From Ralstonia pickettii (lineage in GTDB: Bacteria; Pseudomonadota; Gammaproteobacteria; Burkholderiales; Burkholderiaceae): DNA of 64,000 nt. Position 1 is the stretch's first letter, and each line of letters starts with the position of its first letter. The stretch covers positions 1 through 64,000 of the forward strand of contig NZ_MCGB01000020.1 in NCBI RefSeq assembly GCF_001699815.1. The letters run 5' to 3'. Made by a program: the position numbers and the translations under genes. This document shows, in pieces, positions 1 to 64,000 of this stretch. The notes beneath the pieces are model-generated. The model was not told the origin of the DNA and did no database searches. It was given only the letters and a program-made list of their open reading frames with translations.

Positions 1-327
1 ATTTCCATCGAATTCAGTGGCGGCCTGGAGGCGGCCAACGGCGTGGTGTCCGGCTACTCGGGCTGCAATCGCTTCTCGGGGCCGTATGAGAAGCTCGCCT
101 CGGGCATGCGCTTCGGCAACCTGGTGTCGACGCGCATGGCGTGCGACCCGGCGCGTACGGAGCTGGAGACAGCGTTCCTGGAGGCGCTCAAATCGCCCTT
201 GGCGACCGTCGGTATGCAGCCTTCGGCCAGCGGCACGCAGGGCCGCCAGGTTATCTGGAAAACGACCAGCGGCGCGCTGCTGCAGTTTGCCGAGCGCCCG
301 CTGCCGCCGCGCGGCCAGACACATTGA
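1..327 (+). CDS. META domain protein (HslJ-like), C-terminal part
   Basis: The reading frame is open from the first base of the window, so the N-terminus lies outside. The visible 108 residues carry the META-domain signature GYSGCNRFSGPY at about residues 18-29 and a downstream TRMACDP block, as in HslJ and related envelope lipoproteins. Those proteins are small periplasmic or outer-membrane-associated domains of poorly known function, linked in some species to novobiocin or heat stress. The stop codon abuts the convergent TolC-family gene with no spacer, and no terminator is visible between them. The domain call is solid; its function here is not known. Confidence 0.75.
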   Translation: MSIEFSGGLEAANGVVSGYSGCNRFSGPYEKLASGMRFGNLVSTRMACDPARTELETAFLEALKSPLATVGMQPSASGTQGRQVIWKTTSGALLQFAERPLPPRGQTH

Positions 328-1794
328 TCAGCGTTTGGCCGATTTGCCCGTTGGTTTCGCCGATTCAAGTTTGGTGCTTGCCGGCGGCAACGCAGTGATA
401 TCGCTCGAACCGTTGGCCGTGAGCAGCGTGTTCACCTGGATCACGTCTCCCTCAGTCAACGAGCCGGCTGCAGACTTCAGCCGCAGCCCGTTGACGATGG
501 TGTCATAACGCGCGCGTGCCAGATCGCGCCGCGCCTGAAACAGCTGCGCCTGCGAATTCAGCACGTCGGTGCCGATGCGCACGCCCACACCGTAGGCGAG
601 CTGGTTGGAGTCGTACGCTGTACGTGCCGACAGCTCGGCCGCTTCCAGTGCCTTGACCTGCGCCAATCCGGCAATCACGCCGATATAGGCTTGCCGTGCG
701 CCTTGTTCGGCAGAGCGCCGGGCAAATTCAAGATCGTTTGCGGCCTTGGTTTCCAGCGCGATGTTTTCACGCACGCGCGACTGGATCGCACCGCCTGCAA
801 AGATCGGGATCGACACCTGCACGCCAATCTGTGAACTGTCGAAGCGCGCGCCGCCGGGCAGCGACGGCAGGTATTGGTTGCCGCTGGCATTGGTGTGGCC
901 GGTCTGCGCCACGAGGTCGACCGAAGGCAGATGGCCCGCGGTGGCCTTCTTCAGATCGCGCTCTGCACTTTGCAGGTTGTATTGCGCCAGTGCCACCTGC
1001 AGGTTGCTGCTGCGCGCCTGTTCCACCCAGGGTTCTGCTGAAGCCGGTTCCGGCTGGGGGATCGTGACGCCCGTGCGCACGCCGGCCAGCGTGCCAACGG
1101 GCTCCCCGATGATCTGCTTGAGCGCCGATTGCTTGATCTCAAAGTCGCTGCGTGCTGCGATGACGCTGGCGTCGATCGCGTCGCGGCGGGCCTGTGCGTC
1201 GTTCGCGTCGGTGATGTTGGCGTTGCCGACGTCGAAGTTGCGGCGAGCCTGTTCGTACTGCTGCTGGATCGCATCGCGCTGCGCGGTGGCGAGCTGCAGC
1301 GTGTCCTGCGCGTTGAGCACGTCAAAGTAGGCCCGCGCCGTGCGTGTGATGAGGTCGAGCTGCGCCTGCGCGAGCGAAGCCTCGGCGGCCTGCGCGGCAA
1401 TCTCGCCTTGCTTGTAGGTTTCCCAGCGGTCCCAGCGGAAGAGCGGCTGCGACAGTGACAGCGTCCAGCCCGTCGAAGAGAACGTCTTGTTGAATTCGGC
1501 CGGAGCGGTTTGATCGAAGATGATGCGCGTGGAGCTCCAGGCGCCGCCGATCTGCGGTAGCAAACCAGCGCGGCCTTGCGTGAGCTTCTCGCGTTGCGCC
1601 AGCGACTGCGCGCGCGCCGATGCGAATTGCGGATCGTTGGCCAGCGCGGCGCGGTAGGCGGAGAGGAGGTCGGTTGCAGCGGCCGTGTTCGGTTGGGTCT
1701 GCGCCCACGCGAACATCGGCATCATCGAACAGCACAGCACAACAAGCGAACCGCGCGCGGCTATCCGCGTGCGGCTACTGCGAGCAACAGTCAT
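328..1794 (-). CDS. TolC family outer membrane efflux channel
   Basis: This 488-aa protein is an outer-membrane efflux channel of the TolC family. Such channels trimerise into a beta-barrel plus periplasmic alpha-tunnel and serve as exit duct for type I secretion or RND/MFS pumps. Residues 1-31 form a signal peptide ending in FAWA. Two OEP repeats follow, with the long heptad-like helices typical of the family (for example AARAYFDVLNAQDTLQLA-type segments). An upstream extension of 66 codons is open but arginine-rich and unlike the family, so I start at the ATG that opens the signal peptide. It is the last gene of a minus-strand set with pcm-like and rhodanese genes. No pump partner is adjacent, so the substrate cannot be inferred. 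Confidence 0.9.
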   Translation of the reverse strand: MTVARSSRTRIAARGSLVVLCCSMMPMFAWAQTQPNTAAATDLLSAYRAALANDPQFASARAQSLAQREKLTQGRAGLLPQIGGAWSSTRIIFDQTAPAEFNKTFSSTGWTLSLSQPLFRWDRWETYKQGEIAAQAAEASLAQAQLDLITRTARAYFDVLNAQDTLQLATAQRDAIQQQYEQARRNFDVGNANITDANDAQARRDAIDASVIAARSDFEIKQSALKQIIGEPVGTLAGVRTGVTIPQPEPASAEPWVEQARSSNLQVALAQYNLQSAERDLKKATAGHLPSVDLVAQTGHTNASGNQYLPSLPGGARFDSSQIGVQVSIPIFAGGAIQSRVRENIALETKAANDLEFARRSAEQGARQAYIGVIAGLAQVKALEAAELSARTAYDSNQLAYGVGVRIGTDVLNSQAQLFQARRDLARARYDTIVNGLRLKSAAGSLTEGDVIQVNTLLTANGSSDITALPPASTKLESAKPTGKSAKR

Positions 1795-1909
1795 AAAGCC
1801 CCCGAGCGAGGAGGAAACGTTCGCGTTCGGAAGGCAGCGCGGGCGCGTCAGGCCCTGTTCAGTGCCTGTGGAGCGTGAACAGGGCTTTGCCCGGCGGCGG
1901 CTTCCCCAA

Positions 1910-2242
1910 TCAGTACGTCGCCATCTGCGGGTCCACCTGGTGAGCCCAGGCGTGGACGCCGCCTTGCAGGTTGTAGACACGCGCGGCATCAAAGCCGCCT
2001 TGCGTGATCAGATACTGCGCAACCTGCGCACTGCGTCCGCCGTGGTGGCAGATGCAGACGATGTCTTGGTCAGCATTCAGCTCGCTGGCACGCCCCGGGA
2101 TCTGGTCCATCGGAATGTGCGTGATGCCAGGAATGGCACAGATTTCCACCTCCTCCGTCCAGCGCACGTCGAGCAGGACGGGCTTCGCGCGCGATGCGTC
2201 GGCGAGCCATTGGGCGAGGGCGGTGGGAGCGAGCTGCTGCAT
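1910..2242 (-). CDS. Rhodanese-like sulfurtransferase, single domain
   Basis: A 110-aa single-domain rhodanese. The active-site loop is C-H-H-G-G-R-S with the persulfide-forming Cys at residue 65, and the DVRWTEE segment (25-31) is the usual CH2A-like motif. Single-domain cytoplasmic rhodaneses (GlpE-like) move sulfane sulfur between thiosulfate, thioredoxin and other acceptors. The start chosen is the internal ATG (MQQLAPT), because the upstream 18 codons look non-coding. It lies 22 nt downstream of the pcm-like gene and upstream of tolC on the same strand, so co-transcription is likely. The physiological acceptor cannot be told from sequence. Confidence 0.88.
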   Translation of the reverse strand: MQQLAPTALAQWLADASRAKPVLLDVRWTEEVEICAIPGITHIPMDQIPGRASELNADQDIVCICHHGGRSAQVAQYLITQGGFDAARVYNLQGGVHAWAHQVDPQMATY

Positions 2243-2264
2243 GATGATTGGGGGGCGAGAGGGA

Positions 2265-2915
2265 TCAGAAGCGGAAGGACGACGGCGCGGGAACACCCAC
2301 CAGCGGCGTCACATACGTCTCGAACAGGTTGCGCGTCTGATATTCGGTGTTGGAGATGCGCGTGATGAGCTGCGCTTCCATGACCGGCGCGCCGCCCACG
2401 AAGATCGACAGGCGACCACCCACCTTGAGCTGCTTGAGCAGCGCTTCCGGCACGGCGGGCACCGAGCCCGACACGCAGATGACGTCATACAGGCCGTCGC
2501 CCCAGCCTTGCGCGCCGCTGGCCTCGACCACGTCGACGTTAGTGACGCTATTGCGCGAGAGATTGTCACGGGCGAAGGCAACGAGTTCCGGCACGATGTC
2601 GAGCGTGGTGACCTGGCGGCCGCGATGGGCCAGCAGGGCGGCCATGTAGCCGGAGCCCGCGCCGACTTCCAGCACGTCTTCGTGCTTGCGCACGGCCAGC
2701 TCCTGCAGCACGCGAGCTTCAACGCGCGGTGCCAGCATGTTCTGGCCGCCGGCCAGCGGGATTTCCATGTCGACGAAGGCCAGCGCGCGGTAGGCCTCGG
2801 GCACGTAGTGTTCGCGCTTGACGACGCTGAGCAGGTCGAGAACGTCGGTATCGAGCACGTCCCAAGGACGGATTTGCTGCTCGATCATGTTGAACCGGGA
2901 TTTTTCGATGTCCAT
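2265..2915 (-). CDS. pcm: Protein-L-isoaspartate O-methyltransferase family protein
   Basis: This 216-aa protein belongs to the PCMT family, which methylates L-isoaspartyl residues with S-adenosylmethionine as a protein-repair step. The SAM-binding motif I (VLEVGAGSGYMAALLA) is at about residues 81-96. The N-terminal MIEQQIRPWDVLD block (10-22) is typical of the betaproteobacterial branch. In that branch the substrate is less certain, because part of the classical N-terminal region is replaced. Two ATGs lie six bases apart. The GGAAGG ribosome site is 7 nt from the second (2915) and only 1 nt from the first, so the second is used. It is first in the pcm-rhodanese-tolC set. Confidence 0.85.
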   Translation of the reverse strand: MDIEKSRFNMIEQQIRPWDVLDTDVLDLLSVVKREHYVPEAYRALAFVDMEIPLAGGQNMLAPRVEARVLQELAVRKHEDVLEVGAGSGYMAALLAHRGRQVTTLDIVPELVAFARDNLSRNSVTNVDVVEASGAQGWGDGLYDVICVSGSVPAVPEALLKQLKVGGRLSIFVGGAPVMEAQLITRISNTEYQTRNLFETYVTPLVGVPAPSSFRF

Positions 2916-2952
2916 GGGCATGCCTTCCACGCGGAGCGAGTGATGCGAATGA

Positions 2953-2979
2953 GGGTTTGACGACAAACCCGGCATTTTA
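2953..2979 (-). promoter_or_regulatory. Probable promoter with operator-like inverted repeat before pcm
   Basis: On the minus strand a TAAAAT -10 element (2974-2979) lies 59 nt upstream of the pcm start. It is followed at once by the perfect inverted repeat GGGTTTG-4nt-CAAACCC (2953-2970), which would straddle the transcription start. No good -35 box is visible. Promoter and operator roles are inferred from position only. Confidence 0.35.
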
Positions 2980-3010
2980 GCAAGTCCGGAAGACATTCCG
3001 GCAGACGTTG

Positions 3011-3754
3011 TCATGACGAGGCGCCTTCGTCGGGGTTGTTGGCCCGCTCCGGGAGCGTGCGCCACGGCTGCACTGTGAGGGCAGGTGGAGGCGGTATCAC
3101 TGCGCCCGTCGCTGGATTGCGCAGCACGCCGTGCAGCAGCAGCGACACGACGTGGGTGATGAACGCCTTCGGTTCCAGCTCCCGGTGCGAGCACGGGCCG
3201 AACGAGTGCTTCCACATCATCAGGAAGATCATCGGCGCGACCATGGTCAGCGTGGTGAGATCGATGTTGACGTCGCGGAATTCGCCGCGGGCCATGCCGC
3301 GTTCGAGGATGCGCGCGAACAGGCGGTCGCAGCGCTCGATGACTTCTTCGTGGTAGTACTGCGCCAGGTCAGGAAAGTTGCCCGACTCGGCCATCAGCAG
3401 CTTGGTGAGGCCCGAAGCCGGCGATTCGCCGATGAGCTCCCACCAGCCCATCAGGATCTCGTGCAGCAGCGCTTCGCTGGTGCCGTCAAAACTGTCGATC
3501 AGGGCCTCGCCCTCGGCCAGCGCGGGCACCAGGTTTTCCTGCACCACAGCCTTGAACAGTTCTTCCTTGTTGGCGAAATACAGGTAGACCGTGCCCTTGG
3601 ATACGCCGGCGGCCGAGGCCACGTCTTCCAGCCGCGTGGCCGCGTAGCCGCGCGCCACGAACAGGTTCAGCGCGGCGGCGACCAGTTCTTGCGGGCGGGC
3701 CTCTTTGCGGCGCGTCCAACGTTTGGAGGAAGACTCGGAATCTTGATCAGTCAC
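3011..3754 (-). CDS. TetR/AcrR family transcriptional regulator
   Basis: A 247-aa TetR-family repressor. The helix-turn-helix spans about residues 25-68 and contains the family signature [19 protein letters not shown] then NKEELF. The C-terminal part is the ligand and dimer domain; its tail is proline-rich. Translation starts at GTG; no ATG start exists nearby and the SD is weak. It is transcribed towards the pcm-rhodanese-tolC set with about 95 bp between, and away from ykgJ. A role in controlling the TolC channel is plausible from position, since TetR regulators often sit beside efflux genes, but its target is not shown. Confidence 0.9.
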
Positions 3755-3876
3755 GGCGGTAGGGTGTCAGCCAGCACACGAGGTCACTGACTCACAGATA
3801 ACTTACTTTTCGGTCATTAATGTACGCATGCGGCAAGGGCGGGTCAAGCGGCTTCGGCATTGTCAATCAGACTGGG

Positions 3877-3904
3877 CCGCTATTGTGCTGGTGCACAATA
3901 GCGG
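3877..3904 (+). promoter_or_regulatory. Perfect 12-bp inverted repeat in front of ykgJ-type gene
   Basis: CCGCTATTGTGC, four bases (TGGT), then GCACAATAGCGG form a perfect 12-bp inverted repeat that ends 16 bp before the ATG of the YkgJ-family gene. A -35-like TTGTCA (3860-3865) precedes it, and TATTGT inside the left arm could be the -10. It could therefore be a repressor operator over the promoter, or an RNA hairpin in a short leader. There is no T-run, so a simple terminator is unlikely. Confidence 0.5.
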
Positions 3905-3920
3905 TTTCCGCCCTGATTTC

Positions 3921-4193
3921 ATGCACTCGGACAGCATGGACTGTCGACCTCATTGCGGCGCGTGCTGCATCGCGCCTTCCATCTCCAGCCCCATTCCTGG
4001 CATGCCGAACGGCAAGCCGGCCGGCGTGCGCTGTGCGCAACTGGATGAGGCCAACGGCTGTCGTATCTTCGGCCAGCCGGAACGTCCGGCGGTCTGCAGC
4101 AGCCTGCAGCCTGAGCCCGACATGTGCGGAGGCTCGGCCACGCATGCCATGCAGTTTTTGACTCGACTTGAAATCGCTACCGCAGCGCACTGA
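3921..4193 (+). CDS. YkgJ family cysteine cluster protein
   Basis: A 90-aa protein of the YkgJ/UPF0153 type. The signature is a cysteine cluster C-x3-C-x2-C-C near the N-terminus (residues 8-16), further cysteines around residues 37-60 and a CxxL-type segment, consistent with a bound zinc or iron-sulfur centre. The function of the family is not established. An upstream in-frame ATG (3828) would add 31 unrelated residues and would place the start before the likely promoter, so I use the ATG at 3921. It ends 6 nt before the DUF1439 lipoprotein gene, suggesting an operon. Confidence 0.8.
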
Positions 4194-4199
4194 ATTGTC

Positions 4200-4793
4200 A
4201 TGACCGATTCCACGAAACCCGCTGTCCGTTCCAACCGCGTCCGCTGGTGGTCGGGTGCGGCCGCTGTTGCAGTTGCCATCGTCGTCACACTCGTGGCTTG
4301 CATGCCGACCGGCTGGACCGGTGACGGTTACACCTTTTCCCGCGGCCAGATGCAGGACGCGCTTGCGCGCAAGTTTCCGTTCCAGCGGCGCTTTCTCGGC
4401 TTCTTTGACGTGACGCTGTCGAACCCGCAGGTGTCGCTCGACCCCGCGCGCAACCGCATCGCCATCCAGGCAGATGCCGTGGTGGAAAGCGGCCTGTTCC
4501 GCCAGCCGCTGACAGGGCCGCTGGCCGTCTCCAGCGGCTTGCATTACGACCCGCCCACGCATTCGATCCGACTGAATCAGCCCAGTGTTGATCGCTTCGA
4601 TCTGCAGAACGTGCCCGGGGGCATCGGCCCGCAGATCAGTTCGATCGGTTCTTTGATTGCCGGGCAGTTGCTCAACGACTATGCGGTCTATACGTTCAAG
4701 CCCGAACAGCTGAAAGTGGCTGGCATTGCCGTGGAGCCCGGTACAATCACGGTTTTGCCCGAAGGCGTGCACGTCCAGGCCAAGCGGCCCTGA
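4200..4793 (+). CDS. DUF1439 lipoprotein (YceB-like)
   Basis: A 197-aa lipoprotein. A basic N-terminus, a hydrophobic stretch (residues 19-33) and the lipobox L-V-A-C with Cys34 predict signal peptidase II processing. The mature part ([19 protein letters not shown] onward, with paired beta-rich segments) matches the DUF1439/YceB family, which has a fold related to lipid-binding tubular proteins but no proven role. It follows the YkgJ gene by 6 nt and precedes uppP by 52 nt on the same strand. Its position beside a cell-envelope lipid-carrier gene is suggestive only. Confidence 0.8.
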
Positions 4794-4845
4794 GTTCTGC
4801 TGCACGTCCAGCGCTTCGTTTTCCTCTTCCTTCTTTGCTTACTGC

Positions 4846-5727
4846 ATGGATATCGCACTCGCCATCAAAGCGCTGATTCTCGGCATCGTCGAAGGCCTGA
4901 CCGAGTTCCTCCCCATTTCCAGCACCGGCCATCTGATCCTCGCTGGCCAGCTGCTCGACTTCAATGACGAGAAGGGCAAGATCTTCGAGATCGTGATCCA
5001 GTTCGGCGCCATCCTGGCGGTGTGCTGGGAGTTCCGCCACAAAATCATCGACGTGATCAAGGGCTTGCCGAATGACCCGCGTCAGCAGCGTTTTGCGATC
5101 AACGTGATCGTGGCGACGATTCCTGCGATCACGCTAGCGCTGATCTTTGGCAAGGCGATCAAGGCGCATCTGTTCAATCCGATCGTGGTGGCGTCGGCGT
5201 TCATCCTCGGCGGCTTCGTGATCCTGTGGGCCGAATGGCGCGAACGCCATCGCGGCGAGACACATGACCCGCGCGCCAACGCACTGCTCGAAGCCGCCAA
5301 GGCTGGCGCGCCACGCATTGAAACGCTGGACGACCTGCGCATCTCCGATGCTATCAAGGTGGGCTTCGCGCAGTGCTTCGCGCTGATTCCGGGTACGTCG
5401 CGCTCGGGCTCGACCATCATCGGCGGCCTGCTGTTCGGCCTGTCGCGCAAGGTGGCGACGGAGTTCTCGTTTTTCCTGGCGATTCCCGTGATTTTCGGCG
5501 CGACGGTGTACGAGTTATACAAGTCACGCGCGTTGCTGTCGGCCGATGATCTGTCGATCTTCGCAGTGGGTTTTGTGGCCGCATTCATCTCGGCGTTCTT
5601 CTGCGTGCGCTGGCTGCTGAAGTTCATTGCCACGCACGATTTCCGAGGATTTGCGTGGTACCGGATCATCTTCGGCATCATTGTTCTGGCGACCGCTTAT
5701 ACGCACCTCATCGCCTGGCAGGCCTGA
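4846..5727 (+). CDS. uppP: Undecaprenyl-diphosphatase UppP (BacA)
   Basis: This 293-aa integral membrane protein dephosphorylates undecaprenyl pyrophosphate to the monophosphate that carries peptidoglycan and O-antigen precursors; extra copies give bacitracin resistance. Both family motifs are present: [15 protein letters not shown] at residues 16-30, with the catalytic Glu pair, and PGTSRSGST at 182-190. About seven hydrophobic segments follow. The first in-frame ATG (4726) would overlap the lipoprotein gene by 68 nt and add 40 unrelated residues, so the ATG directly before MDIALAIKA is used. Length is normal for the family. Confidence 0.95.
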
Positions 5728-5846
5728 GCCACAGGCAAGCATTTCCCTTCTTCGGTGCGAGGCTTTCGCACCGTCTGCACGATCGGGCGGATTCGGACAC
5801 ACTGGCGGTTTCTTTAGCCAGCCGCTGATTGCCGAATCTCCCGATC

Positions 5847-6959
5847 ATGAGTGCTCTCTTCCAGCCTTTCTCCCTGCGCGGTCTCACGCTTGAGAACCGC
5901 ATCGTCATTTCGCCGATGTGCCAGTACTCGGCCGACAACGGCCAAGCCACGGCGTGGCACCACACGCATCTGGGCAGCCTGTCCCTTTCGGGCGCCGGAT
6001 TGCTGATGATCGAAGCGACCGCGGTGTCGCCAGAAGGCCGCATCACCAACGGCTGCCTGGGTTTGTGGGACGACGCGACCGAAGCCGCGCTTGAGCGCAC
6101 GCTGGCTGCCATTCGCCAGAATGCGCTGGTGCCGATCGGCATGCAGATCGCGCACGCGGGCCGCAAGGCTTCGAGCGCTCGGCCTTGGGAAGGCGGCGCA
6201 TTGCTGGCGCTCGATGCCGGCGGCTGGGAAACGATGGGTCCCTCCCCGCTGCCACAGCGCCCTGAAGAGCGTGCCCCGCGCGAAATGACCGATGCGGACC
6301 TCGCCCGCGTGCGCGATCAATTTGTCGATACCGCGCGTCGGGCTGTGCGCTTGGGCCTATCGGCCATCGAACTGCATGCCGCACACGGCTATCTGCTGCA
6401 CGAATTCCTGTCGCCGATCGCCAATCAGCGCACCGATGCCTACGGCGGTTCGCGTGAGAACCGCATGCGTTATCCGCTGGAGATTTTTGATGCGGTGCGC
6501 GCCGTGGTGCCGGACAATATTCCGGTTGGCGTGCGCGTGTCGGCCACCGATTGGGTGGAGGGCGGATGGGCGCCGGAGGATTCGGTGGTATTTGCGCAGG
6601 CACTGCGTGCGCGCGGCTGTGATTGGATCGATGCTTCGTCGGGCGGTGTATCGCCGCTGCAGCAGATTCCGCTGTCGACCGGCTACCAGGTGCCGTTTGC
6701 CGAGAAGATCCGAAACGAGGCGGACATTCCGACCATCGCCGTCGGCCTCATCAACGAGGCGCATGAGGCGGAGGCCATCGTTGCGCAAGGGCGTGCGGAT
6801 TTGGTCGCCGTGGGCCGGGCCTTCCTCTACAACCCGCACTGGGCCTGGGCGGCGGCCGCTGAGTTGGGCGCGACGGTCACGGCGCCGCCGCAATACTGGC
6901 GCGCTTTCCCGCGCCACGCCAAGAACCTCTTCGGCGATACGCATTTCGGCGCACGCTGA
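5847..6959 (+). CDS. NADH:flavin oxidoreductase, old yellow enzyme family (YqjM/XenA type)
   Basis: A 370-aa FMN-dependent ene-reductase of the OYE family. It would use NAD(P)H to reduce electron-poor C=C bonds or nitro compounds. The YqjM-type features are visible: Cys25 and Tyr27 in SPMCQYSA, the substrate-binding His177/His180 pair in HAAHGYLLHEF, and the C-terminal FMN-phosphate segment around DLVAVGRAFL. The ATG at 5847 is used rather than the in-frame TTG six codons upstream. The gene stands alone on the plus strand and converges on trmB. The natural substrate is unknown. Confidence 0.92.
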   Translation: MSALFQPFSLRGLTLENRIVISPMCQYSADNGQATAWHHTHLGSLSLSGAGLLMIEATAVSPEGRITNGCLGLWDDATEAALERTLAAIRQNALVPIGMQIAHAGRKASSARPWEGGALLALDAGGWETMGPSPLPQRPEERAPREMTDADLARVRDQFVDTARRAVRLGLSAIELHAAHGYLLHEFLSPIANQRTDAYGGSRENRMRYPLEIFDAVRAVVPDNIPVGVRVSATDWVEGGWAPEDSVVFAQALRARGCDWIDASSGGVSPLQQIPLSTGYQVPFAEKIRNEADIPTIAVGLINEAHEAEAIVAQGRADLVAVGRAFLYNPHWAWAAAAELGATVTAPPQYWRAFPRHAKNLFGDTHFGAR

Positions 6960-6984
6960 CTTGCGCGAGCGTGCGCGGACGTGG

Positions 6985-7758
6985 CTAGCCGCGCTTGCGG
7001 AAGACCACGTCCCACACGCCGTGCCCGAGGCGCAGGCCGCGTTTCTCGAACTTGGTGACAGGGCGGTAGTCGGGGCGCGGTGCAAAGCCGTCGGCGGTGT
7101 TTTCCAGCGTCGGCTCGGAGGACAGCACCTCCAGCATCTGGTGGGCGTATTCCTCCCAGTCCGTCGCGCAGTGCAGATAGCCGCCCGGTTTCAGGTGCGC
7201 CGCCAGCCGTGCGACAAACGGGCTCTGGATCAGGCGCCGCTTGTTGTGGCGCTTCTTGTGCCACGGGTCGGGGAAGAACACGTGGATGCCATCCAGCGTA
7301 CCCTCCGGAATCATCTGCGCCAGCACTTCCACCGCATCGTGCGAAACGATACGGATGTTGCCGATTTCGCGTTCGCCGATCAGCTTGAGCAGCGCTCCAA
7401 CGCCCGGCTCATGCACCTCGACGCCTAGAAAATCGTCGTCCGGGCGCAATTGCGCGATGTGCGCGGTGGTTTCACCCATGCCGAAGCCGATCTCGAAGAT
7501 GCGCTTGGCGCCAGCGCGGCCGAAGGCGGCGTCCCAGTCCAGCGGCTCTGTGGTGTAGGGCAATTGGAAGCGCGGACCGAGTTCATTGATGGCACGCTGC
7601 TGGCCGGTCGACGTACGGCCGGCGCGGCGCACGAACGAGCGGATGCGACGCGGGTGGCCGGTTTCCGCACCGCTTTCGGCGCTCTCTGCGGTATTGGTGT
7701 CTTGCGATTCCGGCGTGATGTCGTCGGGGCCGGTGCCCGGCTGTTCGATGGGCTGCAT
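6985..7758 (-). CDS. trmB: tRNA (guanine-N7)-methyltransferase
   Basis: A 257-aa TrmB that makes m7G46 in the variable loop of tRNAs with SAM. Diagnostic blocks are the SAM site [16 protein letters not shown], the [12 protein letters not shown] segment, and the signature [15 protein letters not shown]. The reading frame is open further upstream, but that extension crosses the tRNA-Gly gene and its terminator. The true start is therefore the ATG at 7758. The 60-70 N-terminal residues are low-complexity and variable in the family. The gene sits directly downstream of a tRNA gene but is separated from it by a terminator. Confidence 0.93.
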
Positions 7759-7801
7759 GGAGATCCCGTGCCGGTTGCCCGTCGATGGAGCGACGGGCGC
7801 G

Positions 7802-7832
7802 CAGGCAACAAAAAAGCCGCCGAGGGCGGCTT
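7802..7832 (-). terminator. Rho-independent terminator of tRNA-Gly
   Basis: On the minus strand AAGCCGCC, a 3-nt loop and GGCGGCTT form a stable hairpin followed by a TTTTTTGTTG run. It lies 13 nt downstream of the tRNA-Gly 3' end and upstream of trmB. Confidence 0.85.
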
Positions 7833-7844
7833 CAGACTGTTCGG

Positions 7845-7918
7845 TGGAGCGGGCGATGGGAATCGAACCCACGGCTCTAGCTTGGGAAGCTAGGGTATTA
7901 CCATTATACGACGCCCGC
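7845..7918 (-). tRNA. tRNA-Gly (anticodon CCC)
   Basis: The minus strand reads GCGGGCG at the 5' end and CGCCCGC-T-CCA at the 3' end, giving a 7-bp acceptor stem with encoded CCA over 74 nt. The anticodon arm is CTAGC-TTCCCAA-GCTAG, so bases 34-36 are CCC. The T-arm contains GGTTCGATTCC. It decodes GGG and is a standard single-copy tRNA. Confidence 0.95.
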
Positions 7919-7928
7919 GCAGACTGCT

Positions 7929-7958
7929 ATTTTACCCGGCTTTGCCTGAGCTTCGCAA
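7929..7958 (-). promoter_or_regulatory. Sigma-70 promoter of tRNA-Gly
   Basis: Reading the minus strand, TTGCGA (7953-7958) is 18 nt from TAAAAT (7929-7934). The expected start falls at about 7922, four bases before the mature tRNA. Confidence 0.65.
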
Positions 7959-7976
7959 ACAGCGCCTGTGGCGGCT

Positions 7977-8690
7977 TCAGCGCCGCAGCGCCATCGCCTG
8001 CATTGCCGCATCCACGAACTTCGCCGCGGCCTGCTCGCCAGCCGTCGGGGCGGCAGCCTTGGCGCACGCGGCAACCACGTCGCACAGCGACTGCGGGTCT
8101 TCCTTGCAGGCACGCAGCAGCGGCATGGCGGCGCCCGCGGCCGAGCCGAAGTGCTGCACCGCCAAACGCATCAACTCGACCTTGACCACGTTGGGCAACA
8201 CGTCGGCCAACTCCGGCGGGACGGCTGGCTGCGGCGTAGCAGAAGCCTGGACGGGCGCCGCCCGCGGCCTGTTTGCGTCATTGGCCGCAGGCTCGTCGAT
8301 GGGCGCCGCCACCGCTTGCAGGCCGAGCGTCATGCCGGTCAACGGCGGCAGTTTGTCGTAGATGAGCGACAGGGCGGCAGGTGCGCCGTGCGCGTCATCG
8401 TCCAGCAAGGGACGGTTGAAGTGCGTGATGGGGTCGAACGGTTCTGCAGCCGGTGCGTTGTCATGCGAGATACCAGGCAGCACGTCGACCATGCCGGCCC
8501 GTTGCAACCCTAGCAGCAGTTCGTCGAAGTCCGGCCAGTCGCTCAGCAGTTGATGCAGTTGCCCCACCGTGCGGGCACCGTCGATGAGGATGAGCAGATG
8601 GCGCTGGCGCATCTGCATGTCGTGGCGGCGCTGGGCCAAGGCTTCGCGGCCGTCCTCCGTCTTGATCAGGACGTTCGTCGTTGCAAGCAT
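7977..8690 (-). CDS. Conserved hypothetical protein, 237 aa
   Basis: I do not recognise this protein. It is soluble and has no signal peptide. The N-terminal 70 residues (LIKTEDGREALAQRRHDM, then RQRHLLILIDGARTVGQL) look like a small helical or winged-helix domain of the kind found fused to regulators. The middle (about 110-155) is alanine- and proline-rich and probably flexible. The C-terminal 80 residues form an alanine-rich helical domain with conserved-looking Cys residues (LRACKEDPQSLCDVVAAC). The start ATG has a GGGAG site 6 nt upstream. It is a stand-alone gene between tRNA-Gly and aacS, and codon use matches the surroundings. Confidence 0.7.
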   Translation of the reverse strand: MLATTNVLIKTEDGREALAQRRHDMQMRQRHLLILIDGARTVGQLHQLLSDWPDFDELLLGLQRAGMVDVLPGISHDNAPAAEPFDPITHFNRPLLDDDAHGAPAALSLIYDKLPPLTGMTLGLQAVAAPIDEPAANDANRPRAAPVQASATPQPAVPPELADVLPNVVKVELMRLAVQHFGSAAGAAMPLLRACKEDPQSLCDVVAACAKAAAPTAGEQAAAKFVDAAMQAMALRR

Positions 8691-8819
8691 GGTGACTCCC
8701 CGTTAAGCAACTCGCCCGGCATCTTGATGTGCCGGTGCAAGCTGTACGTTAGTCATCACACCCGGTCCCTGCCATCGTTCGATTGGCGGAGATTGTGAAA
8801 CCAGAGACCAACGATCGGT

Positions 8820-10874
8820 CTAGCTCCGCCACGATTCCAATGCGGGCGCGGGCTCGCCGTGCGCGCTGCTTTGCCGGGCCAGCGACCCGGCGTAGGTCGC
8901 GTACCACGCAAGCACCTCCGGGTTTGCCATTGCATCGGGGTTGGCGACGCGCTCGATTGGTGCGCCAAGCAGCAGTTTCTTGATGGGCACTTCCATCTTC
9001 TTGCCCGACAGCGTGCGCGGCACGCCGGGTGCCTGTACGACCACGTTGGGCACATGCCGGGCCGACAGCCCTGCCTTGATGCGTGCATTGATCGTGCTGC
9101 GCAGCGTGTCGTCGAGCGTCGCACCTTCGCGCAGCACGACGAACAGTGGCATGAACGATTCGCGGCCGAGGAATTCCAGATCGACGACAAGGCTGTCGAG
9201 CACTTCCGGCAGATCTTCCACTACGCGGTACAGCTCGGCTGTGCCCATGCGGATACCGTGGCGGTTGATCGTGGCATCCGACCGGCCGTAGATGATGGCG
9301 CCGCCGCGTGGCGTGATCTTGATCCAGTCGCCGTGGCGCCACTGGCCGGGGTACATGTCGAAGTAGCTGTCGCGGTAGCGGCTGCCGTCGCTGTCGCCCC
9401 AGAAGAAGAGCGGCATCGACGGAATGGGCGCGGTGCAGACCAGCTCGCCTACCGCGTCGATGAGCGGTCGGCCAGCCTCGTCCAGTGCTTCCACACGCGA
9501 GCCGAGGTTGCGGCATTGCATCTCACCCGCATAGACGGGCAGTGTTGCGACGCCGCCCACGAAGCAGCCAGCGAAGTCGGTGCCGCCGGAAATGGGGTTG
9601 AGCCAGACGTCGGCTTTTACGTGGCGGTAGATCCAGTCGTACGCCTCGGCCGAGAGCGGCGAGCCGGTCGAGCCGACCGCACGCAGTCTCGACAGGTCGA
9701 AATCGCGCCCGGGCTCGATGCCGGCCTTCAGGCAATTGGCGAAGAACGCCGCGCCGGCGCCAAAGAAGGTCACGCCCGCATCCTGTGCGAAGCGCCACAG
9801 CGTATTGAGATCGGGCGTGCCGGGGTTGCCGTCGTAGATGGCGAGCGTGACGCCGCCGAGTAAGCCGCTCGCTTGCGAATTCCACATGACCCAGCCGGTG
9901 CTGCTGTACCAGTGGTAGACGTCGTCGGGGCCAAGGTCGAGATGCAGCGCGCCCATCATCGTCTGCACCAGCAGCAGGCCGCCATGGCCGTGCACGATCG
10001 GCTTGGGCATGCCGGTGGTGCCGGACGAATAGAGAATCCACAGCGGGTGGTCGGCGGCGACGGGTGTGACGACGAGTGGTACGTCGTTCGCAGTCAGGTC
10101 GCACCAGTCGCGGGCCTCCGGGAAGCGCGCGCGGTTGACCTCGCCAAGCAACTGCGGCACGAGCACGAGGTGTTCGACAGTTGGCAGTGCGGCGACCATC
10201 TCTGCGACGATGTCGGTGCGGTCGAACGCGCGGCCGCCGTAGTGATAGCCGTCCAACGCGATCAGCACTTTGGGCTCGATCTGCCGGAAGCGGTCGGTCA
10301 CGGCCACCTGGCCCATGTCGGGCGCACAGACAGACCAGATGGCCCCGACGCTGGCCGTGGCGAGAAACGCCACGATCGCGTCCGGCGTGTTCGACAGATA
10401 TGCGGCGACGCGGTCGCCCGGCACCACGCCCATCTTGCGCAGCGCATCCGCCAGCGAGGCAACGCGTTGGCGCAGTTCGCGCCATGACAAGTCGGCGAGC
10501 GGCTTGGTCTCGCTGGCGTATCGGATGGCGGTGCGGTCGGGGCTGCCGCCTTCTTCCACATGGCGCATGACCTGATCGACGTAATTGAGCTTCGCGCCGA
10601 CCAGCCATTGCGCGCCGGGCATGGTGCGGTCGCCCAGCATCTGCGAGAACGGTGTCGAGGCGCGCAGGTCAAGGTAGTCCCAGACGGACGTCCAGAACGC
10701 CTCGAGTTCAGTGGTCGACCATTCCCAGAGTCGTGCGTAGCCCTCGGGCGTGGTCGCCGAAAAGCGCAGCCCGCGTTCGCGCGCGAGCCAGTCGAGGTAA
10801 TGCGTCAGGCGCGAGCGCGCGATGAAGTCAGCCGATGGCGTCCATAGGAGGGCGCCTTCCTGGATGGTGCTCAT
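8820..10874 (-). CDS. aacS: Acetoacetyl-CoA synthetase
   Basis: A 684-aa acyl-adenylate-forming ligase that activates acetoacetate to acetoacetyl-CoA, in ketone-body or polyhydroxybutyrate carbon use. The AMP-binding P-loop-like motif is YSSGTTGMPKPIVHGHGG in the middle of the protein. The adenylate motif YGRSDATINRHGIRMG and the catalytic lysine in TLSGKKMEVPIKK occur near the C-terminus. Length and the N-terminal extension (ALLWTPSADFIARSRLTHYL) match AacS rather than acetyl-CoA synthetase. The ATG at 10874 has GGAGGAG nearby, unlike the upstream in-frame ATG. It is followed by no obvious operon partner. Confidence 0.93.
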   Translation of the reverse strand: MSTIQEGALLWTPSADFIARSRLTHYLDWLARERGLRFSATTPEGYARLWEWSTTELEAFWTSVWDYLDLRASTPFSQMLGDRTMPGAQWLVGAKLNYVDQVMRHVEEGGSPDRTAIRYASETKPLADLSWRELRQRVASLADALRKMGVVPGDRVAAYLSNTPDAIVAFLATASVGAIWSVCAPDMGQVAVTDRFRQIEPKVLIALDGYHYGGRAFDRTDIVAEMVAALPTVEHLVLVPQLLGEVNRARFPEARDWCDLTANDVPLVVTPVAADHPLWILYSSGTTGMPKPIVHGHGGLLLVQTMMGALHLDLGPDDVYHWYSSTGWVMWNSQASGLLGGVTLAIYDGNPGTPDLNTLWRFAQDAGVTFFGAGAAFFANCLKAGIEPGRDFDLSRLRAVGSTGSPLSAEAYDWIYRHVKADVWLNPISGGTDFAGCFVGGVATLPVYAGEMQCRNLGSRVEALDEAGRPLIDAVGELVCTAPIPSMPLFFWGDSDGSRYRDSYFDMYPGQWRHGDWIKITPRGGAIIYGRSDATINRHGIRMGTAELYRVVEDLPEVLDSLVVDLEFLGRESFMPLFVVLREGATLDDTLRSTINARIKAGLSARHVPNVVVQAPGVPRTLSGKKMEVPIKKLLLGAPIERVANPDAMANPEVLAWYATYAGSLARQSSAHGEPAPALESWRS

Positions 10875-10954
10875 GTGTCTCCTCCGCCGGTCAGGCAAGG
10901 GGAAAGGCCGCCCGCTCTATCGTTGTGGCGGGTCGGCCGAGAGGGGGCGACGGT

Positions 10955-12466
10955 TCAGATGCCGCCCATGCACAGATACTTGAGTTCGAGATACTCGTCG
11001 ATGCCGTAGACCGAACCTTCACGGCCGAGGCCCGACTGCTTGATGCCGCCAAACGGCGCGACCTCGTTCGAGATCAGCCCGGTGTTGATGCCGACCATGC
11101 CGTATTCGAGCTGCTCGGCCACCCGCCAGATACGGCCGATGTCGCGGCTGTAGAAGTACGAGGCCAGGCCAAATTCCGTGTCGTTGGCCAGGCGCACGAC
11201 TTCCGCTTCGTCCTGGAACTTGAAGATGGCCGAGACGGGCCCGAAGGTTTCTTCGCGCGCGATCAGCATGTCGGGCGTGGCATCGGCCAGCACCGTGGGC
11301 TCGACAAAACGCTGCGAGCCAAAGCCCTGCATCAGCTTGCCGCCAGCGGTCAGGCGTGCGCCTTTCTGCGTCGCATCGTCGATGTGGCGCTGCACTTTCT
11401 CCACGGCCTGGTCGTCGATCAGCGGGCCTTGAACAACGCCCGACTCGAAGCCGTTGCCGACCTTGATGCCGCGCACCTTGGCGGAGAGCTTCTCGACAAA
11501 CGCGTCGTACACCGACGCATGCACATAGAAACGGTTCGTACACACGCACGTCTGACCCGCGTTGCGGTACTTCGACTGCACCGCGCCCTCCACGGCAGCA
11601 TCGATGTCGGCGTCGTCGAACACGATGAACGGCGCATGGCCGCCCAGTTCAAGCGCCACCTTCTTCACCGTCGGCGAGCATTGCTGCATCAGGATGCGGC
11701 CCACCGGCGTCGAGCCCGTGAACGACAGATGGCGCACGATCGGCGATTCGCACAGGGCTTTGCCGATGGCGATCGAGCGGTCCGCATCGCCCGTCACCAC
11801 GTTGACCACGCCCTTGGGAATGCCCGCCCGGTGCGCCAGTTCGGCCATCGCCAGCGCGGACAGCGGCGTTTGCTCGGCCGGCTTGATGACGATGGTGCAG
11901 CCTGCCGCCATGGCCGGCGCAACCTTCCGAGTGATCATCGCCAGCGGGAAGTTCCACGGCGTGATGGAGGCGCACACGCCCACCGGCTGCTTCAACACGA
12001 CCATGCGTTTGTCGCGCCAGGTGCTGGCCATCACGTCGCCGGAGACGCGCTTGGCCTCTTCGGCAAACCATTCGATGAACGACGCGCCGTAGACGATTTC
12101 GCCCTTGGCTTCGGCCAGCGGCTTGCCCTGTTCGGCGGTCATCAGCGTGGCGAGGTCGTCGGCATTGGCGATCAGCAGGTCGAACCAGCGTCGCATCAGG
12201 CCGGCGCGCTCTTTGCCGGTCAGCTCGCGCCATGCGGGCCAAGCCGCATTGGCGGCGTCGATGGCGCGCAGCGTTTCTGCGTGGCCGAGATTGGCGACGT
12301 CAGTCAGGTGTGCGTTGGTGGCAGGGTCGTAGACGGGAAAGGTCGCGCCGTCTGCCGCGCCCACCCAGGCGCCGTCGACGTAGGACTGCGTTTTGACAAG
12401 GGTGCGGTCTGTGATGCGCTCCAGCGCGTTGGCGGCGGTGCGGGATGAGTCGAGTGCTTCGGCCAT
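10955..12466 (-). CDS. gabD: NAD(P)-dependent succinate-semialdehyde dehydrogenase
   Basis: A 503-aa aldehyde dehydrogenase closest to GabD, which oxidises succinate semialdehyde to succinate in 4-aminobutyrate and 4-hydroxybutyrate breakdown. The catalytic Cys307 lies in NAGQTCVCTNRF and the general-base Glu in KKVALELGGHAP. The NAD-binding ITPWNFPLAM is also present. The ATG at 12466 has GGAGA six bases upstream, whereas the ATG at 12478 has none. Related enzymes such as glutarate-semialdehyde dehydrogenase cannot be excluded. Upstream lie a perfect inverted repeat and a separate TetR-type palindrome that may control it. Confidence 0.9.
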   Translation of the reverse strand: MAEALDSSRTAANALERITDRTLVKTQSYVDGAWVGAADGATFPVYDPATNAHLTDVANLGHAETLRAIDAANAAWPAWRELTGKERAGLMRRWFDLLIANADDLATLMTAEQGKPLAEAKGEIVYGASFIEWFAEEAKRVSGDVMASTWRDKRMVVLKQPVGVCASITPWNFPLAMITRKVAPAMAAGCTIVIKPAEQTPLSALAMAELAHRAGIPKGVVNVVTGDADRSIAIGKALCESPIVRHLSFTGSTPVGRILMQQCSPTVKKVALELGGHAPFIVFDDADIDAAVEGAVQSKYRNAGQTCVCTNRFYVHASVYDAFVEKLSAKVRGIKVGNGFESGVVQGPLIDDQAVEKVQRHIDDATQKGARLTAGGKLMQGFGSQRFVEPTVLADATPDMLIAREETFGPVSAIFKFQDEAEVVRLANDTEFGLASYFYSRDIGRIWRVAEQLEYGMVGINTGLISNEVAPFGGIKQSGLGREGSVYGIDEYLELKYLCMGGI

Positions 12467-12482
12467 GGCGTTCTCCATAAGG

Positions 12483-12516
12483 AAGGCGGGCCCAGTAGAC
12501 AAAGAGGGCCCGCCTT
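12483..12516 (-). terminator. Perfect 11-bp inverted repeat between ubiD and gabD
   Basis: AAGGCGGGCCC, twelve bases and GGGCCCGCCTT form a perfect 11-bp stem. It may be the terminator of ubiD on the minus strand, although the following sequence (CCTTATGG) is only weakly T-rich. It ends 17 nt before the gabD start, so in any read-through or gabD leader transcript it would form a strong hairpin. Confidence 0.45.
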
Positions 12517-12552
12517 TTAGATGCAGCAGTCGCTTAACTCGCTAAGAATAAC

Positions 12553-12566
12553 CGAACGATCGTTCG
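12553..12566 (-). promoter_or_regulatory. Operator-like 14-bp palindrome upstream of gabD
   Basis: CGAACGATCGTTCG is a perfect 14-bp palindrome centred about 93 bp upstream of the gabD start and about 37 bp beyond the ubiD stop. Its form resembles TetR-family operators (ACCG-N-CGGT types). No matching regulator gene is adjacent, so the binding protein is unknown. Confidence 0.4.
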
Positions 12567-12595
12567 CTCGCAGGCCAGGCCGCCGAGCCTTGTGG

Positions 12596-14107
12596 TTATT
12601 GGAAGAGCGTGTCCCACATGGCGTCGACCTTGGCCTTGACAGCGGTATCCATGACGATGGGCTGGCCCCATTCGCGCGTGGTTTCGCCGGGCCATTTGTT
12701 GGTGGCATCGATGCCCATCTTGGAGCCCAGGCCCGACACCGGGGACGCAAAATCGAGGTAATCGATCGGCGTGTTTTCGACCATGACCGTGTCGCGCGCC
12801 GGATCCACGCGAGTGGTGATCGCCCAGATCACTTCCTTCCAGTCGCGCAGGTTCACGTCGTCGTCCACCACGACGATGAACTTCGTATACATGAACTGCC
12901 GCAGGAAGCTCCACACGCCGAACATCACGCGCTTGGCGTGGCCGGCGTATTGCTTCTTCATGCTGACCAGCGCCATGCGATAGCTGCAGCCCTCGGGCGG
13001 CAGATAGAAATCGGCAATCTCCGGAAACTGCTTCTGCAGCAGCGGCACGAACACTTCATTGAGCGCCACGCCGAGCACGGCCGGCTCATCGGGCGGCTTG
13101 CCTGTGTACGTAGAGTGATAGATCGGGTCGCGGCGCATCGTGATGCGCTCGACCGTGAACACGGGAAACCAGTCCTGCTCGTTGTAATAGCCTGTGTGAT
13201 CGCCGAAGGGGCCTTCCAGCGCGTGTTGATAGCCGCTCGGGTGCGTCGGATCCGGCTGGATATGGCCTTCGAGGATGATTTCGGCGCCGGCCGGCACTTG
13301 CAGTTGCGCCTGCGCCAGCGAAGGCGTCAGGCATGTCGCAAGCTCAGTCCGGCTGCCGCGCAGCAGCCCCGCAAACTGGTACTCAGATAACGTATCCGGC
13401 ACCGGCGTCACCGCGCCGAGAATGGTGGCCGGATCCGCGCCCAGTGCCACCGCGATCGGAAACGGCTGGCCGGGATTGGCGATGGCGTGCTCGCGGAAAT
13501 CCAGCGCGCCGCCGCGGTGCGCCAGCCAGCGCATGATGACCTGGTTGCGATTGATGACCTGCTGCCGGTAGATGCCCAGATTCTGCCGTTTCTTATGCGG
13601 CCCGCGCGTGATGACCAGCCCCCAGGTGACGAGCGGAGCCGCATCGCCGGGCCAGCACGTCTGTACGGGAATGCGCGAGAGGTCGACGTCATTCCCTTCC
13701 CACACGATCTCCTGGCACGCCGGCGACGACACCTTGCGTGGCGCCATATCCCACACGGCCTTGGCCATCGTCCACAGCTTGCCGGCTTCACGCAGGCCGC
13801 GCGGCGGTTCAGGCTCTTTCAACGCCGAGAGCAGGCGACCGATGTCCCGCAGTTCATCGAGCGACTCCGCGCCCATGCCCAGCGCCACGCGACGTGTGGT
13901 GCCAAACAGGTTAGCCAGCACCGGCATGTCGTACTTCTGTGCGCCGTCCACCGGCTGCGCGAAGACTACCGCCGGGCCTTCGGAGCGCAGCAGGCGGTCA
14001 CAGACTTCGGTCATTTCCAGGCGCGGCGATACCGGCTGGTGCACGCGGCGCAGTTCGCCCGTGCGTTCGAGTTGGGCGAGAAAGTCACGTAAGTCCCTGT
14101 ATTGCAT
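12596..14107 (-). CDS. ubiD: UbiD family decarboxylase (3-octaprenyl-4-hydroxybenzoate carboxy-lyase)
   Basis: A 503-aa prenylated-FMN-dependent decarboxylase that removes the carboxyl group of the polyprenyl-hydroxybenzoate intermediate in ubiquinone synthesis. Family blocks are visible throughout: [10 protein letters not shown] at the N-terminus, [10 protein letters not shown] and MRWLAHRGG in the middle, and [11 protein letters not shown]. The catalytic region has the conserved Glu/Asp/Arg spread of UbiD. Length is normal and the start ATG has no rival. A TACAAT -10 on the minus strand (14214-14219) lies about 107 bp upstream. The 190 bp between that element and the next promoter hold no gene. 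Confidence 0.94.
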
Positions 14108-14328
14108 GGAGATTTTGTAACCAAAGGTAAGGTAGATCGCCTATCACGCGGAGGGGCTGTCCCCCGAATAGTCGTCCGGGCGACATTTTTTTGGTGTAGG
14201 CAGGGTGGCCGCGATTGTACGGCCAAAACCCCATGACCCCCTGATGACAGAACGCATCGCAGGTCAGCCAGTCCCAACAACGGGAGCTTTATCATAACTT
14301 TTGGATATGAAAACTTACTTCTTTATGA

Positions 14329-14357
14329 TTGACTTGGCATAACGCGCTTCCTACAAT
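14329..14357 (+). promoter_or_regulatory. Strong sigma-70 promoter for the leader and lytic transglycosylase
   Basis: TTGACT (14329-14334) and TACAAT (14352-14357) are 17 bp apart, five of six matches each. The 35 bp upstream are AT-rich and could act as an UP element. Initiation is expected near 14364, about 280 nt before the lytic transglycosylase ATG. Confidence 0.7.
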
Positions 14358-14363
14358 CCAATC

Positions 14364-14644
14364 CGATCTGGTAATTGTTGCAACGCAACATGTTTTCGGC
14401 TAATGCCTACGCCCCGTTCTCAAACGTATGAGGGGCGACACCAGAGCACATCAGCATCGCTGCGGGACGTGACCTCCCCAAGGACACGGCCCGCATTTCT
14501 CTGGGCACTAGGGGAGTGCCCCCAACAGATGCCGGCTGACTGCAACAGCGCGGCATCCTTACTAAAAACCGTTGCGATTCGAAACGCACGGCGCCAGGCA
14601 AAAGAAAGGCGTCTACCGGATCTGCGCAGCGGACGGAGGTAAGT
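14364..14644 (+). promoter_or_regulatory. Long, highly structured 5' leader, candidate structured RNA
   Basis: No open reading frame of note occupies this leader. Instead it contains successive helices. First is a three-way junction closed by TCTGGT/ACCAGA (14367-14372 with 14440-14445). It encloses TGTTGC-AAC-GCAACA (14376-14390) and CGCCC/GGGCG with CTCA/TGAG (14410-14437). Next is a long hairpin TGCGGG-A-CGTG-A-CCT against AGG-A-CACG-G-CCCGCA (14461-14495). Then come GGGCACT/AGTGCCC (14503-14521) and GATGCCGGCTG/CAGC-G-CGGCATC (14528-14557), followed by a weaker CCGT/ACGG hairpin. The loop of the second element (CTCCCC, 14474-14479) is complementary to GGGGAG (14511-14516) in the next hairpin. 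I could not match it to a known riboswitch by eye. Confidence 0.5.
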
Positions 14645-15832
14645 ATGAACGGTTGGAAAACCCTTCATTCTTCCGGGATCGGATCGGCGCTGCAACGCCG
14701 GCTCGTAGCCCCGGTTGGCCGCCGCCTCGCGCGTGCTGGTCAAGTTGCGCTGCCTCGTAAGCTGCGCATGGAGTTGAACGCAGGGGGCGCCGCCGCGTCC
14801 CGCAATGAGTTGCATCCTGGCGTACTGCTGGTGTTCCGCAGCGGGCATGTCGTGCTTAATAGCATCGGCTTGCTGGCGGTGGCCGCCGCAGTTGCGCTCT
14901 CGCTCAACAGCGAGTGGCGCGCCACGGTCGCTCAACGCGTGCTGCATTTCACGCCGGGTGTCGACACCAGTGTCGCCTCGGCCAATCCGTCGCCCGCGAT
15001 TGCGGCTGGCGTGCAGCCGGTTGCTTTCGCACCGACGGCGCCGTCCGCCGGTACGGGTGCCGCTCAAGCTGTAGCGCCTGCTGCGGCGCAGGGTGGCACG
15101 GTCGCGGCCGCAGGTTGGGACACGCTTTCGAAGGTGCCGTCCGTGGCCGAGTTGGCTGCGCAGATTCCGAACACGCAAGTCGTCCGTGACGCGCGTGAGT
15201 CGGCAACCGCCGGTACCCCGCGAGAGCAGGCTGCCGTGGCCGAATACATCGCCCGCAAGTACCGCGTGGCGGCCACTGCCACTGGCCAGTTGGTGAAGGC
15301 GGCCTATCAGACCGGCAAGGAAGTCGGCCTGGATCCGCTGCTCATCCTGGGCGTGATGGCCATCGAGTCCAGTTTCAACCCGTTCGCCGAAAGCGGTATG
15401 GGTGCGCAGGGTCTGATGCAGGTCATGACCAAGGTCCACCAGGACAAGTACGAAGTGATGGGCGGCGTTGGTGCTGCGCTCAATCCGTATGCCAACATCA
15501 AGGTCGGTGCGCTGGTGCTGAAGGATTGCATCGCGCGTGCAGGTTCGATCGAAGGCGGCCTGAAGCTGTATGTCGGGGCGGTCACGCAAGGCGACGGCGG
15601 CTACGGCGGCAAGGTGCTGCAAGAGCGGTCGCGCCTGCGCATGGTGGCCACTGGGCATCGTTCGCCCATGACGGTGGCGTCTGAGCGCGAACCGGTGAAG
15701 CCGGTCGCGACGGCAACGCCTGTGACGCAAGCCGATGCGAAGACGCAAGCCACCAAGCCGTCCGACAAGCAACCGGCGGCTGGTCAACAGGAAGAGGCAC
15801 GTCTGGACAATAAGTCGCAGGGCCAAGCCTGA
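14645..15832 (+). CDS. Membrane-anchored lytic transglycosylase, SLT domain
   Basis: A 395-aa protein with one transmembrane segment at about residues 69-88 and a periplasmic C-terminal part. The SLT domain (about 215-330) has the catalytic Glu241 in MAIESSFNPFAES, then GAQGLMQVM and a tyrosine-rich end. This marks a family 1 lytic transglycosylase that cleaves peptidoglycan to 1,6-anhydromuramic ends. A low-complexity Ala/Pro linker (about 100-160) separates anchor and enzyme, and the tail after residue 340 is Thr/Lys/Gln-rich. GGAGGTAAGT precedes the ATG. It is monocistronic, with a dedicated promoter, a long structured leader and a terminator. Confidence 0.9.
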   Translation: MNGWKTLHSSGIGSALQRRLVAPVGRRLARAGQVALPRKLRMELNAGGAAASRNELHPGVLLVFRSGHVVLNSIGLLAVAAAVALSLNSEWRATVAQRVLHFTPGVDTSVASANPSPAIAAGVQPVAFAPTAPSAGTGAAQAVAPAAAQGGTVAAAGWDTLSKVPSVAELAAQIPNTQVVRDARESATAGTPREQAAVAEYIARKYRVAATATGQLVKAAYQTGKEVGLDPLLILGVMAIESSFNPFAESGMGAQGLMQVMTKVHQDKYEVMGGVGAALNPYANIKVGALVLKDCIARAGSIEGGLKLYVGAVTQGDGGYGGKVLQERSRLRMVATGHRSPMTVASEREPVKPVATATPVTQADAKTQATKPSDKQPAAGQQEEARLDNKSQGQA

Positions 15833-15859
15833 TTGGCCCGATTCGCTGCGCTATATAGG

Positions 15860-15890
15860 AAAGGCCGTCCTTCGGGACGGCCTTTTCTGT
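15860..15890 (+). terminator. Rho-independent terminator after the lytic transglycosylase
   Basis: AAAGGCCGTCC, TTCG tetraloop, GGACGGCCTTT and a T-rich tail (TTTTCTGTTT). The stem is symmetrical and may also stop transcription of the convergent aminotransferase gene. Confidence 0.9.
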
Positions 15891-15911
15891 TTGGGCGACG
15901 CGTAGAGTGTT

Positions 15912-17096
15912 TTACCGGCTGAATAGCTTGCCGAGCCTAGCGACCGCTTCTTCCAGATGCGCCATCGACGTGGCGTACGACAGCCGGATGTAGTGCTGCG
16001 CCGTGTGTGGACCAAAATCGAGCCCCGGCACCAGCACTACGCCAGCGTCATGCAGCATCGACTGGGTGAGGGCGTCGGCATTGGCGGCGTGCGGGTGGTT
16101 TACGCCGCGGCAATCGGCGTAGACATAGAACGCCCCGTCCGGCTTGACCGGTACCTTGAAGCCGAGCGACTCCAGCGCTGGCACGATGAAATCACGTCGG
16201 CGGCGGAATTCGGCCTTGCGCTCTTCGTAGATCGCCAACGCTTCCGGCGCAAAGCAGGCGAGCGCCGCATATTGCGCCACCGCCGACGCGCAGATGAACA
16301 GGTTCTGCGCGACCTTCTCGAACTCCGGCACCAGTTCGGCGGGTGCCACCAGCCAGCCGAGCCGCCAGCCGGTCATGTTGAAATACTTGGAAAAGCTGTT
16401 GATCGTGACGACATCGTCGCCGAACGACAGTGCGGAGACCGGGGCCTGATCGTATGACAAACCTTGGTAGATCTCATCGACGATCGAGAATCCGCCTCGT
16501 GCACGTACCGCCTGCACAATACGCTGCAGCTCATCCGGCAGGATCGACGTGCCCGTCGGGTTGGAAGGGGAGGCCAGCAGCACACCCTGCGTGCGCTCGC
16601 CCCAGTGGGTTTCGACCTGCGCGGCAGTCAACTGAAAGCGTTCTTCCGGCCCCGACGGCACCAGCTTCGCCTCGCCATTGAAGGCGGCCACGAAGTGACG
16701 GTTGCACGGATAGCTTGGATCGGGCATCAGGACTTCGCCGCCAATCTCCACCAGCACCGCACACGCCAGCAGCAACGCTGCCGACGCGCCCGCCGTCACG
16801 ATGATGCGCTCGGGCGCGATGTCTAGGCCGTAGACGGTGTGGTAGTAGCGGGCGATGGCCTGGCGCAGCGAGCGGATGCCCAGGGCCCCGGTGTACTGCG
16901 TGACGCCGCGCCGCATGGCGTCGGCGGCCGCTTGCACGACGGGCTCGGCGGCGGTGAAATCCGGCTCGCCGATGCCCATGTGGATGATACTGCGCCCCGC
17001 CAGTTCCAGCTCGCGGGCCTGCTTGGCCAGTTCCATCACGTGAAAGGCGCGGATATTGGCCAGCCGGGCGGCTGTGTTTAGGCGGTGGGCGTCCAT
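15912..17096 (-). CDS. Pyridoxal phosphate-dependent aminotransferase, class I/II
   Basis: A 394-aa fold-type I aminotransferase of the aspartate/alanine group. The PLP-binding Lys237 lies in INSFSKYFNMTGWRLGW. ASPSNPTGT and the C-terminal IRLSYATS carry the cofactor and carboxylate-binding residues, including the conserved Arg. It is the last gene of the rib operon, 44 nt after nusB, a common order in Burkholderiaceae. The amino donor and acceptor cannot be assigned. Annotations such as alanine-synthesising or valine-pyruvate transaminase are possible but unproved. Confidence 0.9.
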   Translation of the reverse strand: MDAHRLNTAARLANIRAFHVMELAKQARELELAGRSIIHMGIGEPDFTAAEPVVQAAADAMRRGVTQYTGALGIRSLRQAIARYYHTVYGLDIAPERIIVTAGASAALLLACAVLVEIGGEVLMPDPSYPCNRHFVAAFNGEAKLVPSGPEERFQLTAAQVETHWGERTQGVLLASPSNPTGTSILPDELQRIVQAVRARGGFSIVDEIYQGLSYDQAPVSALSFGDDVVTINSFSKYFNMTGWRLGWLVAPAELVPEFEKVAQNLFICASAVAQYAALACFAPEALAIYEERKAEFRRRRDFIVPALESLGFKVPVKPDGAFYVYADCRGVNHPHAANADALTQSMLHDAGVVLVPGLDFGPHTAQHYIRLSYATSMAHLEEAVARLGKLFSR

Positions 17097-17140
17097 CTTG
17101 AAGCGAAGCGAAAAAGGTAAAGCGAACAGCAGACGCCGAA

Positions 17141-17608
17141 TTACCGGCGGGCAGCGACCTCGACAGCGCGCACTTGCGTAGCCAGCTTGTCCAGCACGCC
17201 GTTGACGTACTTGTAGCCTTCCACGCCGCCGAAGGTCTTGGTCAGTTCAACCGCTTCGTTGATCACGACCTTGTACGGGATGTCCACGCAGTGCACCAAC
17301 TCGTACGCGCCGACCAGCAGGGCGGCACGCTCGACCGGCGACAGCTCGGCAACCGGGCGATCCAGGTACGGCGTGAACGCCTCGGTCAGCGTGGTTTCTT
17401 CGCGGATCGCACCGTGCAGCAGCGCGTCGAAGTGCGCGCGGTCGGCCTTGTTGAAGCCTTGCGCGTCCTGCAGATGCGCCTCGACCACGCCCGGGTCGTT
17501 GCGATTGAGCAGCCATTGATACAGACCCTGCAGCGCCAGTTCGCGCGCACGGCGGCGCGCGCTCTTGGCGGGCGCTTTGGCCTTGGCTTGGGAATTGTCT
17601 TGCGTCAT
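17141..17608 (-). CDS. nusB: Transcription antitermination factor NusB
   Basis: A 155-aa all-helical NusB, which binds boxA RNA with NusE (S10) in rRNA antitermination. The signature [18 protein letters not shown] (about residues 18-35) and the C-terminal [17 protein letters not shown] then [11 protein letters not shown] are diagnostic. It is encoded 27 nt downstream of ribH, the classic rib-nus arrangement. The basic Ala/Lys-rich first 18 residues are a normal extension. Confidence 0.96.
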
Positions 17609-17635
17609 GGGAAAAGCCTTTGCGCGAGGAAGCGC

Positions 17636-18136
17636 TTATTCATTCTCGCCGTCGTCGTCCTGGCCGTGATCCTGCAGACCGTCGAGGTCGTTGGTCAGGT
17701 TGGCCATTTCGACGGCGGTGCGGGCGCAGTCGCGACCTTTTTCGCGGGTGCGGGCGTGGGCCTGTGCGTCTGTGTCGGTGGTCAGGATGCCGTTGGCGAT
17801 GGCGATGTTGAAGTCCAGGCCCACGCGCGTGATGCCGGCGCCCGATTCGTTGGACACCAGTTCGAAGTGGTACGTCTCGCCGCGGATGACTGCGCCCAGC
17901 GCGATCAGCGCGTCGAACTGGCCCGACTCGGCCATCTTCTGCAGCGCCAGCGGGACTTCCAGCGCACCCGGCACAGTCACGAGCAGCACGTCTTCGCCGG
18001 CCACGCCGAGTTGTTCGAGTTCAGCGACGCAAGCTTCTCGCAGTGCTTCGCACACGGGCTCGTTGAAACGCGCCTGGACGATGCCGATGCGCAGGCCTTC
18101 GCCGTTGAGATTGGTCGGGTAGAAGCCGTGGTCCAT
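17636..18136 (-). CDS. ribH: 6,7-dimethyl-8-ribityllumazine synthase
   Basis: A 166-aa lumazine synthase that condenses 5-amino-6-ribitylaminouracil with dihydroxybutanone phosphate; the family assembles into icosahedral or pentameric shells. [11 protein letters not shown] (residues 18-28), [11 protein letters not shown] and [16 protein letters not shown] are the active-site blocks, including the catalytic His. The acidic tail rich in Asp/Glu/Gln is variable. It lies between ribB and nusB. Confidence 0.96.
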
Positions 18137-18217
18137 GGTGTATTCCAGTTAAGGTTGCCGGTCGGGCAACGTCAGAAGAAGAAAGCCGGCGCGGCAGTCT
18201 CGGCTGCCGCGGGAAAA

Positions 18218-19357
18218 TCAGTGTGTCGCGGTGGATGCAGAGGAAGTGACGTCGGGTGCATCTGCCATCGACTGGTACGCCGTCACCTCCAGATCGTAGC
18301 CGACCATGCTCGGCAGTTTGAGCGGCGAGGCCAGCACACGCATTTTGCCCACACCCACGTCCTTGAGGATTTGCGCGCCGATGCCGTAGATGCGCGGATC
18401 GGGTTTCGTACGCGGGCGCTCATGCGGCGCGTCCAGCGCGGAGAACTGCGTGAACAGCCGGTCCGCCGAATCGCCGCAATTGAGCAGCACGACCACGCCG
18501 GTCGGGGCAGCCTGGATGGCACGCAGGGCAGCGGGCACGCTCCACGAGTGCGTCGTGCGCTGGCACTCGAGCAGGTCCAGCACCGAGAGGGGTTCATGTA
18601 CGCGCACCAGCGTTTCGGTGTCCGGCGTCGGCGTGCCCTTGACCAGCGCCAGATGGGCGCGGCCGGCCGCCCGATCGCGGAAGGCGACGGCGTGGAACGT
18701 GCCGAACTGCGTCTCCATCGTGCGCTCGCCGACGCGCTCGACGATGCTCTCGGTGCGGCTGCGGTATTGGATCATGTCGGCAATCGTGCCGATCTTCAGG
18801 CCGTGTTTCTTGGCGAATTCCACGAGGTCCGGCAAGCGCGCCATGGTGCCGTCGTCCTTCAGGATCTCGCAGATTACGGCGGCGGGTGTCAGGCCCGCCA
18901 TGGCGGTCAGGTCGCAACCGGCTTCGGTGTGGCCGGCGCGCATCAGCACGCCGCCCTTCTGGGCCCGCAGCGGGAAGATGTGGCCCGGGTTCACCAGGTC
19001 AGACGGTTTGGCGTTCTTGGCGGCCGCCACCTGAATGGTGCGTGCGCGGTCGGCCGCGGAAATACCAGTGGTCACGCCTTCGGCCGCTTCGATCGATACG
19101 GTGAAATTGGTGCCGAACTGCGTACCGTTGCGGCTTGCCATCATCGGCAGGTCGAGCTGGTCGCAGTGCTCTTCGGTGAGCGTCAGGCACACCAGGCCAC
19201 GCGCGTGCGTGACCATGAAGTTGATGGCTTCCGGCGTGACAAAGTCGCTCGCCAGGATCAGGTCGCCTTCGTTCTCACGGTCTTCCTCGTCGACCAGGAT
19301 GACCATGCGGCCGGCGCGGATTTCGGCAATGATTTCTTCGACTGTGGCGATCGACAT
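18218..19357 (-). CDS. ribB: 3,4-dihydroxy-2-butanone 4-phosphate synthase with degenerate GTP cyclohydrolase II domain
   Basis: A 379-aa two-domain protein. The N-terminal domain (1 to about 205) is an intact DHBP synthase: DEEDRENEGDL at 23-33 and GHTEAGCDL carry the metal and substrate residues. It makes the four-carbon unit of riboflavin from ribulose 5-phosphate. The C-terminal domain resembles GTP cyclohydrolase II but lacks its zinc-binding cysteines (the SLRCDCG block of RibA) and the GDVFGS-type active-site run. It should therefore be inactive, a RibBX-type architecture. A functional ribA must then lie elsewhere. The ATG at 19357 gives the usual MSIATVEEII start. A TACAAT -10 candidate lies 87 bp upstream (19444-19449). 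No FMN riboswitch is evident. Confidence 0.93.
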   Translation of the reverse strand: MSIATVEEIIAEIRAGRMVILVDEEDRENEGDLILASDFVTPEAINFMVTHARGLVCLTLTEEHCDQLDLPMMASRNGTQFGTNFTVSIEAAEGVTTGISAADRARTIQVAAAKNAKPSDLVNPGHIFPLRAQKGGVLMRAGHTEAGCDLTAMAGLTPAAVICEILKDDGTMARLPDLVEFAKKHGLKIGTIADMIQYRSRTESIVERVGERTMETQFGTFHAVAFRDRAAGRAHLALVKGTPTPDTETLVRVHEPLSVLDLLECQRTTHSWSVPAALRAIQAAPTGVVVLLNCGDSADRLFTQFSALDAPHERPRTKPDPRIYGIGAQILKDVGVGKMRVLASPLKLPSMVGYDLEVTAYQSMADAPDVTSSASTATH

Positions 19358-19484
19358 GGCGTAGCAGGGGTGCGCGCCGCCGGTCAACTCCCGTCAATCG
19401 GTGATTTCGGGGGCCGTGCGACTGCGTAGATGGGAAGCCTGCTATTGTACGCCAAGGCGGCCCCAAGCCAGTGGGGCCAATGGT

Positions 19485-20138
19485 TCAAACGGCTGCCAGG
19501 GGTTGTGTGCCCACGGGCAGGCCAATAGCGGCGTGGGTGAGCATGCGCTCCACGTAGCGGGCGATCAGGTCGATCTCCAGGTTGACCTGGCTGCCGGCCT
19601 TCAGGTGCTTGAGCGTGGTGACTGCCACGGTGTGCGGGATCAGATTGATCGAGAACTCGCAGCCGTCGGCATCGTCCCGGACGGAATTGACCGTAAGCGA
19701 CACGCCGTTCACCACCACGGAGCCCTTGTAGGCCAGATACTTGCCCAGCTCTACCGGAGCCCGCACGCGCAGTTCGTGCGATTCGTTGACCGGCGCGAAG
19801 TATGTGACCGTGCCCAGGCCGTCCACATGGCCGGATACGAGGTGCCCGCCGATGTGGTCAGCCAAGCGCAGAGCCTTCTCCAGATTGACCTCGCCGGGGC
19901 GTTCCAGTCCGACCGTCTTGGACAGCGATTCGCGCGATACATCCACGTCGAAGCGGGTCTCGGTTTTGGCGACGACCGTCATGCATGCGCCCTGGATGGC
20001 AATCGAATCGCCCAAGGCCACGTCGGCTAGCGGCAGGCCGCCGGCGTCGATGGACAAGCGCACGCCGGCATCGGCGTTGTCGCCAAGCGGCGAGACGGTT
20101 TCAATACGGCCAACTGCGGCGACGATTCCGGTGAACAT
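19485..20138 (-). CDS. ribE: Riboflavin synthase, alpha subunit
   Basis: A 217-aa riboflavin synthase that dismutates two lumazine molecules into riboflavin. The family start MFTGIV fixes the ATG at 20138 rather than the in-frame TTG two codons earlier. The two lumazine-binding repeats are visible: GACMTVV then RESLSKTVGLERPGEVNLEKAL in the first, and SVVVNGVSLTVN then NLIPHT in the second, with GHLVSGHVDG between them. It starts 6 nt after the ribD stop. Confidence 0.96.
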   Translation of the reverse strand: MFTGIVAAVGRIETVSPLGDNADAGVRLSIDAGGLPLADVALGDSIAIQGACMTVVAKTETRFDVDVSRESLSKTVGLERPGEVNLEKALRLADHIGGHLVSGHVDGLGTVTYFAPVNESHELRVRAPVELGKYLAYKGSVVVNGVSLTVNSVRDDADGCEFSINLIPHTVAVTTLKHLKAGSQVNLEIDLIARYVERMLTHAAIGLPVGTQPLAAV

Positions 20139-20144
20139 AAGCAA

Positions 20145-21257
20145 TCAATCCGTCGGGTTGCGGCGCGCCAGGATGCGGAGATCGCCCCCGATGCGCGAGA
20201 TATCGTGAAAGAAGAATTCGGCCGCGCCTTCCAGCGTCTGCAGCGGCCCCATATTGAACATGCCCTGGCCCGAGCCGAGCACCTTGGGTGCCAGATAGAC
20301 GAGGATCTCGTCAACCAGCCCTTCGCGCAGCAGCGAGCCGTTGAGTTTGAAGCCGGCTTCGACGTGCAGCTCGTTGATTTCGCGGCGACCCAGTTCGCGC
20401 AGGACTGCGGCCAGATCGACTTTTCCTGCGGCGTTCGGCAGCAGGATGACCTCCGCGCCGCGCTCGCTCAACGCACGCATGCGGCCAGCTTCGGGTTGAG
20501 CGGCAAAAATGAGCGTCGGCTCGTGGTGCCCATCTGCGGTGAGGATGTGGGCGTCGAGTGGCACGTCCAGCGCCGAGTCGATCAGCACGCGGCGAGGCTG
20601 GCGCGGCGTGTTGATGGCGCGCACGGTCAGTCGCGGATTGTCTTCGCGCACCGTGCCGATACCGGTGAGGATGGCACAGGCGCGCGCGCGCCAGCGGTGG
20701 CCGTCGTTGCGCGCCTCGGTTTCGGTAATCCACTGGCTGATGCCGTTGTCCAGCGCGGTGCGGCCGTCCAGCGAAGCGCCGACCTTCACACGCACCCAGG
20801 GCGTGCCGCGCGTCATGCGCGAAACGAAACCGATGTTCAGCTCACGCGCCTCCCGCTCCAGCAGCCCGCAGCGCACGTCGACCCCGGCATCGCGCAGCTT
20901 CTGCAAGCCGCGTCCGGAGACAGCGGGGTTTGGATCTTCCATGGCCGCCACCACGCGGGTGATCCCCGCTTCGACGAGACGATCCGCGCAGGGCGGGGTG
21001 CGGCCAAAGTGGCTGCAGGGCTCCAGCGTCACATAGGCGGTGGCGCCGCGCACGTCCTGGCCGCGCGACTGAGCATCCTTGATGGCTTGGATTTCAGCGT
21101 GGTCCTGTCCGGCGGGTTGCGTGTAGCCCTCGCCGATGACGGTGTCGTCTCGCACGATCACGCATCCGACGCGCGGGTTGGGCGTGGTGGTGAACAAGCC
21201 CTTCTCGGCCAGCGCCAGGGCGCGCTGCATCATGGCGTGGTCGAAGTCGGAGAACAT
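20145..21257 (-). CDS. ribD: Bifunctional pyrimidine deaminase/reductase RibD
   Basis: A 370-aa bifunctional enzyme for the second and third steps of riboflavin synthesis. The deaminase zinc site is His53-Ala-Glu55 with Cys81 and Cys90 in PCSHFGRTPPC. The reductase domain starts at about 150 (VRVKVGASLDGRTAL) and contains the HVEAG block. It opens the rib run but has no SD sequence, and it lies only 24 nt downstream of a pseudopilin gene on the same strand. Its promoter is therefore either inside the pilin genes or shared with them. Confidence 0.95.
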   Translation of the reverse strand: MFSDFDHAMMQRALALAEKGLFTTTPNPRVGCVIVRDDTVIGEGYTQPAGQDHAEIQAIKDAQSRGQDVRGATAYVTLEPCSHFGRTPPCADRLVEAGITRVVAAMEDPNPAVSGRGLQKLRDAGVDVRCGLLEREARELNIGFVSRMTRGTPWVRVKVGASLDGRTALDNGISQWITETEARNDGHRWRARACAILTGIGTVREDNPRLTVRAINTPRQPRRVLIDSALDVPLDAHILTADGHHEPTLIFAAQPEAGRMRALSERGAEVILLPNAAGKVDLAAVLRELGRREINELHVEAGFKLNGSLLREGLVDEILVYLAPKVLGSGQGMFNMGPLQTLEGAAEFFFHDISRIGGDLRILARRNPTD

Positions 21258-21281
21258 GAGCAAAAAATGCGGGAGTTTGGG

Positions 21282-21854
21282 TTAATCGTCGTTAGCCGAG
21301 GCGCTGGCGCCGCACGTTTTGGTGTCCTTGGCCGGATCGCAGATGCGGGCGCGGCCTGCGGAGCTGATGCGGACCCGCCGCTCATGTGCTCCAGATCGGA
21401 TTGTCAGCGTGCCGTAGAGCTGGCTGCCGTTACGCTGTCGCGAGTATCCCACAGGTGCAAAAGAGAGGGTGTCGACATCCCGCTGTGACGCCGTGAACGC
21501 AAATTCGACGGGCGGCACCACAGGCGGCGACACGCGCATCAAGATATCTTCGGTGCCGGGTTCAAGCGGCGTCGCCTGGGTTTGCGGCGAGGGCATCATA
21601 TACAACGCCCATCCCGACGACCAACCCTGCTCAGCGTTGCACGGGCCGAGGTGAACCCACGCACGCTGATTGCGCGACATGGTCTGCGCCAGCGAGATCG
21701 CGCTGACAAAGCGGTCGGCCAGAACGACGACAGTCTCGCGTTGCCACCAATTCAACGCGGCGGGCGCGGCGAACATCGCAAGGATCGATATCACGCTCAG
21801 GACGACGACGAGCTCAGCCAGCGTGAACCCGGCCCGCAGACGAGACGCGTTCAT
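21282..21854 (-). CDS. GspH/FimT family pseudopilin
   Basis: A 190-aa type IV pseudopilin. After a 7-9 residue basic leader (MNASRLRAG) comes the class III cleavage site G^FTLAE with Glu at +5, then a 20-residue hydrophobic helix. The C-terminal globular part has the GspH/FimT character. It starts in an ATGA overlap with the PilE-like gene upstream (ATG at 21854, stop at 21851-21853), so translation is coupled; the ATG three codons further up is disfavoured. It is the last of five minus-strand minor pilins. Confidence 0.85.
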   Translation of the reverse strand: MNASRLRAGFTLAELVVVLSVISILAMFAAPAALNWWQRETVVVLADRFVSAISLAQTMSRNQRAWVHLGPCNAEQGWSSGWALYMMPSPQTQATPLEPGTEDILMRVSPPVVPPVEFAFTASQRDVDTLSFAPVGYSRQRNGSQLYGTLTIRSGAHERRVRISSAGRARICDPAKDTKTCGASASANDD

Positions 21855-22255
21855 GGCCAGCATGCGGGCGATGCCGGTTGGCGCGCATTGCCGATCTGCG
21901 TGAACCGTTCGCCGGTGTTGCGCAGGATAAGCGCGCCGCAGTCGGTGCCCGCGTGCACCGGCTGGGCGACGACTTCAATGCAATGTGCGGCAGCACGCCC
22001 ATCGCACGGGCCAGCAAGCAAGTGATAGCCGGAGATGTATTCCGGAATGTTGGCCGGTGAGGAGCTATTGCCTGTGTGCGCATACTGGCGTTCCAATTCC
22101 ACCATGGTTGAGACCAGCGCCGCATGCGCCGCAGTCCGCCGCGCGCGCTCATGGTGTCTCGACCAGGTTTGTATGGCGGCGCCGGTCAATAACGCAGCGA
22201 TGGCCAATGCGATCGTAAGCTCGACAAGCGTGAATGCGGCATGGCGATACTTCAT
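21851..22255 (-). CDS. PilE-like minor pilin
   Basis: A 134-aa pilin-like protein with leader MKYRHA, cleavage before FTLVEL (the residue at -1 is Ala instead of the usual Gly) and a hydrophobic helix. A PilE/ComP-like C-terminal region has paired cysteines (CDG, CIEV, CGAL). The start overlaps the PilX-like stop as ATGA, and its own stop overlaps the next gene the same way. The Ala at -1 is unusual but tolerated by some PilD peptidases; whether it is processed is an open question. Confidence 0.8.
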   Translation of the reverse strand: MKYRHAAFTLVELTIALAIAALLTGAAIQTWSRHHERARRTAAHAALVSTMVELERQYAHTGNSSSPANIPEYISGYHLLAGPCDGRAAAHCIEVVAQPVHAGTDCGALILRNTGERFTQIGNARQPASPACWP

Positions 22256-23043
22256 CGTAAGCCCTCCTCGATCAGCTCACGCCAGTTCAGGGGGCCGAGC
22301 ATGAAGGTTTGCGAATGGGGGGCGGTTGCGTCGTGCCGGTCGCTTGTGGTGTAGACGCGTTGTGTCACCGTGCCACTGGGTCGAATGGTGGGCAGTGCAG
22401 CTTCGGTGGTGGTCTGAGGCGTGGATGTATGGCGCGGCACTCGGGGGCGGAAGACTGTTTGCAGCACGACACTGACCGCGGGGTCGGCGCCAAATCCTGC
22501 TGCCGTGATGCGATACAACCATGGCGGTGGCGTGTCATCGCTATGCTGAGTTTGGCCGGGCCATCGATCGGGAATCGGCTCAATGACGTACCGCGCAGTG
22601 CGGCCGGCAATGCGCTGAGTGCCTGGGAGGCGTGCGTCGATCTCTACGGCGTGGGTGGTCGCATCAAGCAGTCGCGCCAACGTCCAGAGCGATTGGTCGG
22701 GTTGCGGCTGACATAACCCAAGCGAGCCGTCGTTGCCGCACGTTCCCAGCAGGAAGCCGCGTCTCAAAACCGGATCCAGTGCGGCGATACGTTCCCGTGG
22801 CAAGGCCGCCATACATTGGAGGTTCGTGGGCGTTTCGGTGGCGACGGACAGTTCGCACTCCGCCGCATTCAGCGCCATTTCCGCGCCGTATTTGGCCAAG
22901 GCACGATCGGCCGTGAGAGACGTGCGGTGCCGTTGATCCAACACCAGATGGAAGGTCGCCATGGTCAGCAGGCCGAGCAACGCCATCGCAGGCATCACCA
23001 CCATCATCGAGAAACCACCCGCTTTGGCGCTATCGCTCAACAT
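22252..23043 (-). CDS. PilX-like minor pilin (GspK-like), 263 aa
   Basis: The N-terminus reads AGG^FSMMVVMPAMALLGLLTM: a class III leader and hydrophobic helix without Glu at +5. That is the hallmark of PilX/GspK tip pseudopilins. The remaining 220 residues contain several cysteines (CELS, CMAA, CGND, CQPQ). They have no close resemblance to the PilX encoded at 26.8 kb beyond the helix. The start overlaps the end of the PilW-like gene by 7 nt. By analogy with GspI-J-K complexes it should cap or prime a pilus together with its neighbours. Confidence 0.75.
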   Translation of the reverse strand: MLSDSAKAGGFSMMVVMPAMALLGLLTMATFHLVLDQRHRTSLTADRALAKYGAEMALNAAECELSVATETPTNLQCMAALPRERIAALDPVLRRGFLLGTCGNDGSLGLCQPQPDQSLWTLARLLDATTHAVEIDARLPGTQRIAGRTARYVIEPIPDRWPGQTQHSDDTPPPWLYRITAAGFGADPAVSVVLQTVFRPRVPRHTSTPQTTTEAALPTIRPSGTVTQRVYTTSDRHDATAPHSQTFMLGPLNWRELIEEGLR

Positions 23044-23969
23044 ACGTCCACGTCGCAGGCGAGCGGATTGCGCAAGCGTACCGTTGCAGTGAAAACGGCA
23101 CGACGGCGTTGGGTTTCGGTTGGCGTGAACTCCAAGTCCTGTGCGTTGGCGCCTTCAACTCGCTGGAGGTCGGGAAATAGCGCGAGTGTGGCCGTGGTCT
23201 TGGTGGCTGACCTGGGCGTGTTGTAGTCGCCGCGAACGACCAGCGCGATGTGCACGGCTTGAACCCGGCGCCATTGCTCGGTGGTCAGCGAGCGCGCGGA
23301 CAGTGTCGTGCTTGAGGTGCCGCCAGCGGTGCGAACCTCATACAGAAGCTGCATTGTTTCGACGCCGCGGACCATGCCATTGGATGTCCATCGGCCCGCC
23401 ACAGTCTGACCGGCTTGATGCCTTCGCGACCGGCACATGAGTTGCGGTTCTTGATCCGTCGCTCGGGCGAGATAGAGCAGCATGTATCCCGCGCGCTGGC
23501 CGTCGCTGCCGTTTTGAACGGGCTCAGCGACCCCGTAGCCGGAGCAATCGATGATGCTGTCGTCAGCTCGCTGCGAGTTGGTATGCATGCTACGGCCTGC
23601 AAAGCGGACCAGCACGGCATCGCTGTTTCGGATGCCACTGCCGTTGCAGCCAAGGACTTCCGCTTCGGAAGGGGTGCAACTGTCCGCACCTTGAATCGAT
23701 AGCGTCGCCTTCGCGTCTGGCCATCGGCGCTCTGGCGATGCTGCTGGCGTATCGGTTGCCCACCCTGCATGCTGCAGTGCCATTGTCAGCAGTTCCAGTG
23801 CTTGCGTGCCGCGGCTTTCGATCAGGGCATTGTCGGCAACGCGCTGATAGCTTGCACGGGCCAGGAGTGCCAGTTGCAACGCGATGCCAAGCACGATCAG
23901 CCCGACCAGCGTGCCGATCAGCAACTCCACAAGCGTCGCGCCCCGCCGAGCATGAGAGAGGCGGCACAT
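23037..23969 (-). CDS. PilW-like minor pilin
   Basis: A 310-aa minor pilin of the PilW/GspJ type: leader MCRLSHARRG, then ATLVELLIGTLVGLIVLGIAL with Glu at +5 and a long hydrophobic helix. The globular domain resembles PilW (ALQHAGWATD, GNDSVLVRF-like and LYEVRT segments). It begins one base after the short PilV-like gene ends and overlaps the PilX-like gene. Compared with the PilW at 25.8 kb it is shorter and divergent. Confidence 0.8.
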   Translation of the reverse strand: MCRLSHARRGATLVELLIGTLVGLIVLGIALQLALLARASYQRVADNALIESRGTQALELLTMALQHAGWATDTPAASPERRWPDAKATLSIQGADSCTPSEAEVLGCNGSGIRNSDAVLVRFAGRSMHTNSQRADDSIIDCSGYGVAEPVQNGSDGQRAGYMLLYLARATDQEPQLMCRSRRHQAGQTVAGRWTSNGMVRGVETMQLLYEVRTAGGTSSTTLSARSLTTEQWRRVQAVHIALVVRGDYNTPRSATKTTATLALFPDLQRVEGANAQDLEFTPTETQRRRAVFTATVRLRNPLACDVDVC

Positions 23970-23970
23970 G

Positions 23971-24171
23971 TCAGTGCACGTTTGCGGATTCGACCCCGTT
24001 GTTTTGCGTTCGAACGTCGGTCGATAGCTGACGCAGGCTTTGGCTGGCGGTCTCCATCCGTTCCAGTGCGGTCAGGGTGCCCGCTGCACACAGGGACAAT
24101 ACGGCGAGTGCGACAAGGGATTCGAGCAGGATGGCGCCGTGTTGGCGCTTGACGTGATGGCAGACAGGCAT
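23971..24171 (-). CDS. Short PilV-like pseudopilin, 66 aa
   Basis: A very small pseudopilin: leader MPVCHHVKRQHG, cleavage before AILLESLVALAVLSLCAAG with Glu at +5, and only about 35 residues after the hydrophobic helix. That is less than half of the plus-strand PilV (167 aa). The ATG at 24171 is used; the frame extends upstream only through a TTG. It is the first gene of the minus-strand pilin set. It is either a truncated PilV or a stalk-only pseudopilin; the intact reading frame and tight junctions argue against simple decay. Confidence 0.65.
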   Translation of the reverse strand: MPVCHHVKRQHGAILLESLVALAVLSLCAAGTLTALERMETASQSLRQLSTDVRTQNNGVESANVH

Positions 24172-24613
24172 GAGTCGACGGACACTTGGAAAGTCGCTCA
24201 AGTTAGTGTGAATTTGGCCGTATAACTGTCATATCTGGTCAATACCCTCTCCGGGAGTCGGGGGCACGGCGTCCCATGCAGCGACGGATCGTTGGTTTTT
24301 CACCAACACTAGCCTTCCCGAATCTCGCGGTTGAAGGAGGGGGTTGTTGACACTTTTTGACTAATTCCCCACTATTCCGGGGATGCATCTGCCTGGGCTT
24401 TTTTGTCGCGCAGATGATCACGTTCACGGGGGTCGGACGTGAGCCATCCTAGAAGAACTCAAATCAGTTCCAAATCGGCAGCGCGCGAACTCGGTTGCGT
24501 CGTGACTGCCGCATAAAACAATAGTCGGGGGTTCGAGTCATGCTTAACGGGATCTCGCCCATTGGGCGATGTGGGTGCGCGATCAGGCAACGGCATTCCG
24601 GCTGAGAGTTGAG
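24172..24613. other. Intergenic region between divergent pilin clusters
   Basis: About 440 bp without a convincing gene, more AT-rich than its surroundings. It holds a TTGACA (24347-24352) with a poor -10. The repeat CATCTGC/GCAGATG (24386-24392 and 24410-24416) flanks a T-run. A short hairpin TCGCCC-att-GGGCGA (24555-24569) overlaps the earliest possible fimT start. Both pilin operons must be driven from here. Confidence 0.5.
24495..24522 (+). promoter_or_regulatory. Possible promoter of the plus-strand pilin operon
   Basis: TTGCGT (24495-24500) and AACAAT (24517-24522) are 16 bp apart, four of six matches each. Start would be near 24529. It is the best sigma-70-like pair close to fimT, but a sigma-54 or other promoter is not excluded. 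Confidence 0.3.
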
Positions 24614-25258
24614 ATGCGCGCATTGGTTCGCGGTTCTCTTTTCGCCCTTTGGTTTCGCAAAGTCGTTCAGGCTCACCCGAGCTTGGTATCGGCGCGACTG
24701 CGCTATTCGCGCGCACTACAAGGCCAATCGGGCGGCTCGCCTATTGTCACGACATTATTGGCAACTCGCGGCTTCACGCTGACCGAGCTAATGGTGGTCT
24801 TGGCGATTCTCGCCATTCTCTTGGTGGTCGCGATCCCTTCTTTCGCACCGATGCTGCGTAGCAATCGTGTTTTTGCTGTGCAAACTGAGGTCATGTCCTC
24901 GCTCGCTTTGGCGCGAAGCGAGGCCGCTAAACGCGGCATTCCAGTGAGCGTGGTTTTGTCAGGCGCGTCTGGAGTGGTAGGTAACGAATGGGGCGCGGGT
25001 TGGTCTGTCTGGGTCGATTTAAATGCCAACGGGGTGGTTGATAGTGGGGAGGTGTTGCGTGCACACGATGCCTTGCCACCTGGGTTCACGCTGAGCGTGC
25101 CGAACAACGGCGCTCTCAAGTTCGATGCCCATGGTTTTCTGTCGCCGGCCGTGCTGCGCCAATTGAAGGTGTGTTCCACCGCCAGCGGTACGTCGGGATA
25201 TCAAATCACGATTCAGCCGAACGGACTGGTCGATGCTGCCAGCGCAACGTGCCCATGA
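24614..25258 (+). CDS. fimT: FimT/FimU family minor pilin
   Basis: The mature protein starts at F in TRG^FTLTELMVVLAILAILLVVAIPSF, with Glu at +5 and a FimT/GspH-type globular domain ending in a C-x(n)-C pair (CSTASG to SATCP). It initiates the pilus tip complex with PilV, PilW and PilX. The start is uncertain. ATGs at 24569 and 24614 give unusually long leaders of 69 and 54 residues, while an in-frame TTG at 24758 gives a normal five-residue leader (MATRG) and a usual total of about 166 aa. No candidate has a strong SD. It ends in an ATGA overlap with pilV. Confidence 0.8.
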   Translation: MRALVRGSLFALWFRKVVQAHPSLVSARLRYSRALQGQSGGSPIVTTLLATRGFTLTELMVVLAILAILLVVAIPSFAPMLRSNRVFAVQTEVMSSLALARSEAAKRGIPVSVVLSGASGVVGNEWGAGWSVWVDLNANGVVDSGEVLRAHDALPPGFTLSVPNNGALKFDAHGFLSPAVLRQLKVCSTASGTSGYQITIQPNGLVDAASATCP

Positions 25259-25758
25259 ATGCTCGCCCCCTGAATTCCACTGCACGAGGCTACGCGCTGT
25301 TGGAAGCGCTGATTGCGCTTCTGGTCATTTCTGTCGGCTTAATCGGGTTCTCACGCTTGCAATTGATCGGGATGTCCAGTTCGAACATTTCCACGCAACG
25401 AAGCAAAGCCGTTTACTTGGCGTATGAGATAAGCGACAGAATACGCGCTAACCTTACGGGCTATTCTGCGGGCGCCTACAGCAGCCTGTCGGGTGCCGCT
25501 AGCAATCCCAATTGTGTGTCGAATTCAGCGGGCTGCTCGGCAGCGCAAATTGCTCAGAACGACTACTACGAGTGGTCGAACGAGCTTAGTACGCAGCTTC
25601 CGCAAGGTGCTGGTGTGGTTTGCTTGACCAGCAAAATATCGCCGACTGCGACGCCCACCGCGCCTGGCTGTGACGGTGGCGGAAACGTGTACGCCGTTAT
25701 GGTCTGGTGGACCGAGAACGGCCAGCAACAGATGCTCTCGCAGAGCTTCAAGCCATGA
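25255..25758 (+). CDS. pilV: Type IV pilus minor pilin PilV
   Basis: A 167-aa PilV: leader MNARPLNSTARG, then YALLEALIALLVISVGLIGF with Glu at +5, followed by the PilV-typical segment RLQLIGMSSSNIS and YLAYEISDRIRAN. It joins PilW and PilX in the tip complex that carries PilY1. ATGA overlaps tie it to both fimT and pilW, so the five genes are translated as a coupled set. Confidence 0.92.
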   Translation: MNARPLNSTARGYALLEALIALLVISVGLIGFSRLQLIGMSSSNISTQRSKAVYLAYEISDRIRANLTGYSAGAYSSLSGAASNPNCVSNSAGCSAAQIAQNDYYEWSNELSTQLPQGAGVVCLTSKISPTATPTAPGCDGGGNVYAVMVWWTENGQQQMLSQSFKP

Positions 25759-26789
25759 TGAATCGCCGACAAACCGGCCTCTCACTAGTTGAACTCATGG
25801 TCGGATTGACCCTGGGTTTGCTGCTCGTGGGCATTGCCGTTTCGATCTATCTCTCGGGTCGTCAAACATCGCGCGTGGTCGATACGGTGGGGCGCTTGGA
25901 GGAAAGCGCCCGCTTTGCGGTTGAGGCGATCGAGCAGGACATCCGCATGACCGGTTTTCGCGGTTGTAACGGCATGGCCAACTCGCCGGTCAATACCCTG
26001 AACTCGCCGGGCTCCTTTAACAATCGATTTGATCAGACGCTTTTTGGTTACCACGGCAGTGGATCAACGTGGACGCCGGCGCTCGATACGAGCATCAGCA
26101 GCCTTCCGCAACCTCCGATTGCGGGGACAGATGTCATTGCCATCAAGCGCACCTACGACAATGGCGCTGCATTAACTGCGCAGATGACGGGAACAACTGG
26201 TGCGGTGACGGTGGAGGCAAGCGCGCCGTTTGCTCAGGGTGACTACATCCTCGTCTCCGACTGTGAAGCTCAAGCGGTCTTTCAGGCGACGCAGGTCACG
26301 AGCAGTCCAACGACTGGTTCGCTGTCGCATGCAGCCGTTGCTGTGCCAACGCCTGGCAATGCCAGTGCGGATCTCACGCATGTCTTCAACACGGATGCAT
26401 CGGCGTACCGTGTTGTGACCAAAACCTATTTCGTTGCCCAGAGTGCCAGGAACAAAGCGGTGAACTCCTTGTGGTCTTACAGCGTGCCTGACTACACGGG
26501 TGCGGGTCAGCCCCAGGAACTGGTTGAGGGTGTTGATAACCTGGTTCTTCTCTATGGGGAAGACACGGATAACGACCAAGCCGCGAACCGCTATGTCACT
26601 GCAGATAACGTTGGTACCTGGAACAACGTAGTCAGTGTGCGGATTCAGCTCTTGATGGCATCGGTTCAGAACAGCGTGTCGCCCATTGCTCAAACCTATA
26701 CCTTCAATGGCGCTTCGGCGACGGCAGCCGACAGAAGAATACGCTCGGTGTTTACGAGCGTAATTACGCTGCGCAACCGGGTGATGTGA
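25755..26789 (+). CDS. pilW: Type IV pilus minor pilin PilW
   Basis: A 344-aa PilW with leader MMNRRQTG, then LSLVELMVGLTLGLLLVGIAV with Glu at +5. Conserved PilW blocks follow (AVEAIEQDIRMTGFRGCNG, DVIAIKRT, ELVEGVDNLVLLYGEDT). Two adjacent ATGs exist; the first (25755) forms the ATGA overlap with pilV. The gene runs directly into pilX. Confidence 0.92.
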   Translation: MMNRRQTGLSLVELMVGLTLGLLLVGIAVSIYLSGRQTSRVVDTVGRLEESARFAVEAIEQDIRMTGFRGCNGMANSPVNTLNSPGSFNNRFDQTLFGYHGSGSTWTPALDTSISSLPQPPIAGTDVIAIKRTYDNGAALTAQMTGTTGAVTVEASAPFAQGDYILVSDCEAQAVFQATQVTSSPTTGSLSHAAVAVPTPGNASADLTHVFNTDASAYRVVTKTYFVAQSARNKAVNSLWSYSVPDYTGAGQPQELVEGVDNLVLLYGEDTDNDQAANRYVTADNVGTWNNVVSVRIQLLMASVQNSVSPIAQTYTFNGASATAADRRIRSVFTSVITLRNRVM

Positions 26790-27358
26790 TGCTACTGCTG
26801 AATTTGAATAGGCTGCGCGTTGCTCAAGGCGGTGTTGCTTTGCCTGTTGCGTTGGTGTTTCTGGTGCTCCTGACGCTTCTAGGGTTGGCGCTCGTCAATG
26901 GCTCGGTAATGCAGGAAATGATGTTGGGCAACAGCAAAGACAGCAAGCTTGCCTTTCAGGCTGCAGAAGCGGCCCTTCGTGATGCCGAATTGGATGTTGC
27001 TCAAAACATCACGACCACAACGGCTTTTGTGCAGGCGTGCACGAACGGGTTGTGCACGCCACCCTCGTCGTGGTCAACGCCAAAATCGGCGTCGGTATCC
27101 TCTTTGATCGATTGGACTAACGGTGCGAATACACGCACATATGGCGCTTATACGGGGGCAGTTGCATTGCCCAATGTTGCATCCCAGCCGCTATACGTCA
27201 TTGAAAAACTCTCTGGACTATCCGTGCCGGCCGGCGAGAGTATTGGGATTGGTGTGAAGCCTCCAGCAGGAGGGACGGCTTACCGGATCACGGTCTACTC
27301 GACCGGCGCACGCCCCGAAACCCACGTCGTTCTAGAATCCATTTACGTGAAGCGCTGA
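26789..27358 (+). CDS. pilX: Type IV pilus minor pilin PilX
   Basis: A 189-aa PilX. The N-terminal GG^VALPVALVFLVLLTLLGLALVNGS helix lacks Glu at +5, as in PilX/GspK, and is followed by the characteristic MMLGNSKDSKLAFQAAEAALRDAE. The ATG at 26789 overlaps the pilW stop as TGATG; a GTG one codon earlier is also possible. It lies 4 nt upstream of pilY1. Codon use here is visibly less GC-rich than in the housekeeping genes, common for pilin genes. Confidence 0.9.
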   Translation: MLLLNLNRLRVAQGGVALPVALVFLVLLTLLGLALVNGSVMQEMMLGNSKDSKLAFQAAEAALRDAELDVAQNITTTTAFVQACTNGLCTPPSSWSTPKSASVSSLIDWTNGANTRTYGAYTGAVALPNVASQPLYVIEKLSGLSVPAGESIGIGVKPPAGGTAYRITVYSTGARPETHVVLESIYVKR

Positions 27359-27362
27359 GGCC

Positions 27363-30300
27363 ATGAAGACACAATCTTTCTTAGTCAAGGCGCTCGCGCT
27401 GTTGATCAGCTCGCTGCTGCCGCTGACAACTAACGCGGCGCTGCTCACCATCGCGCAATATCCGCTGTTTCTGTCGAGCAACACAGCCACCCCCAATATT
27501 TTGGTGGTCTATGACAACTCGCAGTCCATGGACGGGACGATGACGGGCAAGTTGATCGCGGGCAACGATCCGACCACACGTGGCAACATTGCGCGCTCGG
27601 TGATTACGTCGACCATCTCGAACTATCGCACCCAATTCAACTGGGGCCTAGCGACGTTCGATGCACCGGGGCCCAGCCTGTACAACACGTATGCCTACTT
27701 CTTTGGGAGCGCCAGCACCATGGTGTTCACAAATGACTGTGTCAACGGCATTTCCGCATCGAACGGCGGCCTGCGCTGCGTCCCGAATCCGCAATCGGGT
27801 GCCTCGTATTCGTATTTGACTTACGAGCTCAGTGGCGATGATCCTGCCATCAATGACGTCTTGTACTACAACGGTACGTGGCCGTATCCGTGGGCTATTG
27901 GCTTATCGGGGGGGACGACCAGCAATCCCAATACCAATTACAACGGGTGCCAGAACCACGCCAACGTGTCGACCTGGAATTCCGGTGACTTCTCGGGTTG
28001 CCAGCAAGTTGGCTTTACCCCGACCGACGCCGGGTTTCTGCCGGGCAATCCTCCTTACTCACGAATGATCTGGCTATCGCGTGCGTGGGGCTACTATGCC
28101 AACATAAGCGGGTCCGGCAAAATGCTGGAAGCTGTGCAGGCGGATTCGCCCTCGCACTACCAGAATCTGATCGATTATCTGGCGCCGGAGACAAACTCAA
28201 ATTCAGCAGCGAGCGGCCACAGCAAGCTCGAAATCAAGAACGGGGCGGTGGCTACACCTCTCTCTGGCAGTCTGCAAACGGCGAGGAGTTACTTCGCGGG
28301 CTCGCAGACTGGCTATTCGACGCCTGTGACTCAAAGTTGCCAGAAGAACTTTGTGCTGTTAGCGACCGATGGCAACCCCACCGGCAAGACCGATGGTTCG
28401 ATGTGGGCGCTTTCCGATCAGCAAAGCACCTATAACTCGAGCACTGGACAGTGGACGTTCTCCAACGCTGCGAACGATGTGTTCAGTCAAATCACGGCGT
28501 TACGCAGTACGAGCGTTAAGGGTTATACGAGTCCCTTTGACATTCAGACCTACGTGGTCGGGATGGGTAGCACGGTGTCCAACCCCGCTTCGGTAGCTGC
28601 GCTCAACCAAATGGCAAAGCTCGGGGGGACGGGCAATGCTTACCTGAGCACGGATCCCGCAACGCTGCAGCAGCAGTTCCAAAGCATCGCGGCGGACATT
28701 ACCACCAAGGTGGCAGCGGCTTCGGCCGTTTCCCTGAACGCGGGTTCCTGGGGGACAGGCACTGCCTTGTATCAGGCCAAGTTCAGCAGCGCCGACTGGT
28801 CGGGGCAGTTGCTTGCATATGCTATTAACTCGGACGGTTCGATCGGCAGCCAACTCTGGGATGCCGGCCAGCAGATCAATTCCCAGAACTGGGATACCGG
28901 GCGCCAGATCCTGACGTACAAGCCGTCTGCGGCTCTTGGCGCTCGCGGTATTCCGTTCCGGTGGCCTGTATCGCCGGGTTCGCCGAAGGCGACCGAGATG
29001 GACGCGGCGCAATCGACCAAGCTGAACTACAACGCCAGCCAGACCACCAACGATGGCTATGGCTCGCAGCGTGTGACCTATCTGCGTGGCAACAATGCCA
29101 ACGAAGCCAATACGTGTGGGTCCTGCACACCTTCGTTTCGCAATCGTCCGACGAGCAAGCTGGGCGACATCATTCACTCATCGCCGAACTATGTCGGCGC
29201 GCCTGCGTTCAACTATCCAGACAACATGGAGAGCGCCCCTTACTCCGCATTCGTATCGACTTGGCGCAATCGAACGCCGATGATCTACGTCGGAGCCAAT
29301 GACGGCATGCTGCACGGCATCAATGCGTCTACGGGGAAAGAGTCGATGGCCTATGTTCCGGCGGCCATCTACAGCAACCTCAGTATGCTGACCGCTCCGA
29401 CCTACACACACCAGTACTTCGCGGACGGCTCCGTCACGGTGGGGGACACCTTCTATAAGAGCGGGTGGCATACGTTGCTGTCAGGCGCGCTGGCCGGTGG
29501 AGGACAGGGCATTTTCGCGCTCGACGTCACCGATCCGTCGAAGTTCACCGAGTCGACTGCGAGCCAGGTCGCGCGCTGGGAATTCACCGACGCGAATGAC
29601 GCAGACATGGGCTATAGCTTTGGCCAACCGTTGATCGTCAAAACAAACAACGGAAGGTGGTCCGTTATTGTGGCCAATGGTTACAACAGCACGCAGTCTG
29701 ATGGTGCGGCGAGCACGACCGGCCACGCAGTGCTGTTTGTGTTGGATGCAGAAACCGGAGCGGTCACTGCAAAGATTGATACGAACGCTGGCACTACTGC
29801 TGCGCCAAATGGCCTGTCAGGACCTGTCGCCGTTGATACCAACGGGGATGGCATTGCCGACGTTGTTTATGCCGGCGATCTGGCGGGCAACATGTGGAAG
29901 TTCGACCTGTCGAGCAGCACGGTCAGCAATTGGGGGGTTGCATTTGGTACCTCCGGCAGTCCGCAGCCGTTGTTCAGTACGGGGGGGCAGCCGATTACGG
30001 TACGCCCGGACGTGACTCGAAATTTGCAAGGTAACTACCTCCTGGTCTTCGGCACGGGGCAGTACTTCACAACGACCGATACAGCGTCGACGGCTGGACA
30101 GACCTTCTACGGCATCATCGACAAGGGCGCCACGATCAGCGGCCTGTCTAATCTTCAGCAGCAATCGGTGTTGGGCACAACAACGGGTCCCGACGGCAAC
30201 ACGTATCGCATCACGACACACGCCGTAGGAGCGCCAACCTTGGACGCGCTTCGGTCCGGCGACAATGCAATTTCACTTGGGTCCTACAACAGCTCGAAGC

Positions 30301-30731
30301 TCGGTTGGTACATCAACTTGCCGACTACCGGAGAGCGTGCTGTGACAGATGCGACCATTCGTTCGGGTCGTGTGATTTTTAACACTGTCATCCCGTCCAC
30401 CGCCCAATGCAGCGCCGGGGGTACCGGCTGGGTGATGGAGCTGGATGTCTTTACGGGCAACCGTTTGGATAGTCCGACCTTCGATACCAATGGCGACGGA
30501 GTCATCAACAACTCGGATCTACTCCAATATGGCGGTTCGCCCGCCAATACGAGTGGTCGACAAGTCGGCTCAATTCCGGCTGCTCCGGGCTTTTTGCAGC
30601 CCATCCAAGCACCGGGCGCCTCGCCATTTGAAAACAAATACGTCAATACTTCGGCGGGTGCCATTCAAGTGATTGGTGAAACGGCAGGTAAGGGTTCCCG
30701 TGGCCGTGTTGCATGGCGGCAATTGAACTGA
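27363..30731 (+). CDS. pilY1: PilY1 pilus tip adhesin / mechanosensor
   Basis: A 1122-aa secreted protein with a signal peptide ending near residue 25 (TTNA). An N-terminal von Willebrand A-like region has the metal site D51-N-S53-Q-S55. The C-terminal beta-propeller (about 590-1110) has a calcium loop DTNGDGIADVVYAGD at 825-839 and a second EF-hand-like DTNGDGVINNSD at 1041. PilY1 sits on the pilus tip and in studied species regulates retraction, adhesion and surface sensing. A tract of Tyr/Asn/Gly-rich sequence (about 170-230) is typical of the variable N-terminal half. It is placed after pilX as in Pseudomonas. Confidence 0.93.
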   Translation: MKTQSFLVKALALLISSLLPLTTNAALLTIAQYPLFLSSNTATPNILVVYDNSQSMDGTMTGKLIAGNDPTTRGNIARSVITSTISNYRTQFNWGLATFDAPGPSLYNTYAYFFGSASTMVFTNDCVNGISASNGGLRCVPNPQSGASYSYLTYELSGDDPAINDVLYYNGTWPYPWAIGLSGGTTSNPNTNYNGCQNHANVSTWNSGDFSGCQQVGFTPTDAGFLPGNPPYSRMIWLSRAWGYYANISGSGKMLEAVQADSPSHYQNLIDYLAPETNSNSAASGHSKLEIKNGAVATPLSGSLQTARSYFAGSQTGYSTPVTQSCQKNFVLLATDGNPTGKTDGSMWALSDQQSTYNSSTGQWTFSNAANDVFSQITALRSTSVKGYTSPFDIQTYVVGMGSTVSNPASVAALNQMAKLGGTGNAYLSTDPATLQQQFQSIAADITTKVAAASAVSLNAGSWGTGTALYQAKFSSADWSGQLLAYAINSDGSIGSQLWDAGQQINSQNWDTGRQILTYKPSAALGARGIPFRWPVSPGSPKATEMDAAQSTKLNYNASQTTNDGYGSQRVTYLRGNNANEANTCGSCTPSFRNRPTSKLGDIIHSSPNYVGAPAFNYPDNMESAPYSAFVSTWRNRTPMIYVGANDGMLHGINASTGKESMAYVPAAIYSNLSMLTAPTYTHQYFADGSVTVGDTFYKSGWHTLLSGALAGGGQGIFALDVTDPSKFTESTASQVARWEFTDANDADMGYSFGQPLIVKTNNGRWSVIVANGYNSTQSDGAASTTGHAVLFVLDAETGAVTAKIDTNAGTTAAPNGLSGPVAVDTNGDGIADVVYAGDLAGNMWKFDLSSSTVSNWGVAFGTSGSPQPLFSTGGQPITVRPDVTRNLQGNYLLVFGTGQYFTTTDTASTAGQTFYGIIDKGATISGLSNLQQQSVLGTTTGPDGNTYRITTHAVGAPTLDALRSGDNAISLGSYNSSKLGWYINLPTTGERAVTDATIRSGRVIFNTVIPSTAQCSAGGTGWVMELDVFTGNRLDSPTFDTNGDGVINNSDLLQYGGSPANTSGRQVGSIPAAPGFLQPIQAPGASPFENKYVNTSAGAIQVIGETAGKGSRGRVAWRQLN

Positions 30732-30741
30732 GGGGGCAGGT

Positions 30742-31101
30742 ATGAAGAAGCTATGTGTGATTGCCACCTTTGTGCTGGCAGGCAATGCAGCATATGGTGC
30801 GCTGGCGGTGGGAGGTGGCGAGCCTGGTGGCGTGACGCCCAGCCCGGCGTCGAGTCGGGCGCGGCCCCATGCGAGTGAAGCACCTCGCATGATACGTGGC
30901 GTGGTCACCGCGCTCAATCTGGATAAAGGTGAGATCTACGTGCAGGGTAACCGCCTTCAGGTCGGTCGTGCGGTGCGCGTATTTGGCCCTGCTGGGGATG
31001 AGGGCCGCCTCTCGTCGTTGCGTCTGGGGCAAGAGATTCGTTTCCTGCTGGATCCAAAGGACGCCTCTGAACGGACGATTTCAGTTATCTACTTCCAATG
31101 A
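30742..31101 (+). CDS. PilY2-like small secreted protein
   Basis: A 119-aa protein with a signal peptide (MKKLCVIATFVLAGNAAYGA), a Gly/Pro/Ser-rich spacer and a compact beta-rich domain from about residue 50 (RGVVTALNLDKGEIYVQGNR, then FLLDPKDASERTISVIYF). It lies between pilY1 and pilE, exactly where Pseudomonas has pilY2, a small protein of similar size needed for fimbrial biogenesis. The assignment rests on position, size and general fold, not on clear sequence identity. Its stop overlaps the pilE start as ATGA. Confidence 0.65.
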   Translation: MKKLCVIATFVLAGNAAYGALAVGGGEPGGVTPSPASSRARPHASEAPRMIRGVVTALNLDKGEIYVQGNRLQVGRAVRVFGPAGDEGRLSSLRLGQEIRFLLDPKDASERTISVIYFQ

Positions 31102-31532
31102 ACACAGGACTCTCTCGCTCTCGGCGTTTGCCCCGCGGCTTCACATTGGTTGAGCTGATGATCACGGTCGCTATTGTGGGCATCCTCGCCGTCGTGGCGT
31201 ATCCGTCGCTCAACGGCTACATACAAAAGTCCAGGCGCGCGGATGCCAAAACGGCATTGCTCGCGGTGGCTCAGAAAATGGAGCAATACCGCTCATTGGG
31301 CAACACCTACGCTGGCGCGACATTGGGCGCCAGCGGCGTTTACGCCAATACCAAGTCAGACAACGGCTACTACGCTCTGAGCTTCTCTGTCGTGCCTACG
31401 CAGACGGTCTATACGGTTCAAGCCGTTCCGCAGGCCGGTCAGGCAACGGATGCATGCGGTACCTTCAGCTACGATCAGGCGGGGAATAAAATGGTATCTG
31501 GGGGCACGCTTACGGCATCGAGCTGCTGGTAG
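31098..31532 (+). CDS. pilE: Type IV pilin PilE
   Basis: A 144-aa type IV pilin-like protein: leader MNTGLSRSRRLPRG, then FTLVELMITVAIVGILAVVAYPSLNGYIQ with Glu at +5, and a C-terminal disulfide pair (ACGTFSYDQAG to SSCW). It is the PilE-type minor pilin that ends the fimT-pilV-pilW-pilX-pilY1 operon. The major pilin PilA is not in this window. No terminator is obvious in the 45 bp to the convergent nrdR. Confidence 0.92.
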   Translation: MNTGLSRSRRLPRGFTLVELMITVAIVGILAVVAYPSLNGYIQKSRRADAKTALLAVAQKMEQYRSLGNTYAGATLGASGVYANTKSDNGYYALSFSVVPTQTVYTVQAVPQAGQATDACGTFSYDQAGNKMVSGGTLTASSCW

Positions 31533-31577
31533 TCGTCGGCCGGAGCGCAGCGGCGATAGAAGCCGTTCGCGTGCGTG

Positions 31578-32042
31578 CTATTTCCGCACATTCGTCGCCG
31601 CAACCTCGTCCAGCACGTCCCGAAACTCAGCCAGATCCTCAAAACTCCGGTACACCGACGCAAAGCGGATGTACCCGATCTTGTCCAGCCGCTTGAGTTC
31701 GCGCATCACCAGTTCGCCCACGCGGTCGCTGCCGATTTCCTTTTCGCCGTGGCTGAGGAGTTTTTCTTCGATGCGGGCGATGGCCTCGTCGATGGCTTCG
31801 GCGGAAACGGGGCGCTTGCGCAGCGCCAGGCGCATGGAATCCTTGACCTTGTTGCGGTCGTAGTCGACGCGGCTGCCGTTCTTCTTGACGACGGCCGGAA
31901 AGAACAGCTCGATGCGTTCGTAGGTCGTGAAGCGGCGGTCGCAGGATTCGCAGCGACGGCGGCGGCGCACGGTGTCGCCTTCTTCCGACATGCGGGTATC
32001 AATCACCTGGGTGGCCGCGTGGCCGCAAAAGGGGCATTTCAT
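31578..32042 (-). CDS. nrdR: Transcriptional repressor NrdR
   Basis: A 154-aa NrdR that represses ribonucleotide reductase genes in response to ATP/dATP. The zinc ribbon cysteines are Cys3, Cys6, Cys31 and Cys34 (MKCPFCGH and RRCESC). The ATP-cone domain follows from about residue 49 ([16 protein letters not shown]). It lies 134 nt downstream of glyA on the same strand, the usual betaproteobacterial glyA-nrdR pair. Confidence 0.97.
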
Positions 32043-32176
32043 GCCGGTGGTCTCCTCGGCAACCTCAAAGAACGCACTGCGCTAAAAGAACAACGCCGCG
32101 ATGGCCCCTCATTCAATTCGGGGCGCATCGCGGCAGGGTACTACGTGGCCGGAAGATCCGGCCATCGGCGGATGCC

Positions 32177-33424
32177 TCAGCCGTAGACCGGGAACTGCTT
32201 GGTCAGCTCAGCCACCTTGGCGCGCACGGCGGCGATGTTGGCCTCGTCGTGCGGGTTGTCCAGCACATCGGCAATCAGGTGGGCGACCTTCACGGCCTCG
32301 GCTTCCTTGAAGCCACGCGTGGTCATGGCAGGCGAGCCCAGGCGCACGCCCGAGGTCACGAACGGCTTTTCCGGGTCATTCGGAATGGCGTTCTTGTTGA
32401 CCGTGATGTGTGCATCACCCAGCACCTTTTCGGCTTCCTTGCCGGTGATCTTCTTGGCGCGCAGGTCGACCAGCATCACGTGGCTTTCGGTGCGGCCGGA
32501 GACGATACGCAGGCCGCGGGCCATCAGCGTTTCGGCCATGGCTGCAGCGTTCTTCACCACCTGTTCCTGGTAAGCCTTGAACTCGGGCGACAGTGCTTCC
32601 TTGAACGCCACCGCCTTGCCGGCAATCACGTGCATCAGCGGGCCGCCCTGGATGCCCGGGAAGATCGCCGAGTTGATGGCCTTCTCGTGTTCGGCCTTCA
32701 TCAGGATCACGCCGCCGCGCGGGCCGCGCAGGCTCTTGTGCGTGGTCGTCGTGACGAAGTCGGCGTGCGGCACCGGGTTCGGGTACACACCGGCAGCGAT
32801 CAGGCCCGCGTAGTGGGCCATGTCCACCATGAAGTACGCACCAATCGACTTGGCGATCTTGCCGATGCGTTCGAAATCGATGCGCAGCGCAAATGCCGAT
32901 GCGCCGGCAATGATCAGCTTCGGCTTCTTCTCTTGCGCCAGGGCTTCGAGCGCGTCGTAGTCGATGTCTTCCTGAGCGTTCAGGCCGTAGCTGACAACGT
33001 TGAACCACTTGCCGCTCATGTTGAGCGCCATGCCGTGGGTCAGGTGGCCGCCTTCGGCCAGGCTCATCCCCATGATCGTGTCGCCCGGCTTGAGCACGGC
33101 GAAGAACACGCCCTGGTTGGCCTGCGAGCCCGAGTTCGGCTGCACGTTGGCAGCTTCGGCCCCAAAGAGCTGCTTCACGCGATCGATGGCGAGCTGTTCC
33201 ACCACGTCCACGTATTCGCAACCGCCGTAGTAACGCTTGCCGGGGTAGCCCTCGGCGTACTTGTTGGTCAGTTGCGAGCCCTGCGCGGCCATCACGGCCG
33301 GGGAGGTGTAGTTCTCAGAGGCAATCAGCTCGATGTGGTCTTCCTGACGCTGATTTTCCTTCTGGATGGCGGCAAAGATTTCGGGATCGATCTGGTCGAT
33401 CGTATAGCGGCTGCGTTCGAACAT
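32177..33424 (-). CDS. glyA: Serine hydroxymethyltransferase
   Basis: A 415-aa PLP enzyme that interconverts serine and glycine with tetrahydrofolate, the main source of one-carbon units. The PLP-lysine motif [14 protein letters not shown] is at about residues 224-237. The N-terminal [31 protein letters not shown] block is intact. The start [10 protein letters not shown] is chosen over a longer open frame. No riboswitch-like element is recognisable upstream. Confidence 0.97.
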
Positions 33425-33824
33425 GGCGAGTGTCTGGTCTGAAACGAAACGGAAATGGCAGAGATCGGGCGAGGCGTGGGGAAACATGCGCGCGGCTTGA
33501 ACGACTGCGCTCGGCGTTAGCCGATTGCAGAGGTGTCCGAGTCACCCTGTGCTTCCCATTCGCTGCCCAGGCGAGCGGCAGGCGCCGTTGTGCATGACGC
33601 CAGAAACCTTGCGCTTCCTCGTGGTCGCTGCCCACATGTCGAAGCCGCTGAAGCGGCTTCAGGATTCGCCAGTCGCGCAAGGTGGAATGGTTGTTCGCGA
33701 GTGTACGACAGCCCCATGGCCGCCGCAAGAAGCGGGCGTGCAGACACGCACATTGCGGTGCAATAAGGCACAAGGCTTCAGGTAAACTCTGATCTTTCGC
33801 ATTTTCAGGTCCGGAGACACTTTC
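33425..33824. other. Intergenic region between glyA and ydfG-type gene
   Basis: Four hundred bases hold the divergent promoters. I see no gene; the short open frames here have no family features. Present are a 20-bp palindromic element GAAGCCGCT-GA-AGCGGCTTC (33641-33660) and a TAAACT -10 candidate just before the ydfG-type gene (33783-33788). The rest is unexplained. Confidence 0.5.
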
Positions 33825-34577
33825 ATGATCGTATTCGTGACCGGCGCAACCGCCGGGTTCGGCGCGGCCATCGCGCGGCGTTTCGTACAAGAAGGCCATC
33901 GTGTGATCGCGGCAGGGCGCCGCCAGGACCGTCTTGATGCGCTCAAGGCCGAGTTGGGCGACGCGGTGCTGCCGTTCGTGCTGGATGTGCTGGACGTCGA
34001 TGCCGTTGCTGCCTTGCCGGGCACCCTGCCCGAGGGCTGGCGCGAAGTCGACGTGCTCGTCAACAACGCCGGTCTGGCTCTCGGCCTTGAACCTGCCCAG
34101 CGCGCTGACCTGACCGATTGGGACCGCATGATCGGCACCAACTGCTCCGGGCTGGTTCATATGACGCGTGCGTTACTTCCGGCCATGGTCGAGCGCAATC
34201 GCGGACACATCATCAATATCGGCTCGATTGCGGGGACGTACCCATACCCGGGCGGCAACGTGTACGGCGCCACCAAGGCGTTCGTCCGCCAGTTCTCGTT
34301 GAACTTGCGCGCGGACTTGACTGGTACCCGCGTCCGCGTATCGAACGTTGAGCCAGGTCTTTGCTCCGGCACCGAGTTTTCCAACGTCCGTTTCAAGGGG
34401 GACGATGCCCGCGTAGAGAAGGTCTACGAAGGCACGGAAGCGCTGACGGCAGACGATATTGCCGAGGCGGTCTACTGGATGGCGGCGCTTCCCGCGCACT
34501 TCAATGTCAACGCGATGGAGCTGATGCCCGTTTGCCAGTCATTCTCGGCCACCAGCGTGACGCGAGGCATGGCCTGA
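33825..34577 (+). CDS. ydfG: SDR family NADP-dependent 3-hydroxy acid dehydrogenase (YdfG type)
   Basis: A 250-aa short-chain dehydrogenase. The nucleotide-binding motif TGATAGFGAAIA is at 6-17, NNAG at about 82-85, and the catalytic Ser-Tyr-Lys is in place with Tyr147 and Lys151 in YGATK. The end sequence LMPVCQSFSATSV and overall length match YdfG, which oxidises L-allo-threonine, serine and 3-hydroxy acids with NADP. A neighbouring glyA (threonine/glycine metabolism) fits that role but does not prove it. Confidence 0.9.
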   Translation: MIVFVTGATAGFGAAIARRFVQEGHRVIAAGRRQDRLDALKAELGDAVLPFVLDVLDVDAVAALPGTLPEGWREVDVLVNNAGLALGLEPAQRADLTDWDRMIGTNCSGLVHMTRALLPAMVERNRGHIINIGSIAGTYPYPGGNVYGATKAFVRQFSLNLRADLTGTRVRVSNVEPGLCSGTEFSNVRFKGDDARVEKVYEGTEALTADDIAEAVYWMAALPAHFNVNAMELMPVCQSFSATSVTRGMA

Positions 34578-34631
34578 ATTCGAGCGCAAGCCCTCGGCCA
34601 GTCGGTGGATGTCTGGCCGTCACTTGCGTCT

Positions 34632-34640
34632 TGGTAAAAT
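34632..34640 (+). promoter_or_regulatory. Extended -10 promoter directly before ybgC
   Basis: TGGTAAAAT (TG at 34632, TAAAAT at 34635-34640) is an extended -10 element ending 6 nt before the ybgC ATG. If used, transcription would begin at or beside the A of the start codon. No -35 and no ribosome-binding sequence are visible. Confidence 0.4.
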
Positions 34641-34646
34641 TACTCG

Positions 34647-35051
34647 ATGGCTTCTTTTGACTGGAACCTGCGCGTGTATTGGGAAGATACCGACGCAGGC
34701 GGCGTGGTGTTTTACGCCAACTATTTGAAATTTTTTGAGCGCGCCCGCACCGAGTGGCTGCGCGCGCTTGGGGTCGACCAGCAGGCTCTGGCCGACACGA
34801 CCGGGGCCATTTTCGTGGTCCGCAGCACCGCCGTGGATTACCGCGCGCCGGCGCGCCTGGATGACCTGCTGCAGATCCGTTCGCGTATGGAACGGGTTGG
34901 CCCTGCGTCTGTCCAATTCGCCCAAGAAGGCTGGCGTGGCGACGTTTTGCTCGCATCAGGCACGATTCGTGTTGGATGTGTCGACCGGCTCACTTTCCGG
35001 CCGACCCCGATTCCCGCTCCCGTACTCGCAACCATCAAAGCCGCCGCATGA
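34647..35051 (+). CDS. ybgC: Tol-Pal system-associated acyl-CoA thioesterase
   Basis: A 134-aa hot-dog-fold thioesterase. The catalytic Asp16 sits in YWEDTDAGGVVFYANYL, the signature of the 4-hydroxybenzoyl-CoA thioesterase/YbgC family. YbgC is found in a complex linked to phospholipid synthesis and is the standard first gene of the tol-pal operon. The ATG lacks an SD and follows the extended -10 element almost directly, so the message may be leaderless. It overlaps tolQ as ATGA. Confidence 0.94.
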   Translation: MASFDWNLRVYWEDTDAGGVVFYANYLKFFERARTEWLRALGVDQQALADTTGAIFVVRSTAVDYRAPARLDDLLQIRSRMERVGPASVQFAQEGWRGDVLLASGTIRVGCVDRLTFRPTPIPAPVLATIKAAA

Positions 35052-35740
35052 ATCCCGTCGAGGTCACACAAGATCTGTCGATCGTCTCGCTGGTGCTGCA
35101 CGCCAGCCTCCTGGTCCAATTCGTCATGGGCCTGCTGCTGGTGATGTCGCTGTTCTCCTGGACGTACATCTTCCGCAAAGCCTTCGCCCTGCGCGCCGCG
35201 CGCAGCCAGACCGAATCGTTCGAGCGCGATTTCTGGGCTGGCGGCGACCTCCAGGCGCTGTATCAGAGCGCCGCCAACAACCGCCACACCACCGGCGCGC
35301 TTGAGCGCATCTTTGAAGCCGGCATGCGTGAATATTTGAAAGCGCGTGAGCTGCAGCGCGGCGGCGGCGATCCGAGTGCCATCCTCGATGCTTCCCGCCG
35401 TGCCATGCGTGCGGCTTACCAGCGTGAGATGGACTCGCTCGAATCGCACCTGCCATTCCTGGCGTCGGTCGGCTCGGTCAGTCCGTATATCGGCCTGTTC
35501 GGCACGGTCTGGGGGATCATGAACGCCTTCCGCGGCCTGTCCAACGTGCAGCAGGCGACGCTGTCGGCGGTGGCGCCCGGTATTGCCGAAGCGCTGGTCG
35601 CCACGGCCATCGGTCTGTTTGCGGCCATTCCGGCGGTGATCGCCTATAACCGCTACGCCACCGAAATGGACCGCCTGGCCAACCGGTTCGAGAGCTTCAT
35701 GGAAGAGTTCTCGAACATCCTCCAGCGCCAGACGCGCTAA
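35048..35740 (+). CDS. tolQ: Tol-Pal system protein TolQ
   Basis: A 230-aa inner-membrane protein with three transmembrane helices at about 16-38, 136-160 and 178-200 and a cytoplasmic loop after the first. The second and third helices hold the family motif (VGSVSPYIGLFGTVWGIM, then APGIAEALVATAIGL). TolQ forms the pentameric stator that, with TolR, uses the proton gradient to energise TolA during cell constriction. Confidence 0.97.
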   Translation: MNPVEVTQDLSIVSLVLHASLLVQFVMGLLLVMSLFSWTYIFRKAFALRAARSQTESFERDFWAGGDLQALYQSAANNRHTTGALERIFEAGMREYLKARELQRGGGDPSAILDASRRAMRAAYQREMDSLESHLPFLASVGSVSPYIGLFGTVWGIMNAFRGLSNVQQATLSAVAPGIAEALVATAIGLFAAIPAVIAYNRYATEMDRLANRFESFMEEFSNILQRQTR

Positions 35741-35752
35741 GGAGTCGCGCTC

Positions 35753-36187
35753 ATGGCTACCATCCAGCGAACGCGCCGCGCCCGACGGGCCAAGGCTGAC
35801 ATCAACGTTGTTCCGTACATCGACGTGATGCTGGTGCTGCTGGTCATCTTCATGGTGGCGGCACCCGTCGTGAACCCGGGCGTGGTCAATCTGCCCTCGG
35901 TGGCCAACGCCACGCCGCAGCAGACCCAGCCGCCCATCGTCGTGACGATCAAGGGCGACGGCACGATCCTTGCTCGCATCAAGACCGGTTCGGGAGCAAC
36001 CGAGCAGAAGCTCGCCAACAACAACGAGCTGCGCGCATTTGTGAAGCAGCGCACTGACGAAAATCCTGATCAGCCCGTCGTGATTGCCGCCGACAAGTCG
36101 GTCCAGTATGACCGCGTGCTGACCGTGATGAGCGTGCTCAAGGGCGATGGCGTGAAGCGCGTCGGCCTGATGGTGAAATCGTCATGA
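35753..36187 (+). CDS. tolR: Tol-Pal system protein TolR
   Basis: A 144-aa ExbD/TolR protein with one N-terminal transmembrane helix. ADINVVPYIDVMLVLLVIFMV contains the proton-carrying Asp, and a periplasmic domain follows that binds peptidoglycan in active complexes. GGAG precedes the ATG. The stop is embedded in an ATGA that opens an 11-codon frame leading to tolA. Confidence 0.97.
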   Translation: MATIQRTRRARRAKADINVVPYIDVMLVLLVIFMVAAPVVNPGVVNLPSVANATPQQTQPPIVVTIKGDGTILARIKTGSGATEQKLANNNELRAFVKQRTDENPDQPVVIAADKSVQYDRVLTVMSVLKGDGVKRVGLMVKSS

Positions 36188-36219
36188 GCACGCTGAAGAA
36201 TCCGGGCGAGGCAACCTGA
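36184..36219 (+). CDS. Eleven-codon ORF bridging tolR and tolA
   Basis: ATG at 36184 overlaps the tolR stop as ATGA and reads MSTLKNPGEAT before a stop 5 nt upstream of the tolA ATG. It would allow ribosomes ending tolR to restart and be delivered to tolA, whose own SD (GAGG) is 13 nt away and poorly spaced. It may be a coupling device, not a functional peptide, or chance. Confidence 0.3.
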   Translation: MSTLKNPGEAT

Positions 36220-36224
36220 ACGTC

Positions 36225-37253
36225 ATGGCTACGACGTCGTTGCACCGTTACGAGCCTGTTCGCGAGCGCGGCACGCTGCGCGCATTCGGGCTGGCGGTCC
36301 TGACACACGTTCTGCTGATCATCTTTCTGTACTTTGGCGTGCAGTGGCAGAGCAGCACCCCGCGCGGCGAGGAAGCCGAACTGTGGGACGAGGCGGCGGT
36401 TCAGCAGGCCGTGCAGCAGGCCGCGCCGGTGCCCGAGGTCAAGCCCGAACCGGTGATCAAGGCACCGCCGGCCAAGGTGGAAGAGGAAGCCGATATCGCG
36501 CTGGAGCAGCAGAAGCGTAAGCGCGAGCAGGAAGCTGCCGCCGCCCGTGAGGCCGAACTCGTCCGCCGCGCCGCCGAAGAACGCGCCGAAGCCCAGCGTC
36601 AAGCCCGTCTGAAGGAAGAGCAGCAGGTGCGTCAGGCGGAACTCCAACGCAAGGCCTTGGCAGAACATCAGGCCAAGGAAAAGGCCGCTGAGAAGGCTGC
36701 CGCGGACGCAGCGCAGGCCCGCAAGAATGCACAGCTGCAAGCCCAGGCCGAAGCGAAGGCGAAGGCGGAAGCCGATGCGAAGCAGAAGGAATTGAAGGCC
36801 AAGGTCGCCGCAGAAGCCAAAGCCAAGGCCGACGCCGAGCATAAGGCGAATGAGTCGCGCGCCAATGCACAACGCCAGGCGCAGTTGGACCGTCTGCGTG
36901 CGATGGCGGGTGCGGGTGCGACGGGCACGGTGGCGGGCTCCGGCGGCGGTGTCGGCAATGCCCAAGGCACGGGCGGTACGGCGTCGGCAGGGTATGCCGA
37001 GCGCGTACGGGCCAAGGTCAAGCCGAACATCCTGTTCGATCCTTCGGCCGTCAATGGCAACCCGTCGGCAGTGGTGTCGGTGCAGATGGCGCCGGACGGT
37101 TCGATCCTGTCCAAGCGCCTGACGAAATCGAGCGGCAATGGCGCCTATGACGAAGCGGTGATGCGTGCGGTCGAGCGCTCCGACCCGCTGCCACGCGATA
37201 CCAACGGCAAAGCGCCGTCGAGCGTCATCCTGACGTTCCGGCCGAAGGAATAA
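36225..37253 (+). CDS. tolA: Cell envelope integrity protein TolA
   Basis: A 342-aa TolA with a single transmembrane helix at about 23-40 and a long Ala/Lys/Glu/Gln-rich coiled-coil rod (about 80-220) spanning the periplasm. A Gly-rich hinge (about 225-255) precedes the C-terminal TonB-like domain (about 258-342, ending SSVILTFRPKE) that contacts Pal and TolB. The rod is built of AEAKAKAEADAKQKE-like repeats. The domain order and length are normal for betaproteobacteria. Confidence 0.96.
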   Translation: MATTSLHRYEPVRERGTLRAFGLAVLTHVLLIIFLYFGVQWQSSTPRGEEAELWDEAAVQQAVQQAAPVPEVKPEPVIKAPPAKVEEEADIALEQQKRKREQEAAAAREAELVRRAAEERAEAQRQARLKEEQQVRQAELQRKALAEHQAKEKAAEKAAADAAQARKNAQLQAQAEAKAKAEADAKQKELKAKVAAEAKAKADAEHKANESRANAQRQAQLDRLRAMAGAGATGTVAGSGGGVGNAQGTGGTASAGYAERVRAKVKPNILFDPSAVNGNPSAVVSVQMAPDGSILSKRLTKSSGNGAYDEAVMRAVERSDPLPRDTNGKAPSSVILTFRPKE

Positions 37254-37325
37254 CGGGTTGGCGCTCCTCAAAGTGGCGCTGGCCGGCGTACTCAGATTCC
37301 GGATTTGACAGTAGGGAAGATGAAC

Positions 37326-38624
37326 ATGATGCGAACGATGTGGATCCCGATGTTCCGACGCGCTGCGCAGGCACTGCTGCTGACCGCAGCGTGCGCCGGC
37401 GTGGCCCATGCCCAGCTCAATGTGGAGATCTCGGGCGTCGGCGCCAGCCAGTACCCGATCGCGATCGCCAACTTCCAGGGCGAGGCGCAGGCCCCGCAAA
37501 ACCTCTCGGCCATCGTCCGGGCAGACCTGGTGCGCAGCGGCCGCTTCTCGAACGTCGATGTTGCGGGCGCCGTGGTACCGGAGAGCCCCGCACCTGACCT
37601 GGGTGCCTGGAAAGCCAAGGGCGCCGCAGCATTCGTGGGCGGCACCGTGACCCGTAACGGCGACCGCTACGAAATCCGCTTCCGCCTGTACGACACCGCC
37701 AAGGGCGAAAGCCTGGGCGGTCTGTCGCTTACGCGCGGCCCCGGCCAACTGCGCCTGGCCGCACACGAAATTGCCGATTACATCTACCAGAAGCTGATTG
37801 GCGAGCGCGGTGTTTTTGCAACGCGCCTGTCGTACGTGTCCAAGGTCGGCCGCCGCTTCCAGCTGCAGATTTCCGACTCGGACGGCGCCAACCCGCAGAT
37901 CGCATTGACGAGCAACGAGCCGATCATCTCGCCGGCGTGGTCGCCGGATGGCACCAAGGTCGCGTATGTGTCGTTCGAGAGCAAGAAGCCGGTGGTGTAT
38001 GTGCACGACCTGGTGGCAGGCCGCCGCACGGTCATCTCGAACCAGAAGGGCAACAACTCTGCGCCGGCCTGGTCGCCGGACGGCCGTCATGTGGCGGTGT
38101 CGCTCTCGCGCGATGGCAATACGCAGGTCTACCTGGTCAACGCCGATGGCTCGGGCCTGCGCCGCCTGAGCCGCAGCAGCGCGATCGATACCGAGCCGTC
38201 GTTCTCGCCGGATGGCCGCTCCATCTACTTCACCAGCGACCGCGGTGGCGCACCGCAGATCTATCGCATGTCGGTTGACGGCGAAGAGGCGGGCGGTGCG
38301 CAACGCGTGACGTTCAAGGGCAACTACAACACGAGCCCGCGCGTGTCGCCAGACGGCAAGCTGCTGGCGTACATTTCGCGCGTGGGCGGTGCCTTCCGCC
38401 TGTACACGCAGGATTTGTCGAATGGCGATGTGAACGCGTTGACGGACACCTCTAACGATGAATCGCCGAGCTTTGCGGCCAACGGCAAGTTCATCCTGTA
38501 TGCCACGCGCGTTGGCGGCAAATCGGTGTTGGCCGCTGTGTCCACCGACGGCCGTACGCGTCAGGTTCTTTCCCTCCAGGCCGGCGAAGTTCGTGAGCCG
38601 GCGTGGGGTCCTTTCATGCAATAA
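37326..38624 (+). CDS. tolB: Tol-Pal system beta-propeller protein TolB
   Basis: A 432-aa periplasmic protein. Its signal peptide ends in VAHA, then comes an N-terminal alpha/beta domain ([20 protein letters not shown]). A six-bladed propeller from about residue 190 carries repeated blades with the S-P-D-G motif ([39 protein letters not shown]). It binds Pal and TolA. Of the three clustered ATGs, 37326 is best spaced from AGGGA. Confidence 0.96.
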
Positions 38625-38653
38625 CGAAGCTGTTCCAACAGGAGAAATCGGAC

Positions 38654-39175
38654 ATGTCGAAGTCCCAAACCATGATCAAACTTGCAGCCATTGCCGCGCT
38701 GCTGGCCCTGGGCGCTTGCAGCTCGGGCGTGAAGCTCGATGACACCGCCAAGAACGGGACGGGCGGTGCCGCTGGCACGGGCGCTGACGCCCGCACGGTG
38801 ACCCCGGTGGACGTGGGCCGCGACGAGCTGACCGACCCGAACAGCCCGCTGGCCAAGCGCAGCATCTACTTCGATTTCGACAGCTACTCGGTCAAGTCGG
38901 AGTACCAAGGCCTGCTGGGTCAGCACTCGCGCTACCTGCAATCGCACAACCAGCGCAAGGTCCTGATCCAGGGCAACACCGACGAGCGCGGCACGAGCGA
39001 ATACAACCTCGCACTGGGCCAGAAGCGTGCCGAGGCCGTGCGTCGCGCCCTGTCGTCGATGGGCGTGCCTGACAGCCAGATGGAAGCCGTGAGCCTGGGT
39101 AAGGAAAAGCCGCAAGCGACCGGCCACGACGAAGACTCGTGGGCACAGAACCGCCGCGCCGACATCGTCTACTAA
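38654..39175 (+). CDS. pal: Peptidoglycan-associated lipoprotein Pal
   Basis: A 173-aa outer-membrane lipoprotein. The lipobox LALGAC places the lipidated Cys at 22. A flexible Gly/Ala spacer follows, then the OmpA-like peptidoglycan-binding domain (IYFDFDSYSV, then GNTDERGTSEYNLALGQKRA with the DAP-binding Asp and Arg). GGAGAAA precedes the ATG. It tethers the outer membrane to the wall behind the division septum. Confidence 0.97.
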   Translation: MSKSQTMIKLAAIAALLALGACSSGVKLDDTAKNGTGGAAGTGADARTVTPVDVGRDELTDPNSPLAKRSIYFDFDSYSVKSEYQGLLGQHSRYLQSHNQRKVLIQGNTDERGTSEYNLALGQKRAEAVRRALSSMGVPDSQMEAVSLGKEKPQATGHDEDSWAQNRRADIVY

Positions 39176-39243
39176 TCGGTATGGTTTGAAGTGGAACGCG
39201 CCGGCTGCGAGGTTGCGGCCGGCGTTCTTACGTTGGCAATCAC

Positions 39244-40029
39244 ATGAATACGATGATGAAACAGCGCGCTTATGGGGCCATGCGTCGGGCCATCCTGATG
39301 GCGACGCTCGTCGCGGGTGGCGCCCTCACCGTGGCCGGCCCGGCGGCAGCGGGGGTGTTTGACGACGATGAGGCGCGCCGCGCCATCATCGACATGCGCG
39401 ACAAGTTCAACAACTTCCAGTCGACGGCGGCCCAGCGCATCGATCAGAACAGCAAGAACCTGATCGACGCGCAAAACCAGATCGAGACACTCAAATCCGA
39501 AGTGGCGCGCCTGCGCGGGCAGAACGAAGTCCTGCAGAACAGCGTCGATACGCTGACCAAGCAGCAAAAGGATTACTACGCCGACCTCGATGCGCGCCTG
39601 AAGAAGTTCGAGCCGCAGCAAGCGACGGTGGACGGTCGCGAAGGGATGGTCCAGCCGAACGAGAAGCCGGAATACGACGCTGCGCTCAAGGCGTTCCAGG
39701 GCGGGGACTTCAAGGGCGCGGGCAACCAGTTCTCGGCGTTCGTGAAGAAGTATCCGCAAAGCCCGTATCTGCCGCTGGCGCAATTCTGGCTGGGCAACGC
39801 GCTCTATGCGCAGCGCGACTACAAGGGCTCGAGCTACGTGCTGGAGAACATGGCGCGCAGCAATCCGCAGCATCCGAAGGCGCCCGATGCCCTGCTGCAG
39901 GTGGCGACCAACCAGGGCGAGTCTGGCCAGAAGGCGGCCGCACGCAAGACGCTGGAATCGGTGGTCTCGCAGTATCCCGGCACCGAGCAGGCTAAGACCG
40001 CGCAAAGCCGTCTGAAGTCGATGCGCTGA
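39244..40029 (+). CDS. cpoB: Cell division coordinator CpoB (YbgF)
   Basis: A 261-aa periplasmic protein with a signal peptide ending around AAAG (residue 36) and a trimerising coiled coil (about 50-110, NLIDAQNQIETLKSEVARLR). A TPR domain follows from about 138 (YDAALKAFQGGDFKGAGNQFSAFVKKYP and repeats). CpoB couples peptidoglycan synthesis by PBP1B with Tol-driven constriction. It is the last gene of the tol operon and is followed by a terminator. Confidence 0.95.
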   Translation: MNTMMKQRAYGAMRRAILMATLVAGGALTVAGPAAAGVFDDDEARRAIIDMRDKFNNFQSTAAQRIDQNSKNLIDAQNQIETLKSEVARLRGQNEVLQNSVDTLTKQQKDYYADLDARLKKFEPQQATVDGREGMVQPNEKPEYDAALKAFQGGDFKGAGNQFSAFVKKYPQSPYLPLAQFWLGNALYAQRDYKGSSYVLENMARSNPQHPKAPDALLQVATNQGESGQKAAARKTLESVVSQYPGTEQAKTAQSRLKSMR

Positions 40030-40056
40030 TCGGCAGGCCGCTCGGCATGTGAACGA

Positions 40057-40091
40057 ACGCCCGCCCGTGGCTGCACCGGCGGGCGTTTTTT
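40057..40091 (+). terminator. Rho-independent terminator of the tol-pal operon
   Basis: ACGCCCGCC, a 12-nt loop, GGCGGGCGT and six T residues, 27 nt after the cpoB stop. Confidence 0.9.
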
Positions 40092-40108
40092 CATGGACCG
40101 CTGAATAG

Positions 40109-40156
40109 CGGGCATATGCCCGGTTGGGCGCGGGCAGGGCGGCGGCACGCTAAAAT
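40109..40156 (+). promoter_or_regulatory. queC promoter region with 14-bp palindrome
   Basis: A TAAAAT -10 (40151-40156) lies 37 nt before the queC ATG. Upstream is a perfect palindrome CGGGCATATGCCCG (40109-40122), centred about 48 bp before the expected start. No preQ1 riboswitch features are recognisable in the short leader. Confidence 0.4.
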
Positions 40157-40192
40157 GAGGGCCTTCCCGATTTGCTTTGCAAGGCTTCGCCC

Positions 40193-40867
40193 ATGAAAAA
40201 ACGCGCCATCGTCCTGCTTTCAGGCGGCCTGGACTCTGCCACCGTGCTTGCCATGGCCAATGCCGACGGCTTTGAGACTTACGCGCTGTCGATGCGCTAC
40301 GGCCAGCGCCATTCGTCCGAGTTGGAAGCAGCCAAGAAAGTGGCGGCGGCGCTCGGCGCAGTGCGCCATGAAATCGTCGATCTGGACTTGCGCAAGTTCG
40401 GGGGCTCCGCGTTGACGGACGATGCGCTCGATGTACCGACCGACGGTGTGCAATCGGGCATCCCGATCACGTATGTGCCGGCACGCAACACGATCATGCT
40501 GTCGCTGGCGCTTGGCTGGGCCGAGGCGGTTGGCGCACGCGACCTGTTCTTCGGCGCGAATGCCGTGGACTACTCCGGCTATCCGGATTGCCGTCCCGAA
40601 TACGTTGCCGCGTACGAAACGCTGGCCAACCTGGCGACGAAGGCCGGCGTGGAAGGCGAGCGCATCCGCGTGAACGCACCCATCATCAACATGACCAAGG
40701 CGGAGATCATCCAGGCCGGTGTGCGGCTGGGCGTGGACTACGGCCTGACCGTGTCGTGCTACAAGGCCGACGACGCCGGCCGCGCTTGCGGCGTGTGCGA
40801 TTCGTGCCGCATCCGCAAGGCCGGCTTTGAAGCCGCGGGCGTGCCCGACCCCACCCGCTACGTCTGA
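40193..40867 (+). CDS. queC: 7-cyano-7-deazaguanine synthase QueC
   Basis: A 224-aa ATP-dependent enzyme that converts carboxy-deazaguanine to preQ0 in queuosine synthesis. The PP-loop [12 protein letters not shown] is at about 8-19. The C-terminal zinc site [17 protein letters not shown] has all four cysteines. The longer frame upstream would add seven residues without an [14 protein letters not shown] is the family start. The yeeE-type gene follows after 6 nt. Confidence 0.97.
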
Positions 40868-40873
40868 GGCACC

Positions 40874-41989
40874 ATGCCCGATATCGATCTCAACGTGTTG
40901 TCCCACACAGTGCTGTGGGGCACGTTTGCGCTGACGTTCGTGTTTGGCGCGATCCTTCAGCGCACGCACTTCTGCACCATGGGCGCGGTGTCCGATGTCG
41001 TCAACATCGGCGACTGGAACCGGCTGCGCATGTGGGCGCTGGCCATCGGCGTGGCCATGATCGGCACGGGATGCCTGAGCTGGCTTGGCCTGATCGATAC
41101 GAGCAAGACGATCTACACGGCGAGCAAGCTGCTGTGGCTGTCGTCGCTGGTGGGCGGGCTGTTGTTCGGCTTCGGCATGGTGCTGGGCTCGGGGTGCGGC
41201 AGCAAGACGCTGGTGCGCATCGGCGGCGGCAATCTCAAGTCGGTCGTGGTGTTCGTGTTCCTGGGGCTGGCGGCGTACATGACGCTCAAGGGCGTGTTTG
41301 GGGTGGTGCGTGTGGCGACGGTGGACAGCGTAGCCGTTGCGTTGCCGACGTCGCAGGATCTGCCGAGCGTGCTGGGCCACGCGTTCTCCACCGATGCGCG
41401 CGTGCTGCGTCTCGTGCTGGCGCTGGGGATCGGCGGGGCGCTGTCGCTGTGGGCGCTGCTGGGGCGCGATTTCCGCACGGGCGACAACCTGCTGGGCGGC
41501 ATCGGCGTCGGGCTCATCATCGTCGGCATGTGGTACGTATCGGGGCATCTCGGTTACGTGCAGGAAGATCCGAACACGCTGCAGGAAGCGTTTGTGGCGA
41601 CCAACAGCGGGCGCATGGAGGCGCTGAGCTTCGTGGCCCCGGTGTCGTATACGCTGGAGTGGCTGATGTTCTTCAGTGATACATCGAAGGTACTGACGGT
41701 CGGCATTGTGAGCGTGCTTGGCGTGATTGCAGGCTCGGCAGCGGTGGCGCTGGCCACGCGCACGTTCCGCTGGGAGGGCTTTGCCAATGCCGAGGACACG
41801 GGCAACCACATCATTGGCGGCATCCTGATGGGCATTGGGGGCGTCACGGCGCTCGGTTGCACGATCGGGCAGGGGCTGTCGGGCGTGTCGACGCTGGCGA
41901 TCGGTTCGTTCATCGCGCTGGCCGGCATCGTGATCGGTGCGGTGCTGGCGTTCCGCTACCAGATGTGGCGAATGGAGCAGCTCGTTTGA
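40874..41989 (+). CDS. YeeE/YedE family sulfur transporter
   Basis: A 371-aa polytopic membrane protein of the YeeE/YedE family, whose structurally studied member imports thiosulfate through a line of cysteines. Those are present here: THFCTMGAVSD (about residue 34), GSGCGSKTL (about 108) and ALGCTIGQGLSG (about 331), in two inverted halves. It is coupled to queC by spacing only. The substrate, thiosulfate or another sulfur species, is inferred. Confidence 0.85.
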   Translation: MPDIDLNVLSHTVLWGTFALTFVFGAILQRTHFCTMGAVSDVVNIGDWNRLRMWALAIGVAMIGTGCLSWLGLIDTSKTIYTASKLLWLSSLVGGLLFGFGMVLGSGCGSKTLVRIGGGNLKSVVVFVFLGLAAYMTLKGVFGVVRVATVDSVAVALPTSQDLPSVLGHAFSTDARVLRLVLALGIGGALSLWALLGRDFRTGDNLLGGIGVGLIIVGMWYVSGHLGYVQEDPNTLQEAFVATNSGRMEALSFVAPVSYTLEWLMFFSDTSKVLTVGIVSVLGVIAGSAAVALATRTFRWEGFANAEDTGNHIIGGILMGIGGVTALGCTIGQGLSGVSTLAIGSFIALAGIVIGAVLAFRYQMWRMEQLV

Positions 41990-42000
41990 TCTGGTGAGCG

Positions 42001-42030
42001 TTGACAGAATCGCAGATATCTTCCTATAAT
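42001..42030 (+). promoter_or_regulatory. Perfect-consensus sigma-70 promoter of tRNA-Lys
   Basis: TTGACA (42001-42006) and TATAAT (42025-42030), 18 bp apart, match both consensus boxes exactly. The expected start is about 5 nt before the mature tRNA. Confidence 0.9.
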
Positions 42031-42041
42031 CGCGGTCTTTG

Positions 42042-42117
42042 GGGTCTTTAGCTCAGTCGGTAGAGCAGTAGACTTTTAATCTATTGGTCGCGGGTTCGAA
42101 TCCCGCAGGACCCACCA
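42042..42117 (+). tRNA. tRNA-Lys (anticodon TTT)
   Basis: A 76-nt cloverleaf with encoded CCA: acceptor GGGTCTT/AGGACCC, D-arm GCTC/GAGC, anticodon arm GTAGA-CTTTTAA-TCTAT with anticodon TTT, and T-arm GCGGGTTCGAATCCCGC. It reads AAA and AAG. Confidence 0.97.
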
Positions 42118-42126
42118 AAATTCGCA

Positions 42127-42158
42127 GGGCTGACAGGCAACTGTCGGCCCTTTTTGTT
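42127..42158 (+). terminator. Rho-independent terminator of tRNA-Lys
   Basis: GGGCTGACAG, GCAA loop, CTGTCGGCCC and TTTTTGTTT, starting 10 nt after the tRNA. Confidence 0.9.
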
Positions 42159-42356
42159 TGGCCGTGCTCCGCACGATTGCCGTCTCCTTCCGCTTTTGGT
42201 GGCCGGGCTTTTCACATCGACAGCGCGGTGTGCCTTCCCGATAGCGCCATCGCACTGACCGCCGCCGATCAAATGGCCGACGGGTCGCATCGGCTACCGC
42301 CGCTAGGGATTTCCTCTATAGCGCTCAGGATCTGCAGCCACCAACATAGCTCCAAT

Positions 42357-42370
42357 TGGAACCGGTTCCA
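42357..42370 (+). promoter_or_regulatory. PtxS-like operator before kguE
   Basis: TGGAACCGGTTCCA is a perfect 14-bp palindrome with the central CG typical of LacI/GalR operators. The operator known for Pseudomonas PtxS, as I recall it, is TGAAACCGGTTTCA, which differs only at one symmetric pair. It lies 20 bp before the kguE start, where bound repressor would block transcription of the operon that ends in ptxS. Confidence 0.7.
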
Positions 42371-42389
42371 TAACGGAAAAAGCGCACAC

Positions 42390-43160
42390 ATGGCAGATAT
42401 CGTGATCGTGGCGAGCGCGTTCGGCGCCGCTCAGGTGCGCGCGCAGGGGCATCACGCCTATGTTCCCCTGGCCGCGTCGGTCGGCGCAGCCGGCTTCGAG
42501 GTGCGGCGTGAATTGTTGCCCGCTGGGCTGGATGGCACGGTATCGGCTGACTTACTGACTGCATTGGGCCGCCTGATGGCAGCGCATGGTCTGTGGGCGG
42601 TCTATTCCACGCCGGCCGCGCTGTACACGGACGTCGGCGCTCTGGACACGGTCGCTGTCCGAGGTGCGCTGGTTGAAGCGCAAACCTTGGGTGCGCGCAT
42701 CGTGAAGTTCCAGCTTGGCGGCTTTGCCGGCGATGCGTCGGCGGAGTTGCTGGCCCGACTCCTGCGAGGCTGGCGCGCACGGGTGCTGGTCGAGAACGGT
42801 CAACAGGCGGTGGGCGGCTCCCTGGCGCAGTTCCGCAGTTTGTTCGACGCCTTGGAAAGGGCGGATGCGGCGGACATGCTGGGCATGACGTTCGACGTTG
42901 GTAACTGGGAATGGTCGGGCGAAGCGCCGCTGGCGTGCGCGCGGGCCCTGGCCCCGTACGTCGAATACATCCATTGCAAGAGCGTCGGGGGCGAGGGGGC
43001 ACGCCGCTTTGCGGTGGCGCCGGCTGGAAACGATACGCGGTTCTTGGCTGTGCTGGCGGCATTGCCGGGCGATGTCCCGCGCGGCATCGAATTTCCGTTC
43101 GACGCGGTCGATCCTGTCGCCGATGCCCATCAACACGTCATGTGGCTCAAGGCCGCCTGA
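42390..43160 (+). CDS. kguE: 2-ketogluconate epimerase-like TIM-barrel protein
   Basis: A 256-aa xylose-isomerase-like TIM-barrel protein. Segments FEVRRELLPAG, ARIVKFQLGG, VLVENGQQAVGG and GMTFDVGNWEWSG carry the Glu/Asp/His metal-binding positions of sugar isomerases and epimerases. It opens the kgu operon; its order with kguK, kguT and kguD matches the Pseudomonas 2-ketogluconate operon, where KguE is the putative epimerase. The exact reaction is not established. The ATG at 42390 is used; the frame extends upstream over the tRNA region, which is not coding. Confidence 0.78.
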   Translation: MADIVIVASAFGAAQVRAQGHHAYVPLAASVGAAGFEVRRELLPAGLDGTVSADLLTALGRLMAAHGLWAVYSTPAALYTDVGALDTVAVRGALVEAQTLGARIVKFQLGGFAGDASAELLARLLRGWRARVLVENGQQAVGGSLAQFRSLFDALERADAADMLGMTFDVGNWEWSGEAPLACARALAPYVEYIHCKSVGGEGARRFAVAPAGNDTRFLAVLAALPGDVPRGIEFPFDAVDPVADAHQHVMWLKAA

Positions 43161-43189
43161 CGGTGACGCGACATCGAAGGAGCTTACGC

Positions 43190-44179
43190 ATGTCACATAC
43201 GTTGGATGTCATCACCTACGGCGAAGCCATGGCGATGTTCGTGGCGACGGCGCCCGGGCCGCTCGCGCAGGCAACGCAGTTCACCAAGCGGATTGCGGGT
43301 GCCGATCTGAATGTGGCCATCGGCTTGAGTCGCCTCGGTTTTCGCGTCGGCTATGTGAGCCGGGTGGGGCAGGATTCGTTTGGCGAGTACGTGCTGGAAA
43401 CGCTGGCGCGCGAACGGATCGATGTCTCATGCGTGGCGGTGGACCCGCAATATCCGACTGGCTTCCAGCTGAAGTCGCGGGCCGACGACGGCAGTGACCC
43501 GCGTGTGGAGTACTTCCGCAAGGGCTCGGCCGCCAGCCGGCTCTCGTGCGACGACTATGTCGCCGACTACGTGCTTGGCGCACGCCATCTGCATCTGACG
43601 GGCGTGGCCCCCGCAATTTCAGCGTCGTCGTGTGAACTGGCGTTCCACCTTGCGCGAGAGATGCGTGCGGCCGGGGGTTCGATCTCCTTCGATCCGAACC
43701 TGCGCCCAACGCTGTGGCCGTCCGCCGCGGAGATGGTAAGCACGCTCAACGCGCTGGCGTCGCTTTCCGATTGGGTGCTGCCCGGCTTGGCCGAGGGGCA
43801 GCAACTGACCGGCTATGACACCCCGGCCGATATCGCGCGCTTCTATCTCGATCGAGGTGCGCGAGGTGTGGCCATCAAGCTGGGTGCAGCCGGTGCTTAT
43901 TACCGGACCGCCGACGGAGCAGAAGGCATCGCCGACGGCGTGCGTGTAGCGCGCGTCGTCGACACAGTGGGCGCGGGCGACGGCTTTGCAGTGGGCGTTG
44001 TCAGCGCGCTGCTTGAAGGGCTGTCGCCCGATCTGGCTGTTGCGCGCGGCAACCGTATTGGCGCACTGGCGATCCAGGTGATCGGAGATTCAGAAGGCCT
44101 GCCGACGCGCGCCGCGCTCGAGGTGCTTGAACAAACGGCCCGCATGGCATGCGAGCCGGAACCCATTTCCAACGTGTAA
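43190..44179 (+). CDS. kguK: 2-ketogluconokinase (PfkB family)
   Basis: A 329-aa PfkB sugar kinase. The first signature is GADLNVAIGLSRLG near residue 40 and the catalytic base Asp264 lies in DTVGAGDGFAVG. The FDPNLRPTLW block is typical of 2-keto-3-deoxygluconate and 2-ketogluconate kinases. By operon context it phosphorylates 2-ketogluconate at C6. GAAGGAG precedes the ATG. KDG kinase would be the alternative from sequence alone. Confidence 0.82.
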   Translation: MSHTLDVITYGEAMAMFVATAPGPLAQATQFTKRIAGADLNVAIGLSRLGFRVGYVSRVGQDSFGEYVLETLARERIDVSCVAVDPQYPTGFQLKSRADDGSDPRVEYFRKGSAASRLSCDDYVADYVLGARHLHLTGVAPAISASSCELAFHLAREMRAAGGSISFDPNLRPTLWPSAAEMVSTLNALASLSDWVLPGLAEGQQLTGYDTPADIARFYLDRGARGVAIKLGAAGAYYRTADGAEGIADGVRVARVVDTVGAGDGFAVGVVSALLEGLSPDLAVARGNRIGALAIQVIGDSEGLPTRAALEVLEQTARMACEPEPISNV

Positions 44180-44238
44180 CGCAGCGCTTCGACTGCCGCC
44201 CGTCACGGGCAACGCAAACCATCAAAGGAGACACGACC

Positions 44239-45519
44239 ATGGCAACGCAACTGGCTGCGCGGCGCTGGTGGATGATCATGCCGATCGTCTTTATCACCTA
44301 CAGCCTGGCCTACCTCGATCGCGCGAACTATGGCTTCGCGGCGGCGGCCGGCATCAATCACGATCTGGGGATCAGCCAGGGGCTGTCGTCGTTGATTGGC
44401 GCGCTGTTTTTCCTCGGCTATTTCTTCTTCCAGATTCCCGGCGCGATCTACGCAGAGCGCCGCAGCGTGAAGAAACTCGTGTTCATCAGCCTCGTGTTGT
44501 GGGGCTTGTGTGCGGCGCTCACGGGCGTCGTGAGTGACATTCCCTCGTTGATGGCGATCCGGTTTGTGCTGGGTGTGGTCGAGGCGGCCGTCATGCCGGC
44601 GATGCTCATCTACATCAGCAACTGGTTTACCAAGCACGAGCGTTCGCGCGCGAATACGTTCCTGATTCTGGGCAATCCCGTGACCGTGCTCTGGATGTCG
44701 GTGGTATCGGGCTACCTCGTGCGCGAGTTCGGCTGGCGCCATATGTTCATCGCCGAGGGCGTGCCCGCCATCATCTGGGCCGTGTGCTGGTGGTGCCTGG
44801 TGCAGGACAAGCCCGCGCAGGCGCCGTGGCTGAACCCACAGGAAAAGCGCGACCTGGAACAAGCCTTGGCGACGGAACAGGCGGCCATCAAGCCGATGCG
44901 CAACTATGGCGAGGCCTTCCGCTCGCCTGTCGTCATCAAGCTGTGCGCGCAGTACTTCTGCTGGAGCATCGGCGTCTATGGTTTCGTGCTATGGCTACCG
45001 TCCATCGTGAAGAACGGCTCGTCGCTTGGCATGGTCGAGACGGGTTGGCTGTCGGCGCTGCCGTATCTGGCGGCCACCATCGCGATGCTCGCGGCGTCGT
45101 GGGCATCCGACAAGGTGGGGTCGCGGCGTGGGTTCGTCTGGCCGTTCCTGCTGGTGGGGGCCGCAGCGTTTGCCGCATCGTTTGCACTCGGCTCAACGCA
45201 TTTCTGGATGTCGTATGTGCTGCTCGTGATTGCCGGTGCGGCGATGTATGCACCGTATGGTCCGTTCTTCGCGATCGTGCCGGAGCTTCTGCCTAAGAAC
45301 GTCGCCGGTGGCGCGATGGCGCTGATCAACAGCATGGGCGCTCTCGGTTCGTTTGTCGGCTCGTACTTCGTTGGCTACCTGAACGGTGCCACCGGCTCGC
45401 CGCTGGCGTCGTACGCTTTCATGAGCGCCGCGCTCCTCGCAGCCGTAGTGCTTACGCTTTGCGTCAAGCCGCAACCGCGTGATGCGTACACGCTCGCCCA
45501 CCCTGTGCCTGGAAAATGA
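44239..45519 (+). CDS. kguT: 2-ketogluconate MFS transporter
   Basis: A 426-aa major facilitator of the anion:cation symporter (ACS) group with about 12 transmembrane helices. The ACS start ([25 protein letters not shown]) and the loop motif after helix 2 ([13 protein letters not shown]) are clear. Helix 4 has [21 protein letters not shown]. Context points to 2-ketogluconate uptake. AAAGGAG lies before the ATG. It overlaps no neighbour, and kguD starts 4 nt after its stop. Confidence 0.83.
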
Positions 45520-45523
45520 ACTG

Positions 45524-46498
45524 ATGAAACCGCTTGTCGTTGCCTACAAGCCTTTGCCCGACGATGTCACGGCTCAGTTGCGCGAGCATGTCGAACTCGT
45601 GCAGGTTGACGGTGCCGAGGCGTTGACCGAGGCGCTTACAAAGGCCGAGGGTGCGATCGGTGCGAGCCTGAAGATCACCTCCCAGATGCTCGACCGCGCG
45701 CCCCGGCTCAAGGCGTGGTCCACGATCTCGGTCGGCTACGACAATTTCGACGTGCCCGATCTGACGCGTCGTGGCATTACGCTGGCGCACACACCTGATG
45801 TGTTGACGGAATCAACTGCCGATACCGTGTTTTCGCTGATCCTCTCGTCTGCGCGGCGCGTTGTGGAACTGGCCGAGTGGGTCAGGGCCGGCAACTGGCA
45901 GCGCAGCATCGGACCCGAGCTTTACGGCACGGATGTTCAGGGCAAGACGATTGGCATCGTCGGCCTGGGGCGGATCGGTGCGGCATTGGCTCGCCGTGCA
46001 GCACTGGGTTTCCGGATGCGCGTCGTGTACACGAATCGGCATCCGCATCCCGAGGCCGAAGCGCAGTACGGCGCGCGCCGCGTGACGCTCGACACGTTGC
46101 TGGCCGAAGCGGATTTTGTTTGCCTGCAGGTGCCGCTGACGCCGGAAACGCAGCACCTGATCGGCGCGGCAGAACTGGCGAAGATGAAGCGCAGTGCGAC
46201 TCTCATCAATGCATCGCGTGGGGCCGTCGTCGACGAAGCAGCGCTCATCGATGCGTTGCGTAACGGGACGATACGCGGCGCGGGGCTCGATGTGTTCGAG
46301 CACGAACCGCTGCCGGCCAACTCGCCACTGCTGGCGATGAACAACGTGGTTGCACTACCCCATATCGGCTCCGCGACGCACGAGACGCGACACGCAATGG
46401 CCCGCTGCGCCGCTGACAACCTGATCAAGGCGCTGGTCGGTACGTTGCGTGAGAACCTAGTCAATCCACAGGTGCTGGAGCCCACCCGCGCCTCATGA
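45524..46498 (+). CDS. kguD: 2-keto-6-phosphogluconate reductase (2-hydroxyacid dehydrogenase)
   Basis: A 324-aa D-2-hydroxyacid dehydrogenase. The dinucleotide motif GLGRIG is at 147-152, the substrate Arg in [13 protein letters not shown], and the catalytic Glu and His in FEHEPLPAN and [12 protein letters not shown]. In the kgu pathway it reduces 2-keto-6-phosphogluconate to 6-phosphogluconate, which enters the Entner-Doudoroff route. GhrB-like glyoxylate/2-ketogluconate reductase activity is the alternative. Confidence 0.85.
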
Positions 46499-46577
46499 GC
46501 CGAGTGCCGGGATTGCGCTATGATCCTCGCACTCCGGCTTCGGCCCCTCGTGCCGACGGCCTGCTCTGAAGCGCAAC

Positions 46578-47642
46578 GTGACTGATTTCCCATCCTCTTC
46601 CTCGCGCCCTGCGACCATCACCGACGTGGCCCGCGAAGCGGGAACCGGCAAGACCAGCGTGTCCCGCTATCTGAACGGCGAGATGCAGGTCCTTTCCGAA
46701 GATTTGCGACAGCGCATCGAAGCCGCCATCCAGCGGTTGAACTACCGGCCCAACCAGATGGCCCGTGGCCTCAAGCGAGGCCGCAATCGCCTGCTCGGCA
46801 TGCTGGTGGCCGATCTGACCAATCCTTACTCGATCGAAGTCCTGCAAGGCGTTGAAGCCGCTTGCCACGCGCTGGGCTACATGCCGCTCATCTGCCACGC
46901 CGCCAATGAGATCGAGATGGAGCGCCGCTTCGTCCAGTTGCTGACGACGTACCGGGTCGAAGGTTTGATCGTCAACGCGCTCGGCGCGGAAGAGGCCGTA
47001 TTGCGCCCCTTGCGGGGTGGCGGTATTCCCGCTGTGCTGGTGGATCGCACGGTAGAAGGGTTCGACGCCGACCTCGTGGGGCTCGATAACCGCGACGCCG
47101 TCCGGCTGGGCGTGCAACATCTGCTGGATCACGGTTTCGATGCCATCCAGTTCATCGTGCAGCCGTTTGAGCAGGTCAGTTCCCGGCGTGAACGCGAACT
47201 TGCCTTTCGAGAGGCGATGGCAGCGCAAGGGCGGCCAGCGGAGCCGACCGTGGTGCTCGACCCGAACGATCCGGCCTCAACTGAGCGTGCGCTGGCCGAG
47301 ATCGATGCACGCATCGATGCGGTGTATCAGCGAGGCGGAAAACGACTCGCGCTGTTTGTTGCCAACGCGCCGGTCGCGCTCGTCGTTGCGCGGCATCTGC
47401 GCACGCAGTTTGGCCCAGCCTGGCAGGAGCGGGCGGCGCTGCTGTCGATCGATGATCCGGAATGGGCCGAGTTGATCGGCATCACCACGATCCGGCAACC
47501 GACGTATGACATCGGCTACAAGGCGGTCGAGTTCGTGCATGAACGCATCGAAGGCGTGAGCGGGGATGCCCGTGTCGTGTTGCTGCCCGGCACGCTGGTC
47601 GAACGTGCTTCGACGGTGCATTCGACGCAGGCCGCGTCATGA
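46578..47642 (+). CDS. ptxS: LacI family repressor of 2-ketogluconate genes
   Basis: A 354-aa LacI/GalR regulator. The N-terminal helix-turn-helix and hinge read ATITDVAREAGTGKTSVSRYLNG, then RIEAAIQRLNYRPNQMARGLKRGR. A periplasmic-binding-protein-like effector domain follows (LGMLVADLTNPYSIEVLQGVE). It starts with GTG. Its place at the end of the kgu genes and the operator before kguE argue for PtxS. In Pseudomonas ptxS precedes the operon; here it closes it. A TATGAT -10 at 46519-46524 could provide separate expression. Confidence 0.85.
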   Translation: MTDFPSSSSRPATITDVAREAGTGKTSVSRYLNGEMQVLSEDLRQRIEAAIQRLNYRPNQMARGLKRGRNRLLGMLVADLTNPYSIEVLQGVEAACHALGYMPLICHAANEIEMERRFVQLLTTYRVEGLIVNALGAEEAVLRPLRGGGIPAVLVDRTVEGFDADLVGLDNRDAVRLGVQHLLDHGFDAIQFIVQPFEQVSSRRERELAFREAMAAQGRPAEPTVVLDPNDPASTERALAEIDARIDAVYQRGGKRLALFVANAPVALVVARHLRTQFGPAWQERAALLSIDDPEWAELIGITTIRQPTYDIGYKAVEFVHERIEGVSGDARVVLLPGTLVERASTVHSTQAAS

Positions 47643-48124
47643 CGTTGCGTCTGTATCTCGCGGGGCCGGACGTTTTTCGTCCGGAGCCCATTGCGCACGG
47701 CGAGGCGCTCAAGGCGTTGTGCGCCGAGTTTGGCTTTAGCGGCCTGTACCCGCTGGATAACACGATCGCTCCCCAGGCAGATGGGCCTGCTACCGCCGCT
47801 GAAATCTACCGGCAGAACATCGCGCTGATCGATCTGGCGGATGCCGTGATCGCCAACGTGGCGGATTTTCGCGGGCACGAGCCAGACTCCGGCACGTGCT
47901 TCGAAATCGGCTACGCCATCGCTCGCGGCAAGGAGGTGTGGTGCTACAACGTGCCCGCCGTGCCGCTCATCGGGCAGGTGCAGAACGCCAATGGCAATGA
48001 TGCCGACGGCTGGGCCGTGGAAGACTTCGGTCTGCCGCGCAACCTCATGATCGCTTGCAGCTGCCGTCTCGTTGTGGGCGATGCGCGCGCGTGCCTGGAG
48101 CGCATGCGCGCGCACTACGTATAG
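47639..48124 (+). CDS. Nucleoside 2-deoxyribosyltransferase-like protein
   Basis: A 161-aa member of the nucleoside 2-deoxyribosyltransferase family. LYLAGPDVF at the N-terminus, the NIALIDLADAVIANV strand and GHEPDSGTCFEIGYAIARGK with the nucleophilic Glu are diagnostic. Such enzymes swap bases on deoxyribose or hydrolyse dNMPs. The ATG overlaps the ptxS stop as ATGA, so it is translated with the regulator. Why it would go with 2-ketogluconate genes is unclear. Confidence 0.82.
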   Translation: MTLRLYLAGPDVFRPEPIAHGEALKALCAEFGFSGLYPLDNTIAPQADGPATAAEIYRQNIALIDLADAVIANVADFRGHEPDSGTCFEIGYAIARGKEVWCYNVPAVPLIGQVQNANGNDADGWAVEDFGLPRNLMIACSCRLVVGDARACLERMRAHYV

Positions 48125-48158
48125 TCGCGTGCTGGATATGCGTATGCGGATTGCTTCC

Positions 48159-48187
48159 TTCAAGGCGGTCGGGGCCATCCGTATAGT
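48159..48187 (+). promoter_or_regulatory. Possible promoter of the SfnB-like gene
   Basis: TTCAAG (48159-48164) and TATAGT (48182-48187), 17 bp apart, place the start near 48194. That supports the ATG at 48226 over the one at 48199. Confidence 0.4.
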
Positions 48188-48225
48188 GCCTGCACCGGAT
48201 GGCGTCTCCGACGCGAGGCAAGCGC

Positions 48226-49398
48226 ATGAAGCTCGACGATCTGCATCAACTCCCCGACCTTACGCATCTGCTGGCTGAACTGGCGGCCACCGCTGCGCAG
48301 CGCGACCAGCAAGGCGGCCATGCCGCGCACGAAAAAGCTGCGATTTCGCGCGCAGGTTTGCTGCCGCTGGTCATCCCTACGCAGTACGGCGGAACCGGCG
48401 TCGGTTGGGAGGACGCCTTTGCCACGGTCCGTGCTATTGCGGCGGTCGACAGCTCGCTTGGGCACTTGCTCGCTTTCCAGTATCTGCAGACTGCGACCGT
48501 CTATCTGTACGGCTCCGACGCGCAACGCGAACGCTTCCTGCGTCCGACCGCCGAGCTGGGCTGGTGGTGGGGCAACGCCGTCAATCCGCTCGACCATCGC
48601 CTGCGTGCCCAGCGCTCGGGCAGCGGTTGGCTGCTCGATGGCGAAAAGGGTTTCTGTTCCGGCACGCTCGGTTCCGACGTGATGGTCGTGTCTGCCCACG
48701 ACGCGGCCAGCGGCAACCCCGTTGTGGCGGTGGTGCCGACAGCGCGCTATGGCATTACGGTGCGCGACGACTGGCATCCGATCGGGCAGCGCCAGACCGA
48801 CAGCGCCTCCGTGCAATTCCGGCATGTGCAGGTCAGCGAAGATGAAGTGCTGGTCCGCCCCGAGGTCGTCCTCACGCCATATCAAACGGTGCGTTCCTGT
48901 ATCGCGCAGAACGTATTGGTGAATCTCTACACCGGCATTGCCGCAGGCGCGCTGGACGAGGCACGCAAGCACACGCTGCAATCGTCGCGGCCATGGATCA
49001 CCTCGGGTGTGGAGCGCGCGGCGGACGATCCTTACCAAATTCACCGCTTTGGCGAGATGCGCGTGCAATTGCTGGCTGCAGAAGCGCTGGCCGATCGCGC
49101 CATCCAACGGTTGGATCGCGCGTGGCGTAAAGGCGCCGCGCTGAGCGCCGACGAGCGGGCCGAGGTCTCGCTTGCCACGGCCGAAGCCAAGGTGTTGGCA
49201 CATCGTGCCGCATTGTTCGTCGCCCAGGAATTGTTTGAGGCGACAGGCGCACGTTCGACCAAGGCCGCGCTGGCGCTGGACCGCTTCTGGCGCAACGCGC
49301 GCACGCATACGCTGCACGACCCGCTTGACTACAAATTGCGCGCCATCGGCCGCTACGCGCTGGAAGGCATCCTGCCCGACGCCACCATCTACGGCTAA
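48226..49398 (+). CDS. Acyl-CoA dehydrogenase-fold flavoprotein, SfnB/DszC-like
   Basis: A 390-aa protein with the three-domain acyl-CoA dehydrogenase fold. It lacks the catalytic Glu context of true dehydrogenases and has the GEKGFCSGTLGSDVMVVSA and WHPIGQRQTDSASVQF segments of the SfnB/DszC group. That group uses reduced flavin for sulfur acquisition or desulfurisation. A GAGG site lies 8 nt upstream of the chosen ATG. It is followed by a TauD-type gene with its own promoter. A reduced-flavin supplier is not adjacent, although a flavin reductase lies at 63.2 kb. The substrate is unknown. Confidence 0.78.
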   Translation: MKLDDLHQLPDLTHLLAELAATAAQRDQQGGHAAHEKAAISRAGLLPLVIPTQYGGTGVGWEDAFATVRAIAAVDSSLGHLLAFQYLQTATVYLYGSDAQRERFLRPTAELGWWWGNAVNPLDHRLRAQRSGSGWLLDGEKGFCSGTLGSDVMVVSAHDAASGNPVVAVVPTARYGITVRDDWHPIGQRQTDSASVQFRHVQVSEDEVLVRPEVVLTPYQTVRSCIAQNVLVNLYTGIAAGALDEARKHTLQSSRPWITSGVERAADDPYQIHRFGEMRVQLLAAEALADRAIQRLDRAWRKGAALSADERAEVSLATAEAKVLAHRAALFVAQELFEATGARSTKAALALDRFWRNARTHTLHDPLDYKLRAIGRYALEGILPDATIYG

Positions 49399-49425
49399 GC
49401 GCCTATCGATCTGCACATTCCTTCG

Positions 49426-49455
49426 TTGGCACACGACTGCGGCGGGCGGTGTAAT
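49426..49455 (+). promoter_or_regulatory. Promoter of the TauD-type gene
   Basis: TTGGCA (49426-49431) and TGTAAT (49450-49455) with 18 bp between, 33 bp before the ATG. Confidence 0.5.
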
Positions 49456-49487
49456 GTGAAATTCGTCTATTGCCGCGCGCTTACATC

Positions 49488-50390
49488 ATGTCCGACGCCG
49501 TTGTTACCCCGGATGCTCCTGCCGTCCACACAGCCCGCTTCCACATTCGCCGCTTGCCTGACGCGCCGCTCGGCGCAGAGATCCTCGGCCTGGGCGATGG
49601 AGCCGATTTGTCTGACGCCGACATCGCCACGATCCGCCAAGCTTGGCTCGCACATGATGGTCTGCTCGTGTTCCGTGACGTCGAATTCACGCCGCAGGCG
49701 CAAGTGGCGTTCAGCCGGCGCTTCGGTCCGCAGCAGGTGCACGTGTTGAACCAGTTCCATCTGAGCGGACATTCGGAAATCCTCGTCGTCTCCAACGTGG
49801 TCGAAAACGGTAAGCCAATCGGGCTGGGCGATGCGGGGCGCGACTGGCATTCCGATCTCTCATACAAGCCGTTGCCGAGCCTCGGCTCGATGCTGCTCAC
49901 GCGCGAGTTGCCGGAAGAGGGCGGCGATACGTTGTTCGCCAACATGGTGCGCGCCTACGAAACGCTGCCGGCCAATCTCAAGCGCATCATCGAAGGCCGC
50001 CGTGCCGTGCATTCGTATGTGTACCGCTATGAGCGATTGCGTGCGCTGTCGACCTGGCGTCCGCCGCTCACGCAAGCGCAGCGCGACGCCGTGCCGCCGG
50101 TCGATCACCCCGTTGTGCGCACGCATCCGGAAACCGGCAAGCGTGCACTCTTCGTCAACGAGGGCTTCACCTCGCACATCATCGGCTTGCCGGAAGACGA
50201 GAGCACCAGCGTGCTGGAGCAGCTCTTCGCCCACAGCATCCGCGCCGACAACGTCTACACGCACCGCTGGTGCCCCGGCGACATGCTGTTCTGGGATAAC
50301 CGCTCCACCATCCACTTTGCGCCCGGCTGCCCAGACAAGTATCGGCGCACGCTGCATCGCACGACCATCGAAGGGGACGTGCCGGTTTAG
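49488..50390 (+). CDS. TauD/TfdA family Fe(II)/2-oxoglutarate dioxygenase
   Basis: A 300-aa dioxygenase. The iron ligands are His121 and Asp123 in DWHSDLSY and the distal His290 in RRTLHRTTIEGD; the 2-oxoglutarate-binding Arg lies in the same C-terminal block. WDNRSTIHFAP is also typical. Members release sulfite from taurine, alkylsulfonates or alkylsulfates, or hydroxylate herbicides. Next to an SfnB-like gene, use of an organosulfur compound is plausible. The GTP/ABC taurine importer is not here, so taurine itself is not certain. Confidence 0.85.
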   Translation: MSDAVVTPDAPAVHTARFHIRRLPDAPLGAEILGLGDGADLSDADIATIRQAWLAHDGLLVFRDVEFTPQAQVAFSRRFGPQQVHVLNQFHLSGHSEILVVSNVVENGKPIGLGDAGRDWHSDLSYKPLPSLGSMLLTRELPEEGGDTLFANMVRAYETLPANLKRIIEGRRAVHSYVYRYERLRALSTWRPPLTQAQRDAVPPVDHPVVRTHPETGKRALFVNEGFTSHIIGLPEDESTSVLEQLFAHSIRADNVYTHRWCPGDMLFWDNRSTIHFAPGCPDKYRRTLHRTTIEGDVPV

Positions 50391-50401
50391 GCGCTGTTCG
50401 T

Positions 50402-50863
50402 CTACAGCCCGGATTCGGCCAGACGGGCATCAATACTTGGCAGTGTCAACGTCTGCGCAAACAGGCGCGTGAGCGATTGGCTCGCATATTGGGGCAGCTC
50501 TTCGGCCGCGGTCCAGCGGTATGCGTCCATCTCGGGGATGAGCCGGCCGGTGCGGTAGCTGTGGAACATCGATGTGCACGTCAGCGTGTCAAGCGCAACT
50601 TCCGCGCGGCGCAGGCGTGTTGCGAATAGGTGCAGCTCCTTGTCACGGCGATAGGGAAAACGGCCGAGTTCGATCAGTGCGTGGCCGTCGAGCACAAGAC
50701 CGGTTTCCTCGCGCGTCTCGCGCAGGGCGGTGTCGCGGTGGTTCTCGCCCGGGTCGGGCGCGCCTTTGGGGATGTCCCAGTGGCGCGTTTCAGTGGCGTG
50801 GGCGAGCAGCACCTCGCCATCTTCGTTGAGCAGCACGAGGCCGCAGGATAGGGCGATCGGCAT
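50402..50863 (-). CDS. Nudix hydrolase
   Basis: A 153-aa Nudix protein. The box is complete: Gly34, Glu40, then RETREETGL at 48-56. It begins CGLVLLNEDGEVLLAHATETRHWDIPKG, as in bis(5'-nucleosyl)-tetraphosphatase-like members that hydrolyse nucleoside diphosphate derivatives. The substrate is not predictable. It lies 1 nt downstream of the fetB-like gene on the same strand. Confidence 0.88.
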   Translation of the reverse strand: MPIALSCGLVLLNEDGEVLLAHATETRHWDIPKGAPDPGENHRDTALRETREETGLVLDGHALIELGRFPYRRDKELHLFATRLRRAEVALDTLTCTSMFHSYRTGRLIPEMDAYRWTAAEELPQYASQSLTRLFAQTLTLPSIDARLAESGL

Positions 50864-50864
50864 G

Positions 50865-51674
50865 CTATTTCGTTCCGCCGCGTTGTGTGATGCGTGCAGT
50901 CAGCAACTGGTGCTCACGGCTGAACAGCCGGCGATAGGCCAGCAGCACGGCCGCAACCGTCCCCAGCCCAGAAGCTGCCGCCAGCAGGAACATGATGACG
51001 ATCTGGTAGCGCACGGCCTCCAGTGGAGACTGCCCGGCCAGTACCTGGCCCGTCATCATGCCGGGCAGGCTCACCACGCCCACCACGGTCATCTGGTTGA
51101 TGATCGGTGTCATGCCGGCGCGCACGGCCGTTCGTGCTGCATTGCGCGCCGCTTCCCAGTGCGTGCCGCCGAGCGCAAGAATCGTCTCCACTTGGTCGCG
51201 CGTGGCAGTCAGCTCGCCGGTCATGCGCTCGAGCGCCAGGCCTACGCCGGTGAGCGTGTTGCCAAGAATCATCCCCATGATCGGGATGGCGTATTGCGGC
51301 TGATACCACGGATGCGCATGCAGTACGACCACCAGCCCGATCGCTCCGATCAGCCATGTGCTGCCGAAGACCGACAACGTGCCGTCCAACCGCAGTCCGG
51401 CATAGCCGCGTGCGCCTCGACTGCCAGTCGCGTGCCCTGCAATGAGCGTCATGACGGTCACGATGCCCAGCACCACCGCCCATTGCGCGTGGGCGAATAC
51501 CCATTCGAGCACGAAGCCCACCGCCAGCAATTGCACCACGGTGCGCACGGCCGCCCACGCCAGGCGTCGCTCGAGCCCAAGCCCCAGGCCGATGGACAGC
51601 GCACCGTTCACGAGGATCAGCGCAGCCGCAATGCCGACCTGCCAGGCGGAAAGGGAGAGGTCCTGGCCGTTCAT
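50865..51674 (-). CDS. fetB: ABC transporter permease, FetB (UPF0014) family
   Basis: A 269-aa permease with about seven membrane segments. Family blocks are LERRLAWAAVRTVVQLLAVGFVLEW, PIMGMILGNTLTGVGLALERM, QVETILALGGTHWEAA and NQMTVVGVVSLPGMMTGQVLAG. FetAB of E. coli is linked to iron export and peroxide resistance. The ATG at 51674 overlaps the stop of the ATPase gene as ATGA; a longer open frame upstream lies inside that gene. Confidence 0.88.
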   Translation of the reverse strand: MNGQDLSLSAWQVGIAAALILVNGALSIGLGLGLERRLAWAAVRTVVQLLAVGFVLEWVFAHAQWAVVLGIVTVMTLIAGHATGSRGARGYAGLRLDGTLSVFGSTWLIGAIGLVVVLHAHPWYQPQYAIPIMGMILGNTLTGVGLALERMTGELTATRDQVETILALGGTHWEAARNAARTAVRAGMTPIINQMTVVGVVSLPGMMTGQVLAGQSPLEAVRYQIVIMFLLAAASGLGTVAAVLLAYRRLFSREHQLLTARITQRGGTK

Positions 51675-52345
51675 CGCTCGGGCCCCGTGTCGAGTTGCCC
51701 GGCAACCATCTTCCAATGCTGCCGGCCGATGCGCTCTGCTTGCGCCGAATCGTGTGTCACCCACATCCACGCATGCCGCTCGGGTGCCTGCGCAAACCAA
51801 TGCTGCAACAGCGCCTCGACCGCACGCGCAGAGGCGGGGTCAAGGGCCGCCGTAGGCTCGTCGAGCAGCAGGACGGTCGGCCGTGTCTGTAGTGTGCGAA
51901 CCAGCGCCGCGATCTGTGCTTCACCGCCGGAAAGATCGGCGGCGTTCTTGTCGAGAAAGCTGGCGTCGCGCTCGGCACCCACAAGCAAGGCGATAGCGGC
52001 GTCTCGATCGAAGCCGGTGCTGTGGCGCCGCACGTGCAGCTGATAGGGCAGGTGCAGGTTGTCTTCCACCGTACCGGGCAGCAGCGCTGGGCGCTGGCGC
52101 ACGTACGCCACGCGACAGCGATAGGCCGGAACCGCGCGCGGGCCGATCCCTTGGCCATGCCATGTCACTTGCCCATCATCGAGCGGATCGAGCAGCGCCA
52201 GCGCGCGCAGCAGCACGCTCTTGCCCGCGCCGGATGGCCCGGTCAGCGCAATGCGGTCGCCTGCCTGCACAGCAAGCGTGGCAGATTGCAGCAGCGTGAC
52301 ACCGGTGCGTGCATCGCGGCGTTGGAGGTGGGTGGCGGCCAGCAT
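51671..52345 (-). CDS. fetA: ABC transporter ATP-binding protein, FetA-like
   Basis: A 224-aa ABC ATPase: Walker A GPSGAGKS at 36-43, signature LSGGEAQ, Walker B VLLLDEPTAALD and the switch His in VTHDSAQ. It pairs with the permease downstream through an ATGA overlap. The start is uncertain: ATGs at 52345, 52378 and 52399 are all in frame without a clear SD. I use the one that gives the normal family length. Confidence 0.85.
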   Translation of the reverse strand: MLAATHLQRRDARTGVTLLQSATLAVQAGDRIALTGPSGAGKSVLLRALALLDPLDDGQVTWHGQGIGPRAVPAYRCRVAYVRQRPALLPGTVEDNLHLPYQLHVRRHSTGFDRDAAIALLVGAERDASFLDKNAADLSGGEAQIAALVRTLQTRPTVLLLDEPTAALDPASARAVEALLQHWFAQAPERHAWMWVTHDSAQAERIGRQHWKMVAGQLDTGPER

Positions 52346-52655
52346 GGTGGGGCGAGTGTGTTGCGTACGGTATGGCATCAATGCGTTGCATTTATGCATT
52401 ATGCATATGAGCGGGGGGAGTGGTCCTCCACCGTAATCGTCAGTACGCCTGCGCAGGCGCAGTGCCGTCGCCTCGTGGTTACGCCATCCACGCGTCATGC
52501 GGAATGGTCCCTAGCCCAAACGGAGCAGTGCCAATGCCTTGGCCAGTGGCCGATGTCGGACGAATCCGACATGCCATTCAGCGACGGGCGGGTCGCCATT
52601 TGCGCATCCCGGGCATAGCATCGAAGCGTCACTAGAAGAAGCGATGGAGGGCGCC

Positions 52656-53021
52656 ATGGAGACCGACAAAGTGCAAGTTGCCCACCCATGGTGGCAGCCG
52701 GGAGTCTTTGCATCTGCGCTGGCGATTTTTTTGTGGATCTGCGCGGAGCTGCCTCCCGATATGCTTGGCACCATCTTCCATGCGGGTACGTCGCCCGATT
52801 CTCTTCGGCATGTTGGTGACACCCTGTTCGTGATTGGCTGGACCGCCAGCGGCGCGCTGATGTGGGGTGGCCGACGGCGTGTCGCGCATGACGCTGACGT
52901 GACAGCGCAGCCGGCTGAGGCGGAAGTTGGCGCCACTGGTCAACCGCACGGGCTTGCTGGTTTGCGCCAGAGCATGGCCCGGCGGTGGGAGCGCGTGCGT
53001 CATCCGATTCCGCTGCACTGA
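52656..53021 (+). CDS. Small membrane protein of unknown function, 121 aa
   Basis: I do not recognise this protein. It has two hydrophobic helices at about 14-33 and 57-74 joined by a polar loop, then a cytoplasmic tail rich in Ala, Glu and Arg. GGAGG lies 6 nt before the ATG. An upstream ATG (52644) adds only four residues. It is monocistronic, ended by a terminator. The function is unknown. Confidence 0.65.
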   Translation: METDKVQVAHPWWQPGVFASALAIFLWICAELPPDMLGTIFHAGTSPDSLRHVGDTLFVIGWTASGALMWGGRRRVAHDADVTAQPAEAEVGATGQPHGLAGLRQSMARRWERVRHPIPLH

Positions 53022-53042
53022 TATTGCGCTGCCGCAAATGAG

Positions 53043-53070
53043 AAAGGCCGGATTGCCCGGCCTTTTCTTG
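53043..53070 (+). terminator. Rho-independent terminator, probably bidirectional
   Basis: AAAGGCCGG, 5-nt loop, CCGGCCTTT, then TCTT. On the other strand the stem ends CCTTTCTC, so it may also serve the convergent gene ending at 53083. Confidence 0.8.
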
Positions 53071-53082
53071 CGGGCGCAGCCT

Positions 53083-53610
53083 TCAGGAGGTGCTGCCTGG
53101 GATGATCTCCTCCGCATCGGCGTTGGGCGCCGAGGTTGGCGCGCCGGCGTGCTCGCCTTGTGCCTCTTGCCATTTCTTGTAGCCCCACCAGGCCGCTCCG
53201 GCCACGATCCCCACCTTGCCGAGCTTGCGCGTGATCCGGCCGATGACGGTGCGGCGCAATCCTGCATACGCGAGCGACAGTACAGTGCCCACCAGCGGAT
53301 ACTCACGCGCAATGCCCAGCGTCCGCATCAGGCTGTTCGGCCGGGCCAGCGGGCGGAACAGACTTGGCAGCAACGCTCCGAGGCCGCCCAGGCTGAAGGT
53401 ACGGCTACTGGCGCGATGGACATCGTTGCGGGCTTGAGCGTAGTCGTAGCGCTCCAGCGCGGCGCGCGTGAGCAGCAATTCCTTGCGCACGCTCAAGGGC
53501 AGGCGTGTTTCGGCGCCGCGGCGTGACGGCCGCACATGGTGCCGCGCGCTCGATGCGGGTTCGTTCACGGATGTGCCCGGTGACGGCGCGTGTTCGGTCG
53601 GATCAGTCAT
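53083..53610 (-). CDS. Hypothetical envelope protein in a YqjD-YqjE cluster
   Basis: A 175-aa protein that I cannot place in a named family. It has a disordered, polar N-terminus, a central Leu/Arg-rich helical part and a weak hydrophobic stretch at about 137-150 (VGIVAGAAWWGYKKW), then an acidic tail. It starts in an ATGA overlap with the YqjE-like gene. It occupies the position of yqjK in the enterobacterial yqjCDEK set, which is suggestive but not supported by clear similarity. Confidence 0.65.
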   Translation of the reverse strand: MTDPTEHAPSPGTSVNEPASSARHHVRPSRRGAETRLPLSVRKELLLTRAALERYDYAQARNDVHRASSRTFSLGGLGALLPSLFRPLARPNSLMRTLGIAREYPLVGTVLSLAYAGLRRTVIGRITRKLGKVGIVAGAAWWGYKKWQEAQGEHAGAPTSAPNADAEEIIPGSTS

Positions 53611-53984
53611 CGGCGCAGGATCTCCCGGTCTTTGTCTAGTTCGGCCAGCGTGGCCTCGAACAGTGGCGGTGCGTCGCGCAGCAGCGAACGCACCTTCCAC
53701 AGGCACGCTGCAGCGCCCAGCGCATACAGCGCTGCCATCACGGCCAGGGACTGCCAGCGATACGTATCCCAGCACAGGATGACCACCAGCGCCGTCAGCG
53801 TCATGATGGACAGGGCGATCAGGCTCACGGCCAACATGCCCAGGAAGGCGGTGCCGAGCAGCCGTTCTTTTTCTTCAGCCAGCTCGACGCTCGCCAGCTC
53901 GAGCCGCGTCTGCAGCATCGAGACGACCGTGCCGGCCAGTTTCTTCAAGGAAGCGAACAGCTTGGGGCTGGTGTCGTCGGTCAT
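53607..53984 (-). CDS. Phage holin family protein, YqjE-like
   Basis: A 125-aa inner-membrane protein of the YqjE/Phage_holin_3_6 type. An amphipathic N-terminus (SLKKLAGTVVSMLQTRLELASVELAEEKERLL) is followed by two transmembrane helices (about 45-68 and 74-97). The name comes from the fold family; no phage genes are present. The ATG at 53984 has no SD. It lies between a DUF883 protein and a hypothetical gene, as in the yqjD-yqjE pair. Confidence 0.8.
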   Translation of the reverse strand: MTDDTSPKLFASLKKLAGTVVSMLQTRLELASVELAEEKERLLGTAFLGMLAVSLIALSIMTLTALVVILCWDTYRWQSLAVMAALYALGAAACLWKVRSLLRDAPPLFEATLAELDKDREILRR

Positions 53985-54124
53985 GAGGAGTGGAAAGGGT
54001 GCGAGGCGGATGGCGCCAGTGCCAACACAGCACGCGCCATGCCCGGAATAGAACCGCGAAAATGCAACTGGCCGATGGCGCGATCCATAGGGCGCGCGCC
54101 ATCGGCCAGGAAGGGTGCCGCGGG

Positions 54125-54451
54125 TTACTTGCGGTTGAGCAGCAGGCCGATCAGCAGGCCCACGCCGGCCGCCACGCCCACGGCTTGCCACGGGTGGTCG
54201 TGGACGTAGTCGTCGGTGGCGCGTGCGGCAGCCTTGCTCTTGTGGACGACCGCGTCTTGCAGGTCCTGCGCCTTTTCCTTGGCTTGGCGGAGCATGCCCA
54301 TGCCGCGCTCGCGCAACTCGGCGGCCTTTTCGCCGCTGGTGGACGCAGCTTGTTTGAGCAGGGTTTCAGCGTCGGACAGTACAGTCTTCACGTCGGTCAT
54401 CAGTTTCTCCTTATTGACGGAATCGGCCAGGTTGGGGGAAGTGTTCGTCAT
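54125..54451 (-). CDS. DUF883 family protein (YqjD/ElaB-like)
   Basis: A 108-aa protein with a helical, charged N-terminal part (VKTVLSDAETLLKQAAS, GEKAAELRERGMGMLRQAKEKAQ) and one C-terminal membrane helix after DDYVHDHPWQAVG, the DUF883 signature. ElaB/YqjD proteins are tail-anchored, bind ribosomes in stationary phase and relate to stress resistance. The ATG at 54451 has GAGGA upstream. Confidence 0.88.
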   Translation of the reverse strand: MTNTSPNLADSVNKEKLMTDVKTVLSDAETLLKQAASTSGEKAAELRERGMGMLRQAKEKAQDLQDAVVHKSKAAARATDDYVHDHPWQAVGVAAGVGLLIGLLLNRK

Positions 54452-54676
54452 GGTCGGGTCCTCGGTGACGGGGGGTAGTTCAATCGTCAATATGTCGACG
54501 CGCTTATTCGCTAGCATATGTGTGGGCGCCGCGAAACTTCAAGCGCTCGCGTTGCGCGCACTGCGATGGATCAAGGCTTCGGTCATTGTCCGGCAATGTG
54601 CGTACGCCTTCCACCCTGTTGTCAGCAAATGCCGCGCCTAATGACGAAAAGTGATGTTGTTGTGAATTTATAGTCG

Positions 54677-54705
54677 TTTTGGTTGGATGGCAATCTGGCT
54701 ATAGT
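54677..54705 (+). promoter_or_regulatory. Possible promoter of the peroxiredoxin gene
   Basis: TTTTGG (54677-54682) and TATAGT (54700-54705), 17 bp apart, 28 bp before the ATG. The region upstream is AT-rich (54635-54680). Confidence 0.4.
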
Positions 54706-54733
54706 GGTTCCCAATCTGTGTATGGAGGACACG

Positions 54734-55372
54734 ATGTCTCTACGTTTGGGCGATATCGCCCCTGATTTCGAGCAGGATTCCAGTGAAGGCCGCATCAAGT
54801 TTCATGAGTGGCTGGGCAATAGCTGGGGCGTGCTTTTTTCGCACCCGGCCGATTACACGCCGGTCTGCACCACCGAACTGGGCCTGACCGCCAAGCTGAA
54901 GGACGAATTTGCCAAGCGCAATGTCAAGGCGATTGCGCTGTCGGTCGACTCGGTTGAGTCGCACAAGGGCTGGATCAACGATATCAACGAGACGCAGAAC
55001 ACCAGCGTCAACTTCCCGATCATTGCCGACCCCGATCGCAAGGTCTCGCAGCTGTACGACATGATTCATCCGAATGCGAGCGAGACGTTCACCGTGCGTT
55101 CGTTGTTCGTGATCGATCCGAACAAGAAGATTCGCCTGACGATTACGTATCCGGCATCGACGGGGCGTAATTTCAATGAAGTCCTGCGCGTGATCGACTC
55201 GCTGCAGTTGACCGAGTACCACAGCGTGGCCACGCCGGGTAACTGGCAGGACGGCGATGACGTGGTCATCGTGCCCTCGCTGAAGGATGAGGAAGTCATC
55301 AAGCAGAAATTTCCGAAGGGCTACAAGGCGTTGCGTCCGTATCTGCGCCTGACGCCGCAGCCCAATAAGTAA
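54734..55372 (+). CDS. 1-Cys peroxiredoxin (Prx6-like)
   Basis: A 212-aa peroxiredoxin. The peroxidatic Cys45 lies in SHPADYTPVCTTELG. There is no resolving Cys near the C-terminus, and the length and the end block QLTEYHSVATPGNWQDGDDVVI fit the Prx6 class. It reduces hydrogen peroxide or organic peroxides with an external thiol. GGAGGACACG precedes the ATG. It is a single gene with its own promoter and terminator. Confidence 0.93.
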   Translation: MSLRLGDIAPDFEQDSSEGRIKFHEWLGNSWGVLFSHPADYTPVCTTELGLTAKLKDEFAKRNVKAIALSVDSVESHKGWINDINETQNTSVNFPIIADPDRKVSQLYDMIHPNASETFTVRSLFVIDPNKKIRLTITYPASTGRNFNEVLRVIDSLQLTEYHSVATPGNWQDGDDVVIVPSLKDEEVIKQKFPKGYKALRPYLRLTPQPNK

Positions 55373-55396
55373 CCGTCTCCTTGGTAGTGTGATTGC

Positions 55397-55423
55397 CGCC
55401 CGGCCTTGTGCCGGGCGTTTTTT
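55397..55423 (+). terminator. Rho-independent terminator of the peroxiredoxin gene
   Basis: CGCCCGGC, 5-nt loop, GCCGGGCG and six T residues, 25 nt after the stop. Confidence 0.9.
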
Positions 55424-55450
55424 GCGTTGGAGCCGGCTCAGAATCCTAGG

Positions 55451-55490
55451 CAAAACAAAAACCGGCCAGCCCTTTCGGGTCTGGCCGGTT
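55451..55490 (-). terminator. Rho-independent terminator of the purine permease gene
   Basis: On the minus strand AACCGGCCAG, 11-nt loop, CTGGCCGGTT is followed by TTTGTTTTG. The plus strand also ends in TTTGTCTTTTG, so it may act both ways. Confidence 0.88.
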
Positions 55491-55519
55491 TGTCTTTTGT
55501 GGCAGACGGTTCCGTGCGA

Positions 55520-56902
55520 TCAGATCGCCCAGCCGCCTACGTAGAACGCTACCAGCGCAGCCGCGATCGCCACGGTGCCGATGTTCAGCTTGCGCCATTC
55601 GCCGGCCACCACGCGGCCGATCACCAGCGTGCTAAAGCCCAGCATGATGCCGGTGACGATGTTGCAGGTCAGCACGATGAACACGGCGCAGACTAGGCCC
55701 GACAGTGCGTCAACCATGTCGTCCATGTGCAGCTTGCTCACGCTGGAGAGCATCAGCAGGCCGACATACATCAGCGCCGGGGCCGTTGCGTATGACGGCA
55801 CCAGGCCCGCCAGCGGCGAGAAGAACATCACCGCCAGGAACATCACGCCGACCACCACAGCCGTCAGGCCAGTCTTGCCGCCCGCTGCTACGCCGACCGT
55901 CGACTCGATGTAAGCCGCCGCCGGAGCCCCGCCAAAGAACGCCGAGAAGATCGAGCTGATCGAATCGGCCGTGAGGGCGCGGCCACCGTTGATGATATGG
56001 CCCTTGTCGTTGAGCAGTCCGGCCTGGCCGGCAACCGCGCGGATCGTGCCGGTGGCATCGAACACGGCGGTCATCACCAGTGCCAGCACGCTGGGCAGCA
56101 CGGCGGCCGTAAGTGCGCCGCGAATATCCATTGTGCCGATCAGCGAGGCATGCCCTGCAGCGGCGAGCGAGGGCACGGCGAACACGCCGGTGAACTTCAC
56201 GGCCGGGTCAAAGATCAGTCCCAGGACCGAGATGGCAATGATCACGATCAGGATGCCGCCCGGCACGCGACGACGCTCCATGCCGAAGATGGCGGCCAGT
56301 CCCAGCACCGACATCATCACCGGGAAGGCAGTGACGTGGCCCAGTGCAACGGGCAGGCCCGCACCGGCGTTCTTGACGACCAGCCCCACGTCGTTGGACG
56401 CGATGAGCAGCAGGAACAGCCCGATGCCGATGCCCGTGCCGTGCGCCACGCCCGAAGGCAGATTGCGCAGGATCCAGGACCGCACGCCCGTGGCCGAGAT
56501 GGCGGTGAAGACCACACCCATCAGGAACACGGCGCCGAGTGCGATCTCTGGCGTGAGCTTTTGCCCGAGCACCAGGCCAAAGGCCATGAACGCGGTCAGC
56601 GAAATCGCGCAGCCGATGGCGATCGGCAGCTTGGCCCACAAGCCCATGAGCAGCGAGCCGAAGGCGGTGGTCAGACACACCGCGACGAACACAGCGCTGG
56701 TATCAAAGCCGGCCTTGCCCAGCATGCCGGGCACGACAAACACGGCGTAGACCATCGCCATGAAGGTGGTGATGCCAGCCACGACCTCGCGCTTTTGCGT
56801 GCTGCCGCGTGCAGAAATCTGGAAATAGCGATCAATGGCACGCGCATCGGCGATGCCAGCGGCGCCAAGTTCCGTCGACGACGGAATGGACTGTTCAGCC
56901 AT
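55520..56902 (-). CDS. NCS2 family purine permease (AzgA type)
   Basis: A 460-aa permease with about 12-14 membrane segments. It starts [39 protein letters not shown], the AzgA/COG2252 signature. [17 protein letters not shown] and the [20 protein letters not shown] block carry the substrate residues. Family members take up adenine, guanine and hypoxanthine. The ATG at 56902 is chosen over 53 upstream codons that are Arg-rich. It ends at a terminator and stands alone. Confidence 0.9.
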
Positions 56903-57311
56903 GGTGGGTTTGTCTCCTGGCAGGACTCCGCGCCGGCCGACCTTGGTCGTCCGCGTAAGGTGCCCTGTTCTGGTTTTGATATCGGTACGGGTGCCTGCGT
57001 ACGCGCGCCGGCATTCTCCAGACCGTTGTCTCGCGATTGGTTTTGTCGCGTGGCGCTGCATCTGCGTGTGGATCGCGCGCTCGTTCTATCGGTGTGAGGG
57101 GCGTGCGGCCCAACAATCCGCCGACACTTGGACCGAAGCATAGACGCGCGCTACCGCCGATTCATGCGGCGTGGCGTATCCCGGTCATTTGCAAATTGGT
57201 ATATCGCGAGGGAAGGAGAACAACGGTGCCCAGGACGGGCGAGAGATGCGGCAAGGCGTGTGGCGAGTTGTGCACGAGTGTGCTGCAACTCGCCGAAAAA
57301 GCAAAGCGCAA
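56903..57311. other. Intergenic region upstream of purine permease
   Basis: About 400 bases with no convincing gene; short open frames here are Arg-rich and lack family features. I see no purine-riboswitch core and no strong promoter pair. The region includes the permease leader on the minus strand and the space behind the gcdH stop. Confidence 0.4.
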
Positions 57312-58505
57312 TCAGAAGAAAGCCTGAATGCCGGTCTGTGCGCGGCCGAGGATCAGCGCGTGGATATCGTGCGTGCCTTCGTATGTGTTCACCACTTCCA
57401 GGTTCACCACGTGGCGGATCACGCCAAACTCATCCGAGATGCCGTTGCCGCCCAGCATGTCGCGTGCCACACGGGCGATGTCGAGCGACTTGCCGCATGA
57501 GTTGCGCTTCATGATCGAGGTGATTTCGACCGCGGCCGTGCCTTCGTCCTTCATGCGGCCCAGGCGCAGGCAACCTTGCAGGCCAAGCGTGATTTCGGTC
57601 TGCATGTCGGCCAGTTTTTTCTGCACGAGTTGGTTGGCGGCGAGTGGGCGGCCGAACTGCTTGCGATCCAGTACGTACTGGCGTGCGATGTGCCAGCAGG
57701 CTTCTGCTGCGCCCAGTGCGCCCCACGCGATGCCGTAGCGTGCCGAGTTCAGGCACGTGAACGGACCCTTCAGGCCGCGCACGCCCGGCATCAAGTTCTC
57801 TTCCGGCACGAACACTTCGTCCAGCACGATTTCACCGGTGATCGACGTACGCAGGCCAACCTTGCCGTGGATGGCAGGCGCCGTCAGACCCTTCCATCCT
57901 TTCTCCAGGATGAAGCCGCGGATTTCGTCCTCGCCGTTGTCGTTCGGCAGCTTGGCCCACACGACAAACACATCGGCGATGGGCGAGTTGGTGATCCACA
58001 TCTTGGCGCCCGACAGCGAGTAGCCGCCGTCGACCTTCCTGGCGCGCGTGATCATCGAGGCCGGGTCGGAACCGTGGTTCGGCTCAGTCAGGCCAAAGCA
58101 GCCGATCCACTCGCCGGTCGCCAGCTTCGGCAGGTATTTCTGCTTTTGCGCCTCGCTGCCGAATTCGTAGATCGGCACCATTACGAGCGACGACTGCACG
58201 CTCATCATCGAGCGGTAGCCTGAATCCACCCGTTCGACTTCACGTGCGATCAGGCCGTAGCTGACGTAGTTCAGGCCCGGGCCGCCGTACTGCTCGGGAA
58301 TCGTCGGGCCCAGCAGGCCCAGCTCGCCCATCTCACGAAAGATCGATGCGTCGGTCTTCTCATGCCGGAACGACTCCAGTACGCGCGGCATCAGCTTGTC
58401 CTGGCAGTACGACGCGGCGGCGTCGCGCACCATGCGTTCGTCGTCGGTCAGTTGTTGGTCGAGCAGCAGGGGGTCGGCCCAATTGAAGGCGTTGCGAGCG
58501 GTCAC
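57312..58505 (-). CDS. gcdH: Glutaryl-CoA dehydrogenase
   Basis: A 397-aa acyl-CoA dehydrogenase that oxidatively decarboxylates glutaryl-CoA to crotonyl-CoA in lysine, hydroxylysine and tryptophan breakdown. The catalytic Glu376 is in [15 protein letters not shown], and [12 protein letters not shown] and [16 protein letters not shown] are typical of GcdH. Translation starts at GTG, since no ATG is available near the [15 protein letters not shown] start. It is divergent from an IclR regulator with an operator between them. Confidence 0.94.
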
Positions 58506-58528
58506 GGCGGTCGTCTCCGAGTCGTTGT

Positions 58529-58547
58529 TGTTCCGATATACGGAACA
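58529..58547. promoter_or_regulatory. IclR-type operator between gcdH and its regulator
   Basis: TGTTCCG-ATATA-CGGAACA is a perfect 7-bp inverted repeat with a 5-bp AT spacer, the usual form of IclR-family sites. It lies 24 bp upstream of gcdH and 62 bp upstream of the regulator, where it could control both. Confidence 0.65.
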
Positions 58548-58608
58548 CAGTTTCGAAATTTAGGGCTATCATAGCGCAACCGCCGACGATTTCCAGGGCT
58601 TTTTTGCC

Positions 58609-59433
58609 ATGAGCACGACCCGTCTCCCCGATCCCGAATTCGACACCGCGCCCGCCGAGTCGAGCGACCCGAATTTCGTCACGGCGCTCGCGCGCGGGCT
58701 GGAACTGCTGCGCGCATTCCGCCCTGGCGACACGTTGCTCGGCAACCAGGAATTCGTCCGGCGCACGGGCTTTCCCAAGGCCACAGTCAGTCGATTGGCC
58801 GGCACGCTGGTGTCGCTCGGTTACCTGCGCTACGACGATGCGCTCGGCAAATACGGGCTCGACGCCGGTGTGCTCGCACTCGGGTTTGCCTACCTGGCCT
58901 CAAGCGACGTGATCCAGCTCGCGCGGCCGCATATGAGCGCATTTGCGCAGCGCTATGGGGTATCGATCTCGCTGGGCAAGCGCGATCGGCTGGACATGGT
59001 GTATCTGGAGACGATCCGCCACGACAGCCCGTCGATGAGCGGCTCGTCGGGGCTGGGCGTGGGCTCGCGGCTCTCGCTGCTGTCGAGTTCGATGGGACGG
59101 GCGTATCTGGCTTCGTTGCCCGCAGCGCGGCGTGAGCGCTTGTACGAAGCACTGCGCACGCAGCAGCCGGCGCAGTGGGCGGCAGAAGGGGCCGCCGCAG
59201 ATGACGCTGTCAAAGCCGGCGTACGGAATGGCTATGCCGTGTCGCTGCGTGACTGGCATCCGGCCATCCACGCATGCGCAGTCGCGTTCTTCGCGCCAAG
59301 CCAGCGCGAGCCGTATGTCGTGAGTTGCAGCGCGCCACACACGTCCGCCGATGCAGAGCGCATCCGCGACGAACTGGCCCCCGCGCTGCGAGAGTTCGCG
59401 GCAAGGCTCGGCCAAGTCGCCGAGCCCGCCTGA
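58609..59433 (+). CDS. IclR family transcriptional regulator
   Basis: A 274-aa IclR protein. A winged helix-turn-helix (about 23-80, VTALARGLELLRAFRPGD then TGFPKATVSRLAGTL) precedes the effector domain (VYLETIRHDSPSM, GVGSRLSLLSSSMGRAYLA). It is divergent from gcdH and most likely controls it in response to glutarate or glutaryl-CoA; the effector is inferred. A TATCAT element (58567-58572) may be its -10. It converges on kynA with 10 nt between stops. Confidence 0.9.
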   Translation: MSTTRLPDPEFDTAPAESSDPNFVTALARGLELLRAFRPGDTLLGNQEFVRRTGFPKATVSRLAGTLVSLGYLRYDDALGKYGLDAGVLALGFAYLASSDVIQLARPHMSAFAQRYGVSISLGKRDRLDMVYLETIRHDSPSMSGSSGLGVGSRLSLLSSSMGRAYLASLPAARRERLYEALRTQQPAQWAAEGAAADDAVKAGVRNGYAVSLRDWHPAIHACAVAFFAPSQREPYVVSCSAPHTSADAERIRDELAPALREFAARLGQVAEPA

Positions 59434-59443
59434 GTCGGGTCGA

Positions 59444-60319
59444 TCAAAGATCAGTCCGCAACTTCCAAAGCTCCGGAAACAACACCACATCCAGCATCTT
59501 CCGCAGGTAACCGACGCCCTCGGTGCCGCCCGTGCCACGCTTGAAGCCAATCACGCGCTCGACCGTGGTCACATGCCGGAAGCGCCATTGCCGGAACGCA
59601 TCTTCCAGATCGACGAACTTCTCAGCCAGCTCGTACAGCTCCCAGTGGTGCGTCGGGTCTCGATAGACCTCCAGCCACGCCGCTTCCACCGAGGCGTTGT
59701 AAGTCACGGGACGCGACCAGTCACGCTCGATGCAATCTGCGTCGAATGCAAAGCCGTGACGCGCCATGTAACGCACCGCCTCGTCGTACAGCGACGGCGT
59801 TTCCAACGCAGCCTTGACCTGTTCGTAATGCTCGGTGCGATGCGCGTGCGGCTTGAGCATCGCCGCGTTCTTGTTGCCGAGGATGAACTCGATCTCGCGG
59901 TACTGATACGACTGAAAGCCTGACGATTGCCCGAGGTGCGGACGCATGGCCGAGTACTCCGGCGGCGTCATAGTGGCGAGCACGTTCCACGCCTGCACCA
60001 GCTGATCCATGATGCGCGACACGCGCGCCAGCATCTTGAACGCAGGCGGCAGGTTGTCATTGCGCACGCAATCCCGCGCGGCGCGCAACTCGTGCAGCAT
60101 CAGCTTCATCCACAGCTCGGTGGTCTGATGCTGAACGATGAAGAGCATCTCGTTGTGATCCGGCGAGCGCGGGTGCTGCGCGTTCAGGATCTGGTCGAGC
60201 GCGAGGTAGTCGCCATAGCTCATCGACTTCGAGAAATCGAGCTGTGCGTCGTGCCAGCCCTCGCCCTGGGCGGCTTGCATGGGGCAGCCCGATGCTGCGG
60301 GTTGATTCGGGTTCGACAT
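59444..60319 (-). CDS. kynA: Tryptophan 2,3-dioxygenase
   Basis: A 291-aa haem enzyme that opens the tryptophan indole ring to N-formylkynurenine. Family blocks are [30 protein letters not shown] with the substrate His, [14 protein letters not shown], and [19 protein letters not shown] with [27 protein letters not shown] carrying the haem-ligand His. It is the last gene of the kyn operon and starts one base after the kynU stop. Confidence 0.97.
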
Positions 60320-60320
60320 C

Positions 60321-61574
60321 TCAGGTCACCAGCGTACGTTCGTTGAATTGGGCCGATTGCCATGCGCCGGTTTCCAGCACATCGCGCAGAATTTCCACGG
60401 CATCCCACACATCGGCATAGCTCGTGTAGAGCGGCGTGAAACCGAAGCGCATGATGCGCGGCTCGCGGTAGTCGCCGATCACACCTCGCGCAATCAGCGC
60501 CTGCACCACGGCATAGCCGTTGGGGTGTTCGTAGCTGACGTGGCTGCCGCGTACGGCGTGCTCGCGCGGCGTGACGAGCGTGAGCGGAAAGCCAGCGCAG
60601 CGGGTTTCCACCAGCGTGATGAAGAGGTCGGTGAGCGCGAGCGACTTGGCACGCAGCGCGGCCATCGACGTCTGCGCGAAGATGTCGAGCCCGCATTCCA
60701 CCATCGCCATCGACGTGATCGGTTGTGTGCCGCACAGGAAGCGGCCGATGCCGGCATCGGCGTCGTAGCGCGACTCCATCGCGAACGGCCGCGCGTGCCC
60801 CCACCAGCCCGATAGCGGCTGCCAGAAGCGCTCGCGCAACGCCGGTGCCACCCACACGAAGGCTGGCGAGCCGGGGCCGCCGTTGAGGTATTTGTAGGTA
60901 CAGCCGATGGCGTAATCCGCGCCGCCTGCGTGCAGGTCAACGGGCACAGCGCCCGCCGAATGCGCCAGATCCCAGATGGCCAGCGCGCCGTGCTTGTGCG
61001 CCAGCGCCGAGACGGCCGCCATGTCGTACATGTGGCCGCTCTTGTAGTTCACATGCGTCAGCATGGTGACGGCGACGTCGTCGCCCAGCGCGCCTTCCAG
61101 TTCTTCCGGCGAGTCTATCAGGCGCAGTTTGTAGCCGTCGCGCAGCAGGTCGGCCAGTCCTTCAGCGATGTACAGATCGGTCGGAAAATTGTGCGTTTCC
61201 GACACGATGATCTTGCGGCCTGGCGCGTCTTCGCGCTGCACGCGAATCGCGGCGGCCAGCACCTTGAACAGGTTGATCGATGTGGTGTCGGTGACGACGA
61301 CTTCATCTTCACGCGCACCAATCAGCGGCGCCAGCTTGTTGCCCAGGCGGCGCGGCAGTTCAAACCAGCCTGCCTGGTTCCAGCTGCGGATGAGGCCGTC
61401 GCCCCATTCGTTGGCGACGACTTCCTGCGCGCGGGCAAGCGCAGTTTTCGGGCGGGCGCCCAGCGAGTTGCCGTCGAGGTAAATCACGCCGTCGGGCAGT
61501 GCAAAGGCGTCGCGCAGCGTGGCGATCGGATCGGCCGCGTCGCGTTCGAGGCAGGAGTTGCGGGTGATGGTCAT
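60321..61574 (-). CDS. kynU: Kynureninase
   Basis: A 417-aa PLP enzyme that cleaves kynurenine to anthranilate and alanine. The PLP-lysine is in [34 protein letters not shown] near the N-terminus and [14 protein letters not shown] are also family signatures. It lies between kynB and kynA. Length is normal. Confidence 0.97.
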
Positions 61575-61621
61575 GTGATTACGGGAGCGAAAAAGCGGTT
61601 TGTGTTCTGTCGTTGTATCGA

Positions 61622-62251
61622 TCAGGGCAGGCTGCGCAGCACGGCGCGAACCGGGCTGGCATCGAGGGTGGCGAACTTGAGTGGCAGGGCGATCAGTTCG
61701 TAGTCACCGGCGGGCACGTCGTCGAGCAGCAGCCCTTCGAGGATCGCGAGGCCGTGTTTGCCAACGGCGTGGTGCGCGTCCATGGTCTTGGAGGTCTGCG
61801 GATCGAGCGAGGCGGTGTCGACGCCGATGAGCTTGACACCGTGCGTGGCCAGCAGCGCGATGGTCTCGGGCGCAACGGCGGCAAAGTCGTTGTCCCACGC
61901 GGTCTGCGGCATATGCGCGTACGTGCGCAGCAGCACGCGCGGCGGTGCGTTGGTCAATGCGTCGCGCACGTGTTCCGGCTCGACGCGCGCTACACCTACG
62001 CAGTGGATAACGCGGCACAGGCCCAGGTAGGCGTCCAGCGGCACCTGGCCGATGGCAGCGCCGTCCGCGCGGTAGTGGAGCGGCGCATCGGCATGGGCAC
62101 CCGTGTGCGGCGAGAGCGTAATGCGTCCGACATTGACCGGGCAGTCACCTTCGAGCTTCCACGCAATTTCCTGCGAAAACGGCGTGTCGCCGGGCCACGT
62201 GGGCGTGGTGGGCGAAAGGGCGGGGGTGATGTCCCACAAAGTGCGTTCCAA
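61622..62251 (-). CDS. kynB: Kynurenine formamidase
   Basis: A 209-aa cyclase-type formamidase that hydrolyses N-formylkynurenine. The metal ligands are His49, His53, Asp55 and His59 in [14 protein letters not shown]. The family N-terminus [22 protein letters not shown] is preceded by no ATG. A TTG five codons before TPAL-type start, with GGAG five bases upstream, gives [11 protein letters not shown] therefore use TTG at 62251. It opens the operon kynB-kynU-kynA. Confidence 0.92.
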
Positions 62252-62318
62252 GGCGGCTCCAGGGCAAGAAAATCGGTGAATCCGTGTCGAAATGATAGGG
62301 AAATCCGCGCGCAATGGG

Positions 62319-62363
62319 TTTGCATAATCGTGCGTGTGAGTTCGATGGATTCGCATAAAATGC
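62319..62363. promoter_or_regulatory. Repeated Lrp-like sites between kynB and the regulator
   Basis: TTTGCATAAT (62319-62328) and TTCGCATAAA (62350-62359) are near-identical half-sites spaced 31 bp, about three helical turns. The second includes GCAT-AAA-ATGC (62353-62363). Such helically phased repeats are typical of Lrp/AsnC binding. They lie 68-112 bp upstream of kynB and 37-81 bp before the regulator. Confidence 0.5.
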
Positions 62364-62399
62364 AACGTACACAGGAAATCACGCAAAGAACAACGACAG

Positions 62400-62927
62400 A
62401 TGCAACTCGATACCACCGATCTGCGCATTCTCCAGGTCTTGCAGGAAGACGGCCGCATCAGCAACCAGGACCTGGCCGAACGCGTCGCGCTGTCGCCGTC
62501 GGCCTGCCTGCGGCGTGTGCGGATGCTGGAAGAGGGCGGCGCCATCACGGGTTACCGGGCGCAATTGGGCCGGGCGGCACTCGGGCTGGAACTGGAAGCC
62601 ATCGTGCAGGTGTCGATGCGCCAGGACGTGACGGGCTGGCACGAGACGTTCATGGCTGCCGTGCAGAGTTGGCCCGAGATCGTGGCCGCTTACATCATCA
62701 CCGGGGATTGCAACTACATCCTGCGCGTGCAGGCGCCCAACCTGCAGCACTACTCGGAATTCATCATCGAGCGGCTGTACAAGACGCCCGGCGTGATGGA
62801 CATCCGCTCGAATATCGTCCTGCGCACCATCAAGGACCGCGACGGCGGTCTGGCGCTGTTGATGGAAGCGCGGGGCGTGCGCCCGCTCGAGGGCAAGGCG
62901 ACGGGCAAGGGCGGGAGAGCAAAGTAG
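62400..62927 (+). CDS. kynR: Lrp/AsnC family regulator, KynR-like
   Basis: A 175-aa Lrp/AsnC protein. Helix-turn-helix [38 protein letters not shown] (about 3-40) is followed by the RAM ligand domain ([28 protein letters not shown]). Its divergent position next to kynBUA matches KynR of Pseudomonas aeruginosa, which activates the kyn genes with kynurenine. The 20-residue tail rich in Lys/Gly is extra. Confidence 0.85.
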
Positions 62928-63015
62928 CAAGTGGCGCCGGACTTTCTGACGAGAATCAATCCCCTACTGAAAGCATGCGCGGATAGTGGCCCTGTGTTGT
63001 CGACCGGAGCGGGCC

Positions 63016-63222
63016 ATGGCCAAGAAGTTTCCGCTGCATCCTGTGCACCCCGAGCGCATCTGCTGGGGCTGCGACAAGTATTGCTCCACCGACGCCCTGG
63101 GCTGCGGCAACGGCTCGGGCCGCACGCAGCACCCCGCCGAGCTGCTCGGCGACGACTGGTATGAATTCGGGGATTGGGGCATCGACGCGGACGCGCCGCA
63201 GAAACCAGGCACGCCCGCGTGA
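63016..63222 (+). CDS. DUF3079 domain protein, 68 aa
   Basis: A small soluble protein with four cysteines at 16, 19, 23 and 30 (CWGCDKYCSTDALGC), probably a metal site. It matches the short DUF3079 family known from beta- and gammaproteobacteria; the function is unknown. GGAGCGGGCC precedes the ATG. It follows the KynR-like gene on the same strand with about 90 bp between. Confidence 0.75.
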   Translation: MAKKFPLHPVHPERICWGCDKYCSTDALGCGNGSGRTQHPAELLGDDWYEFGDWGIDADAPQKPGTPA

Positions 63223-63234
63223 ATGGCTGGCAGG

Positions 63235-63837
63235 TCAGTCGCCGATGCGCGTGAGCGACGAGAACGCGCCTCGATGGAACACCAGTGGTGCGCCATTCGC
63301 GTCGATCACGCCGCAGCGCTCGACTTCACCGACGAAGATGACGTGGTCACCCTCGTCATATCGGCTGCGGTTATGGCACTCGAACCAGGCCAGGGATTGT
63401 CCGAGGATCGGCAGGCCGGTGGGGCTCAGGCGGTAGTCGATGTTGGCAAAGCGGTCGCCCTTGAGCGTGGCGAAGCGCTTGCACAGGGCCAGTTGATCGG
63501 CTGCGAGAACATTGATGACGTAGTGCGAGCCGGCGTGGAACAGCGGAAATGAGTTCGCCTGCACGCCCAGGCTCCACAGCACCAGCGGCGGGTCCAGCGA
63601 CACCGAATTGAACGAGCTGGCCGTCACCCCGACGAACGCCGGCGTACCTGGCCGGCCTTCCGAGCGCGTGGTGACCACCGTCACGCCAGTGGCAAACTGG
63701 GACAGGGCATGCCGGAAATGCGCGGCATCGAAATCGGGCGGGGTGGCGCGGCCATGTGGGCGTCGATGCGCCGACGCCTCGCGCGCGGAAGATTCCCTGT
63801 CGCGCGCATCCATGGGAATGGCTCCGTTTTGGTCCAT
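63235..63837 (-). CDS. Flavin reductase family protein
   Basis: A 200-aa FMN-binding flavin reductase. The core (about 38-195) has FRHALSQFATGVTVVTTRSEGRPGTPAFVGVTASSFNSVSLDPPLVLWSL, the flavin-binding block, and FVGEVERCGV. Such proteins supply reduced flavin to two-component monooxygenases, for example of the SfnB/DszC type at 48.2 kb, but no partner is adjacent. An ATG eight codons downstream is a possible alternative start. Confidence 0.9.
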   Translation of the reverse strand: MDQNGAIPMDARDRESSAREASAHRRPHGRATPPDFDAAHFRHALSQFATGVTVVTTRSEGRPGTPAFVGVTASSFNSVSLDPPLVLWSLGVQANSFPLFHAGSHYVINVLAADQLALCKRFATLKGDRFANIDYRLSPTGLPILGQSLAWFECHNRSRYDEGDHVIFVGEVERCGVIDANGAPLVFHRGAFSSLTRIGD

Positions 63838-63994
63838 GAAAACTACCGAAAGTAATGCTCAATTGTAACGGACGCCCGATAGGCCGCGCCCGGGTAGGGC
63901 TTTGCGTGATTCTGCGGCCACATGGTGGTGCCTGTGTCAGGATTGAAGCCTTCGGCCGACCAATGGCAGCCCAATCAATTGCAGGAGAATCCGA

Positions 63995-64000
63995 ATGACT
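63995..64000 (+). CDS. Start of a truncated gene at the window edge
   Basis: AGGAG (63983-63987) and ATG at 63995 with a good 7-nt spacing suggest that a gene starts here and continues outside the window. Only Met-Thr is visible. Confidence 0.4.

Follow-up and report, generated by a model that had tools for sequence, protein, structure and literature searches.

The 64,000-nucleotide window of Ralstonia pickettii DNA analyzed here (assembly GCF_001699815.1, contig NZ_MCGB01000020.1) carries a gene for a lytic transglycosylase, a divergent ubiD neighbor and, between them, a promoter and a long untranslated leader (Table 1). Lytic transglycosylases need restraint, and to our knowledge the tuning of single members of this group is poorly known. 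The transglycosylase gene product reaches no NCBIfam equivalog above its cut-off. The promoter, which an earlier note on this DNA had proposed, was found where the note placed it and matches the consensus at 10 of 12 positions; promoter-like sites number 2 in 1.5 kb compared with 0.3 in shuffled sequences. The arrangement TTGAC-17-TACAAT recurs in 51 of 52 homologous leaders, and the remaining one (L077) reads TTGACT..TAAAAT. A further conserved block is present between ubiD and the leader promoter (14196-14260) in 10 aligned Ralstonia loci; on the minus strand it contains TACAAT and, judged by eye, may hold the ubiD promoter. Elsewhere in the window, Rfam searches returned a ZMP/ZTP riboswitch on the minus strand (33558-33686, 53.7 bits) and a borderline V_AS9 match on the plus strand (19157-19260, 50.8 bits against a cut-off of 50). 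The latter is antisense to a ribBA-like ORF (18218-19387) and probably reflects coding conservation or chance.

Table 1. Features of the ubiD-transglycosylase locus (window coordinates).
Feature	Position	Strand	Details
ubiD, divergent syntenic neighbor upstream	12596..14107	-	Pfam UbiD 8.1e-76
Sigma-70-like promoter TTGACT-17-TACAAT	14329..14357	+	TTGACT 14329-14334, 17-nt spacer, TACAAT 14352-14357
Leader, ~281 nt, promoter-inferred transcription start to base preceding ATG	14364..14644	+	fold z -3.55
Closed 5' junction, aligned in Ralstonia only	14367..14445	+	helices 14367-14372/14440-14445, 14376-14390, 14410-14437
P3 hairpin, CCCC in loop	14461..14495	+	both sides changed in 7/12 counted pairs
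P4 hairpin, GGGG in loop	14503..14521	+	both sides changed in 3/6 counted pairs; 100% paired
P5 hairpin	14528..14557	+	both sides changed in 4/11 counted pairs
CUUACU, P6 5' strand (anti-Shine-Dalgarno)	14558..14563	+	same in 52/52 leaders; no covariation
P7, variable stem within P6	14569..14632	+	predicted fold
GGUAAG, P6 3' strand	14638..14643	+	over end of Shine-Dalgarno GGAGG (14635-14639) and spacer
P8, start-codon hairpin in coding region	14645..14668	+	mean pairing of halves 0.87, 0.95; frozen codons
Lytic transglycosylase gene, 395 aa	14645..15832	+	Pfam SLT 1.4e-14

The predicted fold of the leader has a free energy of -110.2 kcal/mol, compared with a shuffle mean of -92.8 kcal/mol, and only 1 of 200 shuffles equals it; with 24 coding bases added, the values are -117.5 kcal/mol and z -3.90, equaled by 0 of 100 shuffles. 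The dense architecture that the earlier note had described is borne out: this fold contains the closed junction at the 5' end, the 7-bp and 11-bp hairpins and the 13-bp hairpin interrupted by two mismatches. The 5' junction, however, aligns only within Ralstonia, where two of its pairs have both sides changed; Cupriavidus retains the first hairpin and differs in sequence beyond it. The note also missed the most conserved parts, namely the CUUACU and GGUAAG strands and the start-codon hairpin. Its proposed contact between the loops CTCCCC (14474-14479) and GGGGAG (14511-14516) is correctly placed, and the two loops are complementary. Both the CCCC and the GGGGAG loops are unchanged in all 40 rows of our alignment A1, so loop-loop covariation is absent, and the CCCC loop is missing from L077, which belongs to a third genus. 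The predicted P3-P4 loop pairing is thus plausible but not proven.

When 61 genomes were searched at the DNA level, the leader was present in 16 of 16 Ralstonia genomes, 15 of them in addition to the window's own at 91-98% identity; among 45 other genera, two matched, over only 36-57 bases round the ribosome-binding site. Use of an 18-mer from the gene start retrieved 61 stretches, of which 53 are named in their records as Ralstonia, Cupriavidus or 'Burkholderiaceae bacterium PBA' and the other eight come from scattered organisms, about the 7-8 estimated by chance. The 16 Ralstonia leaders all agree at 79% of their positions, compared with 59% in codons 9-395 of the gene and 25% at the third positions of those codons. 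P5, the anti-Shine-Dalgarno strand and 14630-14668 are 100% invariant, and the 14403-14445 part of the 5' junction is 53% invariant. A covariance-model search of 299 family genomes gave 61 with a match at E <= 0.05, of which 55 are strong (E <= 1e-24) and comprise 16 Ralstonia and 39 Cupriavidus genomes with one strong match each; 40 of the 52 leaders went into building model R1 and match it by construction. The strong match lies directly upstream of the transglycosylase gene on the same strand in 54 of the 55. In the last (G189), leader and gene are on separate contigs, and the leader contig reaches into the gene start. The PBA leader (L077) was missed by this family search under its stricter filters and was found by R1 with filters off at E = 3.4e-7 in 41 kb. 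Matches away from the gene were far weaker (best G167, E = 1.1e-5; others E >= 0.0015), and the extra matches in G167, G072 and G013, inspected by eye, have no anti-Shine-Dalgarno or start like those of the leader. Among 399 genomes of the order, the window's own and two Cupriavidus genomes match at E <= 0.001, and no others.

The resulting set of 52 leaders comprises 16 from Ralstonia, 35 from the 39 Cupriavidus genomes and L077; G064, G159, G189 and G195 fall outside it, L095 (a short contig end) was left out and identical sequences were collapsed. Alignment A1 holds 40 distinct leaders and extends from P3 to past the anti-Shine-Dalgarno strand; L077 was left out of A1 and A2, and L092 out of A3. 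In A1, 95.4% of paired cells are able to pair, and 14 of the 29 pairs of P3-P5 have changes on both sides. Cells with both sides changed number 92; shuffles give 30.7 (sd 6.0), and controls with slid pairing give 2-23. The compensatory changes that the earlier note had called for in homologous leaders are therefore present, and also occur within Ralstonia, where variation is low (both sides changed in 3 of 85 pairs). P5 of L077 reads GACAC/GUGUC where the others have GAUGC/GCAUC. Taken together, these sequence comparisons give good support for a real, conserved and covarying structured cis-RNA upstream of the transglycosylase gene.

CUUACU, located right after P5, is complementary to the GGUAAG of the Shine-Dalgarno and spacer, and the resulting P6 and the coding-region hairpin P8 are both part of the minimum free energy (MFE) structure of the window RNA. 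P6 is present in seven of seven local folds from three genera, and P6 and P8 together in consensus folds built from 14, 34 and 48 rows; P8 is absent from the local MFE of L077. In full-length ensembles at 37 °C, the mean probability of P6 is 0.25, exceeding 0.5 in 10 of 52 leaders. Neither helix has compensatory changes in Ralstonia or Cupriavidus, where 98.3% of their cells are paired, equal to shuffles. P8 has the sequence AUGRR-Y-GGUU-GGAA-AACC-C-UUCAU with the AUG at its foot, and the AUG is predicted to be about 10% unpaired at 37 °C in the 52 leaders. Codon usage is frozen at this hairpin: among invariant residues of 30 genes, all 5 sites within codons 3-8 use a single codon, compared with 10 of 126 past codon 12 (p = 1e-5, uncorrected for relatedness). 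These predictions suggest that the Shine-Dalgarno and the start codon may be closed by default through P6 and P8. A longer P6, in which CAU would pair with the start codon, was rejected, since the letters at that place are UGU or CGU in L077 and in some leaders of Cupriavidus.

Our best reading, to which we assign a probability of about 0.63, is that the leader is a gene-specific cis-regulatory RNA that restrains translation initiation. The leader would fold into P3, P4 and P5, the CUUACU strand past P5 would form P6 by pairing to the spacer and the adjoining end of the Shine-Dalgarno, and the start codon would form the foot of P8. With both helices paired, ribosome access would therefore be low by default, and an input on P3-P5, whether a small molecule, a protein, a small RNA or an RNase cut, would alter it. 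We infer in this scheme that P6/P8 provide the restraint, that P3-P5 do the sensing and that transcription starts from the promoter in Table 1.

The earlier note had left the choice among a riboswitch, a structured cis-RNA and an independent small RNA. Conservation and covariation favor the structured cis-RNA, and the small RNA has become the less likely option. A metabolite or ion riboswitch, with P3-P4-P5 and the P3-P4 loop contact as aptamer and P6/P8 as expression platform, would account for the compact covarying core, the invariant loops and the coupling to Shine-Dalgarno occlusion. We nonetheless consider this identity unlikely, given a single target gene, a single strong copy in each genome, no Rfam class and the absence of the loop contact from L077. 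Somewhat more doubtful still is a role as a small RNA source or in dosage control by RNA processing, as proposed for the BTH_s13 RNA of Burkholderia thailandensis. A simpler scan picks out hairpin 14376-14390, the first of the leader and trailed by T-rich sequence, as terminator-like, and BTH_s13 species do precede an SLT gene (PMC4035088). The flagged hairpin, however, has only 3 GC pairs, the anti-Shine-Dalgarno and the frozen start-codon hairpin point to translation instead, and a loose scan for intrinsic terminators, run without a shuffle control, passes none of the 16 Ralstonia leaders and 10 of the 35 from Cupriavidus (10 of 51 in all). In the Cupriavidus leaders L043, L044, L070 and L073, that scan also passes P3 itself, behind which comes UUUCU (14461-14500 in the window); P3 could be a terminator that is weak or has decayed. 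We discarded antitermination at P3 by means of the GGGGAG loop, since this loop is synthesized only once P3 has been made.

The pairing of both the Shine-Dalgarno and the AUG in the default predicted fold would also suit an RNA thermometer, yet warming from 25 to 42 °C takes the predicted mean AUG opening no further than from 0.05 to 0.13, while Shine-Dalgarno opening stays at 0.32-0.33 and mean P6 rises over the same range. Together with the length of the leader and its covarying core upstream, these predictions disfavor a simple thermometer, which we regard as very improbable. We find it harder still to credit repression by CsrA/RsmA through GGA in the P4 loop, the P8 loop and the Shine-Dalgarno: the aligned leaders do have GGA in both loops and in the Shine-Dalgarno, but PF02599 is absent from the window's own genome (0 of 1; 99.99% complete) in a search whose control was positive in 3 of 14 genomes including Escherichia coli, so CsrA control is not supported for this genome. 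Equally hard to credit is translational coupling from an upstream ORF (14403-14642) whose stop overlaps the Shine-Dalgarno. This ORF of 79 codons exists in the window, but it has no Pfam match, 4 of 16 Ralstonia leaders lack an in-frame ATG/GTG start and the frame is open for at most 27 codons in 28 of 35 Cupriavidus leaders; we rejected it as a translated ORF on account of these missing starts and short frames.

Having set out these alternatives, we return to a cis-regulatory leader of the transglycosylase gene and to its counterparts in other genera. No Rfam family or riboswitch class, ydaO included, matches the window leader, and a known Rfam class is accordingly rejected. The earlier note's statement that no class matches is thus true of the leader sequence in Rfam, but the leader of the syntenic gene in Burkholderia relatives is overlapped by RF02422 (Bp1_738, Burkholderia sRNA) and is very probably the published BTH_s13. 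Among 17 loci in other genera, one has a short partial match to the leader sequence motifs and the remaining 16 contain none of them. RF02422 matches all 17 of these sister loci upstream of the gene, 13 of them above its gathering score. Among 120 family genomes, 59 from nine genera match RF02422 at E <= 0.001 (50 over its cut-off), and these 59 include none from Ralstonia, Cupriavidus or PBA. RF02422 has no match in the window at its 45-bit cut-off, and its sole hit to the Ralstonia/Cupriavidus leaders scores 23 bits (E 0.25), near the promoter of L055.

As in the window, the sister leaders are flanked by ubiD and the SLT gene and have a like promoter. Judged by eye, the ORF upstream resembles UbiD in all six cases inspected, and the sister gene begins M[NS]xW, as in the window, in 13 of 17; the four loci of genus g11 begin otherwise and were left out of the sister alignment and the sister-helix test. 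Read on the gene strand, RF02422 starts at the like promoter and ends in a stem followed by T-rich sequence. A terminator-like stem is present in 12 of 13 sister leaders, 11 at the end of RF02422 (loose scan, no shuffle control), and downstream of it come a hairpin, a P5-like hairpin and a helix to the stretch preceding the ribosome-binding site. For this P6-like helix, partners from the same leader average -17.3 kcal/mol compared with -11.4 kcal/mol across leaders, and 0 of 20,000 permutations are as good (13 leaders, hand-chosen segments, relatedness uncorrected). The helix from the post-P5 strand to the ribosome-binding region covaries in these 13 leaders, whereas the strands of its candidate counterpart, P6, are invariant in Ralstonia and Cupriavidus. 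Neither model R1 in the 17 sister loci nor model R2 in 21 Ralstonia, Cupriavidus and PBA loci matched convincingly where a leader would be expected. Homology of the RNA cores is therefore unproven; neighbor, gene and promoter type are common to both leader types, and their P5-P6 layouts are alike. Our leader is probably the Ralstonia/Cupriavidus form of one leader that this gene keeps across the Burkholderiaceae.

PMC4035088 describes BTH_s13 as the 5'UTR RNA of the SLT gene BTH_I1527, with species of 209-400 nt that begin before the gene and run into it; its authors put forward dosage control at the post-transcriptional level and name a riboswitch as one option. The sister leader overlapped by RF02422 would be the BTH_s13 counterpart. 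The RF02422 model strand is opposite to the gene in all 17 loci and in all 28 genomes in which both positions were compared (e.g. L078:1155-1362). Because BTH_s13 species, as described there, extend into the gene, RF02422 probably models the strand complementary to the functional transcript.

Across a bacterial family, then, the gene keeps its neighbor and promoter type, and the leader RNA differs between genera. This combination offers a natural test of how leader RNAs shift between transcriptional and translational output, with the present leader as an orphan sensor candidate. A bolder proposal, which we hold only tentatively and consider unlikely, is that these leaders form a new Burkholderiaceae class of sensor RNA linking cell-wall or envelope state to the transglycosylase, with an output rewired from a terminator in Burkholderia relatives to occlusion of the Shine-Dalgarno and start codon, partly by the gene's own codons, in Ralstonia and Cupriavidus. 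We found no report of the leader in Ralstonia or Cupriavidus in the literature searched, which lay largely outside subscription journals. What is new is the Ralstonia/Cupriavidus form, absent from Rfam; the leader of the syntenic Burkholderia gene is already partly described.

Among known systems, the c-di-AMP (ydaO) riboswitch precedes cell-wall hydrolases. The leader resembles ydaO and translational riboswitches in its hydrolase target and in an upstream folded domain coupled to control of the ribosome site, and it differs from them in having no Rfam match. The YjbJ motif (WRC-39-1), described as a weak candidate riboswitch upstream of a predicted lytic transglycosylase gene in Streptococcus (PMC11109978), is likewise a structured RNA close to the Shine-Dalgarno, but it has two hairpins and belongs to another phylum. 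In platinum-adapted Cupriavidus, a lytic transglycosylase that may or may not be the gene of this leader is induced 36-fold (PMC6357080). Like RF02422, the leader lies between ubiD and the same transglycosylase gene and includes a like promoter; RF02422 differs in leaving the Ralstonia and Cupriavidus leaders unmatched and in being modeled opposite to the gene strand. A close parallel by description is BTH_s13, whose presumed sister kin have a terminator-like hairpin and a different core, but which shares with our leader a similar length, a divergent gene upstream, an SLT gene downstream, conservation above that of the gene and a proposed post-transcriptional control.
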